Below are positions 1 to 64,000 of a stretch of 64,000 nucleotides of DNA, one piece after another. Origin of the DNA: Desulfoferula mesophila (GTDB lineage: Bacteria > Desulfobacterota > Desulfarculia > Desulfarculales > Desulfarculaceae); assembly GCF_037076455.1 (NCBI RefSeq), contig NZ_AP028679.1:4355501-4419500 (forward strand), given 5' to 3'. Below the pieces are notes generated by a model. That model ran no database searches, had not been told where the DNA came from, and saw only the letters and a program-made list of their open reading frames with translations. Numbering within the stretch: position 1 is the first letter of the stretch; every line of letters begins with the position of its first letter. Made by a program: the position numbers and the translations under genes.

Positions 1-128
1 GAGCGATAGAGCTGGTAGAGCCGGTGCACCCGCCCGCCCCGCTGCCCGGCGAAACGGGCGAAGTGCCGGTTGCGGCTGGGCGGGTCCGGGTCTTGCAGCA
101 GGGCCAATACTTGGTCGAAAACGCTCAT
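1..128 (-). CDS. Partial hypothetical protein, N-terminus only
   Basis: An open frame on the minus strand starts at ATG (128-126) and runs off the left edge with no stop in 42 codons. It begins MSVFDQVLALLQDPDPPSRN and is rich in Arg and His afterwards. No family is recognised. No strong ribosome binding site is visible upstream, so the start and even the gene are uncertain. Confidence 0.35.
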   Translation of the reverse strand, partial: MSVFDQVLALLQDPDPPSRNRHFARFAGQRGGRVHRLYQLYR

Positions 129-260
129 AAGCTCTAGGGCGCGCCGGTTGGGGTTTTTGTTCTTGAACCTTAAATATAACCCATGGAGCCCGCCCCTTCC
201 CACCCTGCCGGTCGGCTGGTAGTGGGTCAGTTTGAATGAGAGGACGGCCAGAAGTGCACA

Positions 261-289
261 TTGACACCAGGGGCACTCTTTCCTATGGT
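261..289 (+). promoter_or_regulatory. Putative sigma-70 promoter for the HEPN-like gene
   Basis: TTGACA (261-266) is separated by 17 bases from TATGGT (284-289), about 30 bases upstream of the start codon at 322. The -35 is a perfect consensus match and the -10 matches four of six bases. Seen by eye only. Confidence 0.4.
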
Positions 290-321
290 AATTCTGGGGG
301 AATTGCAAGGGGGAGGAGATC

Positions 322-1173
322 ATGGAAAAAGTCAACGTGATGCCGCTCTATGGGCTAGGGTCTGCGATTGGCAGGCTTCTAACGCAATGTTTTGCTGGAT
401 CAAAAATGATGTTCGCTATCCCGGCGCTTGCGGAGGCGCGTAGCCAACTTGCGTTTTTTTCGGCATATAAGCAAACTCCCCCGCTTAGTGCCGAATCTGC
501 CAAGGGGCTTTTGGCAGAAATAGAAAGCGCCTTGCCCAAGGCTGACGAACAACATCCTGAACCCCACCTAATGACAGAAGATCAAGCCAACCGTCTTATT
601 TACTCAATCGTGCATTTCCAAGCGGTTTTGGCGACCGAATTACCACGCGCCAATATTTTTTATACCACCCCCAAGCGCGCCTATGACATGACCCTACTCA
701 TCAATCGGGGCGAAAGCATTTTATCCCCGGAGGCTCTTAGTGCCTTAGACGCGGGGAACCGGGATTTAGTTGTTCAGGATATTCGAGAAGCCACCAGGAG
801 CCTTGCGTTTGATATTCCTACTGCCGTTGGTTTTCATATATTCCGCGCCATTGAAACGATTATCAAAAAAGAGTATTTCCCCCTCTTGGCCATAAAGGCA
901 GAAAGCAATAATCTTGGGCAGCACATTAACCACCTAAAGGCGGCTGAAGTTGACGAAAAAATATTAGGGACGCTACGCAACATCAAAGATTATTATAGGA
1001 ATCCAATATCCCACCCGGAAGAGTTCTGGGACCTAGACGATGCCGAAAGCGCCCTAATGTTGGCCGTTCATGCGATTACGGTCATACTCCAAGACATTAG
1101 CACCAGAATGGGGCAGTTACCGTTACAAGAGCCACCCATACAAGAGCCACCCACTACTGATCCAACAACTTAG
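322..1173 (+). CDS. Hypothetical protein with HEPN-like R-x4-H motif
   Basis: A 283-residue protein starts at ATG 322 behind a clear GGGGGAGGAG site. I do not recognise a named family. The C-terminal part is helical, and residues R226 to H231 (context YYRNPISHPEEF) form an R-x4-H motif of the kind used by HEPN ribonucleases, so a HEPN-like role is possible but unproven. The gene is visibly A+T-richer than the housekeeping genes to its right, which suggests transfer. Its last codons encode a Pro-rich tail with a tandem QEPP repeat and run into a transposase remnant on the other strand, so the natural C-terminus may have been altered by an insertion. Confidence 0.6.
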   Translation: MEKVNVMPLYGLGSAIGRLLTQCFAGSKMMFAIPALAEARSQLAFFSAYKQTPPLSAESAKGLLAEIESALPKADEQHPEPHLMTEDQANRLIYSIVHFQAVLATELPRANIFYTTPKRAYDMTLLINRGESILSPEALSALDAGNRDLVVQDIREATRSLAFDIPTAVGFHIFRAIETIIKKEYFPLLAIKAESNNLGQHINHLKAAEVDEKILGTLRNIKDYYRNPISHPEEFWDLDDAESALMLAVHAITVILQDISTRMGQLPLQEPPIQEPPTTDPTT

Positions 1174-1387
1174 CAATCTCCACCAACTCCCAAACATGGC
1201 CACTGATACCCGCTTCCATAGCGGGGGTTACTCTAAGCGTCCGATGAATGCGGGCGAAATTGTAGTGCATGAAATGCAGACTCGCCTAAGCCGCAAGTTT
1301 CTCCCACTTCTTGGAAAAGCCGTTAGTTAGGCGAGTAAAGCGCCTCATGCTCATACGCATGGTCAAGTCCTGGCGCTCTACATAATC
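1154..1387 (-). pseudogene. Transposase C-terminal remnant (insertion sequence scar)
   Basis: Read on the minus strand from about 1387 to a TAG at 1156-1154, the translation contains DYVERQDLTMRMSMRRFTRL, then FSKKWEKLAA, an in-frame TAG (1288-1286), then LHFMHYNFARIHRTLRVTPA and HVWELVEIAKLLDQ. This is the familiar C-terminal block of a common DDE transposase type (YVERxNLTMRM...HFMHYNFxRxHxTL...PAMxAG). No start or N-terminal catalytic part is present and one codon is a stop, so it is a dead fragment. It overlaps the last few codons of the preceding plus-strand gene. Bases 1388-1509 hold nothing else that I recognise. Confidence 0.75.
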
Positions 1388-1509
1388 TGGTAAAAATATA
1401 GCCGGTCTGGCTTGGCTTTGCTGGTTGCGACGGAGCACCCGGGCGGCTTGCCCCCTGCCGCCGCCTGTGGCAAGCTTGAGCCTCGTTCACCATGAAGGCA
1501 AGGAGCCCC

Positions 1510-2313
1510 ATGAACCGCACCCCCGCCTATGTGCGCCTGGACCGCCGGGGACCGGTGGTCACCGTGACCATGGACAACCCGGTCACCTTGAACGGCATGG
1601 ACGACGAGATGGGCCCCCGCCTGGCCCGCACCCTGGAGGGCCTGGCCCGGGATCCCGAGGCCCGAGTGGTGATCCTCACCGGGGCGGGGGGCAACTTCAG
1701 CGGAGGGGGCAACCTCAAGCGGGCGGCCGCCTTTTTGGAAGAGCACCCCGGCCAGGGGGCGGGCGAGATTTTCGCCAACTACCTGCAGTACGTCATCCGG
1801 GTGGCGCTGGCCATCACCGCCCTGCCCCAGCCGCTCATCTGCGCGGTGGAGGGGGCCTCCTCCGGCGCGGGCCTGAGCTGGATGGCCGCCGGGGATCTGG
1901 CCGTGGCCGCCGAGGACGCCCGGCTGGTGCCCGGCTTCGTCAAGGTGGGCCTGGTGCCCGGCGCGGGCGGCACCTACCACTTCGCCCATCTTTTCGGCCC
2001 CGCCCTGGCCGCCGAGCTGTTCATGCTGGGAGACGCCATGACCCCCGCGCGGGCCCATGAGCTGGGCCTGGTGACCCACCTGGCCCCGCCCGGCGCGGCC
2101 CTGGCCAAAGCCCACGAGCTGGCCCAGCGCCTGGCCGAGGGCCCGGCCCAGGCCCTGGCCGCCACCAAGCGCCTGCTGGGCCGGGCGGTGCGCGGCGGCC
2201 TGGCCCCCCATCTGGAGCTGGAGCGCCAAGGCGTGGTGAGCGCGGCGGACGACCCGGAGTTCGCCGTGCGGGTGCGGCGCTTTATGAACCGACACGCCCC
2301 CAAGGAGAAGTGA
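1510..2313 (+). CDS. Enoyl-CoA hydratase/isomerase (crotonase) family protein
   Basis: A 267-residue crotonase-fold protein that should act on acyl-CoA thioesters in the cytoplasm. The oxyanion-hole segment (LTGAGGNFSGGGNLKRA) and the second glycine-rich segment (SSGAGLSWMAAGD, then VGLVPGAGGTYHF) are clear. The two catalytic Glu of true hydratases are not evident: by eye the positions hold Ser and Phe. An isomerase or other crotonase activity is therefore more likely than hydration. ATG 1510 is chosen over ATG 1492 because AAGGAG lies just before it. A nitroreductase follows with a near-zero gap, so the two are probably co-transcribed. Confidence 0.85.
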   Translation: MNRTPAYVRLDRRGPVVTVTMDNPVTLNGMDDEMGPRLARTLEGLARDPEARVVILTGAGGNFSGGGNLKRAAAFLEEHPGQGAGEIFANYLQYVIRVALAITALPQPLICAVEGASSGAGLSWMAAGDLAVAAEDARLVPGFVKVGLVPGAGGTYHFAHLFGPALAAELFMLGDAMTPARAHELGLVTHLAPPGAALAKAHELAQRLAEGPAQALAATKRLLGRAVRGGLAPHLELERQGVVSAADDPEFAVRVRRFMNRHAPKEK

Positions 2314-2315
2314 GC

Positions 2316-2981
2316 ATGGATTATCAGCAAGTGGTGGAGAGCCGTCATTCCTGCCGGAGTTTCAGCGACGCCCCGGTAACCGCCGACCAGGTGGCCCAGA
2401 TAGCCGCCCTGGCGGCCAAGGCCCCTTCCTGGGGCAACACCCAGCCCTGGAAGCTTACCGCCGTGGGCGGCGACAAGGCCAAGGAAATCCGCCGCCGCCT
2501 GGTGGAGGCCATGCGCGCCGAGCGGCCCCAGGAGCCGGACATCGCCATGCCCATGAGCTTCGCCGACGACATGAGCGCCCGCTACAAGGACCTGGGCCGC
2601 GCCCTGTTCAAGGTGTTGGGCATCACCCGGGACGACGCCGACAAGCGCGCCGCCCACTACGCCAACAACTTCGGTGGCTTCGGCGCGCCCTGCCTGCTGT
2701 TCGTCACCGTGCCCCGGGGCCAGACCGGCTACGCCCTGTTCGACGCCGGGGCCTTTACCCACGGCCTGTGCCTGGCCGCGGCCAGCCTGGGCCTGGGCAC
2801 CGTGATCCTGGCCGCCCTGGCCCGCTATCCCGACCAGGTGCGGGCGGTGGTGCCCATTCCCGAGGATCAGGAGCTGGTCATCGGCGTGGCCCTGGGCCAT
2901 CCCGACCCCCAGGCCCCGGTAAACGCCTTCCGCAGCCAACGGCGTTCCCTGCCGGAGATGCTGGCCACCTTCGATCTGTAA
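2316..2981 (+). CDS. Nitroreductase family protein
   Basis: A 221-residue FMN-dependent nitroreductase-like oxidoreductase. The N-terminal VVESRHSCRSFSDAPV segment is the usual FMN-phosphate-binding Arg/Ser region. APSWGNTQPW and the late GLGTVILA segment also fit the family. ATG 2316 is preferred over GTG 2310 because the AAGGAG inside the end of the upstream crotonase gene sits eight bases before it. The coding regions are separated by two bases, which suggests translational coupling. The substrate cannot be read from the sequence; nearby acyl-CoA enzymes are the only hint. Confidence 0.85.
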   Translation: MDYQQVVESRHSCRSFSDAPVTADQVAQIAALAAKAPSWGNTQPWKLTAVGGDKAKEIRRRLVEAMRAERPQEPDIAMPMSFADDMSARYKDLGRALFKVLGITRDDADKRAAHYANNFGGFGAPCLLFVTVPRGQTGYALFDAGAFTHGLCLAAASLGLGTVILAALARYPDQVRAVVPIPEDQELVIGVALGHPDPQAPVNAFRSQRRSLPEMLATFDL

Positions 2982-2987
2982 GGGGAA

Positions 2988-3686
2988 TCAGGCCGGAGCC
3001 ACCACCAGGTTTTTGCCCCGCTGCACCACCGCGCCCGCCTCGCGCAGGGCCTTCATGGCCCGGGTGATGCTCACCCGGTGGGCCCCCACCAGGAAGCTGA
3101 GTTCCTCGTGGGTGAAGGGCATGGCCAGCTCCCGGCCCTCCTTGGCCGGGCGGCCGTGCTCCCGGGCCACCTGCCACAGCACCTGGTGCAGGCGCTCCTC
3201 CAGGTGGGTGGCCGACATGCTGCCCACCCGCTGGGTGAGGCTGTCGATGCGCGCGCTCAGGTTGCGGATCACCTGCAGGCCGATGTTGGGGTGCTCAAGC
3301 ACCAGGTTCTCGAAGCCCTCGCGGGTGAAGCCGCAGGTCAGGGTTTCCTCCAGGCACACCGCGCTCAAGGGGAACTCCTCCTCAACGGTGAGCATGCCCT
3401 CGCCCAGGAAATCCCCGCCGCCCCGGATGTCCAGGATGAGCTCGTTGCCCTCCAGGGTGACCTTGCACAGCTTGACCCGCCCGGCCTTGATGAGGAACAT
3501 GCGCCGGGCCGCCTCGCCCTGGGCGAAGATCGTCTCCCCCTTGGCGTAGCGGCGGCGCTGGGCCGCCTGGGTCAGGGCCTCCATCTCCGGCGGGGTCAGG
3601 TTGGCGAAGACCCACAGGCTGCCCAGGCAGACCGGGCTCAGCTCCATGCCGTCCCCGGCCAATTTCTGACACAAACAAGAACTCAT
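2988..3686 (-). CDS. Crp/Fnr family transcriptional regulator
   Basis: A 232-residue regulator with an N-terminal cyclic-nucleotide-binding-like beta roll (roughly residues 25-130, including GETIFAQGE and GGGDFLGEGML) and a C-terminal winged helix (residues about 160-230) whose recognition helix reads LSFLVGAHRVSITRAMKALR. It has Cys4, Cys6 and Cys20 near the N-terminus and two further Cys in AVCLEETLTCGF, so an iron-sulfur or other redox cofactor is possible, though the spacing is not the classical FNR pattern. It converges on the nitroreductase gene, and its targets are unknown. A GAGGGG site precedes the ATG. Confidence 0.88.
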   Translation of the reverse strand: MSSCLCQKLAGDGMELSPVCLGSLWVFANLTPPEMEALTQAAQRRRYAKGETIFAQGEAARRMFLIKAGRVKLCKVTLEGNELILDIRGGGDFLGEGMLTVEEEFPLSAVCLEETLTCGFTREGFENLVLEHPNIGLQVIRNLSARIDSLTQRVGSMSATHLEERLHQVLWQVAREHGRPAKEGRELAMPFTHEELSFLVGAHRVSITRAMKALREAGAVVQRGKNLVVAPA

Positions 3687-3783
3687 GACCCCTCGCCGTC
3701 TCGGGTTGGCTTTGGCTCCAGCTAAAATGATGCCACGCCGGGAGCCCTAAGTCTGTAGCCAAGGCTACAACCCCGGCCCGCGC

Positions 3784-4008
3784 CTAGCGCCGGAAAAGCC
3801 AGAAGATCAGGGTGAGCAGCAGGCTGATGAGGATGCTGGTGCCCAGGGGAAAGTAGAAGGAGAAGTTCTTGCCCCGCCAGGAAAAGTCGCCGGGCAGCTT
3901 GCCCAGCCAGCTGAAGATGCCCAGCTTGGGGCCCAGCCACAACAGCGCCCCCAGCCCGGCGAGGGCCAGGCCCAGGATCACCAACAGCTTGCCCAGTTGG
4001 GGGTTCAT
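3784..4008 (-). CDS. DUF2905 family small membrane protein
   Basis: A 74-residue protein with two predicted transmembrane helices (residues about 8-27 and 52-71) and the conserved linker GKLPGDFSWRGKNFSFYFPL between them, the hallmark of the DUF2905 family. It should sit in the inner membrane; the function is unknown. GGGAGCGGAG precedes the ATG. It is transcribed in the same direction as the Crp/Fnr gene, about 100 bases upstream of it. Confidence 0.85.
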   Translation of the reverse strand: MNPQLGKLLVILGLALAGLGALLWLGPKLGIFSWLGKLPGDFSWRGKNFSFYFPLGTSILISLLLTLIFWLFRR

Positions 4009-4054
4009 GCTCCGCTCCCTAGATGACGCCTTTAACTATGGCCCAGCGCCGCTC

Positions 4055-4100
4055 GGGGAGCAAGGGGCGGCGCCGTCCGGGGACCGGGGCGCGGGGGAGG
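4055..4100. repeat. Direct repeat, copy 1 (46 bp)
   Basis: The block beginning GGGGAGCAAGGGGCGGCGCC and ending GGGGGAGG recurs at 4825-4871 with one substitution and one extra G. This copy lies just downstream of the minus-strand OsmC gene. It contains a GC-rich arm that can pair with AGCGCCGC immediately to its left. Confidence 0.8.
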
Positions 4101-4139
4101 TGACTCAGCTCTTGGTGGTGAACATCAGTCCATCCGGGG

Positions 4140-4709
4140 CTAGGCCCTGTCCAACTCCACCTTCACCGGGGCCGAGCGGGTGATGGTGTTGAACACCGGC
4201 GAGTATTTCTGGGCGGTCTGGATCATCTCCTCCTTTTGGGCCTCGCTTACGTCGGCGTCAATCTTGAAAAACACCCTGATGGCCTGGTAGCCCACCGGGA
4301 CTTCCTCGGATATCCCCAGGAAACCGCGCAGGTCGATGTCCCCTTCATACCTGGATTGCACCCCCCTGATCTCAATACCCTTGGCCGAGGCGTGCGCCAC
4401 CATGGAGGTGGTCAGGCAGCCGGACAAGGCGACCAGGAGGTATTCCACGGGATTGGTCCCAGCGTTGGTACCCAGGAGGATGGGGGGCTCGTCCAAGTGG
4501 AAGACCACCGCGTCCCGCGCGTCGTCCTCCTGCAGAGCGCCGTAGAAGTCCTTGACCGTGGCCTGGCTGTGCGTGCCGCCGACCCACTGGTTCTTGGCCC
4601 TGAACTTGAACTTGGCGATTTCGGCGTTGCCCTTGATTTGCTCGATGGTCGCGAATAATTGGTCTATGTTGATTCCATTGACGGTTTTCGGATTCCCTGA
4701 ACCTGCCAT
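4140..4709 (-). CDS. OsmC family protein
   Basis: A 189-residue OsmC/Ohr-fold protein. The conserved helix EYLLVALSGCLTTSMVAHAS carries one of the two redox cysteines, but in the C-terminal motif the usual CP is replaced by SP (KYSPVFNTITR). The Cys pair needed for organic peroxide reduction is therefore incomplete, and a non-peroxidase role is likely. ATG 4709 is chosen because GGGAGGG lies just upstream. A longer reading from TTG 4754 has a worse-placed site. The region upstream (about 4765-4820) is A+T-rich and probably holds the promoter. Confidence 0.82.
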   Translation of the reverse strand: MAGSGNPKTVNGINIDQLFATIEQIKGNAEIAKFKFRAKNQWVGGTHSQATVKDFYGALQEDDARDAVVFHLDEPPILLGTNAGTNPVEYLLVALSGCLTTSMVAHASAKGIEIRGVQSRYEGDIDLRGFLGISEEVPVGYQAIRVFFKIDADVSEAQKEEMIQTAQKYSPVFNTITRSAPVKVELDRA

Positions 4710-4824
4710 TTTGCCCTCCCAACTGCGGTTAAGGCCGAAGAGGTTGTCCTCCAACCCCTTTCTATAATTATAATTTTACGCATATCTTTCACATGAGAAC
4801 AGGCTTCCGCCCGAAATAATAAAC

Positions 4825-4871
4825 GGGGAGCAAGGGGGCGGCGCCATCCGGGGACCGGGGCGCGGGGGAGG
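4825..4871. repeat. Direct repeat, copy 2 (47 bp)
   Basis: Nearly identical to 4055-4100. The two copies flank the OsmC gene in the same orientation, about 770 bases apart. This copy also supplies the left arm of the hairpin at 4838-4899. Confidence 0.8.
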
Positions 4872-4899
4872 GGTTTACGCCCGCCCCGGACGGCGCCGC
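4838..4899 (-). terminator. Long hairpin downstream of the paralogous gene pair
   Basis: Arms at 4838-4853 and 4884-4899 are complementary at 15 of 16 positions, around a loop of about 30 bases. It lies 13 bases beyond the stop of the minus-strand gene at 4913, where a terminator would be expected. No long T run follows, so it may act in RNA stability instead. Confidence 0.45.
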
Positions 4900-4912
4900 T
4901 TTGATGGCTTGG

Positions 4913-5227
4913 CTAGGCCGGGGCTTGGCCCTCGGCCCTCAGGCCCTGGGCCGCGGCCAAAATCTTGAGCTTGACCGCCGCGGGCAGGCGCAGCTTGTTT
5001 TCCCGGGTGCAGGGCACCGCCGCCCCGCCCAGGGGGCTGCTCACCTCGCTCCACTGTTGCAGCACGTAGTCCAGCACCTCGTCGTTGAGCACCCCCTCCT
5101 GGCCCCGGCAGCGGCGCTCCATGGCCACCATGGTGGCCGAGTCGACGCGGCGCAGGCTGAAGGTGGAGCCGTCCACCGTGAGGTCGAAGCGTTCCTCGGG
5201 GTCGATGATCTGCACGCCCTGGCTCAT
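4913..5227 (-). CDS. Hypothetical protein, paralogue of its neighbour
   Basis: A 104-residue protein starting at ATG 5227 behind GGAGAG. It shares the pattern DPEER-x4-DG-x-F-x-RR-x7-ER and a later W-x-G/EV-x-G-x-VP segment with the gene at 5224-5586, so the two are paralogues joined by an ATGA overlap. The layout (a short N-terminal strand region, then a helical part with W, G, VP) recalls small phage tail assembly proteins, but I cannot assign a family. No signal peptide or membrane segment is seen. Confidence 0.6.
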   Translation of the reverse strand: MSQGVQIIDPEERFDLTVDGSTFSLRRVDSATMVAMERRCRGQEGVLNDEVLDYVLQQWSEVSSPLGGAAVPCTRENKLRLPAAVKLKILAAAQGLRAEGQAPA

Positions 5228-5586
5228 GTTTTCTCTCCGGGCTGAAATTGGGGACTTTGGGCCCGCCGCACCAGGCGGCGGCGGACGGCGACGGGCAGGC
5301 GCAGGGCGGCGGCGGGGCTGTAGGGAACCGGCTCGCCCTCCGGCCCCGACACCCCTTCCCAGCCCACCAGCGCGTGGGCGGCCAGGGCCGCTTCCAGGGC
5401 CTGGGGGGGCAGCCAGGGGCGGGGTCCCCGGCCCTGGTCGGCGGGCAGCAGGCAGAGCTGTTGACGCTCGATGGCGGCCAGGGCCCCCAGGGACAGGCGG
5501 CGATAGTAAAACACCGCGCCGCCCAGGCTGAGGGCCTGGCGCTCGTCGGGGTCCACCAAGACCAAGGTTGTTTGCCGCTCGCTCAT
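5224..5586 (-). CDS. Hypothetical protein, first of a paralogous pair
   Basis: A 120-residue protein beginning MSERQTTLVLVDPDERQALS. Its shared features with the downstream gene are DPDER, RRLSLGALAAIER, and VGWEGVSGPEGEPVPYSP. The stop overlaps the next start (ATGA), so they are translationally coupled. The WEGV-x-G-x-PVPYS segment is like that of phage tail-associated proteins, but no other phage gene is near, so the pair could be domesticated or simply misread as phage-like. Function unknown. Confidence 0.6.
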   Translation of the reverse strand: MSERQTTLVLVDPDERQALSLGGAVFYYRRLSLGALAAIERQQLCLLPADQGRGPRPWLPPQALEAALAAHALVGWEGVSGPEGEPVPYSPAAALRLPVAVRRRLVRRAQSPQFQPGEKT

Positions 5587-5714
5587 GTTGCCTGTTATAA
5601 GGGCGCCAAGGGGCGCGGCCCAGGGAAGGGCCTCGCAAAAACGCCGCCGCCCGGCGGCGCGGCGCTCCTATGGTAAAATCGGCCCTAGAGCATCGTGCAA
5701 CGAGGAGAAGGCGC

Positions 5715-6641
5715 ATGAAAATTCTGGTCACCGGCGGGGCGGGCTTCATCGGCAGCCAAGTGGCCCAGGCCTACCTCCAGGCCGGACATCGGGTGACGAT
5801 CCTGGACGACCTTTCCACCGGCAAGCAGGAAAACCTGCCGCCCGAGGCCGAATTCGTGCGGGCGGACATCGCCTCGCCCCAGGCGGCGGAGCTGGTGGCC
5901 CGGGGCGGCTTCGGGCTCATCAACCACCACGCGGCCCAGATCTCGGTGCCCGCCTCGGTGGCCGACCCGGTTGACGACGCCCACAGCAACGTCATGGGCC
6001 TATTGAACCTGCTGGAGGCGGGGTGCCGGGCCAAGCTGGAGCGCTTCATCTTCGTCAGCAGCGGGGGCGCGGTGTACGGCGAGATGGAGGGCGCCCCGGT
6101 GGACGAGTCCTTCCCGGCCCGGCCCATGAGCCCCTACGCGGTGGCCAAGCTCTCCGGCGAGCTGTACCTGGATTACTACGCCGCCCAGCACGGCCTTAGC
6201 TCGGTGGTGCTGCGCTACGCCAACGTCTACGGACCCCGCCAGATCCCCCACGCCGAGGCCGGGGTGGTGGCCATCTTCATGGACTGCCTGGTGGACGGCC
6301 ACGAGCCCACCATCTACAGCCCCGAAGACCTGCCCGGCGGCATGAAGCGCGACTACACCTTCGTGGGCGACGTGGTGCGGGCCAACCTGGCCGCCCTGGA
6401 GCGGGGACAAGGCGTCTACAACATCGGCACCGGGGTGGCCAGCGACACCCTGACCATTTGGGAGGCGGTAAAAAAAGCCGCGGGCCGGGAGATGGCCCAC
6501 CATATGGGCCCGGCCCGGGCCGGGGACATCCGCTACAGCGCCCTGGACTGCGCCAAGGCGGCCCGGGAGCTGGGCTGGCGGCCCGACTACGACCTGGCCC
6601 GGGGCATGGCCGAGACCTGGGCCTGGCGCCAACGACGCTAG
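5715..6641 (+). CDS. NAD-dependent epimerase/dehydratase (UDP-glucose 4-epimerase-like)
   Basis: A 308-residue extended short-chain dehydrogenase. The NAD-binding GGAGFIG is at residues 7-13, the DDLSTGK segment follows beta-2, and the catalytic S...YAVAK (YxxxK) is in the middle. It is most like GalE-type UDP-sugar 4-epimerases, which supply UDP-galactose or UDP-hexosamines for surface polysaccharide. ATG 5715 follows GAGGAGAAGG and fits the family start. It is divergent from the paralogous pair on its left, and no other sugar gene is adjacent, so the substrate is open. Confidence 0.85.
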   Translation: MKILVTGGAGFIGSQVAQAYLQAGHRVTILDDLSTGKQENLPPEAEFVRADIASPQAAELVARGGFGLINHHAAQISVPASVADPVDDAHSNVMGLLNLLEAGCRAKLERFIFVSSGGAVYGEMEGAPVDESFPARPMSPYAVAKLSGELYLDYYAAQHGLSSVVLRYANVYGPRQIPHAEAGVVAIFMDCLVDGHEPTIYSPEDLPGGMKRDYTFVGDVVRANLAALERGQGVYNIGTGVASDTLTIWEAVKKAAGREMAHHMGPARAGDIRYSALDCAKAARELGWRPDYDLARGMAETWAWRQRR

Positions 6642-6696
6642 ACCAAGCAACGCCGCCCCCGGACGCCCGGCGAAACCGGTAAACAAGGAGCCCTCC

Positions 6697-7599
6697 ATGG
6701 CCATGGTCAAACTAAAAGCAGTGGACAACCGTTTCCAGGCCGACGTCTGGGAGCAGGCGCTGATCGCCGAAGGCGTCGACTTTCGTTTGCGCACCTTTCA
6801 GGACACCGCCTATGACGGGCTCTATGTGAGCCAAAAGGGCTACGGCGTGTTCTACGTGGAGGAGGCGGAGCTGGAGCGGGCCGAGGCCCTCTTGGAGGCG
6901 CTGGCCGGAGAGGAGCCCCCCGGTCTGGACAGCGCGGCGGCCCTGGCCGGGGTGATCGAGCACACCCTGCTCTCCCCCGAGGCCGGGGAAAAGGAGCTGG
7001 AGGCCCACCTGGAGCAGTGCCGGGAGATGGGCTGCGTGGCCGCCTGCGTCTCGCCCTGGATGGTGCCCCTGGCCGTGGAGGGGCTCAAGGACAGCGGCGT
7101 GGCGGTGTGCAGCGTGGTGGGCTTCCCCCTGGGCACCCAGAGCCTGGCCACCAAGCTGGCCGAGGCCAACGAGCTGGCCGAGGCCGGGGCCACCGAACTG
7201 GACATGGTGCTCAACCGGGGTCTGGCCCTGGGCGGGGCCCTGGGCCGGGCGGTGGACGAGGCCGCCCAGATCGCCCAGGCCATCGCCCCGGTCCGCCTCA
7301 AGGTGATCCTGGAGACCAATGAGCTGGGCCCCGAGGCCAGCGCCCAGGCGGCCCAGGCCCTGGCCCTTTGCGGCGCGGCCTTCCTCAAGACCGGCTCCGG
7401 CTACTTCGGCCCGGCCACGCTGGCCGATGTGGCCCTGTTGGCCGACAACGGCGGCGGCCTGGGCATCAAGGCCGCCGGGGGCATCAAGAGCCTGGACAGC
7501 GCCCTGGCCCTGTTGGAGGCCGGAGCCACCCGCCTGGGCACCAGCAGCGGCTGGGACATCTTCCGCCAGGCGCAGGAACGTTGGTCCCAGGAAGACTGA
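6697..7599 (+). CDS. deoC: DUF2007 domain fused to deoxyribose-phosphate aldolase
   Basis: A 300-residue fusion. Residues 1-68 (LKAVDNRFQADVWEQAL through ERAEALLEAL) match the DUF2007 putative signalling domain. Residues about 80-300 are a DeoC-type TIM barrel with the Schiff-base lysine motif LKTGSGYF and the second lysine in GIKAAGGIK. DeoC splits 2-deoxyribose-5-phosphate into acetaldehyde and glyceraldehyde-3-phosphate in nucleoside breakdown. The usual bacterial DeoC is about 220-260 residues and lacks the N-terminal domain. AAGGAG six bases before ATG 6697 supports the fused start. The end overlaps the next gene by 19 bases. Confidence 0.85.
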   Translation: MAMVKLKAVDNRFQADVWEQALIAEGVDFRLRTFQDTAYDGLYVSQKGYGVFYVEEAELERAEALLEALAGEEPPGLDSAAALAGVIEHTLLSPEAGEKELEAHLEQCREMGCVAACVSPWMVPLAVEGLKDSGVAVCSVVGFPLGTQSLATKLAEANELAEAGATELDMVLNRGLALGGALGRAVDEAAQIAQAIAPVRLKVILETNELGPEASAQAAQALALCGAAFLKTGSGYFGPATLADVALLADNGGGLGIKAAGGIKSLDSALALLEAGATRLGTSSGWDIFRQAQERWSQED

Positions 7600-8912
7600 T
7601 CTTCCTGGGCCTGGACGGAGTGGGTCTGGACCTGGCCGCCTCCCTGGCGGGGCGCGGGATCATGCCCCACCTGGGTCGGCTGTTGGAGCGGGCGGGGGCC
7701 TGGGCCACGGCCAGCCCCCTGCCCGAGGTCTCGCCGGTGTGCTGGACCAGCCTGTTCAGCGGCCAGGGGCCGGGCGGCCACGGCATCTACGGCTTCGCCG
7801 CGCCGGTGAAGGGCTCCTACCGCATCACCCCCTGCGATTCCACCATGGTGCGCGCCCCGCGCCTCTGGGAGCTGGCCGACCGCGCCGGACTCACCTCGGT
7901 GGTCCTCAACGTACCCCTAACCTACCCCGCCGCGCCGCTCCGGGGCTCCATGGTCAGCGGCTTCGTCACTTTGGACCTGGCCCGGGGGGTGCACCCGCCC
8001 TCCCTGCTGCCCCGCCTGATGGCCATGGGCTACCGCCCCGAGGCCGAGTTGGACACCGGACGCCACGACCCGGCGGCCCTGCTGGCCGACGTGTCCCGGG
8101 CCCTGGCGGTGCGCCTGGAGCTGTTCGAGCAGACCTGGGACGACCCCTGGGATTTGTGGGTGGGAGTCATCACCGACACCGACCGGGTAAACCACTTCGC
8201 CTGGCCCGCCCTGTGGGAGCCGGAGCACCCCCTGGCTCCCGCCGCCCTGGATATCTACCGCCAGGTGGACACACACATCGGTCGCCTGTGGGCCCGCTTC
8301 GGCCCCCAGGTGGAGGCGGGCGAGATCGGCCTGATGCTGGCGGCGGACCACTCCTTCGGCCCCATCGTCAGCGAGGTGTATTTGAACCAATGGCTCATGG
8401 CCGAGGGCTATTTGGTGATCGAGGGCAGCCCGCCCCACGAGCGCATCCTGCCCGCCACCAGGGCCCTGGCCCTGGACCCGGGGCGCATCTATCTGCATTG
8501 GGCGGGGCGCTTCCCGGACGGCAGCCTCACCCCCGGCCCGGAGGCCCAGCGCCTGCTGGGGGAGATCGCGGGCAAGCTCAAGGCCCTGCGCTTCACCCGC
8601 CTGACCCAGGGGCCGGGCGGCCCCAGGCTGGAGAGCCAGGCCCCGGTGGCCCGGGTGCATTTGGGCCAGGAGCTGTACCACGGCCCCCAGGCGGCCCACG
8701 CCCCGGACCTGGTGGCCGAGCCCGCGCCGGGCTACAGCCTCAGGGGCGGCCTGGACCGGGCCGGGGTATTCGGCCTGAGCCACCTCACGGGCACCCACCG
8801 CCCCCAGGGCGGGTTGGCCCTGATGCTGCCCGAGCCGGAGGACAAGCCAACCGAACTAACCGGGCTGTGCGGGCTGATGGCCGCCGCCCTGGGCCTCGCC
8901 GCCGGAGACTGA
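7581..8912 (+). CDS. Alkaline phosphatase superfamily phosphodiesterase
   Basis: A 443-residue metal-dependent phosphoesterase of the type I phosphodiesterase/nucleotide pyrophosphatase group. It shows the first metal Asp in LIFLGLDGVG, the nucleophile region SPVCWTSLFSG, then DTDRVNH and ADHSFGP as later metal ligands. The start is taken as TTG 7581, inside the end of deoC; no ATG is near and the frame must begin before FLGLDGVG. There is no signal peptide, so it looks cytoplasmic. The 19-base overlap with deoC suggests co-expression. The substrate is unknown. Confidence 0.8.
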   Translation: MVPGRLIFLGLDGVGLDLAASLAGRGIMPHLGRLLERAGAWATASPLPEVSPVCWTSLFSGQGPGGHGIYGFAAPVKGSYRITPCDSTMVRAPRLWELADRAGLTSVVLNVPLTYPAAPLRGSMVSGFVTLDLARGVHPPSLLPRLMAMGYRPEAELDTGRHDPAALLADVSRALAVRLELFEQTWDDPWDLWVGVITDTDRVNHFAWPALWEPEHPLAPAALDIYRQVDTHIGRLWARFGPQVEAGEIGLMLAADHSFGPIVSEVYLNQWLMAEGYLVIEGSPPHERILPATRALALDPGRIYLHWAGRFPDGSLTPGPEAQRLLGEIAGKLKALRFTRLTQGPGGPRLESQAPVARVHLGQELYHGPQAAHAPDLVAEPAPGYSLRGGLDRAGVFGLSHLTGTHRPQGGLALMLPEPEDKPTELTGLCGLMAAALGLAAGD

Positions 8913-8918
8913 GGCCGG

Positions 8919-8947
8919 TTCCCGCCTGGCCGGGGCCGTGCTACAAT
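8919..8947 (+). promoter_or_regulatory. Putative promoter for the CoA-transferase gene
   Basis: TTCCCG (8919-8924), 17 bases, then TACAAT (8942-8947), 40 bases before the ATG at 8988. The -10 is good and the -35 is weak. Confidence 0.4.
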
Positions 8948-8987
8948 GCCCGCCAAAACCGCGCCCACTCAAGCCCGCGAGGAGCCC

Positions 8988-10289
8988 ATGTACACCGAGG
9001 AATATCGACGCAAGCTGGTCAGCCCCGAGGAGGCCGCCGAAGCGGTGCCCGAGGGCGGCGCCCTGATCCACGGCCTGACCATGGCCGAGCCCCCCGCGCT
9101 CTTGGGCGCCATCGCGGCGCGGGTGGCCGCCGGCGGGCTGAGCGAGCTTACCGTCTATTCCCTGCTGCCCACCAAGACCGCCTGCGAGAGCATCCTGGCC
9201 CCGGAGCTGTGCAACGCGGTGAAGGCCTACACCTGGTTCGTCAGCGCCTGCGACCGTGACCTGGTGGACGAAGGCGTGGAGGATTTCATCCCCTGCCACT
9301 TCCACCAGGTGCCCCGGCTCATCAGCGACGGCCCGCCCCTGGACGTGTGCGTCACCACGGTGTCGGCCATGGACACCCACGGCTTTTTCAGCCTGGGCAC
9401 GGCCAACGACTTCACCTCCACCGCCGCCCGCAAGGCCGGCAAGCTCATCGTGGAGGTGAACCGCAACATGCCCCGGGTCTTCGGCCAGAGCCTGGTGCAC
9501 ATCTCCGAGGTGGCCCTTATCGTGGAAAACCACGTGCCGGTCCGGCCCTTCATGGACGGCCCGGCCCTGCCGGAGGACTGCGTGATCGGCCAAAAGGTGG
9601 CCGAGCTGGTGCCCAACGGGGCCACCCTGCAACTAGGGGTGGGCAGCCTGCCCGGCGCGGTGGCCGACTACCTGATGGACCACAAGGACCTGGGGGTGCA
9701 CACCGAGGTGTTCGGCCCGGCCATGGCCAGGCTGATCCAGAAGGGGGTCATCAACGGGCACCGCAAGAGCCTGCACCCCTATCTGCACGTGTACACCGTG
9801 GCCCAGGGCGACGCCGACATGCTGGCCTTCATGCACAACAACCCCTCCATGGCCTCCTTCCCGGTGTCCTACGTCAACCACCCCCAGGTCATCGCCCAAA
9901 ACCGGCGCATGATCTCCATCAACAGCCTGATCCAGGTGGACCTCACCGGCCAGTGCAACGCCGAGTTTTTGGCCGGGCACCAGATCAGCGGCACCGGCGG
10001 GCAGCTGGACTTCGTGCGCGGGGCCTACGACTCGCCCGGCGGCAAGTCCATCCTGGCCTTCCGCTCCACGGCCCGCGGCGGCAAGATCAGCCGGGTGGTG
10101 CCCCGCCTGGAGCTGGGCGCGGCGGTGACCACCCCGCGCATGGACGCCCACTACCTGGTCACCGAGCACGGGGTGGCCAACCTCAAGGGCATGTCCACCA
10201 AGCAGCGGGCTCAGGCCATCATCGGCCTGGCCCACCCCGACCACCGCGAAGACCTGTCGCGCGAGGCCCGCAAGCTGCACCTGGCCTGA
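8988..10289 (+). CDS. Acetyl-CoA hydrolase/transferase family protein
   Basis: A 433-residue CoA-transferase of the acetyl-CoA hydrolase / 4-hydroxybutyrate CoA-transferase group. The likely catalytic Glu lies in GVHTEVFGPAM. The C-terminal domain shows GTGGQLDFVRGAYDSPGG and YLVTEHGVANLKG, both typical of the family. It would move CoA between short-chain acyl groups in the cytoplasm, useful in fermentation or fatty acid oxidation of an anaerobe. ATG 8988 follows CGAGGAG and is preferred over ATG 8946. Confidence 0.88.
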   Translation: MYTEEYRRKLVSPEEAAEAVPEGGALIHGLTMAEPPALLGAIAARVAAGGLSELTVYSLLPTKTACESILAPELCNAVKAYTWFVSACDRDLVDEGVEDFIPCHFHQVPRLISDGPPLDVCVTTVSAMDTHGFFSLGTANDFTSTAARKAGKLIVEVNRNMPRVFGQSLVHISEVALIVENHVPVRPFMDGPALPEDCVIGQKVAELVPNGATLQLGVGSLPGAVADYLMDHKDLGVHTEVFGPAMARLIQKGVINGHRKSLHPYLHVYTVAQGDADMLAFMHNNPSMASFPVSYVNHPQVIAQNRRMISINSLIQVDLTGQCNAEFLAGHQISGTGGQLDFVRGAYDSPGGKSILAFRSTARGGKISRVVPRLELGAAVTTPRMDAHYLVTEHGVANLKGMSTKQRAQAIIGLAHPDHREDLSREARKLHLA

Positions 10290-10397
10290 TCCCCGGCCCG
10301 CCCGGCGGATCGCGATCCTTTCCTTGCTCCGGCCATGGCCGGGCATCTCTTGCCGCGCCCGCTTGACTCTCCCGCCGAATCCCGTTCAGAATATATA

Positions 10398-10425
10398 TTG
10401 ACGATCGCATCGCCTGTATTTAATC
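10398..10425 (+). promoter_or_regulatory. Putative promoter of the selenopeptide locus
   Basis: TTGACG (10398-10403), 16 bases, TTAATC (10420-10425) lies in an A+T-rich patch 60 bases before the first precursor gene. The match is modest. Bases 10290-10397 hold no gene that I can see. Confidence 0.3.
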
Positions 10426-10485
10426 GGCGCGGCCGATAACTAGTTGGCGCGTTTGACCGCCGACCCATATCTCCGGAGGTCGAAG

Positions 10486-10674
10486 GTGGACAAGCAAACC
10501 CTGAAGAAATTCTTGGCCGGGCTGTGCATCGCCGCCCTGGCGGGAGGCGCTGGCCTGGCCGGCTGTTCCAGCTGAAGCGGCAACGGCGGCACCGGTGGTG
10601 CCGACCAAAAGAAGGAACAGCCTCAAGGCGGGGGCGAGGCCCAAAAGGCCCCGGCCAAACCCGCCCAGGACTGA
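10486..10674 (+). CDS. sbtA1: SbtA-type selenocysteine RiPP precursor peptide, copy 1
   Basis: A 62-residue peptide read through one in-frame TGA (10573-10575, residue 30). GGAGG (10474-10478) precedes GTG 10486. The leader begins MDKQTLKKFLAGLCIAAL and ends LAGCSS-Sec-SG, followed by a Gly/Lys/Gln-rich tail to TGA 10672-10674. Evidence for recoding is strong: the frame is open on both sides of the TGA, a SECIS-like hairpin follows at the right distance, a second gene with the same leader has TGA at the same place before SG, and a radical SAM/SPASM maturase lies downstream. This matches predicted 'selenobiotic' (SbtA, thio/seleno-oxazole) precursors. The leader end also looks like a lipobox (LAGC). 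The chemical product is unknown. Confidence 0.88.
10588..10602 (+). promoter_or_regulatory. SECIS-like hairpin for sbtA1
   Basis: Perfect stem GGCACC/GGTGCC with loop GGT starts 12 bases after the TGA; the loop begins 18 bases after it. Bacterial SECIS elements need a short stem with G near the start of the loop at about 16-37 bases from the UGA, which this meets. Confidence 0.7.
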
Positions 10675-10734
10675 GTGAGGCGGCCCCCTCCCAGGACTTG
10701 GGCGGGGGCTGGGCCTGAAGCACGGTTTTAAACG

Positions 10735-10752
10735 CCGCTCCGTTCGGAGCGG
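10735..10752 (+). other. Hairpin between the two precursor genes
   Basis: CCGCTCCG/CGGAGCGG forms an 8-base inverted repeat followed by TTTG, 20 bases before the second precursor start. It has too few T residues for a strong terminator, so it may be an RNA-processing or stability element. A second weaker GC hairpin lies at about 10683-10709. Confidence 0.4.
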
Positions 10753-10775
10753 TTTGAAGCAAAGGGAGGCATGCC

Positions 10776-11060
10776 TTGGACAACCAAAAGCTCAAGAAAA
10801 TCCTGGCCGGGCTGTGCGTTACCGGCCTGGTGGCGGGCACCGGCCTGGTGGCCGGGGCCGCCAGCGGATGAAGCGGCAAGAGCGGCGCCGTGAGCGCCGA
10901 CCAGGCCAAACAGCAGGCGGAGCAAACCGCCGACCAAACCAAGCAACAGGCGGAACAGGCCGCCAAGGACGCGGCCCAGCAGCAGACGGACAAGATGAAG
11001 GGCGACGCGGCCAAGCAGGCCCAGGACCAGATGAAGCAGGCGCCCGGCGGCGCCAAGTAG
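10776..11060 (+). CDS. sbtA2: SbtA-type selenocysteine RiPP precursor peptide, copy 2, long tail
   Basis: A 94-residue peptide with one in-frame TGA (10869-10871, residue 32). GGGAGG (10764-10769) is six bases before TTG 10776; a nearby ATG at 10771 is out of frame. The leader MDNQKLKKILAGLCVTGLVA is clearly homologous to copy 1, and the core reads AASG-Sec-SG. After the core comes a roughly 58-residue charged, Ala/Gln/Lys-rich tail with repeats such as KQQAEQTADQ and KQQAEQAAKD that should form a long helix. The tail is unlike copy 1, so the two peptides may have different fates. Normal translation would stop at TGA after 31 residues. Confidence 0.88.
10883..10899 (+). promoter_or_regulatory. 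SECIS-like hairpin for sbtA2
   Basis: Stem CGGCGC/GCGCCG with a five-base loop CGTGA; the loop starts 17 bases after the TGA and has G as its second base. The sequence differs from the copy 1 hairpin while position and form are kept, which argues for selection. Confidence 0.68.
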
Positions 11061-11077
11061 AACCTTTCCTGCCCCCG

Positions 11078-11117
11078 CGGCGCGCCGGCGGCCCTGGCCA
11101 TCGGCGCGCCGTTTTTT
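11078..11117 (+). terminator. Intrinsic terminator between precursors and maturase
   Basis: CGGCGCGCCG (11078-11087) pairs with CGGCGCGCCG (11102-11111) and is followed by TTTTTT. It would let the precursors be made in excess over the maturase, with sbtM expressed by read-through or from its own promoter. Confidence 0.7.
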
Positions 11118-11125
11118 GAGTTACA

Positions 11126-12577
11126 ATGCCCAGCATGTCACCCAGCGAGCCATACCAAAGCGACCTGGAGCGCCTGCGCCGCGCCCGCGCGCGGGCCGCG
11201 GCGGCCGAGCCGCCCCGGCCCGGCCAGAGCCTCGGCCTGAACCCCACCCTGGTGGTGGAAGAGGTGGCCTGGCGCGGCCTGCCGGAGCGCCTGGCGGCGC
11301 AGGACGCGCCCGAGCCCCAGGCGGCCTCGCAACCGGTCTACGTGGGGGCCTGGCGCGCGCCGGGGGGCGAGGTACGCCTGGCCGAAATGGAACAGCCCCG
11401 GCTGCTGGCCCTCAAGGTGGCGGCCGAGGGCCTGGACCCCTTGGAAACCGCCCGCCAGGCCGGGTCGCCGCCCACGGTGGTGCTGGACGCCCTGGATTTG
11501 GCGGCCAAGGAGGGCCTGCTGCTGCGGCCGCCCTCGCTGCTGGCCCGCGCCGCCCCCCAGGCCGGGCCGGCAGTCTCGGACGAGTTTTTGCGCGCCGACT
11601 GGTTCACCCTGCAATGGCACATCACCCAGGCCTGCGACCTCAACTGCCGCCACTGCTACGACCGCTCGGACCGACCGCCGGTGGACCTGGCCCGGGGCCT
11701 CCAGGTGCTGGACCAGTTGGCCGCCTTTTGCGCCGCGCGGCGGGTGCGGGGCCAGGTGTCGTTCTCCGGGGGCAACCCCCTGCTGCACCCCGACTTTTTG
11801 ACCCTCTATGGGGCGGCGGTGGAGCGCGGCCTGGGGGTGGCCATCCTGGGCAACCCCTGCGGCGAGGCCAAGCTGGCGGAAATCCTGGACATCGCACCGC
11901 CAGCCTTTTACCAGGTGAGCCTTGAGGGCCTGGAGCCGCACAACGACTACATCCGGGGCCGGGGCCACTTCCTGCGCACCAGCGCCTTCCTGGATCTGCT
12001 CAGGGAGGCGGGCGTACGCTCCATGGTCATGCTCACCCTGAGCCGGGACAACCTGGACCAGGTGATTCCCCTGGCCCGCCTGCTTCGGGGCAAGGTGGAC
12101 CAGTTCAACTTCAACCGCCTGGCCCCAGTGGGCTCCGGGGCGGCCCTGGCCATGGCCGACCCGGATGACTTCCGCCGCTTTTTGGCCGACTACGCCGCCG
12201 AGGCGGCCGAGAACCCCGTATTGGGCCTCAAGGACAACCTGCTCAACCTTCATTACGAACAAGAGGGCCTGCCTCTTTTCGGCGGCTGCACCGGCTTCGG
12301 CTGCGGCGCGGCCTTCAACTTCCTGGCCCTGCTGCCCGACGGCCAGGTGCACGCCTGCCGCAAACTGCCCTCCCCGGTGGGCGATCTCTATCAGCAGGGC
12401 CTGGGCGAGATCTACGACGGCGAGGCGGCCCGCCGCTATCGGCGGGCCCCCGAGGCCTGCGCCCCCTGCCGCCTGCGGGCGGTGTGCGGTGGCTGCCTGG
12501 CCGTGGCCCACGGCGCGGGCCGGGACGTTTCTACCCAGCGCGACCCCTTTTGCTGGCTAAGCGGCCCCCTGGCCTGA
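11126..12577 (+). CDS. sbtM: Radical SAM/SPASM maturase of the selenopeptide locus (SbtM-type)
   Basis: A 483-residue enzyme. The radical SAM motif CDLNCRHC (CxxxCxxC) is near residue 171, after an N-terminal region of about 160 residues with a winged-helix-like part that could bind the leader peptide. The C-terminal SPASM-type domain is Cys-rich (GCTGFGCG, ACRKLPSP, CAPCRLRAVCGGC, PFCW) and should hold auxiliary 4Fe-4S clusters. It would modify the Cys/Ser/Sec core of the two upstream precursors. The start may be ATG 11126 or 11135; no good ribosome site is visible, and TACAAT at 11122-11127 could be a -10 box giving a leaderless message from 11135. Family assignment rests on motifs plus context. 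Confidence 0.88.
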   Translation: MPSMSPSEPYQSDLERLRRARARAAAAEPPRPGQSLGLNPTLVVEEVAWRGLPERLAAQDAPEPQAASQPVYVGAWRAPGGEVRLAEMEQPRLLALKVAAEGLDPLETARQAGSPPTVVLDALDLAAKEGLLLRPPSLLARAAPQAGPAVSDEFLRADWFTLQWHITQACDLNCRHCYDRSDRPPVDLARGLQVLDQLAAFCAARRVRGQVSFSGGNPLLHPDFLTLYGAAVERGLGVAILGNPCGEAKLAEILDIAPPAFYQVSLEGLEPHNDYIRGRGHFLRTSAFLDLLREAGVRSMVMLTLSRDNLDQVIPLARLLRGKVDQFNFNRLAPVGSGAALAMADPDDFRRFLADYAAEAAENPVLGLKDNLLNLHYEQEGLPLFGGCTGFGCGAAFNFLALLPDGQVHACRKLPSPVGDLYQQGLGEIYDGEAARRYRRAPEACAPCRLRAVCGGCLAVAHGAGRDVSTQRDPFCWLSGPLA

Positions 12578-12671
12578 GCCGCCTATTTATTTTCTACCCC
12601 TTGTAAGGAATTGTTATCATTAGCCTCTAATTCGGACGGCCCTTTGGGGACAGAAAAAAGCGCCTAACTCG

Positions 12672-12701
12672 TTGGCATAACGCAACTTTCATAACTATAC
12701 T
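12672..12701 (+). promoter_or_regulatory. Promoter of cooS
   Basis: TTGGCA (12672-12677), 18 bases, TATACT (12696-12701), 82 bases before the start codon. The surrounding stretch 12578-12783 is A+T-rich and has no gene. Confidence 0.55.
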
Positions 12702-12783
12702 TTTAAAGTAGGATAATACCGGTATGAAACCGGCTGTGGAGGCCTTCGAGCTTCCGCCCCACCTCCTAGAAAAAGGACGTGTT

Positions 12784-14754
12784 ATGAGCAAAAGCGACAA
12801 GCTGCAAGACCTGAACAGCCTGAACCCGGCCGACGTCACCATCTGTGAAACCACCCAAAAGATGTTGGCCAAGGCTCATCGCGACGGCGTGGAAACCGCC
12901 TTTGACCGGGCGGCCAACATGAAGGCCTGCCCCATCGGGGAAAAGAGCGCCTGCTGTAAGCACTGCGCCATGGGCCCCTGCCGTCTCAACGCCAAGGACC
13001 CCTACTCCAAGGTCGGGGTATGCGGAGCCACCATCGACACCATCCAGTCGCGCAACTTTGCCCGCATGGTGGCCTCGGGCACCGCCTCCCACACCGACCA
13101 TGGCATGGAGATGCTCAACCTGTTCAAGGGCGTGGTGAGCGGACACATCAAGGACTACGAGATCAGCGACACCGAGAAGCTCATCCAGGTGGCCGGCGAG
13201 TTGGGCATCGCCACCGAGGATCGCGAGGTGTTGGACATCGCCCGCGACCTGTGCGCCGAGATGGAAAAGACCTACACCCAGATCGAGGGCGAGCTGCCCT
13301 TCATCAAGCGCGCCCCCAAGAAGACCCAGGAGATGTGGCGCGAAGCCGGGGTGGTGCCCCGGGGCGCCATGCGCGAGATCATGGAGATCACCACCCGCAC
13401 CCACATGGGCATGGACCAGGACCACACCAACCTCATCAAGCAGATCAACCGCACCGCCTTGGCCGACGGCTGGGGCGGCTCCATGGTGGCCACCGAAATC
13501 GGCGACATGCTCTTCGGCACCCCCTACCCCGTGGTGGGCGAGGTGAACATGGGCGTGCTCAAGGAGGACGAGGTCAACATCATCATCCACGGCCACGAGC
13601 CCAACCTGTTCGACTCCATGCTGGCCTCGGTGAACGACCCCGAGCTGATCGCCAAGGCCCAGGCCTCGGGGGCCAAGGGCATCAACCTGGTGGGCATGTG
13701 CTGCTCCGGCTTGGAGATGCTCTCGCGCCGGGGCGTGCCCCACGCGGGCAACTTCATGAGCACCGAGGCCATCCTGGTAACCGGCGCGGTGGACGCCATG
13801 GCCGTGGACGTGCAGTGCATCAAGCAGGGCCTGGCCAAGGTGGCCGACTGCTACGGCACCAAGCTGTTCACCACCAACCCCAGGGCCCACATCGAGGGCG
13901 TGCCCCACATCGAGTTCGAGGAGGACTACCCCCGCGAGTGCACCGACACGGTGGTGGAGATGGCCATCAAGCGCTATGCGGGCCGCACCGCCCCCATCGA
14001 CATCCCCAAGCGCAAGGACAAGGGCGTCTTCGGCTTCAGCCATGAGTACATCAACTACATGCTGGGCGGCACCTTCCGGGGCAGCTACACCCCGCTCAAC
14101 GACAACATCATCAACGGGCGCATCCGCGGCGTGGCCGGGGTGGTGGGCTGCACCAACCCCAGGGTCAAGCAGGACTACGTGCACGTGGAGCTGGTCAAGG
14201 AGCTGATCAAGAACGACATCCTGGTGGTGCAGACCGGCTGCTCCCAGATATCGCTGGCCAAGGCGGGGCTCTTGACCCCCGAGGCGGCCCACCTGGCCGG
14301 GCCGGGCCTGGCCGAGGTCTGCGAGACCGTGGGCATGCCCCCGGTGCTGGGCCTGGGCGCCTGCGTGGACAACAGCCGCATCCTCACCGCGGTGTGCAAC
14401 ATGGTGGCCGCCGGCGGCCTGGGCGATTCCATCGCCGACCTGCCCGTGGCCGGCGCCGCGCCGGAGTGGATGAGCGAGAAGGCCATCGCCATCGGCCAGT
14501 ACTTCGTGGCCTCAGGCGTGTACACCATCTTCGGAGTCACCTTCCCCATCGTGGAGCAGACCAAGTTCTACAAGCTGATGTTCGAGGACCTGGAGAAGCA
14601 GGGCATGGGCAAGTGGGACTTCGCGGTGGACCCCCACGACATGGCCGCCAAGATGATCGCCCACATCGAGAAGAAGCGCGCCGCCCTGGGCCTGGACAAG
14701 GACAAGGAGCGGGTGCTGGTGGGCATGGACGACCGCCGGGCCATCGAGGCCTAA
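12784..14754 (+). CDS. cooS: Anaerobic carbon monoxide dehydrogenase, catalytic subunit
   Basis: A 656-residue monofunctional Ni-Fe CO dehydrogenase that interconverts CO and CO2. The B- and D-cluster cysteines lie in ACPIGEKSACCKHCAMGPCR and VGVCGATID. C-cluster ligands are visible in IIIHGHEP (His), GMCCSGLEM, VVGCTNPRVK, VQTGCSQISLA and GLGACVDNSR. ATG 12784 is chosen over 12724 because AAAGGA lies six bases before it. Neither cooF nor the nickel-insertion ATPase cooC is adjacent, so the electron partner must be elsewhere; ferredoxins at 18.5 and 19.5 kb are candidates. A strong terminator follows. Confidence 0.96.
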   Translation: MSKSDKLQDLNSLNPADVTICETTQKMLAKAHRDGVETAFDRAANMKACPIGEKSACCKHCAMGPCRLNAKDPYSKVGVCGATIDTIQSRNFARMVASGTASHTDHGMEMLNLFKGVVSGHIKDYEISDTEKLIQVAGELGIATEDREVLDIARDLCAEMEKTYTQIEGELPFIKRAPKKTQEMWREAGVVPRGAMREIMEITTRTHMGMDQDHTNLIKQINRTALADGWGGSMVATEIGDMLFGTPYPVVGEVNMGVLKEDEVNIIIHGHEPNLFDSMLASVNDPELIAKAQASGAKGINLVGMCCSGLEMLSRRGVPHAGNFMSTEAILVTGAVDAMAVDVQCIKQGLAKVADCYGTKLFTTNPRAHIEGVPHIEFEEDYPRECTDTVVEMAIKRYAGRTAPIDIPKRKDKGVFGFSHEYINYMLGGTFRGSYTPLNDNIINGRIRGVAGVVGCTNPRVKQDYVHVELVKELIKNDILVVQTGCSQISLAKAGLLTPEAAHLAGPGLAEVCETVGMPPVLGLGACVDNSRILTAVCNMVAAGGLGDSIADLPVAGAAPEWMSEKAIAIGQYFVASGVYTIFGVTFPIVEQTKFYKLMFEDLEKQGMGKWDFAVDPHDMAAKMIAHIEKKRAALGLDKDKERVLVGMDDRRAIEA

Positions 14755-14777
14755 CCCTCCCTCAGAACCAACCCCAG

Positions 14778-14807
14778 GCGGGGCCCCACCGGGCCCCGCT
14801 TTTTTTG
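14778..14807 (+). terminator. Intrinsic terminator of cooS
   Basis: GCGGGGCCC (14778-14786) and GGGCCCCGC (14791-14799) form a nine-base perfect stem with a four-base loop, followed by eight T residues. Confidence 0.9.
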
Positions 14808-14936
14808 GCTCCCAGCCCCCCGCGACCGGGCGGCCGGAGCGGGGCTTGGGGGAGGGGCCGGGCATGTGCTATATATGGTCTAGGCCCGCCGGGGGATCGC
14901 CCGCGGCGGCCCCAGACCCCTAACCCCAAGCCAAAT

Positions 14937-16283
14937 ATGGGAGCCATGCTCGACCCCAGCAAACCCCAGCCACTGGATGTCACCGATTTCACGGGATATA
15001 TCAACTCCTGCCTGGAGCTGGCCCAAGCTCGCCTCAAGGGCTTTGCCAGCCTGGAAGCGGTGGCCCAAGCCGAAGACGAACTGAACGCCTACACCCGCCT
15101 GGAAGGCCTGGAAGAGCCCCGCGACATCTTTGTCAGTGACGAGGAAAGCATCAGCCCCCGGGACATCGAGCGCGCCGCCCTGGCCCTGTTGGACGGCAAG
15201 GTCCTCCTGGAGCACACCTGCGCCGGGGAGGCCACCCGCCTGGGTCTGGGCACCAAGTACCTGCTCAACCCCCGCCTGGACCTGGACGGAGAGACGATGC
15301 GCCGGCTCACCGGGCAGGAGTCCTGGCCGGTGGACCCTCTGGAGCTCAGCTCCATGAGCCTGGGCCGCCGCCACATGCTGCAGCTGGCCTGGGATCTCAG
15401 CAACCTGGCCGGTGACTTCGGGCGCGACCCGGCCCAGGTGCTCAAAAAGCAGCCCCTTTTGGTCATCGTCAACGAGGCCTCGGTCACCAGCGTGGAGCTG
15501 GACTTCATGGAAGCCGGATATTACGGCTTCGATCCGGCCAAGGTCTTCTTCATGGTGCAGAAATCCTTCCACGGCTTCGACCTGGGCCCCCAGGGATGGT
15601 TTTACGACAACTCCTCGCCCCGGCGGCTGCACAATCACGGCCACATGCTGATGCAGACCACCATGGACGGCCAGGTCTACCGCAACGAAAACGGCGACAA
15701 GGAGCGTCTGGCCTGGCTCACCTTCCGCGATTTCCTGAGCCAGATGGAAGACAAAATCTCCTTCAACATCGAGGACCTGGACTACCTGAGCCAGTCCCTG
15801 GACATGACCGGACTGGCCACCGCGCTCAAGCTGGGCGAGCAGGGGGCGCGCATGGTCATGGAGGTGGTGACCAACCACCCGGAAAACCCGCAAAAGGGCG
15901 GGGCCTGTTTCTGGGACCCGGCCCTGAAGCGCAACGTGATGATCGAGTCCTTCCAGCTCAAGGGCATCGACCATTCCGAGATCGTCTACCTCAACAAGAA
16001 CATCAATCACTACCCCCACCCCGCCGTGGCCCTGGGCACCCTGCGCGAGCGGGGCATATCCATGCCCGTCACGGTCAAGGAGGGGTTCCTCTATTTCCAG
16101 CCGGTGCAGGGCGATTTGAACTTCCTTCTGCCCACCGCCTACGTGCGGCGCAAAAACCTCAAGCCCATCCATTCCTGGAAATCCGGCGCCAACACCATCG
16201 CCGCCCTGGAAGCCATGGCCCAACAAGAGAAGCGCCCCGGCTTTTTACAGTGGGCCAGCGAGCTTACCGGGTTGAAGCTATAG
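14937..16283 (+). CDS. Putative UDPGP-like nucleotidyltransferase family protein
   Basis: A 448-residue cytoplasmic protein. HTCAGEATRLGLGTKYLLNP (about residue 95) resembles the glycine-rich G-x-T-R-x-G...K nucleotide-binding loop of UTP-sugar-1-phosphate uridylyltransferases, and the later LLVIVNEAS and NHGHMLMQT segments fit the same fold class. I am not sure of the family and no substrate can be named. The start is ATG 14937 or ATG 14946; neither has a well-spaced ribosome site. priA follows after four bases, so the two are probably one transcript. Confidence 0.5.
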   Translation: MGAMLDPSKPQPLDVTDFTGYINSCLELAQARLKGFASLEAVAQAEDELNAYTRLEGLEEPRDIFVSDEESISPRDIERAALALLDGKVLLEHTCAGEATRLGLGTKYLLNPRLDLDGETMRRLTGQESWPVDPLELSSMSLGRRHMLQLAWDLSNLAGDFGRDPAQVLKKQPLLVIVNEASVTSVELDFMEAGYYGFDPAKVFFMVQKSFHGFDLGPQGWFYDNSSPRRLHNHGHMLMQTTMDGQVYRNENGDKERLAWLTFRDFLSQMEDKISFNIEDLDYLSQSLDMTGLATALKLGEQGARMVMEVVTNHPENPQKGGACFWDPALKRNVMIESFQLKGIDHSEIVYLNKNINHYPHPAVALGTLRERGISMPVTVKEGFLYFQPVQGDLNFLLPTAYVRRKNLKPIHSWKSGANTIAALEAMAQQEKRPGFLQWASELTGLKL

Positions 16284-16287
16284 CGCC

Positions 16288-18528
16288 TTGAACCTGCGCG
16301 TAGAGGTGGCGGTGGCCGCCCCGCTGTGGCGCTCCCTCTCCTACCGGGTGGCCCCGGAGCTGGCCCCCCTGATCAAACCCCTGACGCGCCTCCTGGTCCC
16401 TCTGCGGGGCAAGGATCGCCTGGGTTTCGCCCTGGGCCCGGCCGAGCCCGGCGACCCCGAGGGCCTCAAGCCCATCTCCGACGTGTTGGACGAGGCCGGC
16501 GAGCCTCAGCTCATCCCACCGTCGCTACTGAACTTTTTCAGCCGCGCCGCCGCCTATTACCAGGCGCCCCTGGGCCAGACCCTGGCTTGGTCCCTGCCCG
16601 CCGGGCTGGGCGGGGAGAGCGCCGGGGCGGTCAAGGCCCCCGGCCGGGCCCAGGTGGCCTGGGCCGCCTGGCGCCAGGGCCCGCCGGAGGGAGCCCCCCG
16701 CCCCGGCACCCAGGCGGCGGCCTTGTTAGAGCATTTACATGAACAAGGTCCCCTGGCCCTGGACTCCCTGCGGGAGCGCTTTCCCCGGGTGCTGGCCCTG
16801 GCCCGCAAGCTGGAGGCGGGCGGCTGGCTGAGTCTGACCCACCGCCCGGTGGTCAAGGACCTCACCGGGCGGCCCATCCTGCCCGAGCCCGAGCCCGCCG
16901 CCTACACCGAGGAGCAACAGGCCGCCCTGGAACGCCTGCTTCCGGCCATAAGCGCCCACAAGTTCGAGCCTTTTCTGCTTTACGGCGTCACCGGCAGCGG
17001 CAAGACCGAGATGTACGTGGCCGCCTGCCGGGCCGCGATGGCCGCGGGCCGCCAGGCCCTGGTGCTGGCCCCGGAGATCGGCCTGTGCCTGAGGTTGGAG
17101 GGATTGCTCAAGGATCGCTTCGGCGACGACAAGGTGGCGGTGTTGCACAGCGGCCTGAGCCCGGCGGTGCGCCGGGGCCAGTGGCTGGCCATCGCCCGGG
17201 GCCAGGCCCCGCTGGTGGTGGGGGCCCGCTCGGCGGTGTTCGCCCCCCTGGAGCGCCTGGGGGTCATCTGCCTGGACGAAGAGCAGGACGAATCGTACAA
17301 GCAAAACGACCGCTTGCACTACCAGGCCCGCGACCTGGCCCTGCTCAGGGGCCAGGAGCAGGACTGCCCGGTGCTCTTGGGCACCGCCACCCCGGCGGTG
17401 ACCACCTATTGGCGGGCCGCCCAGGGCAAGCTGACCCGGCTCACCCTGAGCAAGCGGGTCAAGAACGCGGTGCTGCCGGTGATGGAGGTGGTGGACCTCA
17501 GGAGCGCGGGCAGGCTCGGGGGCGGTTTTCTCAGCGTTCAGTTAAAGCAAGCGCTTGAACAAAACGTGGCGGAGGGCCGCCAGGCTATCCTGTTCCTCAA
17601 CCGGCGCGGTTTCGCCCCGGCCCTGATCTGCCCGGCCTGCGGCCGGCGGGTGGGCTGCCCGGCCTGCAGCGTCAGCCTGACCCTGCACAAGGAGCAAAAC
17701 GCCCTGGTCTGCCATACCTGCGGCCATCACCAGCCGATACCCGCCGCGTGCCCCGCCTGCGGCCAGAGCGAGGCCGAGCTAAAACCCCTGGGCCTGGGCA
17801 CAGAGCAGGTGGAAGCCACCCTGGCCGAGCTGTTCCCCGCCATGCGCCTGGGCCGCCTGGACCGCGACGCCGCCGCCAACCCCACCCAGCTGCGCAAGGT
17901 GCTGGGCGCGGTGGCCAAGCGCGAGCTGGACGTTATCGTGGGCACCCAGATGATCACCAAGGGTCACCATCTGCCGGGCATAGGGTTGGTGGGCATCCTC
18001 TTGGCCGACCAGGCCCTGGGCCTGCCCGACTTCCGCGCAGCCGAGCGGGCCTATACCCTAATCACCCAGGCCGCCGGGCGGGCCGGGCGCGAGGGCGAGG
18101 CCGGGCGGGTTATCGTGCAGACCTACGACCCGGCCCACCACGCCCTGCGCGCCGCCCTCGCCCACGACCCGGCCCTGTTCTACGAGCCGGAGTTGGAGGA
18201 ACGCCAGGCCCTGGGCTATCCGCCCTTTGCCCGCCTGGTGAGCCTGCGCCTGGAAGGGGCCTCGGAGACGGCCACCGCCGCCGCGGCGCAAAACCTGGCC
18301 CGGGCCTTGGAGCGGGCCAAGCACAAGCTGGAGCCCCGGGCCCGCATCCTGGGACCGGCCCCGGCCCCCATCGCCCGCATCCAAAGCCGCTGGCGCTGGC
18401 TGATCCTCATCAAGAGCCCCGGCGCGGGGGTGGCGGCGTCCATCCTGCGCCTGGCCCGCCACCAGGCGGGGCCCCCGCCCGCCGGGGTGCGCCTGGTCGT
18501 CGACGTGGACCCCCTCAACCTGTTGTAA
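16288..18528 (+). CDS. priA: Primosomal protein N' (PriA helicase)
   Basis: A 746-residue superfamily 2 helicase that restarts stalled replication forks. It has the N-terminal 3'-end-binding region, Walker A GVTGSGKTEMY (near residue 233), Walker B LDEEQDESYK (DEEQ where DEEH is usual), and the zinc-binding insertion with four CxxC pairs (CPACGRRVGCPAC, CHTCGHH, CPACGQ). The C-terminal helicase motifs GTQMITKGHH and QAAGRAGR are present. The start is TTG 16288, four bases after the previous stop, with no clear ribosome site, suggesting coupling. Length is normal. Confidence 0.95.
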   Translation: MNLRVEVAVAAPLWRSLSYRVAPELAPLIKPLTRLLVPLRGKDRLGFALGPAEPGDPEGLKPISDVLDEAGEPQLIPPSLLNFFSRAAAYYQAPLGQTLAWSLPAGLGGESAGAVKAPGRAQVAWAAWRQGPPEGAPRPGTQAAALLEHLHEQGPLALDSLRERFPRVLALARKLEAGGWLSLTHRPVVKDLTGRPILPEPEPAAYTEEQQAALERLLPAISAHKFEPFLLYGVTGSGKTEMYVAACRAAMAAGRQALVLAPEIGLCLRLEGLLKDRFGDDKVAVLHSGLSPAVRRGQWLAIARGQAPLVVGARSAVFAPLERLGVICLDEEQDESYKQNDRLHYQARDLALLRGQEQDCPVLLGTATPAVTTYWRAAQGKLTRLTLSKRVKNAVLPVMEVVDLRSAGRLGGGFLSVQLKQALEQNVAEGRQAILFLNRRGFAPALICPACGRRVGCPACSVSLTLHKEQNALVCHTCGHHQPIPAACPACGQSEAELKPLGLGTEQVEATLAELFPAMRLGRLDRDAAANPTQLRKVLGAVAKRELDVIVGTQMITKGHHLPGIGLVGILLADQALGLPDFRAAERAYTLITQAAGRAGREGEAGRVIVQTYDPAHHALRAALAHDPALFYEPELEERQALGYPPFARLVSLRLEGASETATAAAAQNLARALERAKHKLEPRARILGPAPAPIARIQSRWRWLILIKSPGAGVAASILRLARHQAGPPPAGVRLVVDVDPLNLL

Positions 18529-18537
18529 GGAATCGCC

Positions 18538-18765
18538 GTGGCCAGGATTGTGACGGTGGACTTGGAGCTTTGCTTTGGCTGCGGCACCTGCCGCTCGCTG
18601 TGCCCCCGGGTCTTCGCCCTGGAGGGCGAGCCTCGCAAGTGCCGGGTCGTTGACCCCAGCGGCGACCCCGGCGACCCCGCCTGCGTGGAGTTCGCCATCG
18701 ACTCCTGCCCGGTGGAGGCCATCGCCTGGCGACAAGCGCGCCCTGGCGGCGCAAAAGATTCTTGA
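18538..18765 (+). CDS. 4Fe-4S ferredoxin
   Basis: A 75-residue single-cluster ferredoxin. The cluster ligands are CFGCGTC (CxxCxxC) near the N-terminus and the CP in DSCPVEAIAW; CP in SLCPRVF is also conserved. GTG 18538 follows AAGGA and lies nine bases after priA. It would carry low-potential electrons in the cytoplasm. It is paralogous to the ferredoxin at 19463, and a Fur-controlled flavodoxin lies between the two. Confidence 0.9.
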   Translation: MARIVTVDLELCFGCGTCRSLCPRVFALEGEPRKCRVVDPSGDPGDPACVEFAIDSCPVEAIAWRQARPGGAKDS

Positions 18766-18790
18766 CCGCGATAGCTACCCTCTGTAGATT
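18762..18790 (+). promoter_or_regulatory. Promoter of the flavodoxin gene
   Basis: TTGACC (18762-18767), exactly 17 bases, TAGATT (18785-18790). The -10 overlaps the Fur box at 18788. A second possible pair is TTGGCA near 18831 with TACAAT near 18856, spaced 19 bases. Confidence 0.55.
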
Positions 18791-18806
18791 AATAATAATC
18801 ATTATC
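18788..18806 (+). promoter_or_regulatory. Fur box
   Basis: ATTAATAATAATCATTATC matches the classical Fur consensus GATAATGATAATCATTATC at 16 of 19 positions. It overlaps the -10 of the promoter, a typical place for iron-dependent repression. Flavodoxin replacing ferredoxin under iron starvation makes biological sense. Confidence 0.72.
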
Positions 18807-18895
18807 ACAATTGATTAATCACCCGGTTGTTGGCATTTCGCGCACCGGGGTTGCTACAATACGTTTATGAAAATTGATCAAGGGAGGAGTCACCA

Positions 18896-19336
18896 ATGGC
18901 CAAAGTTCTGATTGCCTACGCCAGCCGCACCGGCAAAACCGAAACCATCGCCAACTACATCGCCGAGGGCGTGCGTTTCACCGGCAACGAAGTCGAAGTC
19001 AAGAAGATCAGCGATATCAAGGACGGAGCCGAGCTGGCCGGTTATGACGGCTACATCTTCGGATCGCCCACCTACCACCGCAACATGACCGGCGGCATGC
19101 AGCAGTTTTTGTTCAAGGCCGAGAACGCCGGGCTGGCCGGCAAGCTGGCCGGGGCCTTTGGCTCCTACACCCACAGCGGCGACGCCCCGGGCATCATCAT
19201 GGACACCATGACCCACGTGTTCAAAATGAAGCCGGCCGAGTTGGGCTCCATGAACCTGTTGGAAGACCAGGTCAACACCCCCGACGGCATCAAGGCCGGG
19301 CAGGACTACGGCCGCACCGTGGCCGGGGAACTCTAG
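18896..19336 (+). CDS. Flavodoxin
   Basis: A 146-residue FMN-binding electron carrier. ASRTGKTETIANYI (residues 9-22) is the FMN phosphate loop (usually T/SxTGNT), and FGSPTYHRNM and FGSYTHSGDA are the two FMN-ring loops. GGGAGGAG precedes ATG 18896. It is flanked by two ferredoxins and has a Fur box in its promoter, so it is probably the iron-sparing substitute. An intrinsic terminator follows, making it a single-gene transcript. Confidence 0.93.
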   Translation: MAKVLIAYASRTGKTETIANYIAEGVRFTGNEVEVKKISDIKDGAELAGYDGYIFGSPTYHRNMTGGMQQFLFKAENAGLAGKLAGAFGSYTHSGDAPGIIMDTMTHVFKMKPAELGSMNLLEDQVNTPDGIKAGQDYGRTVAGEL

Positions 19337-19365
19337 GCCTTTCAACAGACGCCTTAAAAGTCCTG

Positions 19366-19400
19366 ATCCCCGTCCGGCAACGCGCCGGGCGGGGATTTTT
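19366..19400 (+). terminator. Intrinsic terminator of flavodoxin
   Basis: ATCCCCGTCCGGC (19366-19378) pairs with GCCGGGCGGGGAT (19384-19396) over 13 positions with one G-U, and T residues follow. Confidence 0.85.
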
Positions 19401-19462
19401 CGCGCCCCCCGCCGCGCCCAGGCCCCATCATGGAGGCAGCGGCAAGCACCGGGAGAAACGTT

Positions 19463-19651
19463 ATGAGTCAAAAAGTGGTGGTGGACCAGGAAACCTGCAT
19501 CGGCTGCGGCAACTGCGAGGCGGTTTGCCCCGAGGTGTTTAAGCTGGACCCGGCCATCGACAAGTCCCAGGTGATCAAGCCCGAGGGCGGGCCGGACTGC
19601 GTGGAAGACGCCATCGACCAGTGCCCGGTCGAGGCCATCTCCTGGCAGTAG
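19463..19651 (+). CDS. 4Fe-4S ferredoxin
   Basis: A 62-residue single-cluster ferredoxin with CIGCGNC and CP motifs and the C-terminal QCPVEAISW. It closely resembles the ferredoxin at 18538 but is shorter. ATG 19463 follows GGGAGA. It converges on a small membrane protein gene. Its partner enzyme is unknown; cooS is the nearest enzyme that needs a ferredoxin. Confidence 0.9.
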   Translation: MSQKVVVDQETCIGCGNCEAVCPEVFKLDPAIDKSQVIKPEGGPDCVEDAIDQCPVEAISWQ

Positions 19652-19663
19652 GCTTAGGCCGCC

Positions 19664-19981
19664 TTATCCCGGCTTGATGGCCCCGGAGGCCAGTTGCTTG
19701 ATGATGCCCCACCACAGGGCGGGCAGGGTGGCGATGAGGGCCAGGCCCAGCAAGAGCACCAGGGCGCCGTGGGCCCGCGAGAGCCAGGCCAGCAGCGGGT
19801 TTTGGCTTTGGGCCACGGTGCGCGAGCGCAACAGCTGCCCCAGCAGGTACAGGGCCGCCAGGGTGCCCGCTCCCTGCCAGGCGCTGAAGTGGTAGGGCAC
19901 CAAATGAAATTGGTTGAGCATGGCGGCCACGATCACCCCCAGGCCCATTACCGCGGCGAGCCCCGCCCAAAAACTGGCCAC
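19664..19981 (-). CDS. Small hypothetical membrane protein
   Basis: A 105-residue protein with three hydrophobic helices (residues about 4-22, 38-52 and 72-95). No family is recognised. It starts at ATG 19981 behind AAGGAGGTTG. It lies downstream of, and in the same direction as, the TIGR01777-type epimerase. Confidence 0.65.
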   Translation of the reverse strand: MASFWAGLAAVMGLGVIVAAMLNQFHLVPYHFSAWQGAGTLAALYLLGQLLRSRTVAQSQNPLLAWLSRAHGALVLLLGLALIATLPALWWGIIKQLASGAIKPG

Positions 19982-20038
19982 TAAGCAACCTCCTTGTACA
20001 ACCGTTGCTACCCCCCCAAGCGGCCCAACCGACCTCCC

Positions 20039-20941
20039 CTAAGCCAGCAAGTCCCTGAGCGCCCCCTCCAGCTCCGGAAATTTGAAGGAAAATCCCGCCC
20101 TGGTCAAGGCCTGGGGTATGACCCGCTGGCCGGTGAGCACCACCGAGCCCATCTCCCCCAGGGCCAGGCGCACCGCGAAGCCCGGCGCGGGCAGCAGGGC
20201 GGGCCGCCCCAGGACCCGGCCCAGGGTGCGGGTGAACTCCCGGTTGCGCACCGGGTGGGGGGCGCAGCAGTTCAGCGCCCCGCTCACCTGGCTCTCCAGG
20301 CAAAACAAGAGCGCCGCGACCAGATCCTCCTGGTGAATCCAGGAGAACCACTGGCGGCCCGAGCCCAGGGGACCGCCCAGGCCCAGCTTGAACACCGGCA
20401 GCATCTGGCCCAGGGCCCCGCCGCCGTCGCCCAGCACGATGCCGAAGCGGGTGCAGGCCACCCGCGCCCCGAACTTGGCCGCCGCCCGGGCCTCGGCCTC
20501 CCACTCCAGGCACACCTTGGCCAAAAAGTCGTCCCCTGGCGGGGACTGCTCGCTCAGCTCCTCGTCGCCTCGGGGACCGTAATAGCCCACCGCCGAGGCC
20601 GAGACCAGCACCGGCGCCTCGCCCTGGTGGCGGGCCAGGGCCGCCACCAGATTGCGGGTGGTGTCCACCCGGCTGGAGCGGATCAGGGCCTTGTACTCCT
20701 CGCTCCAACGATTGAAGAGGTTGGCCCCGGCCAGGTTCACCGCCGCGTCGCAGGCCGCCGCCGCCTCTTGCCAGTCGCCGGGGGCGGTGGGGTCGCCCAC
20801 GCAGGCCTCCACCCCGGCGGGCAGGCGCGCCGCCCCCTTCTCGCTGCGGGTCAGCACCGTCACCGCGTGGCCGCTTTGGCGTAAACGGGCGCACAGGGTG
20901 GTCCCCACGAAACCGCTCCCCCCGGTGACGAACACTTGCAT
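20039..20941 (-). CDS. TIGR01777 family SDR protein (YfcH-like)
   Basis: A 300-residue Rossmann-fold protein of the extended SDR group. NAD(P)-binding GGSGFVG is at residues 7-13 and NLAGANLFNRWSEEYKALI is the signature of the TIGR01777/YfcH family. VSASAVGYYGPRGDEEL holds the active-site region. The C-terminal DUF1731-like end (GQRVIPQALTRAGFSFKFP) is also present. The cellular role is unknown. AAAAAGGAG precedes the ATG. It follows the large flavin oxidoreductase gene by 15 bases, so both are likely one operon. Confidence 0.88.
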   Translation of the reverse strand: MQVFVTGGSGFVGTTLCARLRQSGHAVTVLTRSEKGAARLPAGVEACVGDPTAPGDWQEAAAACDAAVNLAGANLFNRWSEEYKALIRSSRVDTTRNLVAALARHQGEAPVLVSASAVGYYGPRGDEELSEQSPPGDDFLAKVCLEWEAEARAAAKFGARVACTRFGIVLGDGGGALGQMLPVFKLGLGGPLGSGRQWFSWIHQEDLVAALLFCLESQVSGALNCCAPHPVRNREFTRTLGRVLGRPALLPAPGFAVRLALGEMGSVVLTGQRVIPQALTRAGFSFKFPELEGALRDLLA

Positions 20942-20956
20942 GACCTGCTCCTTTTT

Positions 20957-22966
20957 CTATAGGCGGCACCCCGCCCGGTAGCCCCCGGCGATGGCCGCCA
21001 GGGCGTTGGCCTCTCCGGCCGCGTCACCCACCAGCTCCACCTTGAGGCCCTGGGCCTGCAGCGCTGAGGCCAGCTCGGCCTGGGGCCGGGTGCCGGTGGC
21101 CAAGACCACGGTGTCGGCCTCGAGCTCTTGCTCCTGGCCGTCTATGACCGCGGTGAGGCTGCCCTCGGCGATGGCCTTGACCTGCACCTTGGTGTGCACC
21201 GTCACCCCGAAACGCTTGAGCAGCCCGAAGACGATCCAGCGGGTGGAGCGGCCGATGCCCGCCCCCATCTTGGGCAGCGCCTCCAACACGGTGACCGGGT
21301 GGCTGCCCTGGGCGATGAGCCGCTCCACCACCTCCGGGGTCTCGGCCCCGAACAGGTTGATGAAATAGCTCTGCTCCGGGGTCAGGGCTCCCTGGCGGGC
21401 CAGGTACAGCGCCGTCTCCAGGCCCACCGCCCCGCCGCCGATCACCACCACCCGGCCCCGGGCCAGGGCCTTGCCCTGTAGCAGCTCCCAGGCGGTGAGC
21501 ACGTGGGGCAGCTCCGCGCCGGGGATGGGCGGGCGGGTGGGCGTGGCCCCGCTGGCCAGCACCACCGCCTCGGGCTTAAGCTCGGCCACCATCTCCGGGG
21601 TGGCCACGGTGCCCAGGCGCAGCTCCACCCCCAGGGCCGTGAGCTGGGCCTTTTGCCAGCGGGGGATGGAGCCGAAGTCGGTTTTCATCAGCGGCCGGTT
21701 CCACCAGGCGATCTGCCCGCCCAGCTCCGGGGCCCGCTCGAAGAGCACCACGTGATGGCCCCGCCGGGCGGCGGTGATGGCCGCCATGCAGCCGCCGGGG
21801 CCGCCGCCCACCACGGCCACCCGCTGGGGCCGCTCGGCCTTGCCCGGCCCGGTGTCCTTGGCCTCGCGACCGGCCCGGGGATTGACCATGCAGCCCACCG
21901 GCTTCATCTGGGGGATGGCGTCGAAACAGCCCTGGTTGCAGGCCACGCAGCGGCGGATCAGCTCGCTGTGGCCCGTCTTGGCCTTGGCGGGCAGGCGCGG
22001 GTCGGCCAAGAGCGGGCGGCCCATGCACACCAGGTCCGCGTCGCCCCGGGCCAACACCGCCTCGGCCAGCTCGGGGCTGTGCATGCGGTTGCTGGCGGCC
22101 ACGGGCACCGAGCGCACCGCCCACTTGACCCCCCGGGCCAGGTAGGAGAAGCCGCCGGGAGGCAGCTCCTGGGTGATCTGGGGCACCCGGGTCTCATGCC
22201 AGCCGCCGGTGACGTTGATCATATCCACCCCGGCGTCCTCGCAGGCCTTGGCAAAAAGGGCCGCCTCGTCGCCGGTGTGGCTGCCGGGCACGAAGTCGTT
22301 GCCCGCGATGCGGATGCCCACGCAGAAGTCGGGCCCCACCGCGGCGCGCACCTTGGCGATGGTCTCCAGACCGAAGCGCATGCGGTTTTCCAGCGAGCCG
22401 CCATATTCGTCCTCGCGCTGGTTGATCTTGGGCGAGAGGAACTGGCAGATGAGGTAGCCCGCCGAGCCCAATATCTCCACCATGTCCAGACCCGCGTCCT
22501 TGGCCCGCCTGGCGGCGGAGGCAAAGTCGTCCTGGGTCTGGGTGATCTCCTCCAGGGTCAGCGCCCGGCACTCGTCCTTGGTGAAGCCCGAGGTGTGGGG
22601 GCTGGCGCTCACCGGCTGGCCGCCGATGAGCATGGCGTGGGCATAGGCCCCGGCCATGTAGAGCTGGGCCCCCACCGCCGCGCCCTCGGCGTGCGCCGCC
22701 TGGGCCAGGCGGCTCAGGCCTTCCACGTCGGCATCGTCCTTGATGCTGATGAAGATGGGGCCGCCCGCCTGCTCGTTGATCACGCAGCCGCCCACGATTA
22801 TCAGCCCCGCCCCGCCGGCGGCCCGCTCGCGGTAGAAGGCCACGAGTTGGTCGCTCACCTTGCCGCCCGGGGTGTAGTTCAGGTGCATGGCGGGCATGAC
22901 GATGCGGTTTTTGAGCTCCAGCCGGTTCAGGGTGATGGGCTCGAAAAGCAGGGGGTAGCGGTCCAT
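20957..22966 (-). CDS. 2,4-dienoyl-CoA reductase-like NADH:flavin oxidoreductase
   Basis: A 669-residue iron-sulfur flavoenzyme of the FadH/TMADH type. It has an N-terminal FMN TIM barrel (FEPITLNRLELKNRIVM through RPLLADP), a 4Fe-4S motif CVACNQGCFDAI...GCMVNP near residues 340-360, and two Rossmann folds (VAVVGGGPGGCMAAI for FAD, VVVIGGGAVGLETALYLA for NAD(P)H). It would reduce unsaturated acyl-CoAs or related enones. The start ATG 22966 follows CAGGAGCG. Length is normal for the family. Confidence 0.88.
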   Translation of the reverse strand: MDRYPLLFEPITLNRLELKNRIVMPAMHLNYTPGGKVSDQLVAFYRERAAGGAGLIIVGGCVINEQAGGPIFISIKDDADVEGLSRLAQAAHAEGAAVGAQLYMAGAYAHAMLIGGQPVSASPHTSGFTKDECRALTLEEITQTQDDFASAARRAKDAGLDMVEILGSAGYLICQFLSPKINQREDEYGGSLENRMRFGLETIAKVRAAVGPDFCVGIRIAGNDFVPGSHTGDEAALFAKACEDAGVDMINVTGGWHETRVPQITQELPPGGFSYLARGVKWAVRSVPVAASNRMHSPELAEAVLARGDADLVCMGRPLLADPRLPAKAKTGHSELIRRCVACNQGCFDAIPQMKPVGCMVNPRAGREAKDTGPGKAERPQRVAVVGGGPGGCMAAITAARRGHHVVLFERAPELGGQIAWWNRPLMKTDFGSIPRWQKAQLTALGVELRLGTVATPEMVAELKPEAVVLASGATPTRPPIPGAELPHVLTAWELLQGKALARGRVVVIGGGAVGLETALYLARQGALTPEQSYFINLFGAETPEVVERLIAQGSHPVTVLEALPKMGAGIGRSTRWIVFGLLKRFGVTVHTKVQVKAIAEGSLTAVIDGQEQELEADTVVLATGTRPQAELASALQAQGLKVELVGDAAGEANALAAIAGGYRAGCRL

Positions 22967-23116
22967 GGTTCGCTCCTGGTGTGGGTGGGCTTGCGGCGCC
23001 TACCTAATCACTAGCGCGAGGCGGGGGTGATGGGCAAGAAGAAAGCGCCGCCAATTCGGCCCCCTCCCTCGCCGATTTGCCTTGGGGCGCGGCCCGGCCC
23101 TCGCTATCATTAGGGC

Positions 23117-25087
23117 ATGGAAGCCTCGCTGCTCAGAGACATGCTCATCATCTACGCCCTGGCCGCCGTGGTGGTGGCCATTTTCCAGCGCATCAAGGTG
23201 CCGCCGGTGGTGGGCTTTTTGCTTACCGGGGTGTTGGCCGGGCCCCACGGCCTGGGCCTGGTGGGCGAGGTGCACCAGGTGGAGATGCTGGCCGAGATCG
23301 GCATTATCCTGCTGCTTTTCACCATCGGCCTGGAATTCTCGGCGGCCCAGCTAAAGCAGATGCGCCTGCCCGCCCTGGTGGGGGGTGGGCTCCAGGTGTT
23401 GGGCACGGCCGGGGCCGGGGCCGGAGCGGCCCTGCTCCTGGGCCAGGGGCCGGGCCAGGCGGTGTTCTGGGGCTTCATCCTGGCCCTGTCCAGCACGGCC
23501 ATCGTGCTCAAGCTTCTGCAGGAAAAGGCGGCCCTGGACAGCCCCCAGGGGCGCACGGTGCTGGGGGTGCTGATCTTCCAGGACGTGGCCGCGGTGCTCA
23601 TGCTGTTGACCATCCCCTTTTTGGCGGCGGCCGGTACCGGCGGCGCGGCCCCGGCGCAGGCCGGGTGGGGCCTGTTGTTAAAGGGCCTGGCCGCCCTGGT
23701 TCTGCTTCTGGTGGGGGCCCGCTGGGTGCTGCCCTGGTTCATGAGCCGCATGGCCGCCACCCGCAACCGGGAGCTGTTCATCATCGCGGTGGTGGTGATC
23801 CTTTTGGTGGTGCTGTGGCTCACCTCCTGGGCCGGGCTCTCCCTGGCCCTGGGGGCCTTCTTGGCCGGGCTTTTCCTGGCCGGTTCGCGCTACAGCCACC
23901 AGGCGGTGGGCAGCTTCATGCCCATGCGCGATTTGTTCACCAGCCTGTTCTTCGTCTCCATCGGCATGTTGTTGGACCTGCGCTTCCTCCTGGCCCACCC
24001 CGGCTGGGTGGCCCTGGGGGTGGGGGCGGTGCTGGTGGCCAAGACCCTGCTGGCCGGGGGCGCGGCCCTGGCCCTGGCCCAGCCGCTTAGGGTGGCCCTG
24101 GGCGTGGGGCTCATGCTCAGCCAGGTGGGCGAGTTCTCCTTCGTGGTGGCCAAGGCGGGCCACGGCGTGGGGCTGATCAGCCCCCAGGGCTACCAGCTCA
24201 TGCTCACCGTGGCGGTGCTCACCATGGCCCTCACCCCCCCGGCGGTGTGGCTGGGGGGCAAGCTGGCCGCGCGCACCCAGCAGATAACCCTGCCCCGTCC
24301 GCCGGGCATGCCGGCCCCGGCGGACCAAGACCTAATGGGCCATGTCATCGTGGTGGGCTACGGCATCAACGGCCAGAACGTAACCCGCGCCGCCCGGGCG
24401 GCGGGCATCCCCTACGTGGTGGTGGAGATGAACCCGCTCACCGTGCGCCGCGAGACGGCCAAGGGCGAGCCCTTCATCTTCGGCGACGCCATGAACCAGG
24501 CGGTGCTGGAGCACGCCGGGGTGCTCACCGCCAGGGTGGTGGTGGTGGCCATCGCCGACCCGGTGGCCACCCGCCACATCGTGGCCACGGTCAAGGACCT
24601 CAACCCGGCGCTGCACCTCATCGCCCGCACCCGCTTCTTGCAGGAGATGGGCGAGCTGTACCGGCTGGGGGCCGACGAGGTGATCCCCGAGGAGTACGAG
24701 ACCTCGGTGGAGATCTTCGCCCGGGTGCTGCGGCGCTTTCTGGTGCCCCAGGCCGAGATAGAGCGCCTGGTGGGCGGGCTCAGGGCCGAGGGCTACGAGA
24801 TGCTGCGCGGCCTGGAGATGCCCACCGAGCACGGGCCGGACATCTCCAAGCTCATCAGCGAGGTGGACATCGTCACCCTGCAGGTGATGGCCGACGCGGC
24901 GGCGGCGGGCAAGACCATCGCCGCCCTGGGCCTCAGGGCCAAGCACGGGGTCACCGTCCTGGCGGTGCGCCGGGGGCGGGAAACCTTGGCCAATCCGGGG
25001 GCGGACACGGTGCTCACCCCCGGCGACTTCCTGGTGCTCATGGCCACCCCCTCGGCCCTGGAGGGGGCCCGCGCCCTGCTACGCTGA
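23117..25087 (+). CDS. Kef-type monovalent cation:proton antiporter (CPA2)
   Basis: A 656-residue inner-membrane protein. Residues 1-380 carry about 12 membrane helices of a Na/H-exchanger fold (LTGVLAGPHGLG, LFTIGLEFS, LSSTAIVLKLLQEK). A TrkA-N/RCK domain follows (HVIVVGYGINGQNVTR), and the end is a TrkA-C domain. This is the KefB/YbaL arrangement, so it probably exchanges K+ or Na+ for H+ under nucleotide control. ATG 23117 has only a weak GGG upstream. It is divergent from the flavin oxidoreductase. Confidence 0.9.
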   Translation: MEASLLRDMLIIYALAAVVVAIFQRIKVPPVVGFLLTGVLAGPHGLGLVGEVHQVEMLAEIGIILLLFTIGLEFSAAQLKQMRLPALVGGGLQVLGTAGAGAGAALLLGQGPGQAVFWGFILALSSTAIVLKLLQEKAALDSPQGRTVLGVLIFQDVAAVLMLLTIPFLAAAGTGGAAPAQAGWGLLLKGLAALVLLLVGARWVLPWFMSRMAATRNRELFIIAVVVILLVVLWLTSWAGLSLALGAFLAGLFLAGSRYSHQAVGSFMPMRDLFTSLFFVSIGMLLDLRFLLAHPGWVALGVGAVLVAKTLLAGGAALALAQPLRVALGVGLMLSQVGEFSFVVAKAGHGVGLISPQGYQLMLTVAVLTMALTPPAVWLGGKLAARTQQITLPRPPGMPAPADQDLMGHVIVVGYGINGQNVTRAARAAGIPYVVVEMNPLTVRRETAKGEPFIFGDAMNQAVLEHAGVLTARVVVVAIADPVATRHIVATVKDLNPALHLIARTRFLQEMGELYRLGADEVIPEEYETSVEIFARVLRRFLVPQAEIERLVGGLRAEGYEMLRGLEMPTEHGPDISKLISEVDIVTLQVMADAAAAGKTIAALGLRAKHGVTVLAVRRGRETLANPGADTVLTPGDFLVLMATPSALEGARALLR

Positions 25088-25233
25088 TCACCCACCGCTC
25101 CGCTTGCCGAAAATGGTGTTTTTTAGGATGCAAAGCATGTTAGGTAATAGCATGCTGTATCCGCCCCCACAGTTGACCCCGTCCCTGCCCGGCGCCGCTT
25201 GGCTCCGGCCGCCTTTGGTGCCAATCTAGCCCC

Positions 25234-26541
25234 ATGCCCGACGTGCTGCTCATAAACCCCGCCTGGGGCGATCGCCGCCCCCGCCGCTGGCCTCCCCTGG
25301 ATCTGCTGGGCCTGGCCGCCCTGCTCCGGGGCCAGGGAGCCACGGTGGAGCTGGCCGACGCCCGCGCGGTGCCCACCGCCCCGGCGGCGCTCAAGGCTCT
25401 GGCCGCCCGGGCCGACACGGTGTTCATCACCTCCAGCCCCCTGGACCGCTGGCAGCGCCCCCATCTGGACACCCGGGGCTTCGCCCAAACCTGCCGCGGC
25501 CTGGATCATCCCCGGGTGGTGCTCCTGGGGGTGCACGGCACCCTGAGCCCCGCCGAGATGCTCGCGGCCACCGGGGCCTGGACCCTGGTGCGCGGCGAGA
25601 GCGAGCAAGCCGCGCCCCTGGCCCGCGGCGCCGACCGCTCCGAGCTGCCCGGCGCCGCCTGGCTGCAAAAGGGCGAGTTGCGCCTGGGGCCGGAGCCCGC
25701 TCCGGTGGAGCTGGCCGCCCTGCCTATGCCCGCCTTCGAGCTGGCCCCGCCGGAGTTCTATGAGCACGAGGCGTTGGGCCGGCGTTTCGCCCTGCTGGAG
25801 ACCAGCCGGGGCTGCGCCCACGCCTGCCGCTTTTGCCTCAAGGCCATGTACGGACCCGGCGTGCGCCGCAAGAGCGTAGCGCGGGTGCTGGCCGAGGCGG
25901 AGGCCGTGGCCCGCCTGGGGGCGCGTTGTTTTTACTTCATGGACCTGGAGTTCACCGGCGAGCGCGAGCGCGCCCTGGAGCTGTGCGCCGGGCTGGCCGG
26001 GCTGGGCCTGGGCCTTAGCTGGGGCTGCCAGAGCCGCCCGGACGCCGTGGACCCCGAGCTGCTTACCGCCCTGGCCGGGGCCGGGTGCCGCCTGGTGCGC
26101 TACGGGGTGGAATCTGGCTCGCCGGCCGTGTTGGAGGGCCTGGGCAAGCCGCTGGACCCGGAGGCGGCCCGCGAGGCGGTGGCGGCTACTGAGCGGGCGG
26201 GCATGGACAGCGTGTGCTCGTTCATGCTGGGCCTGCCCGGCGAGGGCGAGGCCGAGCGCGCGGCCATCCTGGAACTGGCCCGCTCCCTGCCCGCCGGTTG
26301 GGTCTCCTTCCAGGTGGCCGTCCCCTATCCCGGCACCGGCCTGGCCGCCGATTGCCCCGACTCGCCCGCTTGGAGCGCCTGCGACGCGCAGCCCTCGGCG
26401 CACGACGAGCTGGAGGCCTGGCGCAAGCGGGCCTGCCGGAGCTTTTATCTGCAACCGGGGCGCTTGGCCCGGCTGCTGGGCAAAGGCCGGGGGAGCCTGC
26501 GGCAAAACGGCGCGCGGCTGCTTCGGGAGTTGTCCCGCTAG
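25234..26541 (+). CDS. Cobalamin-binding-domain radical SAM protein
   Basis: A 435-residue protein. Residues 1-130 resemble a B12-binding Rossmann domain (MPDVLLINPAW...PPLDLLGLAALL) and residues about 185-400 are a radical SAM barrel with TSRGCAHACRFCLKAMYGPG (Cx3Cx2C). The layout matches the BchE/HpnP-like class B methyltransferases and relatives. The usual DxHxxG cobalamin motif is not seen, so it may not bind B12. Substrate unknown. No strong ribosome site is seen before ATG 25234. The gene stands alone between an antiporter and an RRM gene; the gaps on either side hold no gene. Confidence 0.75.
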   Translation: MPDVLLINPAWGDRRPRRWPPLDLLGLAALLRGQGATVELADARAVPTAPAALKALAARADTVFITSSPLDRWQRPHLDTRGFAQTCRGLDHPRVVLLGVHGTLSPAEMLAATGAWTLVRGESEQAAPLARGADRSELPGAAWLQKGELRLGPEPAPVELAALPMPAFELAPPEFYEHEALGRRFALLETSRGCAHACRFCLKAMYGPGVRRKSVARVLAEAEAVARLGARCFYFMDLEFTGERERALELCAGLAGLGLGLSWGCQSRPDAVDPELLTALAGAGCRLVRYGVESGSPAVLEGLGKPLDPEAAREAVAATERAGMDSVCSFMLGLPGEGEAERAAILELARSLPAGWVSFQVAVPYPGTGLAADCPDSPAWSACDAQPSAHDELEAWRKRACRSFYLQPGRLARLLGKGRGSLRQNGARLLRELSR

Positions 26542-26603
26542 CGGGAGCGCCGGCGGCGCGAGCGGGGCCGCGGGAACCGTAGGCCATAAATCTCTAAAGA
26601 TAG

Positions 26604-26631
26604 TTGACAAATCATGATGCCAAGGTAAGCT
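26604..26631 (+). promoter_or_regulatory. Promoter of the RRM gene
   Basis: TTGACA (26604-26609), 16 bases, TAAGCT (26626-26631). It gives a leader of about 150 bases before the start at 26787. Confidence 0.5.
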
Positions 26632-26711
26632 TTTAAGAGTTTACCGGCCAATAAGTCTAAATTTCCGCTTGATCTTCCAGGCTACGCCCAGTGATCTAAG
26701 CCAAAAGTTAA

Positions 26712-26767
26712 GGCTCGTTGAGCCAGACCAGCCCTCCCGTAAAGCGGGTGGGCCATACCGCTTTTTT
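26712..26767 (+). promoter_or_regulatory. Structured 5' leader with terminator-like hairpin
   Basis: Two hairpins lie in the leader: GGCTC/GAGCC with loop GTT (26712-26724), and GCCCTCCCG/CGGGTGGGC (26731-26753, one mismatch), followed after eight bases by TTTTTT (26762-26767). This could be an attenuator, a cold-responsive leader or an autoregulatory site for the RNA-binding protein encoded next. I do not recognise a known riboswitch. Confidence 0.45.
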
Positions 26768-26786
26768 CACTAGGAGTATTTGAAAG

Positions 26787-27077
26787 ATGAGCAGTAATAT
26801 CTATGTGGGCAACCTGTCCTACGACACCACCGATGATTCCTTGAGCAACGCCTTTTCCCAGCACGGCACCGTGCTCTCCGCTCGGGTCATCACCGACCGC
26901 ATGACCGGCCGTTCGCGCGGCTTCGGTTTCGTGGAGATGGAAGACAACGGCGAGGCTCAGGCGGCCATCCAGGCCATCAACGGTACCTCGCTGGACGGCC
27001 GCGAGGTAAAGGTCAACGAGGCCAAGCCCCGCGAATCCCGCGACTCCCGCGACTCCCGTCCGCCTCGCCGCTGGTAG
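26787..27077 (+). CDS. RRM-domain RNA-binding protein
   Basis: A 96-residue protein with one RNA recognition motif: RNP2 IYVGNLSY (residues 5-12) and RNP1 SRGFGFVEM (residues about 44-52). It ends in an RGG-like basic tail with RESRDSRDSR repeats. Such glycine- or arginine-tailed RRM proteins act as RNA chaperones in cyanobacteria and proteobacteria, often cold-induced. A long structured leader precedes it, and TAGGAG lies before the ATG. Confidence 0.93.
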   Translation: MSSNIYVGNLSYDTTDDSLSNAFSQHGTVLSARVITDRMTGRSRGFGFVEMEDNGEAQAAIQAINGTSLDGREVKVNEAKPRESRDSRDSRPPRRW

Positions 27078-27138
27078 AGCGTGACCGGCCCGGACGGCCC
27101 CTTGGCGCGCCGGGCCTGTCCCTCCCCAGAGCATCCGC

Positions 27139-27187
27139 ATCCCCGAGGCCGGCCCGCCCCTGGCTCGCCGTCCTTGGGGATTTTTTT
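27139..27187 (+). terminator. Intrinsic terminator after the RRM gene
   Basis: ATCCCCGAGG (27139-27148) pairs with CCTTGGGGAT (27172-27181), with a G-U pair, followed by a run of seven T residues. Confidence 0.7.
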
Positions 27188-27211
27188 GACCTCAAACCTG
27201 GAGGTGACCTT

Positions 27212-27388
27212 TTGGCGAGAACCAACTATCAGTTTCAAAAGCGGCAGAAGGAAATGGAACGTAAGAAGAAAAAGGAGCTTAAGCGCCAGCAAAAGCTGGA
27301 GAAAAAGCGCCTGGCCGAGGGCCCGGATTTCGAAGAAGAGCCCGATCTGGACGAAGACGAAGGCGAGGAGCAGAGCGACCCGATTTAG
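27212..27388 (+). CDS. Small basic-acidic conserved hypothetical protein (58 aa)
   Basis: GGAGG (27200-27204) is seven bases before TTG 27212, opening a frame of 58 codons that begins MARTNYQFQKRQKEMERKKK and ends in an acidic stretch EEEPDLDEDEGEEQ. The strongly polarised Lys-rich then Asp/Glu-rich make-up and the good ribosome site argue that it is real. Similar small MARTNY...KRQKE proteins are, to my recollection, common in deltaproteobacteria. Its TAG overlaps the stop codon of the convergent acyltransferase by two bases. Function unknown; nucleic-acid contact is a guess. Confidence 0.72.
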   Translation: MARTNYQFQKRQKEMERKKKKELKRQQKLEKKRLAEGPDFEEEPDLDEDEGEEQSDPI

Positions 27389-28143
27389 GTTTGCGCCAGG
27401 GCCTCGGTCCGGGGGGCATCCAGAGCCAGCGACAGGGTGTCGTGGGTGGCCTTCATTAGCTTGCGGGAGTTTTTCTTGAGCTCCGGGTCGCTGATGAGCG
27501 GCAACACCGTGATCTTGATGCGCCCCGGCCGGATGTACCAGCTCTTTTTGGGCAGCACCTGGGCCGAGCCCTCGATGGCCACCGGGGCCACGTCGGCCCG
27601 GGCCTGGGAGGCCAGCACGAAGGCCCCCCGCTTGAACTCGCCCAGCCTGCCGTCGGCGCTGCGGGTGCCTTCGGCGAAAAACAGCACCGCGCTGCCTTTC
27701 TTGATCCTCTCCACGGCCGTGCGCATCAACTCACCGGCCTGGCCGCTCTGGCCGCGGTCCACGAAGATATAGCCCGCCTTTTTCATGGCATAGCCCCACA
27801 GGGGCACCTTGGCCAGCTCCTTTTTGACCACGAACTTGAAATCCAGCGGCAGCCCGGACAACAGGGCCAGGATGTCGAACAGGCTCTGGTGGTTGCACAC
27901 CAAGACCATGGGCCCGCCCTCGGGGCGCTCCAGGTTTTCCAGGCCGTGGGTCTCCACCTTCACCCGGCTGGCCCAAAGCAAAACCCGGCTCCAGGGCCGG
28001 GCTCCGTAGCGGTGGGTGAGGCTGCCGGTGGAATCGACCAAAAACCACAGGATGGAGATGATCGACCAGATGATGGTCTGCACCACGATGAATAGGTGCA
28101 GCCCGTACATGCCCAGGCGCCGGGTCATCCCCCCCTCGGCCAT
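27385..28143 (-). CDS. plsC: 1-acyl-sn-glycerol-3-phosphate acyltransferase
   Basis: A 252-residue membrane-bound acyltransferase of phospholipid synthesis. An N-terminal hydrophobic helix (residues about 12-36) is followed by the catalytic NHQSLFD (HX4D) and FFAEGTRSADG (glycerophosphate-binding) motifs. The start ATG shares its first base with the fabH stop (TGATG), so the genes are coupled. An alternative start lies five codons later. The pairing with fabH fits a small fatty acid/phospholipid operon. Confidence 0.92.
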   Translation of the reverse strand: MAEGGMTRRLGMYGLHLFIVVQTIIWSIISILWFLVDSTGSLTHRYGARPWSRVLLWASRVKVETHGLENLERPEGGPMVLVCNHQSLFDILALLSGLPLDFKFVVKKELAKVPLWGYAMKKAGYIFVDRGQSGQAGELMRTAVERIKKGSAVLFFAEGTRSADGRLGEFKRGAFVLASQARADVAPVAIEGSAQVLPKKSWYIRPGRIKITVLPLISDPELKKNSRKLMKATHDTLSLALDAPRTEALAQT

Positions 28144-29138
28144 CAGATGGACCACTCCACCAGGGAGGCGCCCCAGGTGAGGCCCGCCCCGAAGGTGACC
28201 ATCAAAAGCTTGTCCTTGGGGGCCAGACGGCCCACGGAGGCCGCTTCGGCCAGGGCCATGGGGATGGAGGCCGAGGAGGTGTTGCCGTAGCGGTCGATGG
28301 TGGTGTAGACCTTGTCCTCGGTCAGGCCCAGGCGCTGGGCCAGGGCGTTGATGATGCGGATGTTGGCCTGGTGGGGCACCATCAGGGCCAGCTCCTCCAC
28401 CTTCACCTGGGCCTTGTCCAGGGTCCAGCGGGTGATCTCCTCCAGGCACTCCACCGCCTTTTTGAAAAGCGGCTTGCCGTCCATCACCAGATAGAAGGGA
28501 CGCTGTTCGTTGATGCCGGGCACTATGTCCAGGGACGGAAGCTCGCAGTCCTTGTCCACCGAATAGAGCAGGTGGCCGAAGGAGCCGTCGGAGCGCAGGT
28601 GCACCGCCTTGATGCCGGTGTCCTCCTCCGTGCGGCTAAGCACCACCGCCCCGGCCCCGTCGCCCAACAGCACGCAGGTGCCCCGGTCGGACCAGTTGGT
28701 CACCCCGGAGAGCACCTCGGCCCCCACCACCAGGGCGTGCTCGGCCTCGCCGCAGCGGATGGCGTTGTTGGCCACGCTCAGAGCGTAGATGAAGCCGGAG
28801 CACCCGGCCGAGACGTCCATGCTGGCCGCCTTGCGCGCCCCGATCTTCTCCTGCAACACGCAGGCGCAGGAGGGGAACTGGCGGTCCGGGGTCACCGTGC
28901 CCACCACCACCAGGTCCAGGTCGCAGGCATCCACCCCGGATTGCTCCAGGGCCTGGCGGGCGGCCCGGGCGGCCAGCTCGCTGGTCACCATGCCCCCGGT
29001 GGCTATGCGCCGCTCCTTGATGCCGGTGCGGCGGGTGATCCAGTCGTCGCTGGTGTCCACGACCTTTTCCAGATCGCGGTTGGTGACGACCGTTTCGGGA
29101 GTGTAGGAGCCGGCTCCCACTACTTTGGCATTGTGCAT
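28143..29138 (-). CDS. fabH: 3-oxoacyl-ACP synthase III
   Basis: A 331-residue condensing enzyme that starts fatty acid synthesis from acetyl-CoA and malonyl-ACP. The catalytic Cys is in DVSAGCSGFIYAL, the His in VPHQANIRI and the Asn in RYGNTSSASIP. Length is standard. The start at ATG 29138 has no strong ribosome site. Elsewhere fabH often follows plsX; here it does not. Confidence 0.95.
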   Translation of the reverse strand: MHNAKVVGAGSYTPETVVTNRDLEKVVDTSDDWITRRTGIKERRIATGGMVTSELAARAARQALEQSGVDACDLDLVVVGTVTPDRQFPSCACVLQEKIGARKAASMDVSAGCSGFIYALSVANNAIRCGEAEHALVVGAEVLSGVTNWSDRGTCVLLGDGAGAVVLSRTEEDTGIKAVHLRSDGSFGHLLYSVDKDCELPSLDIVPGINEQRPFYLVMDGKPLFKKAVECLEEITRWTLDKAQVKVEELALMVPHQANIRIINALAQRLGLTEDKVYTTIDRYGNTSSASIPMALAEAASVGRLAPKDKLLMVTFGAGLTWGASLVEWSI

Positions 29139-29482
29139 TTTTCCAAATCCAGCCTCCCCATTCGGGGGGGCGCTCTCGCGCGTTTGGCCCGAAATCGTTC
29201 GGGCCGGCGTCTCTGTGCGGGGGTTTGGGGATCGCGTCGAGACGCTTGCTGATTAAATTCAAAGGGGCTGATCGATCCCCTCAGCCGCAAAGTTTACCAT
29301 TTGCAAGACCGAAATCCCAGTATTTCACAGTTTTTTGTCCCGGGGGCCAATCGCGCCAAACCTTGGCGGCAAGCCGGTGAATGAGGTTCATACCCGCGGT
29401 TTCGCCGGCACTGCCTCCGCCCGCAGGCTGGTGTATGCTAAATGGAGAACGATCGGTGCATTCGAGGGAAAGAGGAGCGTGC
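29139..29482. other. Intergenic region between divergent genes
   Basis: 344 bases between fabH (minus) and an exported protein (plus). It is A+T-richer in the middle (about 29245-29335) and probably holds both promoters. I see no coding signal, RNA gene or repeat that I can name. Confidence 0.4.
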
Positions 29483-29920
29483 ATGTTCAGAGTGTTTGCG
29501 GCGCTTCTGGCCGCGGGTCTGTTGTGGGCCGCCACGCCGGCCCGGGCCGGGGAACCGGCCGCGTTCACCAAGCTGGTGATCCCGGTGGTCAACCAAAGCG
29601 GCGCGATGTTGCTGTTGCGCCTGGACGGCAAGGTTAAGACCCCCGGCCGCCACTACCTGGACCAGGGAAAATCGGTCACCTTTACGGCCCTGGACCCCGC
29701 CCGCGAGGGCCCGCGCCACGACTACCAACACGTTCTCGCGGTCAGCCAGGGCAGCGGGGGTTTCGGCCCGATCTGCCGGGTCACGGTGGATACGGCCAAC
29801 CAGTTGCAGGACGGCAACAGCCGGCAGCTCTACTGCGCCGCCACGGCGGACGACGGCGCCTGTCAGTTGCAGGTCTACAGCGAGGCCCAGGTCTGCTTCG
29901 TCCTGGTAACCGTGCGCTGA
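29483..29920 (+). CDS. Exported hypothetical protein
   Basis: A 145-residue protein. Residues 1-22 (MFRVFAALLAAGLLWAATPA) form a signal peptide ending ARA-GE, so it should be periplasmic. The mature part has three Cys (ICRV, LYCA, ACQL) plus one near the end, possibly two disulfides. AGAGGAG precedes ATG 29483. No family is recognised. Confidence 0.7.
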   Translation: MFRVFAALLAAGLLWAATPARAGEPAAFTKLVIPVVNQSGAMLLLRLDGKVKTPGRHYLDQGKSVTFTALDPAREGPRHDYQHVLAVSQGSGGFGPICRVTVDTANQLQDGNSRQLYCAATADDGACQLQVYSEAQVCFVLVTVR

Positions 29921-30047
29921 ATCCTGGGCCAGGGCCGGGCCGCCAAGGCCTCATGCCTCTTCCATGCCCAAAGCCTAGGGTCTTGCTTTGCAATTAGCGG
30001 CGTTCTATGCTTCGATAGGCGCTGAACCCATCCCGTGAGGCTCATCG

Positions 30048-30950
30048 GTGCACTTTGCGGTTTCCGGCGTTGACTGCCCCATCTGGCTGCCGCCCCTGGT
30101 GGCCTTCGTGGTCAGCTTTTTCACCTCCATGGGCGGGGTGAGCGGCGCCTTTTTGCTGCTGCCGTTTCAGATGAGCTTTCTGGGCTTCACCTCCCCGGCG
30201 GTGAGCCCCACCAACCTGGTCTATAACATCGTATCCATCCCCAGCGGAGTGTGGCGCTATCTGCGCGAGGGGCGCATGGTCTGGCCGCTGACCTGGGTGG
30301 TCATCCTGGGCACCCTGCCCGGGGTGGTGGCCGGGGGCTTCATCCGCCTGGCCTGGCTGCCCGATCCCGGCCCCTTCAAGGTCTTCGTGGCCTGCGTGCT
30401 GCTCTACATCGGGGCGCGCATGTTCTGGGATCTGGCCAAGGGGCGGCGCAAGGCCAAGGAGCCCCTGCTGGAGGGCCAGCCGGCCCTCTGCGTGGTGGAG
30501 CATTGCCGCATCACCTCGCGCAGCCTGTGCTTTACCTACGCCGGGCGGGAATACGCCTGCTCCACCCCCATGATCTTTTTCCTGTCGCTGGCCGTGGGCA
30601 TGGTGGGCGGGGTCTACGGCATCGGCGGGGGCTCCATCGTGGCTCCCTTCTTCGTGGCGGTATGCGGCCTGCCGGTGCACGCGGTGGCCGGAGCCGCCCT
30701 CATGGGCACCTTTGTCACCAGCGTGGTGGGGGTGGCCTTTTACCAGGCCATCGCCCCCCTGTACTCCGGCCAGATGGCCGTGGCCCCGGATTGGCTGTTG
30801 GGGGCCCTGTTCGGCCTGGGCGGCCTGGGCGGCATGTACTGCGGGGCGCGCCTGCAAAAGCGGGTGAAGCCCATCTACATCAAGGTGATGCTGGGGCTGA
30901 TCCTTCTGGGCACCGCGGCCAAGTACCTGGTGGGCTATTTCATGAATTGA
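30048..30950 (+). CDS. TauE/SafE family sulfite exporter-like permease
   Basis: A 300-residue inner-membrane protein with about eight helices. FFTSMGGVSGAFLLLPFQ and VYGIGGGSIVAPFF are the paired glycine-rich motifs of the TauE/SafE (DUF81) family, which moves sulfite or organosulfonates. The GTG start at 30048 follows GTGAGG. A hydrophilic insertion (about residues 125-175, with Cys and Arg) separates the two halves. In a sulfur-metabolising anaerobe, sulfite or sulfoacetate export would fit, but that is inference. Confidence 0.88.
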   Translation: MHFAVSGVDCPIWLPPLVAFVVSFFTSMGGVSGAFLLLPFQMSFLGFTSPAVSPTNLVYNIVSIPSGVWRYLREGRMVWPLTWVVILGTLPGVVAGGFIRLAWLPDPGPFKVFVACVLLYIGARMFWDLAKGRRKAKEPLLEGQPALCVVEHCRITSRSLCFTYAGREYACSTPMIFFLSLAVGMVGGVYGIGGGSIVAPFFVAVCGLPVHAVAGAALMGTFVTSVVGVAFYQAIAPLYSGQMAVAPDWLLGALFGLGGLGGMYCGARLQKRVKPIYIKVMLGLILLGTAAKYLVGYFMN

Positions 30951-30990
30951 TCCCGGCCGCCCCCTCCAAGACCCGCACCCAAGCCGGTAA

Positions 30991-31098
30991 TTTGACCGGT
31001 CTCGCGAGAAGGAATCGGCCGAAAGAATGAGCCTCAAGCCCGGCTCCCAGGTCAAGGCCATGATCAAGGCCACCAGCGTGATGGTGGTAACCGACTAG
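30991..31098 (+). pseudogene. Molbindin (Mop/TOBE) domain remnant
   Basis: Immediately after an in-frame TAA at 30988, the frame reads ...REKESAERMSLKPGSQVKAM then IKATSVMVVTD and TAG. ITxESAERLGLKPGxxVxAxIKATxVM is the C-terminal half of a molybdate/tungstate-binding Mop domain. The first half, with its start, is missing, so this is probably a truncated molbindin gene. A 23-residue product from ATG 31027 is possible but unlikely to fold. Confidence 0.6.
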
Positions 31099-31108
31099 CC
31101 CGCTCGCC

Positions 31109-31154
31109 AAAAAAAACGGCCCCGCGGCGCTCAGGTCGCGGGGCCGTCCCTTTT
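31109..31154 (-). terminator. Bidirectional intrinsic terminator
   Basis: ACGGCCCCGCG (31116-31126) and CGCGGGGCCGT (31137-31147) form an 11-base perfect stem. Eight A residues lie to the left (T run on the minus strand) and TTTT to the right, so it can stop transcription from both sides, best for the minus-strand pdaD operon. Confidence 0.8.
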
Positions 31155-31289
31155 GGTGGCTCCCAAAAACCGAAAGCCCCGGACCACGTCCAGGGCTCCC
31201 GGCTAGCCAGAACTTCTCAAAGCCAGTTCCAGGTAAAATTTTCACTAAATTGCCGATATTGTCAAGTAGCAATATAATAAATCTATTAT

Positions 31290-32024
31290 CTATTTACCGA
31301 ACAGCACCCCGGCCAGCCAGTCCACCCCCAGTTTCATGAGCTCTTCCTCGTCGTCCAGGGCGGCGCGCACCCGCGCCTGGTCAAAGCCGAATTTCTCCCC
31401 GAATCCCGGCGAGGCCGCCAGGGGCCGGAAGGCCTCCAGGTTGTACAGGGCGCTGATAAAGGCGTGGGTCTGGGCCTGGTCCAGGCTCACCTTGCCCCGG
31501 CGGGCCGGGTGCAGGAACAGGCGCAGGCAGTGGTTGTTGGCCTTTTGATAGGGGGCCAAGCCTTGCTGCTCCACCCAGGCGGCCACATCCAGCTCGTCGG
31601 GCTGTTCCCAGCCCAGGCAGCCGGGGGTCTCCTGGCGCAGGAAAATTTCCTGGGGCGGGCCGCCGCCGGGGCCGGGGCGCACCGCCCGGGCCAGGGGATA
31701 GACCCGGCAGCAGGTGGGGCGGTGGGCATAGACCGAGCAGCCCGCATCGGTGACAAAGGGGCAGACGCCCCGGTCGCCCAGCCTGATGCGCAGGGCGGGC
31801 CAGCCGGAGACCGGGTCGGCCTCCAGCTCCACGTGCCCGGCCAGCAGCCGGGCGGCGGGCAGGCCCAGGGCCAGACGCAGGCGCAGGAAGTCGTAGGGCA
31901 ACAGGGGCAGGCGTTTGTCGCGGCAGCAGGTGTTGAAGCAGGCCAGGCCGGGACGGCAGGCGAAGCGAAAGCGCTCCTGGGGAGCCAGGCGGCGGCCCCC
32001 CAGCCCGCCGCCGCTTTCGATCAC
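31290..32024 (-). CDS. YkgJ-type cysteine cluster protein
   Basis: A 244-residue protein with the zinc/iron-chelating Cys pattern: CRPGLACFNTCCRD near the start, CPFVTDAGCSVYAHRPTCCR in the middle, and PGCLGW later. Such proteins are thought to bind Fe or Zn; the exact role is unknown. The GTG start (32024) overlaps the pdaD stop as GTGA and has GGGAGAGG upstream, so it is coupled to pdaD. Its presence in a polyamine operon is unexplained. Confidence 0.8.
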   Translation of the reverse strand: MIESGGGLGGRRLAPQERFRFACRPGLACFNTCCRDKRLPLLPYDFLRLRLALGLPAARLLAGHVELEADPVSGWPALRIRLGDRGVCPFVTDAGCSVYAHRPTCCRVYPLARAVRPGPGGGPPQEIFLRQETPGCLGWEQPDELDVAAWVEQQGLAPYQKANNHCLRLFLHPARRGKVSLDQAQTHAFISALYNLEAFRPLAASPGFGEKFGFDQARVRAALDDEEELMKLGVDWLAGVLFGK

Positions 32025-32596
32025 TTGGGGGCCTCTCCCTCTTCCAGCCACTCCATGATCATCACCGCCGCGGACACCGCGGTGACCCACTTGCCGTCCT
32101 TGGGGCCCATGGCGGTCTGGGTGATCTCGCTGGTCTTGACGATCTGGCCGGACATGCGGAACACCTGTTTTTTCTCGTCCCAGCTCTGGTCCACGTCAAA
32201 GTCGATGCCCAGGGTGGAGGCCAGCATCTCGGCGGCCAGGTCCTCGGCGTAGTCGCCCGAGACCTTGGCCGTCTGGCCGTAGCCCTTGTGCTCGCTCAGA
32301 TAGCCGTGCAGCTTGTGGTCGGTGGGCAGGGCCAGGCCGATGGACGAGGAGATGAGCCGGTGGGGCTCGTTGGTCTCGTTGCGGGCCATGACGCAGAAGA
32401 GGATCTGCCCCGGCACCAGCATGGCCTCGCCCTTTTGGCGGTTGATGAGCTGGCAGTCCGGTGGGAAGATGGAAGACACATGCACCAAGTTCTGGCTGGC
32501 GATTCCCGCGGCGCGCAGGGCCAGCTCGAAGCTGGCCAGTTTTTCCTTGTGCTCGCCCTTGCCCTTGGTCAGGTAGATGTACTTGGGTACCAGCAT
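32021..32596 (-). CDS. pdaD: Pyruvoyl-dependent arginine decarboxylase
   Basis: A 191-residue proenzyme that decarboxylates arginine to agmatine. LVHVSSIFPP holds the Ser-Ser self-cleavage site that forms the pyruvoyl cofactor on the second Ser. NETNEPHRLISSSIGLALP and the C-terminal half match the archaeal/bacterial PvlArgDC family. AGGAGG precedes ATG 32596. It is divergent from agmatinase, which takes the next step, so the 165-base gap between them probably holds a shared control region. Confidence 0.93.
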   Translation of the reverse strand: MLVPKYIYLTKGKGEHKEKLASFELALRAAGIASQNLVHVSSIFPPDCQLINRQKGEAMLVPGQILFCVMARNETNEPHRLISSSIGLALPTDHKLHGYLSEHKGYGQTAKVSGDYAEDLAAEMLASTLGIDFDVDQSWDEKKQVFRMSGQIVKTSEITQTAMGPKDGKWVTAVSAAVMIMEWLEEGEAPK

Positions 32597-32761
32597 GGCG
32601 CCCTCCTGGGTTGTTTTGGTGGATATTGTAACTCAACAAGAATTCTCTTATGGCCTGCAAGTGCGGTTTCGTCAATACCCGCAGAGCGTTTTGCCCTTTC
32701 GCGGTTATGGCGGCCGGGCCAAGGGCTGCTATACTGCAAGCAAAACCTGCTGAGGAGTCCC
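32597..32761. promoter_or_regulatory. Divergent control region of pdaD and speB
   Basis: For the plus strand, TGCTATACT near 32728-32736 looks like an extended -10. For the minus strand, TTGACG (about 32675-32670) is followed after 17 bases by CATAAG. Both genes serve arginine-to-putrescine conversion. No clear operator is seen. Confidence 0.4.
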
Positions 32762-33640
32762 ATGTCCTTGCTTCGTAGCAAAATTCTCACCTTCGGCGGA
32801 GTGCGCCAGCCCGAGCTGGAACGCTGCCGGGCGGCCATCATTCCCGCCCCCCTGGAGGTGACGGTAACCTACGGCGAAGGCGCGGCCCAGGGGCCCCTGG
32901 CCATCATGAGCGCCTCGGCCAACATGGAGCTCTACGACGAGGTGCTCGACGCCTCGCCCATCGACCAGGGCATCTACACCCACGGTCGGATCAATACCTC
33001 GGGCACGGTGCAACAATCCCTGGAGAACATCCGGGCGGCGGTGGCCGCAGAGCTGGCCGCCGGGCGCCTGCCCGTGGTGCTGGGGGGCGAGCACACCGTG
33101 ACCGTGGGGGCGCTGTGGGCCATGGTGGAGCGCTACGGCACCGATTTCACGGTGCTTTCCCTGGACGCCCACCTGGACATGCGCGAGGACTACGAGGGCG
33201 AGTGCCTGAGCCACGCCACGGTGATGCGCCGGGCCTGGGAAATGGGCCTGGGGGTGCGCTGGGCCGGGGCGCGCTCCTGCTCCCGCGAAGAGATCGACTT
33301 CCTGCGCTCCCAGGGCATCGAGCCCCTGTGGGCCCACCAGTCCCACGCCGACCCCAACTGGATCGACAAGGCCCTGGAGGGCCTCACCGGCCCCGTGTAC
33401 CTGACGTTGGACATCGACGGCCTGGACTCGGGCATCATGCCCGCCACCGGCACCCCGGAGCCCGGCGGCCTGAGCTGGCAACAGGCCACCGCCTGGCTCA
33501 CGGCGGTGTGCGCCCGCCACCAGGTGCTGGGCCTGGACCTGGTGGAGCTGGCCCCCCTGGCCGGGCAGACCGCCTGGGACTTCACCGCCGCCCGCCTGCT
33601 TTACCGGGCCTTGGGCCTTATTTTCAGAGGAACGCTATGA
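32762..33640 (+). CDS. speB: Agmatinase
   Basis: A 292-residue ureohydrolase converting agmatine to putrescine and urea. Mn ligands are visible in [21 protein letters not shown] and [17 protein letters not shown] precedes ATG 32762. It overlaps the next gene by ATGA and is divergent from pdaD. Confidence 0.93.
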
Positions 33641-34722
33641 GCCGCAAAATGGCCGGAGAACCCATCGCCCCCGCCCCCCTGGCCGGAGGCCTTTCCACCG
33701 TCCAACTGGTGGACAACTACTTTTTGGCCTACAACGCCGCCCGCCTGCGCGAGGCCTGCCGTTTGTGGGCCCGGCGCATGGCCCAGCCCGAGGTGACCGT
33801 GAGCATGAGCCTCACCGGGGCCCTGACCCCGGCCGGGCTGGGGGCCTCCTGCCTGGTGCCCCTGGTGCGCCGGGGCCTGGTGGACTTCATCGTGAGCACC
33901 GGGGCCAACCTCTACCACGACGCCCACTTCGCCCTGGGCCTGGGCCTGCACGTCTCCAGCCCCTTTGCCGACGACGCCGCCCTGCGCCGCGAGGGCCTGG
34001 TGCGCATCTACGACATCGTCATGGACTACACGGTGCTTTTAGAGACCGACTCCTTTTTCCGGGAGATGATCAAGGCCCCGGAGTTTCAGCGCACCATGGC
34101 TAGCGCCGAGTTCCACCACCTGGCCGGCAAGTACCTGGCCGAGCGCCAGCGGGTGTTGGGCCTGGGCGACCACAGCCTGCTGGCCGCCTGCCACGAGATG
34201 GAGGTGCCGGTGTACGCCGCCAGCCCCGGCGACAGCAGCATCGGCATGAACGCCGCGGCCCTGGCCCTGAGCGGCTCGGCCTTCGCCTGGGACGTGAACC
34301 GCGACGTCAACGAGACGGCGGGCCTGGTGCTCATGGCCAAGCGCTCCGGCGGCAAGACCGGGGTGGCCATCCTGGGCGGCGGCGCGCCCAAGAACTTCAT
34401 GCTGCAGACCGAGCCCCACATCCAGGAGGTATTGGGCATCGACGAAAAAGGCCACGACTATTTCCTGCAGATCACCGACGCCCGCCCGGACACCGGCGGC
34501 CTGAGCGGGGCCACCCCCTCGGAGGCGGTGAGCTGGGGCAAGGTGGACCCCAGCGGCCTGCCCGACACCGTGGTGTGCTACACCGACACCACCATCGCCC
34601 TGCCCATCATCACCAGCTATCTGGCCGAGACGGTGGGCAGCCGCGAGCCCAAGCGCCTCTACGCCCGGCGCGACGAGGCGCTGGATCTCTTGAAGCGCGA
34701 ATCGGGCTACGCCGGGGTCTGA
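33637..34722 (+). CDS. Deoxyhypusine synthase-like protein (possible homospermidine synthase)
   Basis: A 361-residue protein of the deoxyhypusine synthase family. The active-site Lys motif [12 protein letters not shown] corresponds to SWGK of the eukaryotic enzyme, and [32 protein letters not shown] and TGGLSGAT are NAD/spermidine-site segments. Bacteria lack the eIF5A substrate, and related bacterial proteins have been linked to homospermidine-type polyamines. Its ATGA overlap with agmatinase supports a polyamine role. Confidence 0.85.
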
Positions 34723-34754
34723 GGCGGGGGGACGCTGAAACTTCCGGCCGCTAC

Positions 34755-35840
34755 CTATTTGGAAAAGCGGTCCTCTCGCCCCATCTCGCGCAGCCAGCGG
34801 TAATGGGCCGCTATGCCCGACGAAAACGACCGGTGCTCCCTGTAGGCCAGGCCGTGGTCCCGGCAGGTTTGCTCCACTATCCCGGCGATGGCCGGGTAAT
34901 GGATGTGGCTGATCGTCGGGAACAGATGATGTTCCTTGTGAAAATTCAACCCGCCAAACAACCAGCCAGCCAACGGGTTTCGGCGGGCATAGTCCACCGT
35001 CACGTTGGATTGGTGCACCGACCAGGCATTTTCCATGCGTCCCGTGTCCGGGTTGGGCAAGGGGAATTCCGACTCCGCCACGCAGTGGGGTATCTGGAAC
35101 ACGATGCTCAGGGACCCGCCCAGCACCAGAACCCCGACGCCGTAGAAAAAAATCACGGCATACCAAGGGTGGAAGAGCCAGGGAAATAACAGCGCCCAAG
35201 TGAAGAAGGCGACCCTCCCGACGATGAATACCGTCAGATCCCAGGAGGTCGGCCGGGAAAAACCGTGCCCGCCGATACGCCCTAATATTATTTTTTTAAA
35301 ATCCGCCAAGAATTCCCACTGGATGGCCAAAAAACCGTAGACGAACCAGAGGTAGATATGTTGCCAACGATGGAAAGGAAGCCTTTCTTGGTGCGGCGAC
35401 AGGCGGCCGAGAAAACCCAGATCTATGTCCGTGTCATATCCCGTGATGTTGACATAGCGGTGATGGATCACCACGTGTTTCCAAAACCACAGGTAGGAGC
35501 TGCCCCCGACCAGGTCCATGGTGGCCGCCATGGCCTGATTGACCCACGGCCTTTTGGCGAAGGACTTGTGCCCCGCGTCATGGGCGACGTTGAAGCCGAT
35601 CAGGGCAGTGCACAAACCCAGCAGGGTGACCAGCAGCAGGCCCTGCCAAATGCTCTGGGCCACAAACACCAACAGCACATAGGAGGCCACGAAAAGGGCG
35701 AAAATTACCCCGGTCTTCAAGTAAAGGCGCCAATCCCCCGATTTTGACCTCCCCCCGCCGGCCTCGAAGTATTGGTTGACGCGGTGGTGCAGGTCGGTCT
35801 CAAACTTTTTGTCCTCGCCGAACTCTAACTTTAAAATCAA
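34755..35840 (-). CDS. Fatty acid desaturase (membrane di-iron)
   Basis: A 361-residue integral membrane desaturase. The three histidine boxes are HDAGHK (about residue 86), HHRYVN and FHKEHHLFP, with a further Gln/His pattern HQSNVTVDY. It resembles acyl-lipid or acyl-CoA front-end desaturases, which need O2. The start is TTG 35840 with GAGG seven bases upstream. Base composition is visibly less G+C-rich than neighbours, suggesting transfer. An O2-dependent enzyme is unexpected beside cooS-type metabolism. Confidence 0.88.
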   Translation of the reverse strand: MILKLEFGEDKKFETDLHHRVNQYFEAGGGRSKSGDWRLYLKTGVIFALFVASYVLLVFVAQSIWQGLLLVTLLGLCTALIGFNVAHDAGHKSFAKRPWVNQAMAATMDLVGGSSYLWFWKHVVIHHRYVNITGYDTDIDLGFLGRLSPHQERLPFHRWQHIYLWFVYGFLAIQWEFLADFKKIILGRIGGHGFSRPTSWDLTVFIVGRVAFFTWALLFPWLFHPWYAVIFFYGVGVLVLGGSLSIVFQIPHCVAESEFPLPNPDTGRMENAWSVHQSNVTVDYARRNPLAGWLFGGLNFHKEHHLFPTISHIHYPAIAGIVEQTCRDHGLAYREHRSFSSGIAAHYRWLREMGREDRFSK

Positions 35841-36135
35841 GCTGTTGCCTCTATTTTAACGAACACGGCCGGCCCTATTCGGTTGGCGATGTTTGGTGGC
35901 GGCTTTGACCCGGGCCGGATACGCCGCGTCAGGGGCCGATTTTATTTTTTTATTATAGACTCAAATACAATTCGGGTCGGAGGGAACAATTTTCGGGCCA
36001 TCGCGGAGGCCGCCGCCGCGGCTCAGGCTCCAGCCACATAAAACTTGCCAGCGTCCTCCAGCCATGCTATTGGTGGGCACCCGTCTGCACGACATTTCGT
36101 CTATACCCTGCACCCCCAGGGCGTGGAGTGGGCCG

Positions 36136-36558
36136 ATGTACCTGATCAACGAGGTCTCCCGCAAGGTCGAGCTGAGCCAGAAGCGCATCCGCGAGTATGA
36201 AAAAGAGGGGTTCATCCGCCCGCAGCGCGAGACCAACACCAACAACCGCCTTTACAGCGACTTCGAGGTCTCCCAGATAAAGCGCATCAACTTCCTCATC
36301 CACGAACGGGGCTTCACCCTGGCCTGCCTGCGCAACCTGATGGTGCTGGCCCCCTGCTGGAACATCTTCGACTGCGCCCAAAAGCGCTCCTGCGCCGCCT
36401 ACGCCGAGCCCCACCGCTGTTGCTGGGAGATTCGCGGGCGAACCGACACCCTTTGCCCCGGCCCCTGCGCGCGCTGCGCGGTGTACTTAAACCGCGACTT
36501 CGCGGTCGAGCGGGTGTTGGAGCCGGCGGGCGACGGGCCGCTGGCCCGGCAAAGCTGA
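36136..36558 (+). CDS. MerR family regulator with Cys-rich C-terminus
   Basis: A 140-residue regulator. Residues 1-70 are a MerR winged helix (LINEVSRKVELSQKRIREYE...GFIRPQR). The C-terminal half has about ten Cys (CWNIFDCAQKRSCAAY, CCWEIRG, CPGPCARCAVY), like a two-CW-type metal or cluster site. ATG 36136 follows GTGGAG. Its stop overlaps the mobA start by one base, so it may sense a metal such as Mo or W or a cofactor state; this is inference from context. Confidence 0.82.
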   Translation: MYLINEVSRKVELSQKRIREYEKEGFIRPQRETNTNNRLYSDFEVSQIKRINFLIHERGFTLACLRNLMVLAPCWNIFDCAQKRSCAAYAEPHRCCWEIRGRTDTLCPGPCARCAVYLNRDFAVERVLEPAGDGPLARQS

Positions 36559-37181
36559 TGCGGCCCGAGCTGACCGCCGTGGTGCTGGCCGGCGGGCCGG
36601 GCACCCGCATGGGCGGCGGCAAGCCCTGGCGCACCCTGGCCGGACGCCGCCTCATAGACCTGGCCCTGGAGCGGGCCGGCGAGCTTTGCCCCCAGGTGGT
36701 GGTCTCCGCCGTGGACTGCGCCGATTTCGCCGACCTGTCCCGCCCCGTGGTGGCCGACCGTTGGCCGGGCCAGGGCCCCTTGGCCGCCCTGGTCACCGCC
36801 TTTTTGGACACCCCGGCCACCTCCATATTGCTTTTGCCGGTGGACGCCCCCCTCATGCGCCCGGCGTTGCTCCGGCGCATCCTGGAGCGGCGGGCCGGGC
36901 AAAAGGCGGTATGCTGCGAGGGCCCCGGCGGCCTGGAGCCCCTGATGGCCTGGTATGACCGGGGCTGCCTGCCCCTGGCCCGAAAAATGCTGGAGGAAGG
37001 CGAGTGGCGGCTGCGCCTGCTGCTCAAGCGCAGCGGCGCCTTGATAATCGACCGGCAAGAGACGCTTTCCCTGGACCCAGACAACCTGAGCTTTCTCAAC
37101 GTGAATTTCCCCCAAGACCTGGAGCTGGCCGAGCGGCTGGCCACCGAACGTGGGCTTTTTGACACACCGTCGGAAGCGTAG
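36558..37181 (+). CDS. mobA: Molybdenum cofactor guanylyltransferase
   Basis: A 207-residue MobA-type nucleotidyltransferase that joins GMP to molybdopterin for DMSO-reductase-family enzymes such as formate dehydrogenase. LAGGPGTRMGGGKPW is the GTP-binding loop, LLLPVDAPLMRP the metal Asp region and LSFLNVNFPQDL the C-terminal NxN-type motif. ATG 36558 shares a base with the MerR stop. Confidence 0.9.
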   Translation: MRPELTAVVLAGGPGTRMGGGKPWRTLAGRRLIDLALERAGELCPQVVVSAVDCADFADLSRPVVADRWPGQGPLAALVTAFLDTPATSILLLPVDAPLMRPALLRRILERRAGQKAVCCEGPGGLEPLMAWYDRGCLPLARKMLEEGEWRLRLLLKRSGALIIDRQETLSLDPDNLSFLNVNFPQDLELAERLATERGLFDTPSEA

Positions 37182-37262
37182 TGTGGCTTTCCTCCCCCAA
37201 AGGCGAAAGGTGGGAAAAATTTTGCCACCCTATTCCTATTAGATGACCCTAATTATTTTTAC

Positions 37263-37291
37263 TTGCAATTTTGTATCATTAGCCGTATTTT
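37263..37291 (+). promoter_or_regulatory. Promoter of lpxC
   Basis: TTGCAA (37263-37268), 17 bases, TATTTT (37286-37291) in an A+T-rich stretch, about 87 bases before the start codon. Confidence 0.5.
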
Positions 37292-37377
37292 TCTCCCCCG
37301 GACGGACAAAGCGGCCTTGTGGCACACAAATTGCTTTGACAATTGCCAGAGTTATGTCCGCACGAGGAGCCGACTTA

Positions 37378-38304
37378 ATGAATCGTCACCAGCGCACCTT
37401 AATGCGCCCCGTATCTTGCACCGGAATCGGACTGCACAGCGGCAGAACCGTTAACCTTTGCCTGCGCCCGGCCGAGTCGGACACCGGAGTCATGTTCAAG
37501 CGCTCCGACCTGCCCGCCTCGCCCCTGATTCCCGCCGATGTCAACCACGTGGTCTCCACCGACCTGTCCACCACCGTGGGCATGGACGGGGTGACCATCT
37601 CCACCGTGGAGCACCTGCTCTCGGCCCTGTCGGGTCTGGGGGTGGACAACGTGCTGGTGGAGGTGGACGCGCCGGAGATCCCCATCATGGACGGATCGGC
37701 CGCGCCCTTCGTGTTTCTCATGCGTGGCGCCGGCTTCACCTCCCAGGGCAGGCCCCGGCAGTACTACCGGGTCAAGCGGGAGGTGGAGGTCAGCGAAAAC
37801 GGCAAGCACATCAAGGTGGCCCCCTCCAAGAAGCTCAAGGTGGATTTCACCATCGAGTTCGACCACCCCTTGATCCACCGCCAGAAGATGGGCTTCGTGT
37901 TGGACGAGAAGGCCTACGACAAGGATATCAGCCGGGCGCGCACCTTCGGTTTCCTGCGCGACATGCGCTATCTGCACGAAAACGGCCTGGCCCTGGGCGG
38001 CAGCCTGGACAACGCCGTGGTGCTGGACAACTACCAGGTGCTCAACGAGGACGGCCTGCGCTTCCCCGACGAGTTCGTGCGCCACAAGGTGCTGGACTTC
38101 ATCGGCGACCTGGGCATGGTGGGCCGCCCCATCGTGGGGGCCTTCACCGCCCACAAGTCCGGCCACGCCCTGAACAACAAGCTGTTCCGCAAGTTCCTGG
38201 CCGACCCCACCGCCTGGGAGCTGGTGACCCCCGGCCCCGAGGACATCCCCCAGTACGTCGAGGAGCCCCTGCCCCTGTTCGACCGGGTGGCGGCCACCGC
38301 CTAG
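37378..38304 (+). CDS. lpxC: UDP-3-O-acyl-N-acetylglucosamine deacetylase
   Basis: A 308-residue zinc deacetylase that commits lipid A synthesis. Zinc ligands are in TVEHLLSALSGLG (His) and RHKVLDFIGDLGMVG (His and Asp), and HKSGHALNN holds the catalytic His. ATG 37378 follows GAGGAG with eight-base spacing. It shows the organism makes lipopolysaccharide. A strong terminator follows. Confidence 0.97.
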   Translation: MNRHQRTLMRPVSCTGIGLHSGRTVNLCLRPAESDTGVMFKRSDLPASPLIPADVNHVVSTDLSTTVGMDGVTISTVEHLLSALSGLGVDNVLVEVDAPEIPIMDGSAAPFVFLMRGAGFTSQGRPRQYYRVKREVEVSENGKHIKVAPSKKLKVDFTIEFDHPLIHRQKMGFVLDEKAYDKDISRARTFGFLRDMRYLHENGLALGGSLDNAVVLDNYQVLNEDGLRFPDEFVRHKVLDFIGDLGMVGRPIVGAFTAHKSGHALNNKLFRKFLADPTAWELVTPGPEDIPQYVEEPLPLFDRVAATA

Positions 38305-38328
38305 ACCGAGACCAAGCCAAGCATCCCC

Positions 38329-38357
38329 CGCCCCGGCACCCCGCCGGGGCGTTTTTT
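38329..38357 (+). terminator. Intrinsic terminator of lpxC
   Basis: CGCCCCGGC (38329-38337) pairs with GCCGGGGCG (38343-38351), five-base loop, followed by TTTTTTT. Confidence 0.9.
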
Positions 38358-38384
38358 TGCTGAAATAATGAGACGCCTTCCTAG

Positions 38385-38522
38385 GCCGCCGCCGAGCCCG
38401 ACTGGGCGGGCCTGGAAGCGGCCGTGGAGCGCCTTCGCACCGCCTGGGAAAGCCGTCTGCGCACCATCGCCCGCACCCTGGCCCATGCCGCGGCCACCCG
38501 CCTGAGGCTGGCCCAGGCCTAG
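38385..38522 (+). pseudogene. Possible coding remnant, no start
   Basis: After TAG 38382-38384, 45 sense codons run to TAG 38520: AAAEPDWAGLEAAVERLRTA, then WESRLRTIARTLAHAAATRL. It looks like a natural amphipathic helix with protein-like composition but has no start codon or ribosome site. It may be the tail of a lost gene. The rest of 38305-38611 holds the lpxC terminator and the leader of the kinase gene. Confidence 0.3.
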
Positions 38523-38611
38523 ATCCTTACTTCCTACCGCTTGCCAGGCCGGGCCCCCTAACGTAACATAGCCTTGATTTTGCATTTATCCCCTATCTCC
38601 CACGAGGGGCC

Positions 38612-40876
38612 ATGGTCGCCGACACCACCGCCCAGGCCGAGCGCGCCAAGGAGATTCGTCGCCGCAAGCGCGAGCGGGTCATCATCATCGTCGCCCTTGT
38701 CTTGGTGGCGGTGATCACCTATGTGGAGACCCAGGTGGTGGACATGGCCCAGGGCCTGCCCATGGGCAGCTCCCTGCTGGTCTTCGCCCTGATCAACGTC
38801 AACGCGCTGTTGTTGCTCTTGGTCATCTTCCTGGTGTTCCGCAACCTGGTCAAGATGACCATGGAGCGGCGCAAGGGGGTGTGGGGGGCCCGGCTGAGGA
38901 CCAAGCTGGTGAGCACCTTCGTGCTGCTCTCCCTGGCCCCCACCATCCTGCTTTTGTTCGCGGCCTTCCAGTTCGTGGGCGCTTCCATGGAATACTGGTT
39001 CAGCGCCCAGGTGGAAAAAAGCCTCTTCGACGCCATGGAGGTCTCCGACGCCTACAGCCGCCAACTGGCCTCGGAGTCCAGCCACTTCGCCGGGGTGCTG
39101 GCCCACGAGCTGGAGCGCCGGGGCTACCGCCTGTCGCGGCCCGACGAAAAGCTCGACGAGCTCCTGGAGAGCCGCCGGGCCCTTTTCGACCTGGCCGGGG
39201 CCAAGGTGTTTTCCGACGATCTGCAGCCGTTGGCCCAGGCGACTCAGAGCGGCACCCACGCCAGCCATTTGCAGGGCCTGCCCATGGAGATGCTCAGCCG
39301 TTCCATCTCCACCGGCCTGCCCCTGACCCACCTGCAACCCGCCCCCACCGGCGACTTCGCGGCGGCCATCCAGCCGGTGATGCAGCCGCGCAAGGACATG
39401 AAGCCCAAGGTGATCGGCGCGGTGGTGGCCTATCAGCTCTTGCCCCCCGGCGCGCTGGCCCGCAGCCGGCAGGTGCGCAAGGGCCTGGAGGGCTACCGCC
39501 AGCTCAAGGCCTTCAAGGAGCCCATCCGCACCAACCTGTTCATCACCCTGTCCATCGTCACCCTGCTCATCGTCTTCGTGGCCACCTGGCTGGGCTTCCG
39601 TCTGGCCCGCACCATCACCGACCCCCTGCGGGAGGTGGCCGAGGGCACCCAGCGGGTGGCCGGGGGCAACTACGACTTTCACATCACCGGGGCCGGGCCC
39701 GACGAGATCGGCACCCTGGTCAACGCCTTCAACCGCATGACCGCCGATCTCAAGACCTCCAAGGCCCGCCTGGACGAGGCCCAGACCGAGATGCGCCGCA
39801 CCAACCTGGAGCTGGACCGGCGGCGGCGCTACATGGAGATCGTGCTCAAGAGCGTGGCCGCCGGAGTCATCACCGTGGACGCCGAGGGCAAGGTGGCCAC
39901 CGTCAACCCCTCCGCCGAGCGCCTGTTGAAGGTGCAGGGGGGCTCGGTGGTGGGCCGCCCCTGGAAAGAGTTGGTGGACGAGGAAAACCGCGTCGTCATC
40001 GAGCGCATGCTTACCAGCCTCATCCCCGGCGGGGCGGGCACCATCGACCGGCAGATGCGCCTCACCCTGGGCGGCGAGAGCCTTTCGCTCATAGTGCACC
40101 TGGGCCTGCTCAAGGACGAGCAGGGGCGCAACCTGGGCATGGTGGTGGTGTTCGAGGATCTGAGCGAGCTGGAAAAGGCCCAGCGCATGGCCGCCTGGCG
40201 CGAGGTGGCCCGGCGCATCGCCCACGAGGTGAAAAACCCCCTGACCCCCATCAAGCTCAGCGCCCAGCGGCTCATGCGCCGCTACGGCGAGCGGGTGTCC
40301 CCGGACGACCCGGTGTTCGACGAATGCACCCGCACCATCGTGCAGCAGGTGGAGGAGCTACGCCGCCTGGTCAACGAGTTCTCCACCTTCGCCCGCCTGC
40401 CCTCGGCCAACCCCGCTCCGGCCGATCTGACCACCATCGCCGCCGACGCGGTGAGCCTGTTCAAGAGCGGCCACCCCGAGGTCAACCTGGAGCTGGAGGT
40501 GGAGGGCAAGATCCCGGTGTTCGAGCTGGACCGAGAGCAGATGTCGCGGGTACTCATCAACCTTTTGGACAACGCCGTGGCCGCGGTGCAAAAAAGCGAG
40601 CCGCCCCGCCAAGTGGTGGTGCGCCTGAGCTACGACGAGATCCTCAACATGGTGCGCCTGGAGGTGGAGGACAGCGGGCCGGGAGTACCCCCGGAAGACA
40701 AGATCCGCCTGTTCGAGCCCTATTTCTCCACCAAGAAGGGGGGCACCGGCCTGGGGCTCACCATCGTCAGCACCATCGTGGCCGACCACAACGGCTACGT
40801 GCGGGTGCAGGACAACCAGCCCAGCGGGGCCCGGCTCATAGTGGAGCTGCCCGCCCGCGGGGCGCGGGAGCTATAG
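38612..40876 (+). CDS. NtrY-like sensor histidine kinase
   Basis: A 754-residue inner-membrane kinase. It has three N-terminal helices (residues about 22-45, 55-80 and 90-118), a periplasmic sensor region, a further helix near 310-330, HAMP, a PAS domain (VAAGVITVDAEGKVATVNP), a HisKA dimerisation helix with phospho-His in RRIAHEVKNPLTPIKLSAQR, and HATPase_c (NLLDNAVAAV, GTGLGLTIV). This is the NtrY architecture. It is followed by an NtrX-like regulator after ten bases. Confidence 0.93.
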   Translation: MVADTTAQAERAKEIRRRKRERVIIIVALVLVAVITYVETQVVDMAQGLPMGSSLLVFALINVNALLLLLVIFLVFRNLVKMTMERRKGVWGARLRTKLVSTFVLLSLAPTILLLFAAFQFVGASMEYWFSAQVEKSLFDAMEVSDAYSRQLASESSHFAGVLAHELERRGYRLSRPDEKLDELLESRRALFDLAGAKVFSDDLQPLAQATQSGTHASHLQGLPMEMLSRSISTGLPLTHLQPAPTGDFAAAIQPVMQPRKDMKPKVIGAVVAYQLLPPGALARSRQVRKGLEGYRQLKAFKEPIRTNLFITLSIVTLLIVFVATWLGFRLARTITDPLREVAEGTQRVAGGNYDFHITGAGPDEIGTLVNAFNRMTADLKTSKARLDEAQTEMRRTNLELDRRRRYMEIVLKSVAAGVITVDAEGKVATVNPSAERLLKVQGGSVVGRPWKELVDEENRVVIERMLTSLIPGGAGTIDRQMRLTLGGESLSLIVHLGLLKDEQGRNLGMVVVFEDLSELEKAQRMAAWREVARRIAHEVKNPLTPIKLSAQRLMRRYGERVSPDDPVFDECTRTIVQQVEELRRLVNEFSTFARLPSANPAPADLTTIAADAVSLFKSGHPEVNLELEVEGKIPVFELDREQMSRVLINLLDNAVAAVQKSEPPRQVVVRLSYDEILNMVRLEVEDSGPGVPPEDKIRLFEPYFSTKKGGTGLGLTIVSTIVADHNGYVRVQDNQPSGARLIVELPARGAREL

Positions 40877-40886
40877 GAGAAAAGTT

Positions 40887-42251
<1,365 letters not shown>

Positions 42252-42253
42252 GC

Positions 42254-42691
42254 ATGAGCAATCCTGAGAACGACTACCCCGCCACCGTCCCCTCCTGCCT
42301 CACCCTGGACCAGGCCCGGACCATGGTGGCCGGTTTCGTGGAGGCCTTCCACCAGCAGGACGTGGAGGCCCTGGCCCAAGGCTGGACCGAGGACGTCGTC
42401 ATCCGCTTCGCGGACCTGCCCGAGATAAAAGGCAAGGCCGCGGCCAAGGCCTGGGTGGCCGCCCGCTTCGCCCGCCAGAAGGACTACCGCCTGGTCAAGA
42501 GCTTCCAGGCCATAACCGGCGACGTCCTGGGCGACTCCTGGACCGGAACCTGGATCGACGCGGCCACCGGCAAAAAGATGCAGGGCAAGGGCATGGAGTT
42601 CCTCACCCTCAGGGACGGCAAGATCGCGGTGTGGGAGGCGGTGTTCAACGTGTGGGAACAGGGCCAGGACGGCGTTACACCTGTGGTGTAG
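42254..42691 (+). CDS. SnoaL-like/NTF2-fold protein
   Basis: A 145-residue protein of the nuclear transport factor 2 fold: FVEAFHQQDVEALAQGWTED and the later WTGTWIDAATGKKMQGKGME and IAVWEAVFNVW segments match SnoaL-like proteins. It begins two bases after the response regulator, so it is co-transcribed. No catalytic role can be assigned. Confidence 0.78.
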   Translation: MSNPENDYPATVPSCLTLDQARTMVAGFVEAFHQQDVEALAQGWTEDVVIRFADLPEIKGKAAAKAWVAARFARQKDYRLVKSFQAITGDVLGDSWTGTWIDAATGKKMQGKGMEFLTLRDGKIAVWEAVFNVWEQGQDGVTPVV

Positions 42692-42814
42692 GCGGCCCAG
42701 CCGGGCGCCCGTGGGCTGCGTTGCGGGCGGCGCTAACCTCCTCGGCGTATTGGGCAATACGCCTGCGGGTCTCGCTAGCCCGACGCCTTGCCCACGAACC
42801 CCTGGCTGGGCCGC
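42692..42814. repeat. Long imperfect palindrome (about 123 bp)
   Basis: GCGGCCCAGCC at the left end recurs inverted at the right end (GGCTGGGCCGC), GTGGGC pairs with GCCCAC further in, and the centre is GGCGTATTGGGCAATACGCC. The whole could fold as one branched hairpin. It lies just after the SnoaL-like stop. It could be a transposable miniature element or a strong bidirectional terminator. Confidence 0.65.
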
Positions 42815-42861
42815 TGAGCAAAGGTCGGCGGTCGTAGCAAAAAAATCTAGCGTTGGTGTAG

Positions 42862-42888
42862 GTTGGGTTGAGCGCAGCGAAGCCCAAC
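42862..42888. repeat. REP-like palindrome
   Basis: GTTGGGTT-GAGCGCAGCGA-AGCCCAAC is an inverted repeat of a type that occurs scattered in many bacterial genomes. The rest of the gap (42889-43178) contains a second REP-like start CGTCATTGCGAGG (about 42911) and a block near 43086-43112 ending CGCGATGAC. I see no gene in 42692-43178. Confidence 0.5.
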
Positions 42889-43178
42889 AATTCCCTATAG
42901 CCAATAGCCGTCATTGCGAGGCCGGGCAGCGTCCGGCCTCCGGCCGAAGCAGGCCGCCTCTCCTGCCCGGCCGCGGCAATCTTCCGTTTCCCTTGTCATG
43001 CCTACGCGGCCAGACAGGGCCAAACCACCTTCTCCCCCTCCAGCCTTCCCGCCTGGGGGAAAGCGAAGGTCGCCGCGTCGCATCCCCTGCCGGGATGCTC
43101 CCCGCGATGACTCTATGGCTGAAGGCAAGAGAGGCGGTGCGGTAAACTCCAGGCCCATTGCGGCCCGGCCTAGTCGGC

Positions 43179-44423
43179 CTACCCTTGGCGGTGGTTGGGC
43201 ACCCGAAGCATCAGCAACAGGCCCAGGGCGGCCATGGCCGCGTCGATGATGAAGCTCAGCTCGTAGCCGCCGGTGTAGTCGCGCAGGGCCCCGGCCACCC
43301 AGTGCACGCTGATGCTGGCCAGGCCGTTGGCCACCGTCCACATGCCCACCACCGTGCCCATCACCCGGTGGGGGAAGTAGTCCCCCGCGCAGGCCCCGTA
43401 CATGGGGAAAACCGCGCCGAAGAAAAAGGCCAGGATTCCCACCATCACCATGAGGGGAACCCAGGAGGTGCCCCAGTAGAGGATGCCCAGCACCGCCAGG
43501 GCCACCACACCGTTGGCCAGCAAGATGGTGTTGCGCCGCCCCCAGCGGTCGCTCAGCGGCAACAGCACCAGCACCCCCGCCGCCTGGGCCAGGCCGTGCA
43601 GGGTGGCCAGTTGGCTGGCCTGGGCCATGGGCAGGCCCAGGGAATGCTGGGCGTAGTCCACCATGAAGGTGGTGACCCCGTACACCGCGTAGACCACGCA
43701 GAAGTAGGACAGGGCGATGTTCCAGAACAGCCGCCCCCGGAGCACCGGGCCCAGCAGGCCCTTTTGCCAGGTAGGGGCGGCCCGGCCCCCCGGCGCGGGC
43801 TCGTAGGGTTGACGCGGCCCCCAGGGGGCTACCCCGGCGCCCTCGGGGGTGCTGCGCAAAAACAGGCCGTTGATCAGAACCATCACCAGGGCCGCGCCGC
43901 CCAGAATCCACCAGGCCCAGCGCCAGCTCAGGGAGCCCACGATCAGCGGGAACACCAGCCCCAGGCAGGCCAGGCCCAGGCCGTAGGAGGTGGAGAGAAT
44001 GCCCAGGGCCAGGCCCCGGCGACGCGGCGCGAACCAGCGTTGCACCAGGGCGATGAGCGGGGCCCACATGCCCGCGGCCCCCATCCCGGCTAGGCCGAAG
44101 GCGGCCGCCGCGCCACCCAGGCCGTCAGCCGCGCCCAGGCCCACCAGGCCCAGGCCCAGGATCAGGACGCAGACGGTGAGCACCGCCCGGCCCCCCACCC
44201 GGTCGTTGAGGTAGCCGGCCAAAGGGGTGAAGATCAGGTACACCAGCAGGTAGGCGTTGTAGATGGTGCCCGCGCCGGTGCGCGAGAGGTTAAGGGGCCC
44301 CAGCATCTCCGGCAGCACCAGGCCATAGCCCAGCCGCGCCGCGAAGTTGATGAACACGTCGGCGAAACAAACGGCCAGGATCACCCAGGCCCAATGGAAT
44401 TTGCTACGCGGCATGGGCCCCAT
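43179..44423 (-). CDS. Major facilitator superfamily transporter
   Basis: About 414 residues with twelve predicted membrane helices. The loop-2/3 motif LAGYLNDRVGGRAVL and the repeat in the second half (LPLSDRWGRRNTIL) are typical MFS motifs. It resembles the monocarboxylate/oxalate:formate antiporter-like group (GLVLPEML, GACAGDYFPHR), so an organic acid substrate is possible. The start may be ATG 44423 or ATG 44414; neither has a good ribosome site. Confidence 0.85.
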   Translation of the reverse strand: MGPMPRSKFHWAWVILAVCFADVFINFAARLGYGLVLPEMLGPLNLSRTGAGTIYNAYLLVYLIFTPLAGYLNDRVGGRAVLTVCVLILGLGLVGLGAADGLGGAAAAFGLAGMGAAGMWAPLIALVQRWFAPRRRGLALGILSTSYGLGLACLGLVFPLIVGSLSWRWAWWILGGAALVMVLINGLFLRSTPEGAGVAPWGPRQPYEPAPGGRAAPTWQKGLLGPVLRGRLFWNIALSYFCVVYAVYGVTTFMVDYAQHSLGLPMAQASQLATLHGLAQAAGVLVLLPLSDRWGRRNTILLANGVVALAVLGILYWGTSWVPLMVMVGILAFFFGAVFPMYGACAGDYFPHRVMGTVVGMWTVANGLASISVHWVAGALRDYTGGYELSFIIDAAMAALGLLLMLRVPNHRQG

Positions 44424-44469
44424 TCTACGCCAATGGCGCCCTGGAACCCAGGCGTCAATCAGCGCGGGC

Positions 44470-44499
44470 TTGACAGCTTCCGGCCTCATTTGCTAATTA
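44470..44499 (+). promoter_or_regulatory. Promoter of the vWA/ABC/SUMF1 operon
   Basis: TTGACA (44470-44475), 18 bases, TAATTA (44494-44499). It would start a transcript near 44506, with a terminator-like hairpin 37 bases further on. Confidence 0.5.
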
Positions 44500-44542
44500 G
44501 ATGTCGAGCAGGGCCAGGACCGCCCTGTTTAGAGGCCATGAC

Positions 44543-44587
44543 CGCCTCCTTCCCCGCCACGCGGGGAGGGGGGCGTTTTTTATTTTT
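44543..44587 (+). terminator. Terminator in the leader of the vWA operon
   Basis: CGCCTCCTTCCCCGC (44543-44557) pairs with GCGGGGAGGGGGGCG (44561-44575), 15 pairs with two G-U, followed by TTTTTTATTTTT. It lies between the promoter and the first gene at 44744, so it is either an attenuator or the end of a separate short RNA of about 80 bases. Bases 44588-44743 hold nothing else that I recognise. Confidence 0.75.
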
Positions 44588-44743
44588 GGGCGTCGGGCCC
44601 GGCCAGGCCGCCGGGCGGCCTCGTCCGTGGGGGGAATCCGAGCGCATCGCCGCGCCCCGGAGGCGCGCCATGGCTACCCCCCGGCCTCGCAAAAATCAAG
44701 CTCCGGCCCCGGACGCGGGCCGGACCAGCCACGGGGGGAAACC

Positions 44744-46828
44744 ATGGCCCGAAAAGTCTTTTTGCCTCTTAGCCTCGTCCTGGCCCTGCTGCTGGCCCTC
44801 TCCTGGAGCGCCATGGCGGCCGGCGAAAGAAAGCCGGTGCGCATCCAGGGCACCAAGGCCATGTACCTCAGGGTGGTGGCCCGGCCCTTTGCCAAGATCT
44901 ACAAGGAGCCCAAGGAAGGGGCCGAGGTGGTGGAGGCCAACGTGCGCACCTTCCAGCCCTTCTACGTCTACACCCAGCCCCAGCAGGCCCAGGCGGTGTC
45001 CAAGACCGCCGAGGAGGGTTGGTACGAGGTGGGGCCCAACGACCGGGGCCAGGTCAAGGGCTGGATGAAGGCCACGGACGTCATGCCCTGGAAACACGCC
45101 ATGTGCCTGCTCTACACCTCGCCAGAGGGCCGCAAGCCGGTGCTGATGTTTTCTGAGATCAAGACCCTGCAGCAGATGGTCAAGCAGCCTCAGGAGCAAC
45201 GCCTGGCCCAGGCCCAGGGCTATTACCAAACCATCGCCGAGGCGGGCGGCAAACAGCTACCCAAGGACTTCCCGGTGGTGGCCGTGGAGCCCAAGCGCTG
45301 GATAGACCCGCGCACCCAGTTCTATCTCATGCCCGTGTTGGAGGCGGTGAACCTGGAGGTGGACACCTTCTACACCACCCTGGTCAAGCTGGCCGCGGCC
45401 ACCGCCGCCGGGCGCGGCTCCAGCAACGTGCGCACCAACGTGCAGGAGCGCCAACAGGCCCTGGTGGCCGCCGACTCCGGTGACGCGGCGCAGAAGATCA
45501 AGGACCAGAAGATCGACATCGTCTACGTCATGGACATGACCAAGTCCATGCGGCCGTTCATCGAGGCCACCCTCAAGACCATCCTGGACACCAGCGCCCT
45601 GCTCAGCCAGAAAATGGCCGGTGGCCACGACCTGGGCAGCAACATCCGCTTCGGTCTGTGGGGCTACCGCGACAGCGAGACCATCCGGGGCATCGAGTTC
45701 GACACCCGCAACTTCACGCCCCAGTTGCAGGAGGTGGAGGCCTTTGGCCAGACCTTGTCCACGGTGCGCGAGGCGAACGTGGGCAGCGAAGGCTTTGAGG
45801 AAGACGTCTTCGGCGGGGTGGACCAGGCCATCCTCAACACCCAGTGGACCGGGGACGCCCTGCGCTTCATCGTGCTGGTGGGCGACGCCCCCAGCCACCC
45901 CCTGGGCCACGAGTGGAACAGCAGCAAAAAGGACGAGAACATCCTGCGCACCCTGGCCGACGAGAAAAAGGTCTACCTGTTCTCCATGCACATCAAATAC
46001 CCCGACCCGCGCCTGAGCTCCTATCACCAGGTGGGCGAGGGGCAGTTCGCCAAGCTGGCCACCAACCCCGGCACCGACAAGGCCGCCTACTTCCCCATCC
46101 AGGGCAACGACCCCCAGGACTTCGCCAAGGTATCCAAGCTGGTGGCCGAGAGCATGGTGGCGGCCCTGCAAAAGGGGCAAAGCGGTGCGGTCATGGCCGC
46201 CGCTCCGGCCGCACCGGCGGCATCCTCGGCACCGGCGGCATCCGCCGCGCCGGCGGCGCCGGCCTCCCAGGCGGCGCAGATCGCCGAGGTCATCCGCGCG
46301 GCCCAGGTGCAGTGGCTGGGCAAGGCCACCGGGGCCCAGGCCCCCAAGGACATCACCGCCTTTGCCATGGACCGCGACCTGGAGAACCCGGCCATACCCA
46401 GCCTGGACGTGTGCGTGCTGCTCAACAAGCGCCAACTGGACTCGCTGGTCAAGGCCCTGCAAACCATCATCGAGGCGGGCCGCCTGGGCCAAAAGAGCGG
46501 CCAGGGCTTTTTCGAGTCACTCAAGAACGTGGCGGTGCTCGGCGGGGCCGACCCGGACAAGATCCTGAGCGCCAAGAAGTACAGCGACAGCGGCCTGGTG
46601 CCGGAGTTCCTCAAGGGCCTGCCCTACAAGAGCAAGATCATGGCCCTCACCGGCGAGACCTGGGCCAGCTGGAACGCCATGGAGCAGGACCGCTTCATGG
46701 ACGAGTTGGACGGCAAGATTCAGGCCTACCAGGACATCCACGAGCAGGCCGACCAGTGGGTGCAGCTCAACCAGGGCGACGACAAGGACCAGTACGTCTA
46801 TCCGGTCAAGCTCAGCCTGATGCCCTGA
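44744..46828 (+). CDS. Secreted von Willebrand factor A domain protein (PpkA-like periplasmic part)
   Basis: A 694-residue protein. Residues 1-25 are a signal peptide (LPLSLVLALLLALSWSAMAA). An SH3-like domain follows (about 30-115), then a vWA domain from about 255 to 470 with MIDAS-type DMTKSM and VLVGDAPSHPLGHEW. An Ala/Pro-rich linker (about 480-510) leads to a helical C-terminal domain. The SH3-vWA arrangement resembles the periplasmic half of PpkA, the kinase of the type VI secretion Tag pathway, but here there is no kinase domain or membrane helix. TagT/S/R-like genes follow directly. ATG 44744 has GGGGGG upstream. Confidence 0.8.
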   Translation: MARKVFLPLSLVLALLLALSWSAMAAGERKPVRIQGTKAMYLRVVARPFAKIYKEPKEGAEVVEANVRTFQPFYVYTQPQQAQAVSKTAEEGWYEVGPNDRGQVKGWMKATDVMPWKHAMCLLYTSPEGRKPVLMFSEIKTLQQMVKQPQEQRLAQAQGYYQTIAEAGGKQLPKDFPVVAVEPKRWIDPRTQFYLMPVLEAVNLEVDTFYTTLVKLAAATAAGRGSSNVRTNVQERQQALVAADSGDAAQKIKDQKIDIVYVMDMTKSMRPFIEATLKTILDTSALLSQKMAGGHDLGSNIRFGLWGYRDSETIRGIEFDTRNFTPQLQEVEAFGQTLSTVREANVGSEGFEEDVFGGVDQAILNTQWTGDALRFIVLVGDAPSHPLGHEWNSSKKDENILRTLADEKKVYLFSMHIKYPDPRLSSYHQVGEGQFAKLATNPGTDKAAYFPIQGNDPQDFAKVSKLVAESMVAALQKGQSGAVMAAAPAAPAASSAPAASAAPAAPASQAAQIAEVIRAAQVQWLGKATGAQAPKDITAFAMDRDLENPAIPSLDVCVLLNKRQLDSLVKALQTIIEAGRLGQKSGQGFFESLKNVAVLGGADPDKILSAKKYSDSGLVPEFLKGLPYKSKIMALTGETWASWNAMEQDRFMDELDGKIQAYQDIHEQADQWVQLNQGDDKDQYVYPVKLSLMP

Positions 46829-46847
46829 CCGGGCGAGGGAGGAAAAC

Positions 46848-47588
46848 ATGCCAAGCCCGGAGCCCCAAGACGGGGGGGTGGTGTATTGCCTGCGCCAGGT
46901 GGTCAAGCAAAGGGCCAAGGGGGGTAGCGCCTTTGAGCTGTGCGTGCCCCGCCTGGATATCGGCCGGGGCGAGTTCGTGGCCATCGTGGGGGCCAGCGGC
47001 TGCGGCAAGAGCACCTTGCTGGACCTGCTGGGCCTGGTGCTCTCCCCCAGCCGCTGCGAAGAGTTCAGCCTGCGGGCCGGGGGCCAGACCCACGACCTGA
47101 TGCGACAGAACGAGGCCTCCCTGGCCCGGTTGCGCCGGGTCCACCTGGGCTACGTGTTGCAGACCGGCGGCCTGCTGCCCTTCCTCTCGGTGGGCGACAA
47201 CGCCCGCCTGCCCTGCCGCCTGAACGGCCAGGCGGGCGGGCGCGACCGGGTGGAGGAGCTGTTGGCCATCCTGGAAATCGAGAAACAGGCCCGCAAGAAG
47301 CCCCAGTTCCTCTCCGGGGGCCAGCGGCAGCGGGCGGCCATCGCCCGGGCCCTGGCCCACCGCCCCCCGGTGGTGCTGGCCGACGAGCCCACCGCGGCGG
47401 TGGACAAGTTCACCGCCACCAAGATTCGCGACCAGTTCAAGCGGCTGACCAGAGAGATGGGCACGACCCTGATCATGGTGACCCATGATCACGAACTGGT
47501 GCGCGGTTCGGCCGACCGCACCTACACCTTTTTGGTGGAGCCCCTGGACGACACCCTGACCCGCTCCACCCTGCTGGAGGCTGCTTGA
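46848..47588 (+). CDS. ABC transporter ATPase (TagT/LolD-like)
   Basis: A 246-residue ATPase: Walker A GASGCGKST, signature LSGGQRQRAAIARAL, Walker B VVLADEPTAAVD and the switch His in MVTHDH. It belongs to the MacB/LolD group that works with FtsX-type permeases. In the Tag pathway, TagT holds this position. GAGGGAGG precedes the ATG. The permease starts two bases after its stop. Confidence 0.92.
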   Translation: MPSPEPQDGGVVYCLRQVVKQRAKGGSAFELCVPRLDIGRGEFVAIVGASGCGKSTLLDLLGLVLSPSRCEEFSLRAGGQTHDLMRQNEASLARLRRVHLGYVLQTGGLLPFLSVGDNARLPCRLNGQAGGRDRVEELLAILEIEKQARKKPQFLSGGQRQRAAIARALAHRPPVVLADEPTAAVDKFTATKIRDQFKRLTREMGTTLIMVTHDHELVRGSADRTYTFLVEPLDDTLTRSTLLEAA

Positions 47589-47589
47589 C

Positions 47590-49482
47590 ATGGGCGCGCG
47601 GCAAAAATCCGACCGGGCCCTGGTGTTGCGCCTGTCCCTGGCCGACCTACGTCACGAGTGGATACTGAGCCTGTGCCTCACCCTGGCGGTGTCGGCCATC
47701 CTGGCCCCTCTGCTGCTCTTGTTCGGCCTCAAGCACGGCACCATCGAGACCCTGCGCCACCGGCTCATCGAAAACCCGGTGAACCGCGAGATTCGCCCCA
47801 GCGTCAGCCGCTCCTACACCCGCCAATGGATCGAGCGCCTGAACGCGCGGCCCGAGGTGGAGGTGGCCATTTCCAACACCCGCCAGCTCTCGGCCAGCGT
47901 GCTGGCGCGCCTCAAGGGTGGCCAGGGCGAGACGCGCATGGAGATCGTGCCCACCGCGCCGGGCGATCCCCTGCTGCTGCTAAACCAGGCCCGCCCCCCC
48001 GAGGAGGGCCAGTGCGTGCTGAGCCAGGAGGCCGCGCGCAAGCTGGGGGCCAAGCCGGGCGACACCCTGGTGGTGGCCACCGCCCGGCGGCGCCAGGGCG
48101 TCTATGAAAAGGGCGAGATGGAGCTCAAGGTGGCCGGCGTGGCCGAGGCGCGGGCCACCTCCCAGGCCCGCCTGTTCGTGCTGTTGCCGGTGCTGGAGGC
48201 CATGGAGAGCTACAAGGACGGCGAGGCGGTGCCCGCCTACGGCTGGCCCGGCTCCCTGCCCCTGGCCTATCCCCTGTATGACGGCGCGGTGGTGGCCCTG
48301 CCGGCTCCCCTGGACAAGACCACCCTCATCTCCCTGCGCAACAACACCGGCTTTCACCGGGCCGAGCCCATGGCCCGCGAAGAGGTGCTTCGGCTCAGCG
48401 GCCTGAGCTTCCCCCCGGAGACGCACACCTATTTCCTGGCCACCCTGGGCGGCGCCTCGGCCTCCGCCTCCGGGGCCTCCAGCCCGGTGGACGACAAGAA
48501 CCTGGAGGCCGTGCGCATCCGCCTGCGCGGCCAAAAGCCGGGGCTGTTTGCCTGGACCGCGCCGCAGGAGGCCGAGCTTGTCGGCCCGGCGGGCCAAACC
48601 CTGGCCGGGCTAAAGCTCTACGCCCTGCCGGACGGCGGCGAAGCGCTGCCCCCGGCGGCGCGCCCCTCCCCGGCCCCGCCCTGGCCCGCCTTGGCCCAGG
48701 GCCAGGCTCCGCGCCTGAGCCTCATGCCCGCCCCGGAGGTGCGGGCCCCGGAAGGCGAGCTGCGCCTGCGCCTGCAGCTGCCGCAAGGGGAGCTGGTGTT
48801 CCCGGTGAGCCTGAGCGCCCAGGCCTCGCCCCGGCCGGGGATGAGCTTCATTCCCCCCGAACTGGCCGGGGTGCTGCGCCTGGGCCAGACCCGCCCGGTG
48901 CGCTACGACCCGGAGCACCACAGCTTCCTCCTGCACCGGCGGGGCTACGCCGCCTTCCGCCTCTACGCCCGGAGCATCGACGACGTGGCCGGGCTAAAGG
49001 AGCATTTCGAGTCCCAAGGCATCGAGGTGCGCACCAAGGCGGCCGAGATTCTCCAGGTCAAGGAGTTGGACCGTTATCTGAGCCTCATCTTCTGGCTCAT
49101 CGCGGCGGTGGGCATCGCCGGGGGCACCGCCTCCCTGGTGGCCAGCCTCTACGCCTCAGTGGAGCGCAAGAAGCGCGACCTGGCGGTGCTGCGGCTCATC
49201 GGCCTGCCCCGTAGCGCGCTGCTGCGCTTCCCGGTGTACCAGGGCGCCGCGCTGGCCGGGGGCGGCTTTGGGCTGGCCCTGGGCTTTTTCGGTCTGCTGG
49301 CCTACGCCATCAACACCCTGTTCGCCGCCCACCTGCACCCGGGGGAGAGCTTCTGCCGTCTGCCCTGGCAGGAGTTGGGCCTGGCCCTGGCCGCCACCCT
49401 GGCGGTGGCCGCCCTGGCCGCGGTGCTGGCCGCCTTGCGGGTGAGCCGCATCGAGCCCGCCGAGGCTTTGCGCGATGAATAG
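47590..49482 (+). CDS. FtsX-like ABC permease (TagS-like)
   Basis: A 630-residue inner-membrane protein with one N-terminal helix (about 28-50), a periplasmic domain of roughly 450 residues, and three helices at the end (about 495-520, 550-575 and 590-615), the classical MacB/FtsX layout. ASVERKKRDLAVLRLIGLPR is the conserved coupling segment. It should couple ATP hydrolysis by the preceding ATPase to a periplasmic event and is unlikely to move solute. It overlaps the next gene by eight bases. Confidence 0.88.
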   Translation: MGARQKSDRALVLRLSLADLRHEWILSLCLTLAVSAILAPLLLLFGLKHGTIETLRHRLIENPVNREIRPSVSRSYTRQWIERLNARPEVEVAISNTRQLSASVLARLKGGQGETRMEIVPTAPGDPLLLLNQARPPEEGQCVLSQEAARKLGAKPGDTLVVATARRRQGVYEKGEMELKVAGVAEARATSQARLFVLLPVLEAMESYKDGEAVPAYGWPGSLPLAYPLYDGAVVALPAPLDKTTLISLRNNTGFHRAEPMAREEVLRLSGLSFPPETHTYFLATLGGASASASGASSPVDDKNLEAVRIRLRGQKPGLFAWTAPQEAELVGPAGQTLAGLKLYALPDGGEALPPAARPSPAPPWPALAQGQAPRLSLMPAPEVRAPEGELRLRLQLPQGELVFPVSLSAQASPRPGMSFIPPELAGVLRLGQTRPVRYDPEHHSFLLHRRGYAAFRLYARSIDDVAGLKEHFESQGIEVRTKAAEILQVKELDRYLSLIFWLIAAVGIAGGTASLVASLYASVERKKRDLAVLRLIGLPRSALLRFPVYQGAALAGGGFGLALGFFGLLAYAINTLFAAHLHPGESFCRLPWQELGLALAATLAVAALAAVLAALRVSRIEPAEALRDE

Positions 49483-51067
49483 AGCCTCCCTGGTGATGCT
49501 CGTCTGGGCCGCGGCCGTCCTGCTGGGGGGCGGCGCGGCCTGGGCGGACATCCACGATCCCCACCCCCAAGCGGGCGACCTGTCCCTGCCTCTGCCGGAC
49601 GGGGCGCGCATGGTCTTTCGGCCGGTGCACCTGGGCCGAAGCATGGAGGGCCTGGGCACCCGCATGGTATGGGTGGGCCGGGGCGAGGGTGACATTTTCT
49701 ACCAGACCCCCACCCAGGTGGAGATCAGCGGGGCCTTCAACCTGGCCCGGGCCGGGAGCGAGGATTGGGTCTACTACCTGGGCAAGTACGAAGTCACCGA
49801 GGCCCAGTTCTATTCCCTGATGCCCCCGCCCCCGAGGCGCTCGCGCTCGGAGCTGATGAAGAGCGCCCAACCGGTCACGGGGGTCTCCTGGTTCCAGGCC
49901 CAGGAGTTTCTCAAGCTCTACAACCAGTGGCTGGCGGCCAACGCCCCGGACAAGCTGCCCCGCTCGGCCGGGGCCGCGGACGCCGGGGCGACCTACCTGC
50001 GCCTGCCGGACGAGGTGGAATGGGAGTTCGCGGCGCGCGGCGGCGGGCTCATCGAGCCCAGCCAATATTTTCAGCGCACGCCCTACGGCCCCAACCAAAC
50101 TGTCGTGCACGAGTGGTGCTTTCCCGAGGTGGTGCGCGCCCCGCCCCGGGTGCGGGCGGTGGGCCTCAAAAAGCCCCACCCCCTGGGCTTCTACGACCTG
50201 CTGGGCAACGTGGCCGAGATGACCTCCTCCCTGTTCCGGGTGGAGTACACCGCCGGGCGCAGCGGGGGCTACGCGTTGCGCGGCGGTTCGACCATGAAGG
50301 ACGGGGCCGAGCAGTGCCTGCCCAGCCTGCGGGCGGAGATGCCCCTTTATAAAAACGGCAAGCCCTTTACGCGCAACGACGTGGGCCTGCGCCTGGTCAT
50401 CGCCTCCCTGGCCACCGCCTCCCGCCAAGACGTGGCCCGGCTCAAGCAAATCTACGAGCGCTACGGCCAGGGCGGGCAACCGGTGTTCGGGGTCTCCCTG
50501 GGCGGCTCCCAGGCGGGCTGGCAACAGCTTCGCGACACTCTGGGCCGGGTGAGCCCCCAGGCCCTCAAGGCGGTGGACCCCCAGCTCGACCAGCTGGAGG
50601 CCAAGCTGCGCCAGGCCGCCACCAAGATGCGCAAGGTGGAGAGCGACTCGGCCCTGGTCACCATCCGCACGGCGGTCTACTGCCTCTACGCCACCTACAA
50701 GACCATGCTCAACGAGATGTACCTAAAACCCATCGTCCAGATGAGCCAAAGCAGCGAGCGCCGCCGCCGGGCCCAGCAGAACCTGCACGACAATCAGGTG
50801 GCCCGCGAGGAATCCCTGGAGCAGTACTTCGCCCAACTGGACCTCATGGACCGCCTCTACAGCCGGGAGGTGGTGCTGGGGCAGCTGGAGGAGCACCGCA
50901 AGCTTTTGGTCAACCAGGCGGCCGGTCCCCAGAAGGTGAAGATCAACCAACTGCTGGGGCGGCACTATCAAAGCTATTTGAAGGCCAAGCAGGCCGACAA
51001 GGCGGCTTGGGTCGGGGATCTGCGGCAGGCCCTGTTCGTCCCGAACCAGGCGTCCGGCCCCCGCTGA
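49475..51067 (+). CDS. Periplasmic SUMF1/FGE-fold protein (TagR-like)
   Basis: A 530-residue protein with a signal peptide (residues 1-24). Residues about 40-310 are a formylglycine-generating-enzyme-like (SUMF1) domain: GKYEVTEAQFYSLM, PVTGVSWFQAQEFLKLYN, LRLPDEVEWEFAARGG, LGNVAEMTSS and DVGLRLVI. The catalytic Cys pair of true FGE is not evident, so it probably is a binding protein. A helical C-terminal half follows. In the Tag pathway TagR has this fold and activates PpkA. The ATG lies inside the end of the permease gene. Confidence 0.85.
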   Translation: MNRASLVMLVWAAAVLLGGGAAWADIHDPHPQAGDLSLPLPDGARMVFRPVHLGRSMEGLGTRMVWVGRGEGDIFYQTPTQVEISGAFNLARAGSEDWVYYLGKYEVTEAQFYSLMPPPPRRSRSELMKSAQPVTGVSWFQAQEFLKLYNQWLAANAPDKLPRSAGAADAGATYLRLPDEVEWEFAARGGGLIEPSQYFQRTPYGPNQTVVHEWCFPEVVRAPPRVRAVGLKKPHPLGFYDLLGNVAEMTSSLFRVEYTAGRSGGYALRGGSTMKDGAEQCLPSLRAEMPLYKNGKPFTRNDVGLRLVIASLATASRQDVARLKQIYERYGQGGQPVFGVSLGGSQAGWQQLRDTLGRVSPQALKAVDPQLDQLEAKLRQAATKMRKVESDSALVTIRTAVYCLYATYKTMLNEMYLKPIVQMSQSSERRRRAQQNLHDNQVAREESLEQYFAQLDLMDRLYSREVVLGQLEEHRKLLVNQAAGPQKVKINQLLGRHYQSYLKAKQADKAAWVGDLRQALFVPNQASGPR

Positions 51068-51124
51068 ACCGGGGCTACAGGGGCTGGCCGAAGACCGGCG
51101 CGGCCCCAGGCAAGGAGAAAGAAA

Positions 51125-51748
51125 ATGCGCAAAGTGATGTTGGTGATGCTCGTCGCGGTTATGGCCCTGAGCGGGGCCTGCGCCACCAAGAGCCAGGAAA
51201 CCGTGGCCACCGGCGCGGGAGTGGGCGCGGTGGTCGGCGGGGTGATCGGCTATCTGGTGGGCGGACGCAGCGGCGCGGCCATCGGCGCGGCCCTGGGCGC
51301 GGGCGCGGGGGCCCTGGTGGGCAACGAGGTGGACAACGAGCAGAAAAAGTACGCCACCCAGGAGCAATGGCTGGATTCCCAGATCACCCAGACCGAGAAC
51401 CTGAACCAGCGGGCCCTGGCCCACAACCAGGCCATGGAAAAGAAGCTGGCCGAGATGCGCTTCGGGGGCAAACGCATGCAGGCCATGGCCAAGCAGAACA
51501 AGCTCCAGGCCTCCCAACTGGCCCAGGAGAAGGCCAAGGTGGAGGCCGAGCAAGCCAGCACCAAGGAACTGATGGCCGAGGTGACCAAGGAGATCGAGCA
51601 GACCCAATACATCCTGGGCAACAAGAAGATAGAAAGCGACAAGCAGAAACAGGAGCTGCTCGCCTCGGTCAAGACCCTGCAGGAACGCCAACGGGAGTTG
51701 GAAAGCCAACTCAACGTGCTGGCCCAGCTGCCCATCAACACCATGTAG
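51125..51748 (+). CDS. Glycine-zipper lipoprotein with coiled coil
   Basis: A 207-residue lipoprotein. The lipobox is LSGAC (Cys near residue 19), followed by a glycine zipper (GAGVGAVVGGVIGYLVGGRS) that should pack in the outer membrane, then a charged coiled coil from about residue 75 to the end. In position it is the counterpart of the TagQ lipoprotein, but similarity is not established. AAGGAG precedes the ATG. Confidence 0.8.
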   Translation: MRKVMLVMLVAVMALSGACATKSQETVATGAGVGAVVGGVIGYLVGGRSGAAIGAALGAGAGALVGNEVDNEQKKYATQEQWLDSQITQTENLNQRALAHNQAMEKKLAEMRFGGKRMQAMAKQNKLQASQLAQEKAKVEAEQASTKELMAEVTKEIEQTQYILGNKKIESDKQKQELLASVKTLQERQRELESQLNVLAQLPINTM

Positions 51749-51758
51749 GAAAGCCAAG

Positions 51759-52259
51759 ATGTTCAAAGTCGCATTGACGCTGCTGATGCTGGCTTGCGCC
51801 GGGCTGGCCGGTTGCCACACCACCTCCGACCCGGCCAAGGGCGGTTTCTTCGACTACTTCGTGCACCGGGGCGACTACGAGCAAAGACAGGCCCAGCGCG
51901 AGCAACAGCTGACCCAACTGCAGGCCAAGAACGCCAGCCTGAACCAACAAGGCAGCGCCCTGGAGAGCCAGATGGCCCAGGAGCGCCAAAAGCTGGACGC
52001 CTCGCAGGCCCGCATGCAGGTGACCAGCGCCGAACTGGACAAGATGCGCCGGGCCATCCAGCAGGGCAAGATAAAAAACGCCCAGGACCGGCAAGCGGTG
52101 GAGGCGCTGCTCAAGCGCCGGGCCGAGCTGCAAGGCAAGCTGAGCCAGTTGCGCGGCCAGAAAAATCTGAGCGTGCCCGAGCTGCAGGCCCAGATCGCCC
52201 AGCTGCAAAAAGAGATCGCCGAGTTGGAGGAAGAGGTGCTGGCCCGCACGGGCCTGTAG
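51759..52259 (+). CDS. Coiled-coil lipoprotein
   Basis: A 166-residue lipoprotein with lipobox LAGC at residues about 16-19, then a short Gly/Phe segment (GGFFDYFVHRGDYE) and a long Gln-rich coiled coil to the end. No family is recognised. It lies ten bases after the glycine-zipper gene in the same operon and may be its partner. Confidence 0.75.
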   Translation: MFKVALTLLMLACAGLAGCHTTSDPAKGGFFDYFVHRGDYEQRQAQREQQLTQLQAKNASLNQQGSALESQMAQERQKLDASQARMQVTSAELDKMRRAIQQGKIKNAQDRQAVEALLKRRAELQGKLSQLRGQKNLSVPELQAQIAQLQKEIAELEEEVLARTGL

Positions 52260-52266
52260 GAAAATC

Positions 52267-53286
52267 ATGGCCCAGCGATTTTTGACCTTATGCCTGCTGC
52301 TGCTCTGCGCCGCCTGCGCCACGCCCCACGACCTGGTCCAGGTGCCCTCGGTGACCCCGGCGGAGGTCTGTTCCCTGCTAAGCGAAGCCGGTTACCAGCC
52401 GGGCGATTGCCGGTTTGTGATGGACACCGAGCAGATGCGCCGGGCGCTGATGCGCTTCCAGGAGGACCAGCGCCTGGCCCCCGCCGACGGCAACCTGGAC
52501 CAGCAGACCTGGGCGCGCCTCAAGGCCGCGGCCAGGGAGCGGAGGCGCAGCGGGAGGCCCTGGTACCAGGCGGGGCCCCGGGATGGGCCCGAGCCACCGC
52601 CGCCCCCGGCCGCCCCGGCCCCTACCCCGGCCAAGCCCAAGCCCGCGCCGCCCTCGGCGGCCCCCTCTCCCGCGCCCTCCCGGACGGCCCTGCAACCGGG
52701 GGACGAGGTGTACGTGCTGGAGCGCGCCAAGTGCCTGCCCCAGGGCGGGGCCTGGCTTCTGGTCTACGTGGGCCAGGTGCGCTCCCTGGAGGAGGGCCGG
52801 GTGTGGGTCACCCTGTCGGAGCGCCTCAGCTATCGCTACAACCCCGGTGAAAAGGGGGTGAACGCCAAGGACTGGTTCTGCGTTCCCCGCCGCCGCCACT
52901 GCTACAGCCCGGTGCCCTTCGGCGACTGGGGAGGCCGCTACCGGCCGGGCCAGACCGCCGCCTTTGACCAGGGCAAGGCCCACCGCCTCTCGGGCGGCCG
53001 CAAGGACAACCTGTATGGCCTGGCCCGCAATTACTGCCGCCAAACTGGTCCTGGCCGTCGGGGCCCTGCTGCTGGCCCTGGGCTTGGCGGCCCCGGCCCC
53101 GGCCCAGCCGCCGGGCCAGGCCTGGACCAACGACCAGAACATGTTTCTCTTCTACCAGGCCTTTTTGAAGATCCAGGAAGAGGCCCTGGAGAAACAGAGC
53201 GGCCGCCAGATCGTGCGCCAGGCGCTGCGGCGCTATCTGGAGGGCCTGGACCCCTACTCCACCTACCTGAGCCCCCGGGAGTATGA
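52267..53286 (+). CDS. Peptidoglycan-binding lipoprotein; 3' end overlaps next gene
   Basis: The real part is roughly residues 1-255. It has a lipoprotein signal (LLLLCAACAT), a peptidoglycan-binding-1-like domain (MRRALMRFQEDQRLAPADGN), a Pro/Ala-rich linker, and a beta-rich Cys-containing C-terminal domain. After about 53030 the frame turns into Gly/Pro/Arg-rich sequence that looks like the shadow of the next gene, yet no stop occurs until 53286. So either the two genes overlap by 272 bases or a frameshift/stop loss has occurred near 53020. Confidence 0.7.
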   Translation: MAQRFLTLCLLLLCAACATPHDLVQVPSVTPAEVCSLLSEAGYQPGDCRFVMDTEQMRRALMRFQEDQRLAPADGNLDQQTWARLKAAARERRRSGRPWYQAGPRDGPEPPPPPAAPAPTPAKPKPAPPSAAPSPAPSRTALQPGDEVYVLERAKCLPQGGAWLLVYVGQVRSLEEGRVWVTLSERLSYRYNPGEKGVNAKDWFCVPRRRHCYSPVPFGDWGGRYRPGQTAAFDQGKAHRLSGGRKDNLYGLARNYCRQTGPGRRGPAAGPGLGGPGPGPAAGPGLDQRPEHVSLLPGLFEDPGRGPGETERPPDRAPGAAALSGGPGPLLHLPEPPGV

Positions 53287-54316
53287 GGCCCACAAAAACT
53301 CGGGCAAGGCCGGTTACTCCGGGGTGGGTATGGACGTTTACCGCGAGCCTTCCGGCGCACTGGTGTGCCTGCCCCACCCCGGCTCCCCGGCCGAAAAGGC
53401 CGGAATCCACAGCGGCGACCGGCTGGTCAGCGTGGACGGCCGGCAGGTGGCCGGGCTCTCGCTCTTGGCGGTGGGCGATCTGGTGCGCGGGCCGGTGGGC
53501 AGCCGGGTGAGCCTGGTGCTGCGAACCCCGCAGGGCGAGCGCCGGGTGCGCCTCCAGCGCCGGGCCCTGGACAACACGGCGGTTAGCCATAGCCGCCGGC
53601 CGGGGCTGCTCCTGGTGCGGGTGCTGCGCTTTGACAGCTCCACCCCCGACCTGCTGCGCCAGGCGCTGGCCCAGGCCAAGCGCGGCGACAAGCTGGTCAT
53701 CGACCTGCGCTCCTGCCGGGGGGGCAGCCTCTTCGCCGGGGTGGACGCGGCCGACCTGCTGCTGCCCCTGGGTAAAACCATCGTCACCCTGCGCCGCCGG
53801 GAAGAGAGCAAAACCTATCGCAGCCGCCAGGCGCCCCTCAAGCTGGAGGGCCCCTTGTTCCTTTGGCAAGACCGCTACACCGCCAGCTCGGCCGAGCTGA
53901 TGATCGCCGCGCTGGTGCAAAACCAGGTGGCCCGCTCGGTGGGCACCGTCAGCTTCGGCAAGGCCTCCACCCAGAAGGTCTTCCCCTTGCAAGACGGCTC
54001 GGCCCTGGTGCTCACCGACGGCCAATTGCTGGCCCCGGACGGCCACACCTGGAACCACAAGGGCCTTCGCCCCAGCCTGCCCCTGCCCGGCGAAAACCCC
54101 GGCCTCGCGCAATACCTGGCCGCCACCACCGGCCCCGCGCCAGGCCCCCGCGTCGCCGCCTGCCCCGGCCCCGGCCAAAGGCGCGGCCCCGGCCACCTTT
54201 TTGAAAAGGGTGGTCCCCCCGCCCGTTGCCTCGGCCACCAACTATTACGTCTGCCTGGACACGCCCCGCGACAGCGCCCCGGCCGCGCGGGAACAGATCC
54301 TGGCCTTTGCCGATAA
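53015..54316 (+). CDS. C-terminal processing (S41) peptidase with PDZ domain
   Basis: About 370 meaningful residues. It has a signal peptide (LVLAVGALLLALGLAAPAPA), a helical N-terminal part, PDZ (GVGMDVYREPSG through GDRLVSVDGRQV), and the S41 core with the Ser in DRYTASSAELMIAAL and the Lys in SFGKASTQKVF, plus the usual GSALVLTDGQLLAPDGHTW. It would trim periplasmic proteins. After about 54110 the frame decays into shadow-like residues and ends at 54316, while a Pro/Ala linker continues in the next frame. A frameshift near 54105-54150 (which includes a CCCCC run) may split one longer protease-SPOR protein. Confidence 0.82.
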   Translation: MAWPAITAAKLVLAVGALLLALGLAAPAPAQPPGQAWTNDQNMFLFYQAFLKIQEEALEKQSGRQIVRQALRRYLEGLDPYSTYLSPREYEAHKNSGKAGYSGVGMDVYREPSGALVCLPHPGSPAEKAGIHSGDRLVSVDGRQVAGLSLLAVGDLVRGPVGSRVSLVLRTPQGERRVRLQRRALDNTAVSHSRRPGLLLVRVLRFDSSTPDLLRQALAQAKRGDKLVIDLRSCRGGSLFAGVDAADLLLPLGKTIVTLRRREESKTYRSRQAPLKLEGPLFLWQDRYTASSAELMIAALVQNQVARSVGTVSFGKASTQKVFPLQDGSALVLTDGQLLAPDGHTWNHKGLRPSLPLPGENPGLAQYLAATTGPAPGPRVAACPGPGQRRGPGHLFEKGGPPARCLGHQLLRLPGHAPRQRPGRAGTDPGLCR

Positions 54317-54860
54317 GATGCCTCCGGAGTTGGCCTTGGTTCCCACGGCCTCGGAGCTGGTATCTTCCTCGCAGGGCAAGTTCTTCGCCTGCCTGCCGCC
54401 CCAGCCCACCAGAGGCCAGGCCCAGGAGCGGCTGAAGGTGCTGGACCGGCGGGGAGTGGGCGTGTTGGGCATCAAGGAAGGCAAGGCCCCGCAGGCCTCC
54501 GCCGCAGCCAAGCCCACCCCGCCCAACCCGGCGGACTGGTTCATCCAGGTCAACCGCTTCGATGAAACCGCCAACGCCCTGAAAGACGCCAAGGCCTTGG
54601 CGAACAAGGGCGGCCCGGTGACGATCATGGTCACGGTGCCCCAGCCCCAGTTCCGCGACCGGGTCGCCGCCTGGCTCCAGGGCCACCGCCTGGCTGGGGA
54701 GATATTTCTTTGCCCCGCCCGGGCCAAGGGCTGCGGCGTCTCCTACAGCGTGCTGGCCGGGCCCTACTACGCCCAGGTCGAGAAGCTGCGCCGCGGCCTG
54801 CTGGGCGATTGGCCCGGCGCCTTTTGGCTGCAACGCAAGGATTTGCCTTATCGCTATTGA
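54201..54860 (+). CDS. SPOR-like protein, perhaps the frameshifted C-terminus of the protease
   Basis: A 219-residue frame opened by TTG 54201. The same frame is protein-like for some 30 codons upstream (QAPASPPAPAPAKGAAPATF), which looks like a linker, so the true start may be earlier or the part may be fused to the S41 protease by a frameshift. The C-terminal region has two SPOR-like units (DWFIQVNRFDETANAL and SVLAGPYYAQVEKLRRGL). It could bind glycan or another envelope target. It is the last gene of the operon. Confidence 0.6.
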   Translation: MKRVVPPPVASATNYYVCLDTPRDSAPAAREQILAFADKMPPELALVPTASELVSSSQGKFFACLPPQPTRGQAQERLKVLDRRGVGVLGIKEGKAPQASAAAKPTPPNPADWFIQVNRFDETANALKDAKALANKGGPVTIMVTVPQPQFRDRVAAWLQGHRLAGEIFLCPARAKGCGVSYSVLAGPYYAQVEKLRRGLLGDWPGAFWLQRKDLPYRY

Positions 54861-54929
54861 GGGGGAACGGGGCGAGGCCCGCGCGCGGGGCGGGGCGGGA
54901 GGCGCGGCGGAAAAAGACAGGTTGAAAAC

Positions 54930-55006
54930 TGGTCGGGGCGCCCGGATTTGAACCGGGGACCCCCTGCGCCCAAGGCAGGTGCGCTGCCAGACTGCGCCAC
55001 GCCCCG
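54930..55006 (-). tRNA. tRNA-Pro (anticodon TGG)
   Basis: The minus strand folds as a 77-base tRNA. The acceptor stem CGGGGCG/CGCCCCG, the anticodon loop CTTGGGC (anticodon TGG), the T arm with GGTTCAAATCC, and an encoded CCA are all present. Confidence 0.96.
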
Positions 55007-55025
55007 ACCTAAACTGTCTTCTTCT

Positions 55026-55622
55026 CTACCCGCCCAGGAAGCCGCGCAGCTCCCGGGCCAACTGGGTCAGGGCCCGGCCCCGGTGGCTGATGGCGTTTTT
55101 CTCCGCCGCCGGAATCTGGGCCACCGTGAGCCCCCGCTCCGGCAAAAAAAACACCGGGTCGTAGCCGAAACCGTTGTGCCCGGCCGGGGCCGGGGCGATG
55201 CGCCCTTCCAGGCGTCCCGTGGCCACCAGCTCGGCCCCGTCGGGCCGCCGGCAAAGCATAACACAAACAAAGGCCGCGGCCCGCTTGGCCGGCGGCACCC
55301 CCAGCATGGCCGTGAGCAGCTTGGCGCAGTTGGCCGCGTCGTCGCCGTGCTCCCCGGCGTAGCGGGCGCTGTGCACCCCCGGCGCGCCGTCCAGCGCCTC
55401 CACCACCAGGCCCGAGTCGTCGGCCAACACCGGTCGGCCCAGGGCACGGCCCACCGCCACCGCCTTGAGCCGGGCGTTGTCCTCGAAGGTCTCGCCGGTC
55501 TCGGGCACCTCGTCGGTGAAGCCCAGGGAGGAGGCGGTGACCACCTCTATGCCCCAGGGGGCGCAGATGGCCGCGATCTCGGCCAGCTTGCCGGGGTTGC
55601 CCGAGGCCAGCACCAGCTCCAC
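55026..55622 (-). CDS. rdgB: XTP/dITP diphosphatase (RdgB/HAM1)
   Basis: A 198-residue house-cleaning pyrophosphatase that hydrolyses non-canonical purine nucleotides. LASGNPGKLAEIAAI (substrate loop), ADDSGLVVEALDGAPGVHSARYAG and GHNGFGYDPVFF are the family signatures. The GTG start (55622) shares its first base with the rph stop, and GGAGG lies seven bases upstream, so the two are coupled, a common gene pair in bacteria. Confidence 0.96.
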   Translation of the reverse strand: MELVLASGNPGKLAEIAAICAPWGIEVVTASSLGFTDEVPETGETFEDNARLKAVAVGRALGRPVLADDSGLVVEALDGAPGVHSARYAGEHGDDAANCAKLLTAMLGVPPAKRAAAFVCVMLCRRPDGAELVATGRLEGRIAPAPAGHNGFGYDPVFFLPERGLTVAQIPAAEKNAISHRGRALTQLARELRGFLGG

Positions 55623-56308
55623 TAGGCCGCCTCCAGGGCGGCCAGCTGGGCCGCGAAAATCTCGCGCCCGGCCCCCATGCCCGCCTTGACCAACAGGGCC
55701 AGCTCCTCGGGGCTGAACAGGCCGTCCTCGCCGGTGCCCTGCACCTCCACCAGCCCCTCGGGGGCCAGCACCAGGTTCAGGTCCAGCTCGGCGGTGGAGT
55801 CCTCGGCGTAGCACAAATCCAGGCGCAGCTCGCCCGCGATGCGCCCCAGGCTGATGGCCGCCACCTGGCGCGAAGGGGCCAGGCCCAGCTTTTTCATGGC
55901 CAGGGCCAGGGCCACCCAGCCGCCGCAGATGGAGGCGCAGCGGGTGCCGCCATCGGCCACCAGCACGTCGCAGTCCAGGCGGATGGTGTGCCCGGCCAGC
56001 GCCGGCAGGTCCGCCGCCATGCGCAGGCTGCGCCCGATGAGGCGGCTGATCTCCTGGGCCCGGCCCTTGTTGCGGTGCTCGCGCCCGGTGCGGGTGTGGG
56101 TGGAGCGGGGCAGCATGGCGTATTCGGCCGTGACCCAGCCCTTGCCCCCGCCATCCAGCCAGCCGGGCACCTTGTCCTCCAGCGAGGCGGTGCACAGCAC
56201 CTGGGTCTGGCCAAAGCTGGCCAGGCAACTGCCCTCGGCATAGGGGTTGACCCCGGTGGCGAGGCTCAAGGGACGCATTTCCAGGGGCTTTCGACCGTAG
56301 GGCCGCAA
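55622..56308 (-). CDS. rph: Ribonuclease PH
   Basis: A 228-residue phosphorolytic 3'-5' exoribonuclease that trims tRNA 3' ends. It shows RPLSLATGVNPYAEGSCLAS, the arginine-rich RSTHTRTGREHRNKGRAQEI and DVLVADGGTRCASICGGW. The start is read as TTG 56308 because AAGGAGG lies five bases upstream and MRPYGRKPLEMRP matches the family N-terminus. A TTG at 56326 would add six residues and destroy that spacing. It is upstream of rdgB and close to two tRNA genes. Confidence 0.95.
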   Translation of the reverse strand: MRPYGRKPLEMRPLSLATGVNPYAEGSCLASFGQTQVLCTASLEDKVPGWLDGGGKGWVTAEYAMLPRSTHTRTGREHRNKGRAQEISRLIGRSLRMAADLPALAGHTIRLDCDVLVADGGTRCASICGGWVALALAMKKLGLAPSRQVAAISLGRIAGELRLDLCYAEDSTAELDLNLVLAPEGLVEVQGTGEDGLFSPEELALLVKAGMGAGREIFAAQLAALEAA

Positions 56309-56409
56309 GAGGGCCTCCTTTTTCAAGTGCTTGGGAGTGGGCTAAATCTAGCTTAGGCCCCCAGGGGTGTCAACCCGCCGGAAAGCCCCACGATATGGCC
56401 ATCAGGCGG

Positions 56410-56438
56410 TTGACGCCCGGCCGAGCTTGGCTTAGAGT
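56410..56438 (+). promoter_or_regulatory. Promoter of tRNA-Leu
   Basis: TTGACG (56410-56415), 17 bases, TAGAGT (56433-56438), 15 bases before the tRNA. Confidence 0.6.
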
Positions 56439-56453
56439 TGGGGCCTGCGCTAC

Positions 56454-56538
56454 GGGAGCGTGGTGGAATTGGTATACACGCTGGCCTTAGGAGCCAGTGC
56501 CGCAAGGCATGGGGGTTCGAGTCCCCCCGCTCCCACCA
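56454..56538 (+). tRNA. tRNA-Leu (anticodon TAG)
   Basis: An 85-base tRNA with acceptor GGGAGCG/CGCTCCC, anticodon loop CTTAGGA (anticodon TAG), a long variable arm (TGCCGCAAGGCA) typical of leucine tRNAs, T loop GGTTCGAGTCC and encoded CCA. A+T-rich DNA begins immediately after it. Confidence 0.97.
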
Positions 56539-56620
56539 AAACACGAATCTGTTTGAGAAAGTCGTGTATGGGGTTAATGCCCTAGCTATATTTCTTTGAC
56601 GACAATCCTAAAAACAAATA

Positions 56621-57403
56621 CTAGGTAAGTTTCCATTGGTACGGCTTCAAACCAAAAATTCTTTTTTCTCTTCGGTATTCTAATACTTCTGGGACAATAC
56701 TCATGGAGTTTGCCCACTTAAATATCATATGTTTATGTGTATTCTCCATCTGACATCCAAAAAATACAGCCTTGAGTGCCCCCTCTGGATAAACATGGTC
56801 TTGTTTTCCTCCTCCGATTTTAACAAGACGCCATTCTTTCTCGTATTCCCAAATTTTGGACTTTGAAAAAACTGTTGCCCTTATTTCCTCTTCTTCTGGA
56901 TATGATGGACCAGTTATCTCGGGGTATTCTTCAATATATTCAACTTGGACAGATTCTCCAAAAAAGGGATTGTTGTGCTCAAAACATAGACAAAATCCTC
57001 TATGTCCGTTCGCATAATGAGACCACATTAACAAATTATCAGGCACTTCAGTCAGGCAAAGGATACCATTTTGATAAAACCTTTTTTTCAAGTTTTCTCT
57101 TATAGTATTAAAGTTAATCTTATCATATATTCGGTTGTTAATTTGCTTCGTTACCCATGATCTACGAGTGCTTCTATTCCAATCGGGGTGCTTTCTCTTG
57201 GCCATGCCTTCCATATATTGTTTCCATTTTTCCTTATCTCTTGAAAAGCGAACCAAATCTACATTACAGTCAAAAGGATCATTAAACATATCCGCGGTTG
57301 GAAAGAAAAGTTTTCTTTCTGAAAATATTGACTCTATCCACTTAAAGTTTGTTTGGTCATTAATGGAAAAATAACGAAATAGATGAGTTGGAATTTCAGG
57401 CAT
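56621..57403 (-). CDS. DUF2971 family protein
   Basis: A 260-residue protein. LFRYFSINDQTNFKWIES, LFFPTADMFNDPFDCN and CLTEVPDNLLMWSHYANGHR are the hallmark segments of DUF2971, whose function is unknown but which often sits in mobile or defence-like gene sets. The gene is strikingly A+T-rich with many Lys, Ile and Asn codons, unlike everything around it, and lies right beside tRNA-Leu, so it was probably acquired. No integrase is nearby. Confidence 0.85.
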   Translation of the reverse strand: MPEIPTHLFRYFSINDQTNFKWIESIFSERKLFFPTADMFNDPFDCNVDLVRFSRDKEKWKQYMEGMAKRKHPDWNRSTRRSWVTKQINNRIYDKINFNTIRENLKKRFYQNGILCLTEVPDNLLMWSHYANGHRGFCLCFEHNNPFFGESVQVEYIEEYPEITGPSYPEEEEIRATVFSKSKIWEYEKEWRLVKIGGGKQDHVYPEGALKAVFFGCQMENTHKHMIFKWANSMSIVPEVLEYRREKRIFGLKPYQWKLT

Positions 57404-57559
57404 TACGCCCCCCGTGACTTTTAATGGGCTTTTCTTGTGGTACGGTTGTCCCTGCCCCTTACACCAAATCCCCCACCACTCTCTTTCTCAACCCTCTTGC
57501 TTCCCCCAACCATATCCCGCCCCCCGCTTTCGTCCCGCAACCCAGGCGAACTGCCGCGC

Positions 57560-57994
57560 TTACTCCCCGGTCTCGGGCACCAGCCCGGCGGCCTTGATCC
57601 CGTGCACGGCGCACTGTTCGTCTACCTCCGACAGGTCGCCGCTGACCCCCACCGAGCCCACCAGCTCGCCCTCGGGGGTGTGGATCAGCACCCCGCCGGG
57701 CAGGGGCACCAGCTTGCCGCCGGAGATGGCCGCCAGGCCGGTAAAGAACACCGGCATGCTCTCGGCGCGGCGGGCCAGCTCGCGGCCGGCCTGGCCCATG
57801 CCCAACACCCCCCAGGCCTTGGCCCGGGCGATGTCGGCCCGGAGCAGCCCGCAGCCGTCCTCGCGTTTGACCACCTTGTAGTGGCCGCCCTGATCCAGGA
57901 CCACCACGGTCAGCGGCTTGGCCTTGATTTCCCGCCCCTTTTTCAGGGTCTCGTCAGCGATGATCTCCGCTTGGGCCAGACTCAGCTCGGGCAT
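57560..57994 (-). CDS. GlcG/HbpS-like DUF336 protein
   Basis: A 144-residue protein of the heme-degrading/HbpS-like family (DUF336). LSLAQAEIIADETLKKGREI, TVVVLDQGGH and GGVLIHTPEGELVGSVGVSG are typical. Such proteins bind heme or small cofactors; the role is not clear here. ATG 57994 follows GGGAGAAG and is preferred over ATG 58009. The 57404-57559 gap is pyrimidine-rich with no gene. Confidence 0.88.
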   Translation of the reverse strand: MPELSLAQAEIIADETLKKGREIKAKPLTVVVLDQGGHYKVVKREDGCGLLRADIARAKAWGVLGMGQAGRELARRAESMPVFFTGLAAISGGKLVPLPGGVLIHTPEGELVGSVGVSGDLSEVDEQCAVHGIKAAGLVPETGE

Positions 57995-58075
57995 GACGGC
58001 TTCTCCCATTCTCGGTAAGGCGGTTCGCGCTCAGAGGGCATCTATCCCCATTATGCGGCAAGCCCCTTGGCAGGT

Positions 58076-58591
58076 TCACCCCGCCCCCTCCACCAGCGCC
58101 TCCACCATCTTTTTTCTGAGCGCCCGCGCCCGCTCCAGCTCCTGGGACAGCTCGCGGCGCTCCGCTTCCTGCCAGCCGCCCAGGCGCGCCTTCTGCGCGG
58201 GGCAGAGGTGCCAGTCGCAGACCCAGGGGCGCAGGGGCCGGGCCAGGCGGCAGCCGTGAGGGCCCAGGTGGGGGCAGGCCCCGCCGGGGGCGTAGCTGAT
58301 TTGCTTAAGCGGCAGGGGCAGCCCGGCCAGGTGCAAGAAGGCCAGGTCGGCGAAGCCCCACCACAGGCGGGCGCGCACGCAGCAGGGATCCAGGCAGCGG
58401 GGACAGGTGGCGGCGCAGAGGCGCTCCATGAAGGGGGCCAGGGCCAGACGGGCGGCGGCGAACTCGTGGGCCAGGGACCGGGCCGGGGCGCAGGCGGGAA
58501 GCCGGCTCAGGGCGTCAAGGGCCTGGTTGGCTTGGGCCCACTGGCCGGGGCCGGACCAGGGCGGCCCGCTGGGCATGGGCGCGGGGGGCAT
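58076..58591 (-). CDS. Cysteine-rich hypothetical protein
   Basis: A 171-residue protein with a dense Cys pattern CAATCPRCLDPCC, then GGACPHLGPHGCRL, PWVCDWHLC. It looks like a distant YkgJ-type metal-binding protein and is followed by a charged helical end. ATG 58591 follows GGGAGGAG closely. It is transcribed after the 110-residue gene at 58634, probably as one unit. Confidence 0.65.
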   Translation of the reverse strand: MPPAPMPSGPPWSGPGQWAQANQALDALSRLPACAPARSLAHEFAAARLALAPFMERLCAATCPRCLDPCCVRARLWWGFADLAFLHLAGLPLPLKQISYAPGGACPHLGPHGCRLARPLRPWVCDWHLCPAQKARLGGWQEAERRELSQELERARALRKKMVEALVEGAG

Positions 58592-58633
58592 GGCTCCTCC
58601 CGGAGGCCGCCCGGCCAAGGCGTGGGGGCCGGG

Positions 58634-58966
58634 CTATTGCAAAATCATGGGCTGTTGGCTGGCGCCCGCCGGTGCGGCGATGAGCTCCCGGCCGGGGTTG
58701 GCCTGTTGCCAGCAGGCGGCCAGGCCCCGGCTGCGCTCGGCGTTGGGGCCGCCCAGCTTGGAGCCCTCCCAGGCCAGCCAACTGACCGTGGCCCGGGTGG
58801 GCATGTCCGAGGCCTCGATGACCTCCAGCACCTCCTCAGGCGGGTACTCCAAGAGAATCTCCATGGCGGCCATGCAGGTGGCGGCGAGAATTTCCCAATC
58901 GCCCTCGCCCCCCTCTATGGCGGCGATGGCCTGCACCAGATTTTCCCAAGCTACGGCCACGTCCAC
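58634..58966 (-). CDS. Hypothetical protein
   Basis: A 110-residue cytoplasmic protein starting at GTG 58966 with GGGAGG upstream. It is mostly helical and acidic (ENLVQAIAAIEGGEGDWEIL). No family is recognised. It precedes the Cys-rich gene by about 42 bases. Confidence 0.6.
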   Translation of the reverse strand: MDVAVAWENLVQAIAAIEGGEGDWEILAATCMAAMEILLEYPPEEVLEVIEASDMPTRATVSWLAWEGSKLGGPNAERSRGLAACWQQANPGRELIAAPAGASQQPMILQ

Positions 58967-59152
58967 GGCTGCCTCCCTGGCTGCGGTTGTCGAATCAAGC
59001 TTTTGATAAAGCTACCCAAGGGCCGGGGGGGCGTCAAGCGGCCGCCGTCCGGGGAAACAGGCCCATGGACACCGCGCCCCTGGGTGTGCTAATCAAAAAT
59101 ATAGGGATACCGTAGGTGTTTGTCCGGCGTGTTCTTGCCTGGGGGAGGGAAG

Positions 59153-60070
59153 ATGAAAGGCATCGGCCGCATGCTGGCCTGGCCCTGGGAATACATGCTG
59201 ATTTTCGGGGCTCTGCTGGCCAGCAATTTTTGCCCCACCCGGCCCGCCCCCGAGCCGGAGCGCCGCCCCGAGCGGGCGGGCGACTTTGTCCAATACCTGG
59301 GCCAGGCCACGGTGCTCATGGGCCTGGACGGCAAGCACCTGTTGACCGACCCCATGTTCTCCCGGCGTTTCGCCATGGCCAAGATGGTCAAGCGGCGCAC
59401 CGCACCGCCGCTCGAGGTGGATCAGCTGCCGCCCATCGACCTGGTGCTACTCTCCCACGCCCACGGCGACCACCTGGACCTGCCCAGCCTGAGGGCCGTG
59501 GCCGCCCACAACCCCGCGCCCCTGACCATCGTGGGCGCGCGGGGGGTGGCGGGCTATGCCAAGGCCAAGCTGGAGCCCAAGCACCCGGTGCACGCCATCG
59601 ACCTGGACTGGGGCGACCGGGCCGCGGTGAAGGGCTTGAACATCACCTGTTGGCCGGGCAAGCACCTGGGGGGCCGCCACTGGATCACCCTGGACTTCCG
59701 GAAATACGGCTACGGCGGCTTCGTGGTTACCTCCGCGAGGCGCAGTGTCTACTACCCCGGCGACAGCGGCATGTGCCCCGCCTTTGCCGAGCTGCCCGGC
59801 TCGTTCAACCTGGACCTGGCCCTGATGCCCATCGACGCCTCCAACCGGCGCGATTTCCTGCGGCCCCGCCACATGAACCCCCATGACGCCCTGGAGGCCT
59901 TCCGCCAGTCCGGAGCCAAGCGCATGGTGCCGGTGCACTGGGGAACCTTCACCCTGTGCAACGAGTCCCTGGGGCGCAGCCAAAGGCTCCTGCGCGAGGC
60001 GCTGGCCGACGACCCGGTGCTGGCCAGCCAGGTGTACAACCTGCCCCTGGGGGGCGTATTGACCCTCTAA
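59153..60070 (+). CDS. MBL-fold metallo-hydrolase (UlaG/NAPE-PLD-like)
   Basis: A 305-residue metallo-beta-lactamase-fold hydrolase. Metal ligands are in LLSHAHGDHLDLPSLR, YYPGDSGMCP and MVPVHWGTFTL. An N-terminal hydrophobic segment with LLASNFCPT suggests membrane anchoring or a lipoprotein-like Cys. It resembles UlaG and NAPE-phospholipase D-type enzymes; the substrate is unknown. ATG 59153 follows GGGAGG. Confidence 0.85.
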   Translation: MKGIGRMLAWPWEYMLIFGALLASNFCPTRPAPEPERRPERAGDFVQYLGQATVLMGLDGKHLLTDPMFSRRFAMAKMVKRRTAPPLEVDQLPPIDLVLLSHAHGDHLDLPSLRAVAAHNPAPLTIVGARGVAGYAKAKLEPKHPVHAIDLDWGDRAAVKGLNITCWPGKHLGGRHWITLDFRKYGYGGFVVTSARRSVYYPGDSGMCPAFAELPGSFNLDLALMPIDASNRRDFLRPRHMNPHDALEAFRQSGAKRMVPVHWGTFTLCNESLGRSQRLLREALADDPVLASQVYNLPLGGVLTL

Positions 60071-60085
60071 TTAAGGAAACCGCCC

Positions 60086-60724
60086 ATGCCCCAAGACAAC
60101 CAGCGCATCTACGTGAAGCCGTCCTACGGCGTGAACTACGAGCCCGGCCTGGTGGGCTTTTCCTTCACCCCCGGCGCTTTTGTCAGCGAGGGCATCACCA
60201 TCGTCACCGGCGACGAGGCGCTGAGCGGGGTGCAGGTGTCCCACGCCTTTTTGGTGGAGAACGCGACCTATTGCATCGAGGCCACCGGCCAGGGGGTGGT
60301 GCGCAACCGGCTGAGCCATTACTTCGGCCACGAGTGCGAGGTCTACTTCAAGCGGCCCAAGGGCATGAACTCCGCACGGGCGGCCATGGTCCTGGACGCG
60401 GCCCGGGCCCACCTGGGCCAAGGCTATTCCTTTGTGGGCATCTTCGGCATGCTCCTGGACAAGCTGGTCAAGGTGGGCGACCACTGGAACCTGCTGGCCA
60501 AGTGGCGCAACCCCTTCAACAGCCGCTCCACCTGGTTCTGCTCGGAGCTGGTGGCCTTTTCCCTGTACTGCCTGCCCGAATACCGCGAAAGCGACCTGCT
60601 CAAGAAATGGCATCCCTCGCGGGTAAGCCCCCAGCGCCTTTTCGAGAGCGACCTGCTGGAGCCCTGGTCCATCCGCACCCCCGAAGAGGTGAAAAAGCGC
60701 TTCGCCGCCTACATCAAGAGCTGA
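60086..60724 (+). CDS. YiiX-like permuted NlpC/P60 papain-fold protein
   Basis: A 212-residue protein. VQVSHAFLVENATYCIEATG holds the probable catalytic His and STWFCSELVAFSLYCL the Cys, in the permuted order of YiiX/lecithin-retinol-acyltransferase-like enzymes. It would cleave an amide or ester, perhaps in lipid or cell wall. It follows the metallo-hydrolase by 15 bases, suggesting one operon. Confidence 0.78.
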   Translation: MPQDNQRIYVKPSYGVNYEPGLVGFSFTPGAFVSEGITIVTGDEALSGVQVSHAFLVENATYCIEATGQGVVRNRLSHYFGHECEVYFKRPKGMNSARAAMVLDAARAHLGQGYSFVGIFGMLLDKLVKVGDHWNLLAKWRNPFNSRSTWFCSELVAFSLYCLPEYRESDLLKKWHPSRVSPQRLFESDLLEPWSIRTPEEVKKRFAAYIKS

Positions 60725-60858
60725 ACCTTGCCCACCATCCCGGGGCCGCGCCCGGGCCGGGCATCGCCTCGCCGCCGCACACTGTTCGCGACGGGCACAG
60801 GTTGTCGGGTGATCGCTAGGTGATGTAAGGCCGGGGTTGTCTCCGCCCCCTCCGGGGC

Positions 60859-61911
60859 CTAGGAATCAGCGGTAGCGTCGCTTTTGGCCGTCTCGGCCTG
60901 CAAGGGCAGGACCAGGCGAAACACCGCGCCGTGGGGCTGGTTGTCGCCTATCTCCAGGCGGCCGCCGTGGGCCTCGGCCACCTTGTTCACCACCGGCAGG
61001 CCCAGGCCGGTGCCTTCCTTCTTGGTGGTGAAAAAGGGCAGCAATATCTGCCCGCGCTCGGCCGGAGACACCCCCTCGCCCTGGTCGGACACGGCCAGCG
61101 CCACGTAATCACCCTGGCGCCAGGCGTCCAGGCTCACCTCGCCCTGGGGCGGCGAGGCCTGCACGGCGTTGTTGATGAGGTTGATCAGGGCCTGTTGCAG
61201 GCGTTGGGGGTCGGCCTCCAGGTCGGGAAGGCCCTCCTCCAGGTCGCTGGCCAGGCGCACCTGCCGGCTCTCGGCCAGGGGCGCGGCCACCTCCAGGGTG
61301 CGCTCCGCCAGGTCGCGCAGGTCCAGGGGCTGGCGGTGCAGCTCCAGGGGCCGGGAGAAGTCCAGCATCTCGCGCACCATGTCTTCCAGGCGGGCGGTCT
61401 GCTCGATCACCACCCCCAGCTTGTGCGCCTCGGGGCCTTCCGGGTCCAGCTTGCGCCGCACCTGGGCCGAGAAGCCGCCGATGGCCATGAGGGGGGTTTT
61501 CATGTCGTGGGCCACGCTGGCCACCGCCCGCCCCACGGCGGCCAGGTTTTCGGCCCGGCGAGCCGCAAGCTGGTGGACCTGCTCCCGGCGGCGCAGCCAA
61601 CCCACCAAGAGCCCCACGGCCACAAACAAGACCATCTGGGTGGCGGCCGAGGCCATGGTGGCCGGGGTCAAGTTGTGCACCAGGGCCACGTAAGGAGCGT
61701 AGACCCCGGAGACCAGCAAGGCGATGAGCAGCCCCGCCCAGGGCCCCCACCAAAAGCCGGTGAGGATAATGGGCAGGAAATAGAAGTCCTGCAAAAACAC
61801 GTGGGCCACCGCCTGGTCTGGCCCCAGGCGAAAATGCAGCCAACTGATGAAGATCACCAGCACCAGAACCAGGGGGAACCGCAGGCGGGTGTAGCGTCGA
61901 GTCGCTTCCAT
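60859..61911 (-). CDS. Sensor histidine kinase
   Basis: A 350-residue membrane kinase with about four N-terminal helices (residues 12-110), a HisKA domain with phospho-His in VASVAHDMKTPLMAIGGFSA, and HATPase_c (NLINNAVQAS, GTGLGLPVVNKV). No response regulator is adjacent. ATG 61911 follows GGGGGC. It lies downstream of the multicopper oxidase pair on the same strand but about 185 bases away. Confidence 0.88.
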   Translation of the reverse strand: MEATRRYTRLRFPLVLVLVIFISWLHFRLGPDQAVAHVFLQDFYFLPIILTGFWWGPWAGLLIALLVSGVYAPYVALVHNLTPATMASAATQMVLFVAVGLLVGWLRRREQVHQLAARRAENLAAVGRAVASVAHDMKTPLMAIGGFSAQVRRKLDPEGPEAHKLGVVIEQTARLEDMVREMLDFSRPLELHRQPLDLRDLAERTLEVAAPLAESRQVRLASDLEEGLPDLEADPQRLQQALINLINNAVQASPPQGEVSLDAWRQGDYVALAVSDQGEGVSPAERGQILLPFFTTKKEGTGLGLPVVNKVAEAHGGRLEIGDNQPHGAVFRLVLPLQAETAKSDATADS

Positions 61912-62095
61912 GCCCCCATAATGCCACGGTGGGCCCAGGTTGACTAGGCCGGAAGTGAGCCCGCCGCCCCGGCTGGACCGGGACGGCGGGATTGTCGCGC
62001 ATGGGCCGTCAGCCGCCCCGTTCTTGGGGCCGCGATTCGCTAATCGAAGATCAACGCCCAACCAGGCGCCGCGATGTCAACGGCCAGGCCGCGCC

Positions 62096-62434
62096 CTAGC
62101 TCTCCAGGTCCGCCTTCATGGCCTGGAACTCCTCTTTGGTTATCTCGCCCTTGGCGTAGCGTTCGCGCAGGATGGCCAGGGAGCGGTCATGGCCCGCGGT
62201 GGAGTGGAAAATGGGCGGGGCCTGGTCCTTGCGCGAGGCGGCGAAGAGCCACTTGACCAGGGCCACCCCGGCCACAATGATCAAGATCCAGATGATGATC
62301 ATGAAGGGCCCTCCCAACCAGCCGCCCCATCCGTACATCATGTGCCCGCCCCAGCCGGGGCCGCCGCCATAACCGCCGCCGTATTGGGCCAGGGGCTCGC
62401 TCAGGGCCTTTTGGGCCAACCAGTCTACAAACAT
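62096..62434 (-). CDS. SHOCT-domain small membrane protein
   Basis: A 112-residue protein with a Gly/Tyr/Met-rich start, one membrane helix (about residues 43-65) and a C-terminal SHOCT motif (LAILRERYAKGEITKEEFQA). It follows the multicopper oxidase by three bases with AAGGAG inside its end, so the two are one operon. A metal-linked envelope role is plausible because of the Met/His-rich N-terminus. Confidence 0.85.
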   Translation of the reverse strand: MFVDWLAQKALSEPLAQYGGGYGGGPGWGGHMMYGWGGWLGGPFMIIIWILIIVAGVALVKWLFAASRKDQAPPIFHSTAGHDRSLAILRERYAKGEITKEEFQAMKADLES

Positions 62435-62437
62435 GGT

Positions 62438-63913
62438 TTAGGTCTCCTTGGGCGGGGTGGCCCCGGCGTAGGTCACCAGGTTGGCCATGCCCGCCTCCAT
62501 ATGATAGAGATTGTGGCAATGATGGAACCAAAGGCCGGGGTTGTCGGCCACGAATTCCACGTCCAAGCGGCGCATGGGCTCCACCACTGCCGTATCCTTC
62601 ACCAGCCAGCGCTCCGGCGGCAGCGCGAAGTTCACAATTCGGAAAAAATGCCCGTGCAGGTGCATGGGGTGAGGGATCATGCTGCGGTTGAAATAGCTCA
62701 GGCGCACCTTTTCCCCTGGAGCCGCGCCCAGGCGCTCGCTGTCGGGGTACATGCGGCCGTTGATGCTCCAATAGGGCGAGTGCATGCCCCCGCTCAGCAC
62801 CTGTTGGTACCAGCGCTGGGGAGGCCCGGCGGGGTGGGCCACCGGCCGGGCGGCGGCCAGGTCCCAATAGGTGGCCAGGCTCAGGCCGGGGCGGAAGCCG
62901 GGCCGGTTGGGCGGGCGGTCCTCATATCCCTGGTAGAGCACGGCCGTGGCCAGGCCGCTTTCGCCCAGGCCGGTGTCGTAGGCCTGCAGCAGCCAGGCGC
63001 CGGGGTTGTCGGCCGTGAACTCCACGTCCACCCGCTCGCCCATGGCCAGGCGCACCACGTCAAAGGTCTTGGGGGTTATATCCTGGCCGTCCAGGGCCAG
63101 CACGGTGAGCCGGTGCCCGGCCAGGCTGAGGTCATAGGTGGTGGCCGAGGAGGCGTTGATGAGCCTGAGGCGCACCTTGTCGCCCTTTTTCACCTTGATA
63201 GGCTCCCCATGGGGATAAAGCCTCCCGTTGACCGCGTAGCCCTGGTAATAGGGCTCGGTCAGGGGTTCGCCGGGGGCTCCGCTCCAGCCGCCCCTGCCGC
63301 CCCTGCCGCCCATTCTGCCCCGGCCCATCATGCCGCCGCCCATCATGCCGCCCATGGGGGAGCGCCGGGGCACCGGGGCCATGCCGCCGCCGTCGGCCAA
63401 CACCCAGTCGGCCAGGAGCAAGACCTCCTCGCGGTCCCAGCCGCCCACGGGCCGGGCGGGCTCGACGATCAGCGCGCCGTAGAGGCCCTGGTCCAGTTGG
63501 TAGCCGAAGTGGGAGTGATAAAAATAGGTGCCCGCCGGGTGGGCGCGGAAACGGTAGGTGAAGCTCCCGCCGGGAGGCACGGCGGCCTGGGTGACGCCGG
63601 GCACCCCGTCCATGGCGTTGGGCACGGGCTGGCCGTGCCAGTGGATGGTGGTGGGCCGTTGCAGGCGGTTGCGCAGGATCACCTGCAGCTCTTGGCCCTC
63701 CCGCACCCTGATCACCGGTCCCGGCGTCTGGCCGTTGAAGGAAAAAGCATTAAAGGCGGGGCCTCGACCCAGATCGATGCGCGACTCCTGGGCCGTAAGC
63801 TCCAGTTTGGTTCCCCCGGCGGCCCACCCCGGCACGGACCACAGGCCGCCGGCCGCAGCCCCGGCCAAGGCGCCGAGCGAGGTCTGTAGAAATTTGCGCC
63901 GGGTATATTCCAT
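62438..63913 (-). CDS. Tat-exported multicopper oxidase
   Basis: A 491-residue three-cupredoxin-domain oxidase. The Tat signal is TRRKFLQTSLGALAGAAAGG. Copper motifs are TIHWHG, TYFYHSHFG, PHPMHLHGHFFR and FHHCHNLYHMEAGM (type 1 Cys and the trinuclear His). A Met/Gly-rich insertion (about residues 190-215, repeats of GGMMG) suggests copper handling like CueO. It uses O2 as electron acceptor and would detoxify Cu(I) or oxidise another metal in the periplasm. The promoter would lie to its right, between 63914 and the window edge, where I see no gene. Confidence 0.93.
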   Translation of the reverse strand: MEYTRRKFLQTSLGALAGAAAGGLWSVPGWAAGGTKLELTAQESRIDLGRGPAFNAFSFNGQTPGPVIRVREGQELQVILRNRLQRPTTIHWHGQPVPNAMDGVPGVTQAAVPPGGSFTYRFRAHPAGTYFYHSHFGYQLDQGLYGALIVEPARPVGGWDREEVLLLADWVLADGGGMAPVPRRSPMGGMMGGGMMGRGRMGGRGGRGGWSGAPGEPLTEPYYQGYAVNGRLYPHGEPIKVKKGDKVRLRLINASSATTYDLSLAGHRLTVLALDGQDITPKTFDVVRLAMGERVDVEFTADNPGAWLLQAYDTGLGESGLATAVLYQGYEDRPPNRPGFRPGLSLATYWDLAAARPVAHPAGPPQRWYQQVLSGGMHSPYWSINGRMYPDSERLGAAPGEKVRLSYFNRSMIPHPMHLHGHFFRIVNFALPPERWLVKDTAVVEPMRRLDVEFVADNPGLWFHHCHNLYHMEAGMANLVTYAGATPPKET

Positions 63914-64000
63914 TGGTTCGATCCTAAGTTAGGGTGCCGCCTTGCCCTAGGTTAATAGCAGCACCCGTGCCAAGGCTCTCCGCGGCCAGCCTTTACGATT

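What the first reader, a model, noticed from the sequence alone, without database searches (positions are those of the whole stretch)
10486..10674. Hidden selenocysteine peptide gene sbtA1
A 62-codon frame is interrupted only by TGA at 10573, set in CSS-TGA-SG, with a ribosome site, protein-like sequence on both sides and a SECIS-like hairpin. Ordinary gene calling would miss it. It resembles precursors of predicted SbtA/SbtM 'selenobiotic' RiPPs, whose product and role are, to my knowledge, unknown.
Basis: partly seen in the sequence, partly recalled or inferred. Interest (0 to 1): 0.93.

Follow-up and report, generated by a model that had tools for sequence, protein, structure and literature searches.

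The report
Selenium lipopeptide gene hidden by stop
A tiny bacterial gene is interrupted by a stop codon that is very likely read as the selenium amino acid selenocysteine, and its peptide is predicted to be exported, anchored in the cell envelope by a lipid and given a selenium-bearing ring by the enzyme encoded two genes downstream, a product that would bind metals such as copper.

Summary
The 62-codon frame with TGA at 10573 belongs to the SbtA family (TIGR04081, 38.9 bits, cut-off 30.5). A twin, sbtA2 (10776-11060, TGA at 10869), and the radical-SAM enzyme SbtM (11126-12577, 621.9 bits, cut-off 350) follow. The genome has selA, selB, selD and tRNA-Sec. A SECIS model built only from relatives hits just these two sites in the window; the hairpin follows 89 of 96 internal Sec codons but 8 of 34 core Cys codons in the family.
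Three points go further. The leader looks like an export signal; in SbtA1 it ends in a lipobox three residues before the Sec. sbtA and sbtM have no other conserved neighbour. SbtM's N-terminal domain is homologous to the recognition domain of PME1, partner of the enzymes that make thiooxazoles on bufferins, copper-binding periplasmic peptides; this rests mainly on two of seven PME1 proteins.
Most likely role: an oxygen-independent selenium counterpart of bufferins. Metal binding is untested.

The parts
10475..10479 (+). GGAGG, ribosome-binding-site-like sequence of sbtA1, 6 nt before the GTG start
   Evidence: sequence
10486..10674 (+). sbtA1, Sec-containing RiPP precursor (62 residues; residues 1-26 leader/export signal, predicted mature part from Cys27)
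   Evidence: (TIGR04081 38.9 bits)
10555..10566 (+). lipobox-like Leu-Ala-Gly-Cys27 at the end of the sbtA1 leader
   Evidence: pattern match; SignalP not available
10573..10575 (+). in-frame TGA, predicted selenocysteine codon 30 of sbtA1
10587..10603 (+). SECIS hairpin of sbtA1 (stem 10587-10593 / 10597-10603, loop GGU)
10776..11060 (+). sbtA2, second Sec-containing precursor (94 residues, TTG start, leader of AxA type)
   Evidence: (TIGR04081 44.6 bits)
10869..10871 (+). in-frame TGA, predicted selenocysteine codon 32 of sbtA2
10883..10899 (+). SECIS hairpin of sbtA2 (stem 10883-10888 / 10894-10899, loop CGUGA)
11077..11117 (+). strong hairpin running into TTTTTT (11112-11117) between sbtA2 and sbtM, terminator/attenuator-like
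   Evidence: -32.1 kcal/mol, z -3.32; not listed by the pattern scan
11126..12577 (+). sbtM, radical SAM/SPASM maturase (start 11126 or 11135)
   Evidence: (TIGR04082 621.9 bits)
11225..11563 (+). N-terminal recognition (RRE-like) domain of SbtM, homologous to the C-terminal half of PME1 proteins
11633..11656 (+). CxxxCxxC motif of the radical SAM cluster (C170, C174, C177)
   Evidence: invariant in 29 of 29
12287..12553 (+). SPASM region with invariant Cys 388, 393, 411, 445, 448, 454, 457, 476

Best explanation
sbtA1 encodes a precursor of the SbtA family whose in-frame TGA is very likely read as selenocysteine, and whose product is predicted to be a lipid-anchored envelope peptide carrying a selenooxazole ring made by the neighbouring enzyme SbtM, which would bind soft metals such as copper. 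Shown here: both tandem frames, their curated family scores, the Sec machinery, the covarying SECIS hairpin of the family with matches at each TGA, the SbtM enzyme with its invariant cluster cysteines, and a profile-level homology of its N-terminal domain to the recognition half of PME1 proteins. Inferred step by step (my estimates): UGA is decoded as Sec by SelB and tRNA-Sec at the hairpin (0.97). SbtM grips the leader with its N-terminal domain and converts the Ser29-Sec30 unit to a 5-selenooxazole, losing four hydrogens (0.8, from the published SbtM reaction). The leader then acts as an export signal, and in SbtA1 the lipobox Cys27 is lipidated and the leader removed (0.7). The mature peptide sits in the envelope and buffers soft metals, as an oxygen-independent counterpart of bufferins (0.45). 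SbtA2 would give a non-lipidated, soluble partner.
For: Family scores; only these two precursors over the cut-off in the genome. Sec machinery: selA, selB, selD, tRNA-Sec; SelD itself has an in-frame TGA near its N-terminus. SECIS. Cys in place of Sec: same-genus L089 and L090 carry, beside sbtM, a precursor with a lipobox-like Cys, a further Cys and no TGA. Export signal: hydropathy above 1.6 in 61 of 61 leaders, a Cys at the cleavage place in 34 of 61, strict lipobox in 18 of 61 including SbtA1. No other conserved neighbour. SbtM chemistry: passages in PMC11002830; PMC12668002 counts the modified SbtM product among the 5-thiooxazoles absorbing near 305 nm (passage). PME1 link: best Foldseek match of the N-domain among 350,542 PDB chains is 3dee, a PME1 according to PMC12452194 and PMC12668002 (passages); hhalign probability 95.9 to PME1, on its C-terminal half, against 0.4 to PqqD, 0.1 reversed and at most 0.3 in 20 column shuffles. 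Bufferins: periplasmic, signal-peptide precursors, Cys-derived thiooxazoles binding copper (PMC12452194, passages).
Confidence: 0.5

Rival explanations
1. The product is a secreted selenium bacteriocin or signal, as the names 'selenobiotic' and 'selenobacteriocin' suggest: the peptide is matured, cut and released to act on other cells.
For: A 2026 review lists TIGR04081 under the name Selenobacteriocin (passage); cores are variable and repeated, as in many bacteriocins.
Against: No gene family other than sbtM recurs on the same strand in more than 4 of 65 sources (flanks of up to 5 kb, ORFs of 70 aa or more, so small immunity genes could be missed). In 34 of 61 leaders a Cys sits at the lipobox place, which would tether the peptide to the producer.
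Confidence: 0.12
2. The Sec sites are redox-active: the peptide scavenges peroxide, electrophiles or radicals in the envelope, or stores selenium, rather than binding metal.
For: Sec is usually catalytic in selenoproteins (established knowledge); relatives have up to six Sec per precursor and Cys can take the place.
Against: No resolving Cys or thioredoxin-like fold accompanies the Sec in SbtA1 or SbtA2; if SbtM acts as published, the selenium would sit on an aromatic ring. Units in which the Sec codon has become Gly (GGA) persist (L049, L052), so single sites are dispensable, which fits storage as well as binding.
Confidence: 0.23
3. The TGA at 10573 is a real stop and the gene makes only a 29-residue leader, or is a decayed copy.
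For: TGA is a stop in table 11, and the frame after it is short and of low complexity.
Against: Leave-window-out SECIS match at the exact place, covariation, a twin gene with the same TGA and downstream sequence, Sec machinery, and two or more predicted Sec in 52 of 61 precursors.
Confidence: 0.02

Closest known systems
SbtA/SbtM thio(seleno)oxazole RiPP (TIGR04081/TIGR04082; Lewis et al. 2021, known here only through passages of PMC11002830 and other papers)
   Same: Leader family, Sec core with SECIS, adjacent SbtM, all above curated cut-offs.
   Different: Two tandem precursors with one Sec each, whereas 52 of the 61 precursors have two or more by my rule. SbtA1 joins a lipobox and a Sec three residues apart.
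Bufferins / captophorins (MNIO plus PME1, 5-thiooxazole, copper-binding)
   Same: Precursors with export signals, some with lipoprotein signals (PMC12452194, passages); 5-thiooxazole product (PMC12668002, passages); recognition domain homologous to SbtM's N-domain (with the caveat).
   Different: The catalyst is a radical SAM/SPASM enzyme, not an MNIO; the genome has no MNIO match at E 1e-20. Selenium in place of sulfur. Metal binding not shown for SbtA.
DAG-RiPPs (RiPP-lipoprotein hybrids, PMC12636315)
   Same: RiPP core behind a lipobox signal peptide (abstract and section 12 read).
   Different: Mined there for MNIO products, with a note on some autoinducing peptides; the main text has no mention of radical SAM or selenium.

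Membership tests
SbtA precursor family (TIGR04081) | leader scores above the curated cut-off | tested here: met
   38.9 and 44.6 bits, cut-off 30.5
SbtA precursor family (TIGR04081) | Sec codon in the core with a SECIS just behind it | tested here: met
SbtA precursor family (TIGR04081) | encoded beside SbtM | tested here: met
SbtA precursor family (TIGR04081) | core matured to thio(seleno)oxazole | not testable with these tools
   needs mass spectrometry or NMR
SbtM radical SAM maturase (TIGR04082) | score above cut-off, CxxxCxxC and SPASM cysteines | tested here: met
   621.9 bits, cut-off 350; 11 Cys invariant in 29 of 29; SkfB, SuiB and CteB are among the nearest folds
bacterial selenoprotein | selA, selB, selD and tRNA-Sec in the genome | tested here: met
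bacterial selenoprotein | Cys-containing homologues | tested here: met
   L089 and L090 second precursors; L056, L086, L087
bufferin (MNIO-modified RiPP) | MNIO enzyme (PF05114) in the cluster or genome | tested here: not met
   no match in G000 at E 1e-20; so not filed as a bufferin
bufferin (MNIO-modified RiPP) | PME1-type recognition domain | tested here: met
   hhalign 95.9 to PME1; caveat; the DUF2063 half of PME1 is not part of the matching region
bufferin (MNIO-modified RiPP) | Sec-dependent export signal on the precursor | tested here: inconclusive
   hydropathy and cleavage patterns fit; SignalP not available
bufferin (MNIO-modified RiPP) | copper binding | not testable with these tools
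   needs purified peptide
DAG-RiPP (RiPP-lipoprotein) | lipobox before the core | tested here: met
   SbtA1 LAGC27 strict pattern; SbtA2 has none
DAG-RiPP (RiPP-lipoprotein) | lipid attached to the Cys | not testable with these tools
   needs membrane fraction and mass spectrometry
bacteriocin | dedicated transporter, protease or immunity gene as a conserved neighbour | tested here: inconclusive
   no neighbour family other than sbtM in more than 4 of 65 sources on the same strand; ORFs under 70 aa and non-shared neighbours were not examined

The most novel reading that the evidence does not exclude
SbtA/SbtM is the anaerobes' selenium bufferin. An ancestral PME1-type recognition domain that reads signal-peptide-bearing precursors was joined to two unrelated catalysts, an oxygen-using MNIO in aerobes and a radical-SAM enzyme in sulfate-reducing and related anaerobes, both making 5-chalcogeno-oxazoles. 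SbtA1 is its lipid-anchored form: a diacylglycerol peptide with a selenooxazole three residues from the lipid, a class of molecule not described in the papers that I searched.
Probability: 0.4. Interest if true: 0.87.

Novelty: new member of a known kind. Interest (0 to 1): 0.63.

Why it matters
I found no role for SbtA peptides in the papers that I could search. The shared recognition domain, the export signal and the shared 5-thiooxazole chemistry give a concrete, testable role: an oxygen-free way to make bufferin-like metal ligands with selenium, and a selenium-containing lipopeptide. It would also show one RiPP recognition domain serving two unrelated catalysts that reach the same ring. 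The SECIS model and the Cys/Sec contrast give a clean way to find and count such hidden genes.

Tried and rejected
Rfam gave no SECIS match at 10200-11200 (one unrelated weak match) and only two tRNAs in the window at gathering scores, so I built a family-specific model. Co-occurrence with selB is uninformative: 24 of 25 SbtM genomes have selB (the miss, G113, is 76% complete), but so do 221 of all 247. MNIO (6 of 247) and SbtM (25 of 247) never meet, but only 0.6 would be expected. Neighbourhood clustering gave no functional hint; an 11-locus cluster there lies on the strand opposite sbtM, immediately upstream of it; I take it to be antisense to sbtA and set it aside. PF22106 rang in 0 of 247 genomes and no control, so that search says nothing; by itself the window's SbtM N-domain has a sub-threshold PF22106 match (15.4 bits, cut-off 27, 1 of 29 members). 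Plasmid search for SbtM found no record covering 80% of it, only matches under 60% identity. A weak viperin match in the defence library covers only part of the radical SAM core. The third SECIS hit in the genome is probably chance. PMC9469722 uses SbtA for a bicarbonate transporter, unrelated.

Limits of the counts. Sec versus final TGA was decided by my own context rule (whose printed list was cut in the middle); in at least L051 and L065 it read one TGA too far, so Sec counts are approximate. Six of 64 loci gave no precursor (L041, L043, L054, L064, L067, L075); in four of them the contig or held stretch begins within 831 bases of the sbtM match. Of 96 internal Sec sites, 20 lack the peptide motif and were left out of the covariation set; of 74 distinct relatives' sites with it, two that share the next site's hairpin were dropped by hand, leaving 72. 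A1 was anchored on the peptide motif, so near-invariant pairs say little; four of six pairs vary on both sides. The number of pairs with double changes (4, shuffled 3.1) and of pair types (10, shuffled 8.4) is not beyond shuffles; the number of cells and the score are. Some of the 8 of 34 Cys sites with a hairpin lie beside a Sec site and share its hairpin. One leader, L029, has a Cys at index 22 that I do not count as a lipobox. L090 is on a contig of the same length as that of L025 and seems to be the same sequence. Of 14 PqqD loci 13 were used (L112, a 446-aa frame, was left out). The seven DUF2063 proteins are called PME1 because each lies beside an MNIO.

Literature. Searches for SbtM, SbtA, selenobiotic, selenobacteriocin, selenooxazole, TIGR04081/TIGR04082, thiooxazole and lipoprotein/selenocysteine combinations listed no paper that I saw to link SbtM to PME1 or to describe SbtA as a lipoprotein; PMC12668002 and PMC12538549 compare the UV or NMR data of the SbtM product with bufferins (passages). 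Of most listed papers I saw only the listing. The held library lacks most subscription papers, including Lewis et al. 2021.

Full report
What is there. The frame at 10486-10674 (+) starts with GTG 6 nt behind GGAGG and is open for 62 codons except for TGA at 10573. Its first 26 residues match NCBIfam TIGR04081, 'SbtA family thio(seleno)oxazole RiPP natural product precursor', at 38.9 bits (cut-off 30.5). Just downstream lies a second gene of the same design, 10776-11060 with TGA at 10869, at 44.6 bits. The next gene, 11126-12577, matches TIGR04082 (SbtM) at 621.9 bits, cut-off 350. In the whole genome these are the only two precursors over the cut-off.

Is the TGA selenocysteine? The single-contig genome (4.48 Mb) carries selA (612 bits), selB (393), selD (377) and a tRNA-Sec that ARAGORN names tRNA-SeC with anticodon tca. 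Its SelD has an in-frame TGA near its N-terminus, in ARAAG-U-AAKIG, so TGA is very likely read as Sec elsewhere in this genome too. I then fetched 64 SbtM loci from named genome contigs, most of them titled as sulfate-reducing or other Deltaproteobacteria, some as Nitrospirae, and found 59 precursors in 58 of them with an iterated leader profile; with the two of the window this makes 61. By my context rule 3 have no Sec, 6 one (the window's two among them), 23 two, 20 three and 9 four to six.

The SECIS. A hairpin of at least five pairs with G[GU] at its apex follows 89 of 96 internal Sec codons and 51 of 57 with fewer than ten residues left, where it mostly overlaps or lies beyond the stop codon and so is not kept for the peptide's sake alone. 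After core Cys codons it is found in 8 of 34. Codon shuffles of the internal set give on average 11.7 of 96 (maximum 18 in 20 rounds), base shuffles of the terminal set 8.45 of 57 (maximum 16). The peptide motif [GSA][ATGS][GV][GS][AST] five to nine residues after the Sec (at +5 or +6 in 70 of the 76) is present in 76 of 96 Sec sites and 3 of 30 Cys sites. I read it as the protein shadow of the RNA hairpin. On 72 relatives' sites the six stem pairs are formed in 96.3% of cells (shuffled 82.6), with 66 cells changed on both sides (shuffled 16.6, 0 of 500 as high), while sliding the partner gives 24 to 56%. A covariance model made from these, without the window, finds in the window only 10573-10617 and 10866-10913, in the whole genome the same two plus one probable chance hit, and in 61 loci (598 kb, training sites included) 87 matches, all inside sbtA genes or their 3' ends: 86 by script, the last, L089 4347, by its place in the gene seen.

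Sec, Cys and Gly at one place. In the two same-genus genomes (L089; L090, apparently the same contig as L025) the precursor next to sbtM has a lipobox-like Cys and a further Cys but no TGA, and the one before it has two or three Sec; in the window the lipobox precursor has the Sec. In L049 and L052 single units carry GGA (Gly) in the Sec slot with the hairpin still matched by the model, and L074 carries TGT with a decaying hairpin. Single Sec sites are thus exchangeable and losable.

The leader is an export signal (inferred). All 61 leaders have an 11-residue stretch of mean hydropathy above 1.6. In 34 of 61 the first Cys after the hydrophobic stretch sits at index 25, 26 or 28 (counted from 0), in 18 of 61 within a strict lipobox, including SbtA1 (LAGC27, three residues before Sec30); 16 have AxA by a loose pattern, including SbtA2, 10 fit neither, and one (L029) has an earlier Cys. 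SignalP was not available. The cassette has no neighbour family besides sbtM on the same strand in more than 4 of 65 sources, so no conserved transporter, protease or immunity gene was seen: the general export route would do.

Function. Bufferins are MNIO-modified, have Sec signal peptides (about 16% of Buf2 with predicted lipoprotein signals) and use Cys-derived thiooxazoles to bind copper in the periplasm (PMC12452194, passages). RiPP-lipoproteins of that world have been made and shown to be triacylated (PMC12636315, section 12). SbtA shares the export signal, the ring and the recognition domain, and differs in catalyst and chalcogen. I therefore propose an oxygen-independent selenium counterpart of bufferins; the metal-binding step is inference alone. 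Rivals are a bacteriocin, a redox or selenium-storage role, and a true stop.

Novelty. As a gene pair this is a new member of a known family. What goes beyond it is the reading of SbtA as an exported, partly lipid-anchored peptide and the PME1 link of SbtM.

Noticed in passing
window 11077-11117: A 15-pair hairpin running into TTTTTT lies between sbtA2 and sbtM; it could end most transcripts after the precursors and keep the enzyme scarce.
   Followed up: partly
window 10363-10392: Sigma-70-like promoter match (TTGACT, 18, CAGAAT, 9 of 12) about 94 nt before sbtA1; the 2.5-kb region scanned has 4 such sites against 0.2 in shuffles.
   Followed up: no
L013 (genome C1:3726958-3727884): The genome's selD has an in-frame TGA (ARAAG-U-AAKIG), so the selenophosphate synthetase is itself a predicted selenoprotein.
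   Followed up: yes
L049:4408, L052:4641, L074:4566: Repeat units whose Sec codon has become GGA (Gly) or TGT (Cys) keep a SECIS hairpin, intact or decaying, relics of recent Sec loss.
   Followed up: partly
L115:1066-3269: MNIO plus PME1 cluster in the same phylum with a signal-like possible precursor containing GQCGSGNCGSGNCGSDK; its PME1 is the one closest to SbtM's N-domain.
   Followed up: partly
L068, L069, L077, L083, L084 sbtA C-termini: Precursors whose last codon before TAA or TAG may be a Sec codon, with the hairpin in the 3' untranslated region.
   Followed up: no
window 12724-14754: Anaerobic carbon-monoxide dehydrogenase catalytic subunit (TIGR01702, 590.2 bits) directly downstream of sbtM; its cluster occurs in 3 of 65 sources.
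   Followed up: no
window 8946-10289: CoA-transferase-like gene upstream (TIGR03948 318.1 bits, below the 674.8 cut-off); its cluster occurs in 3 of 65 sources, L025 among them.
   Followed up: no
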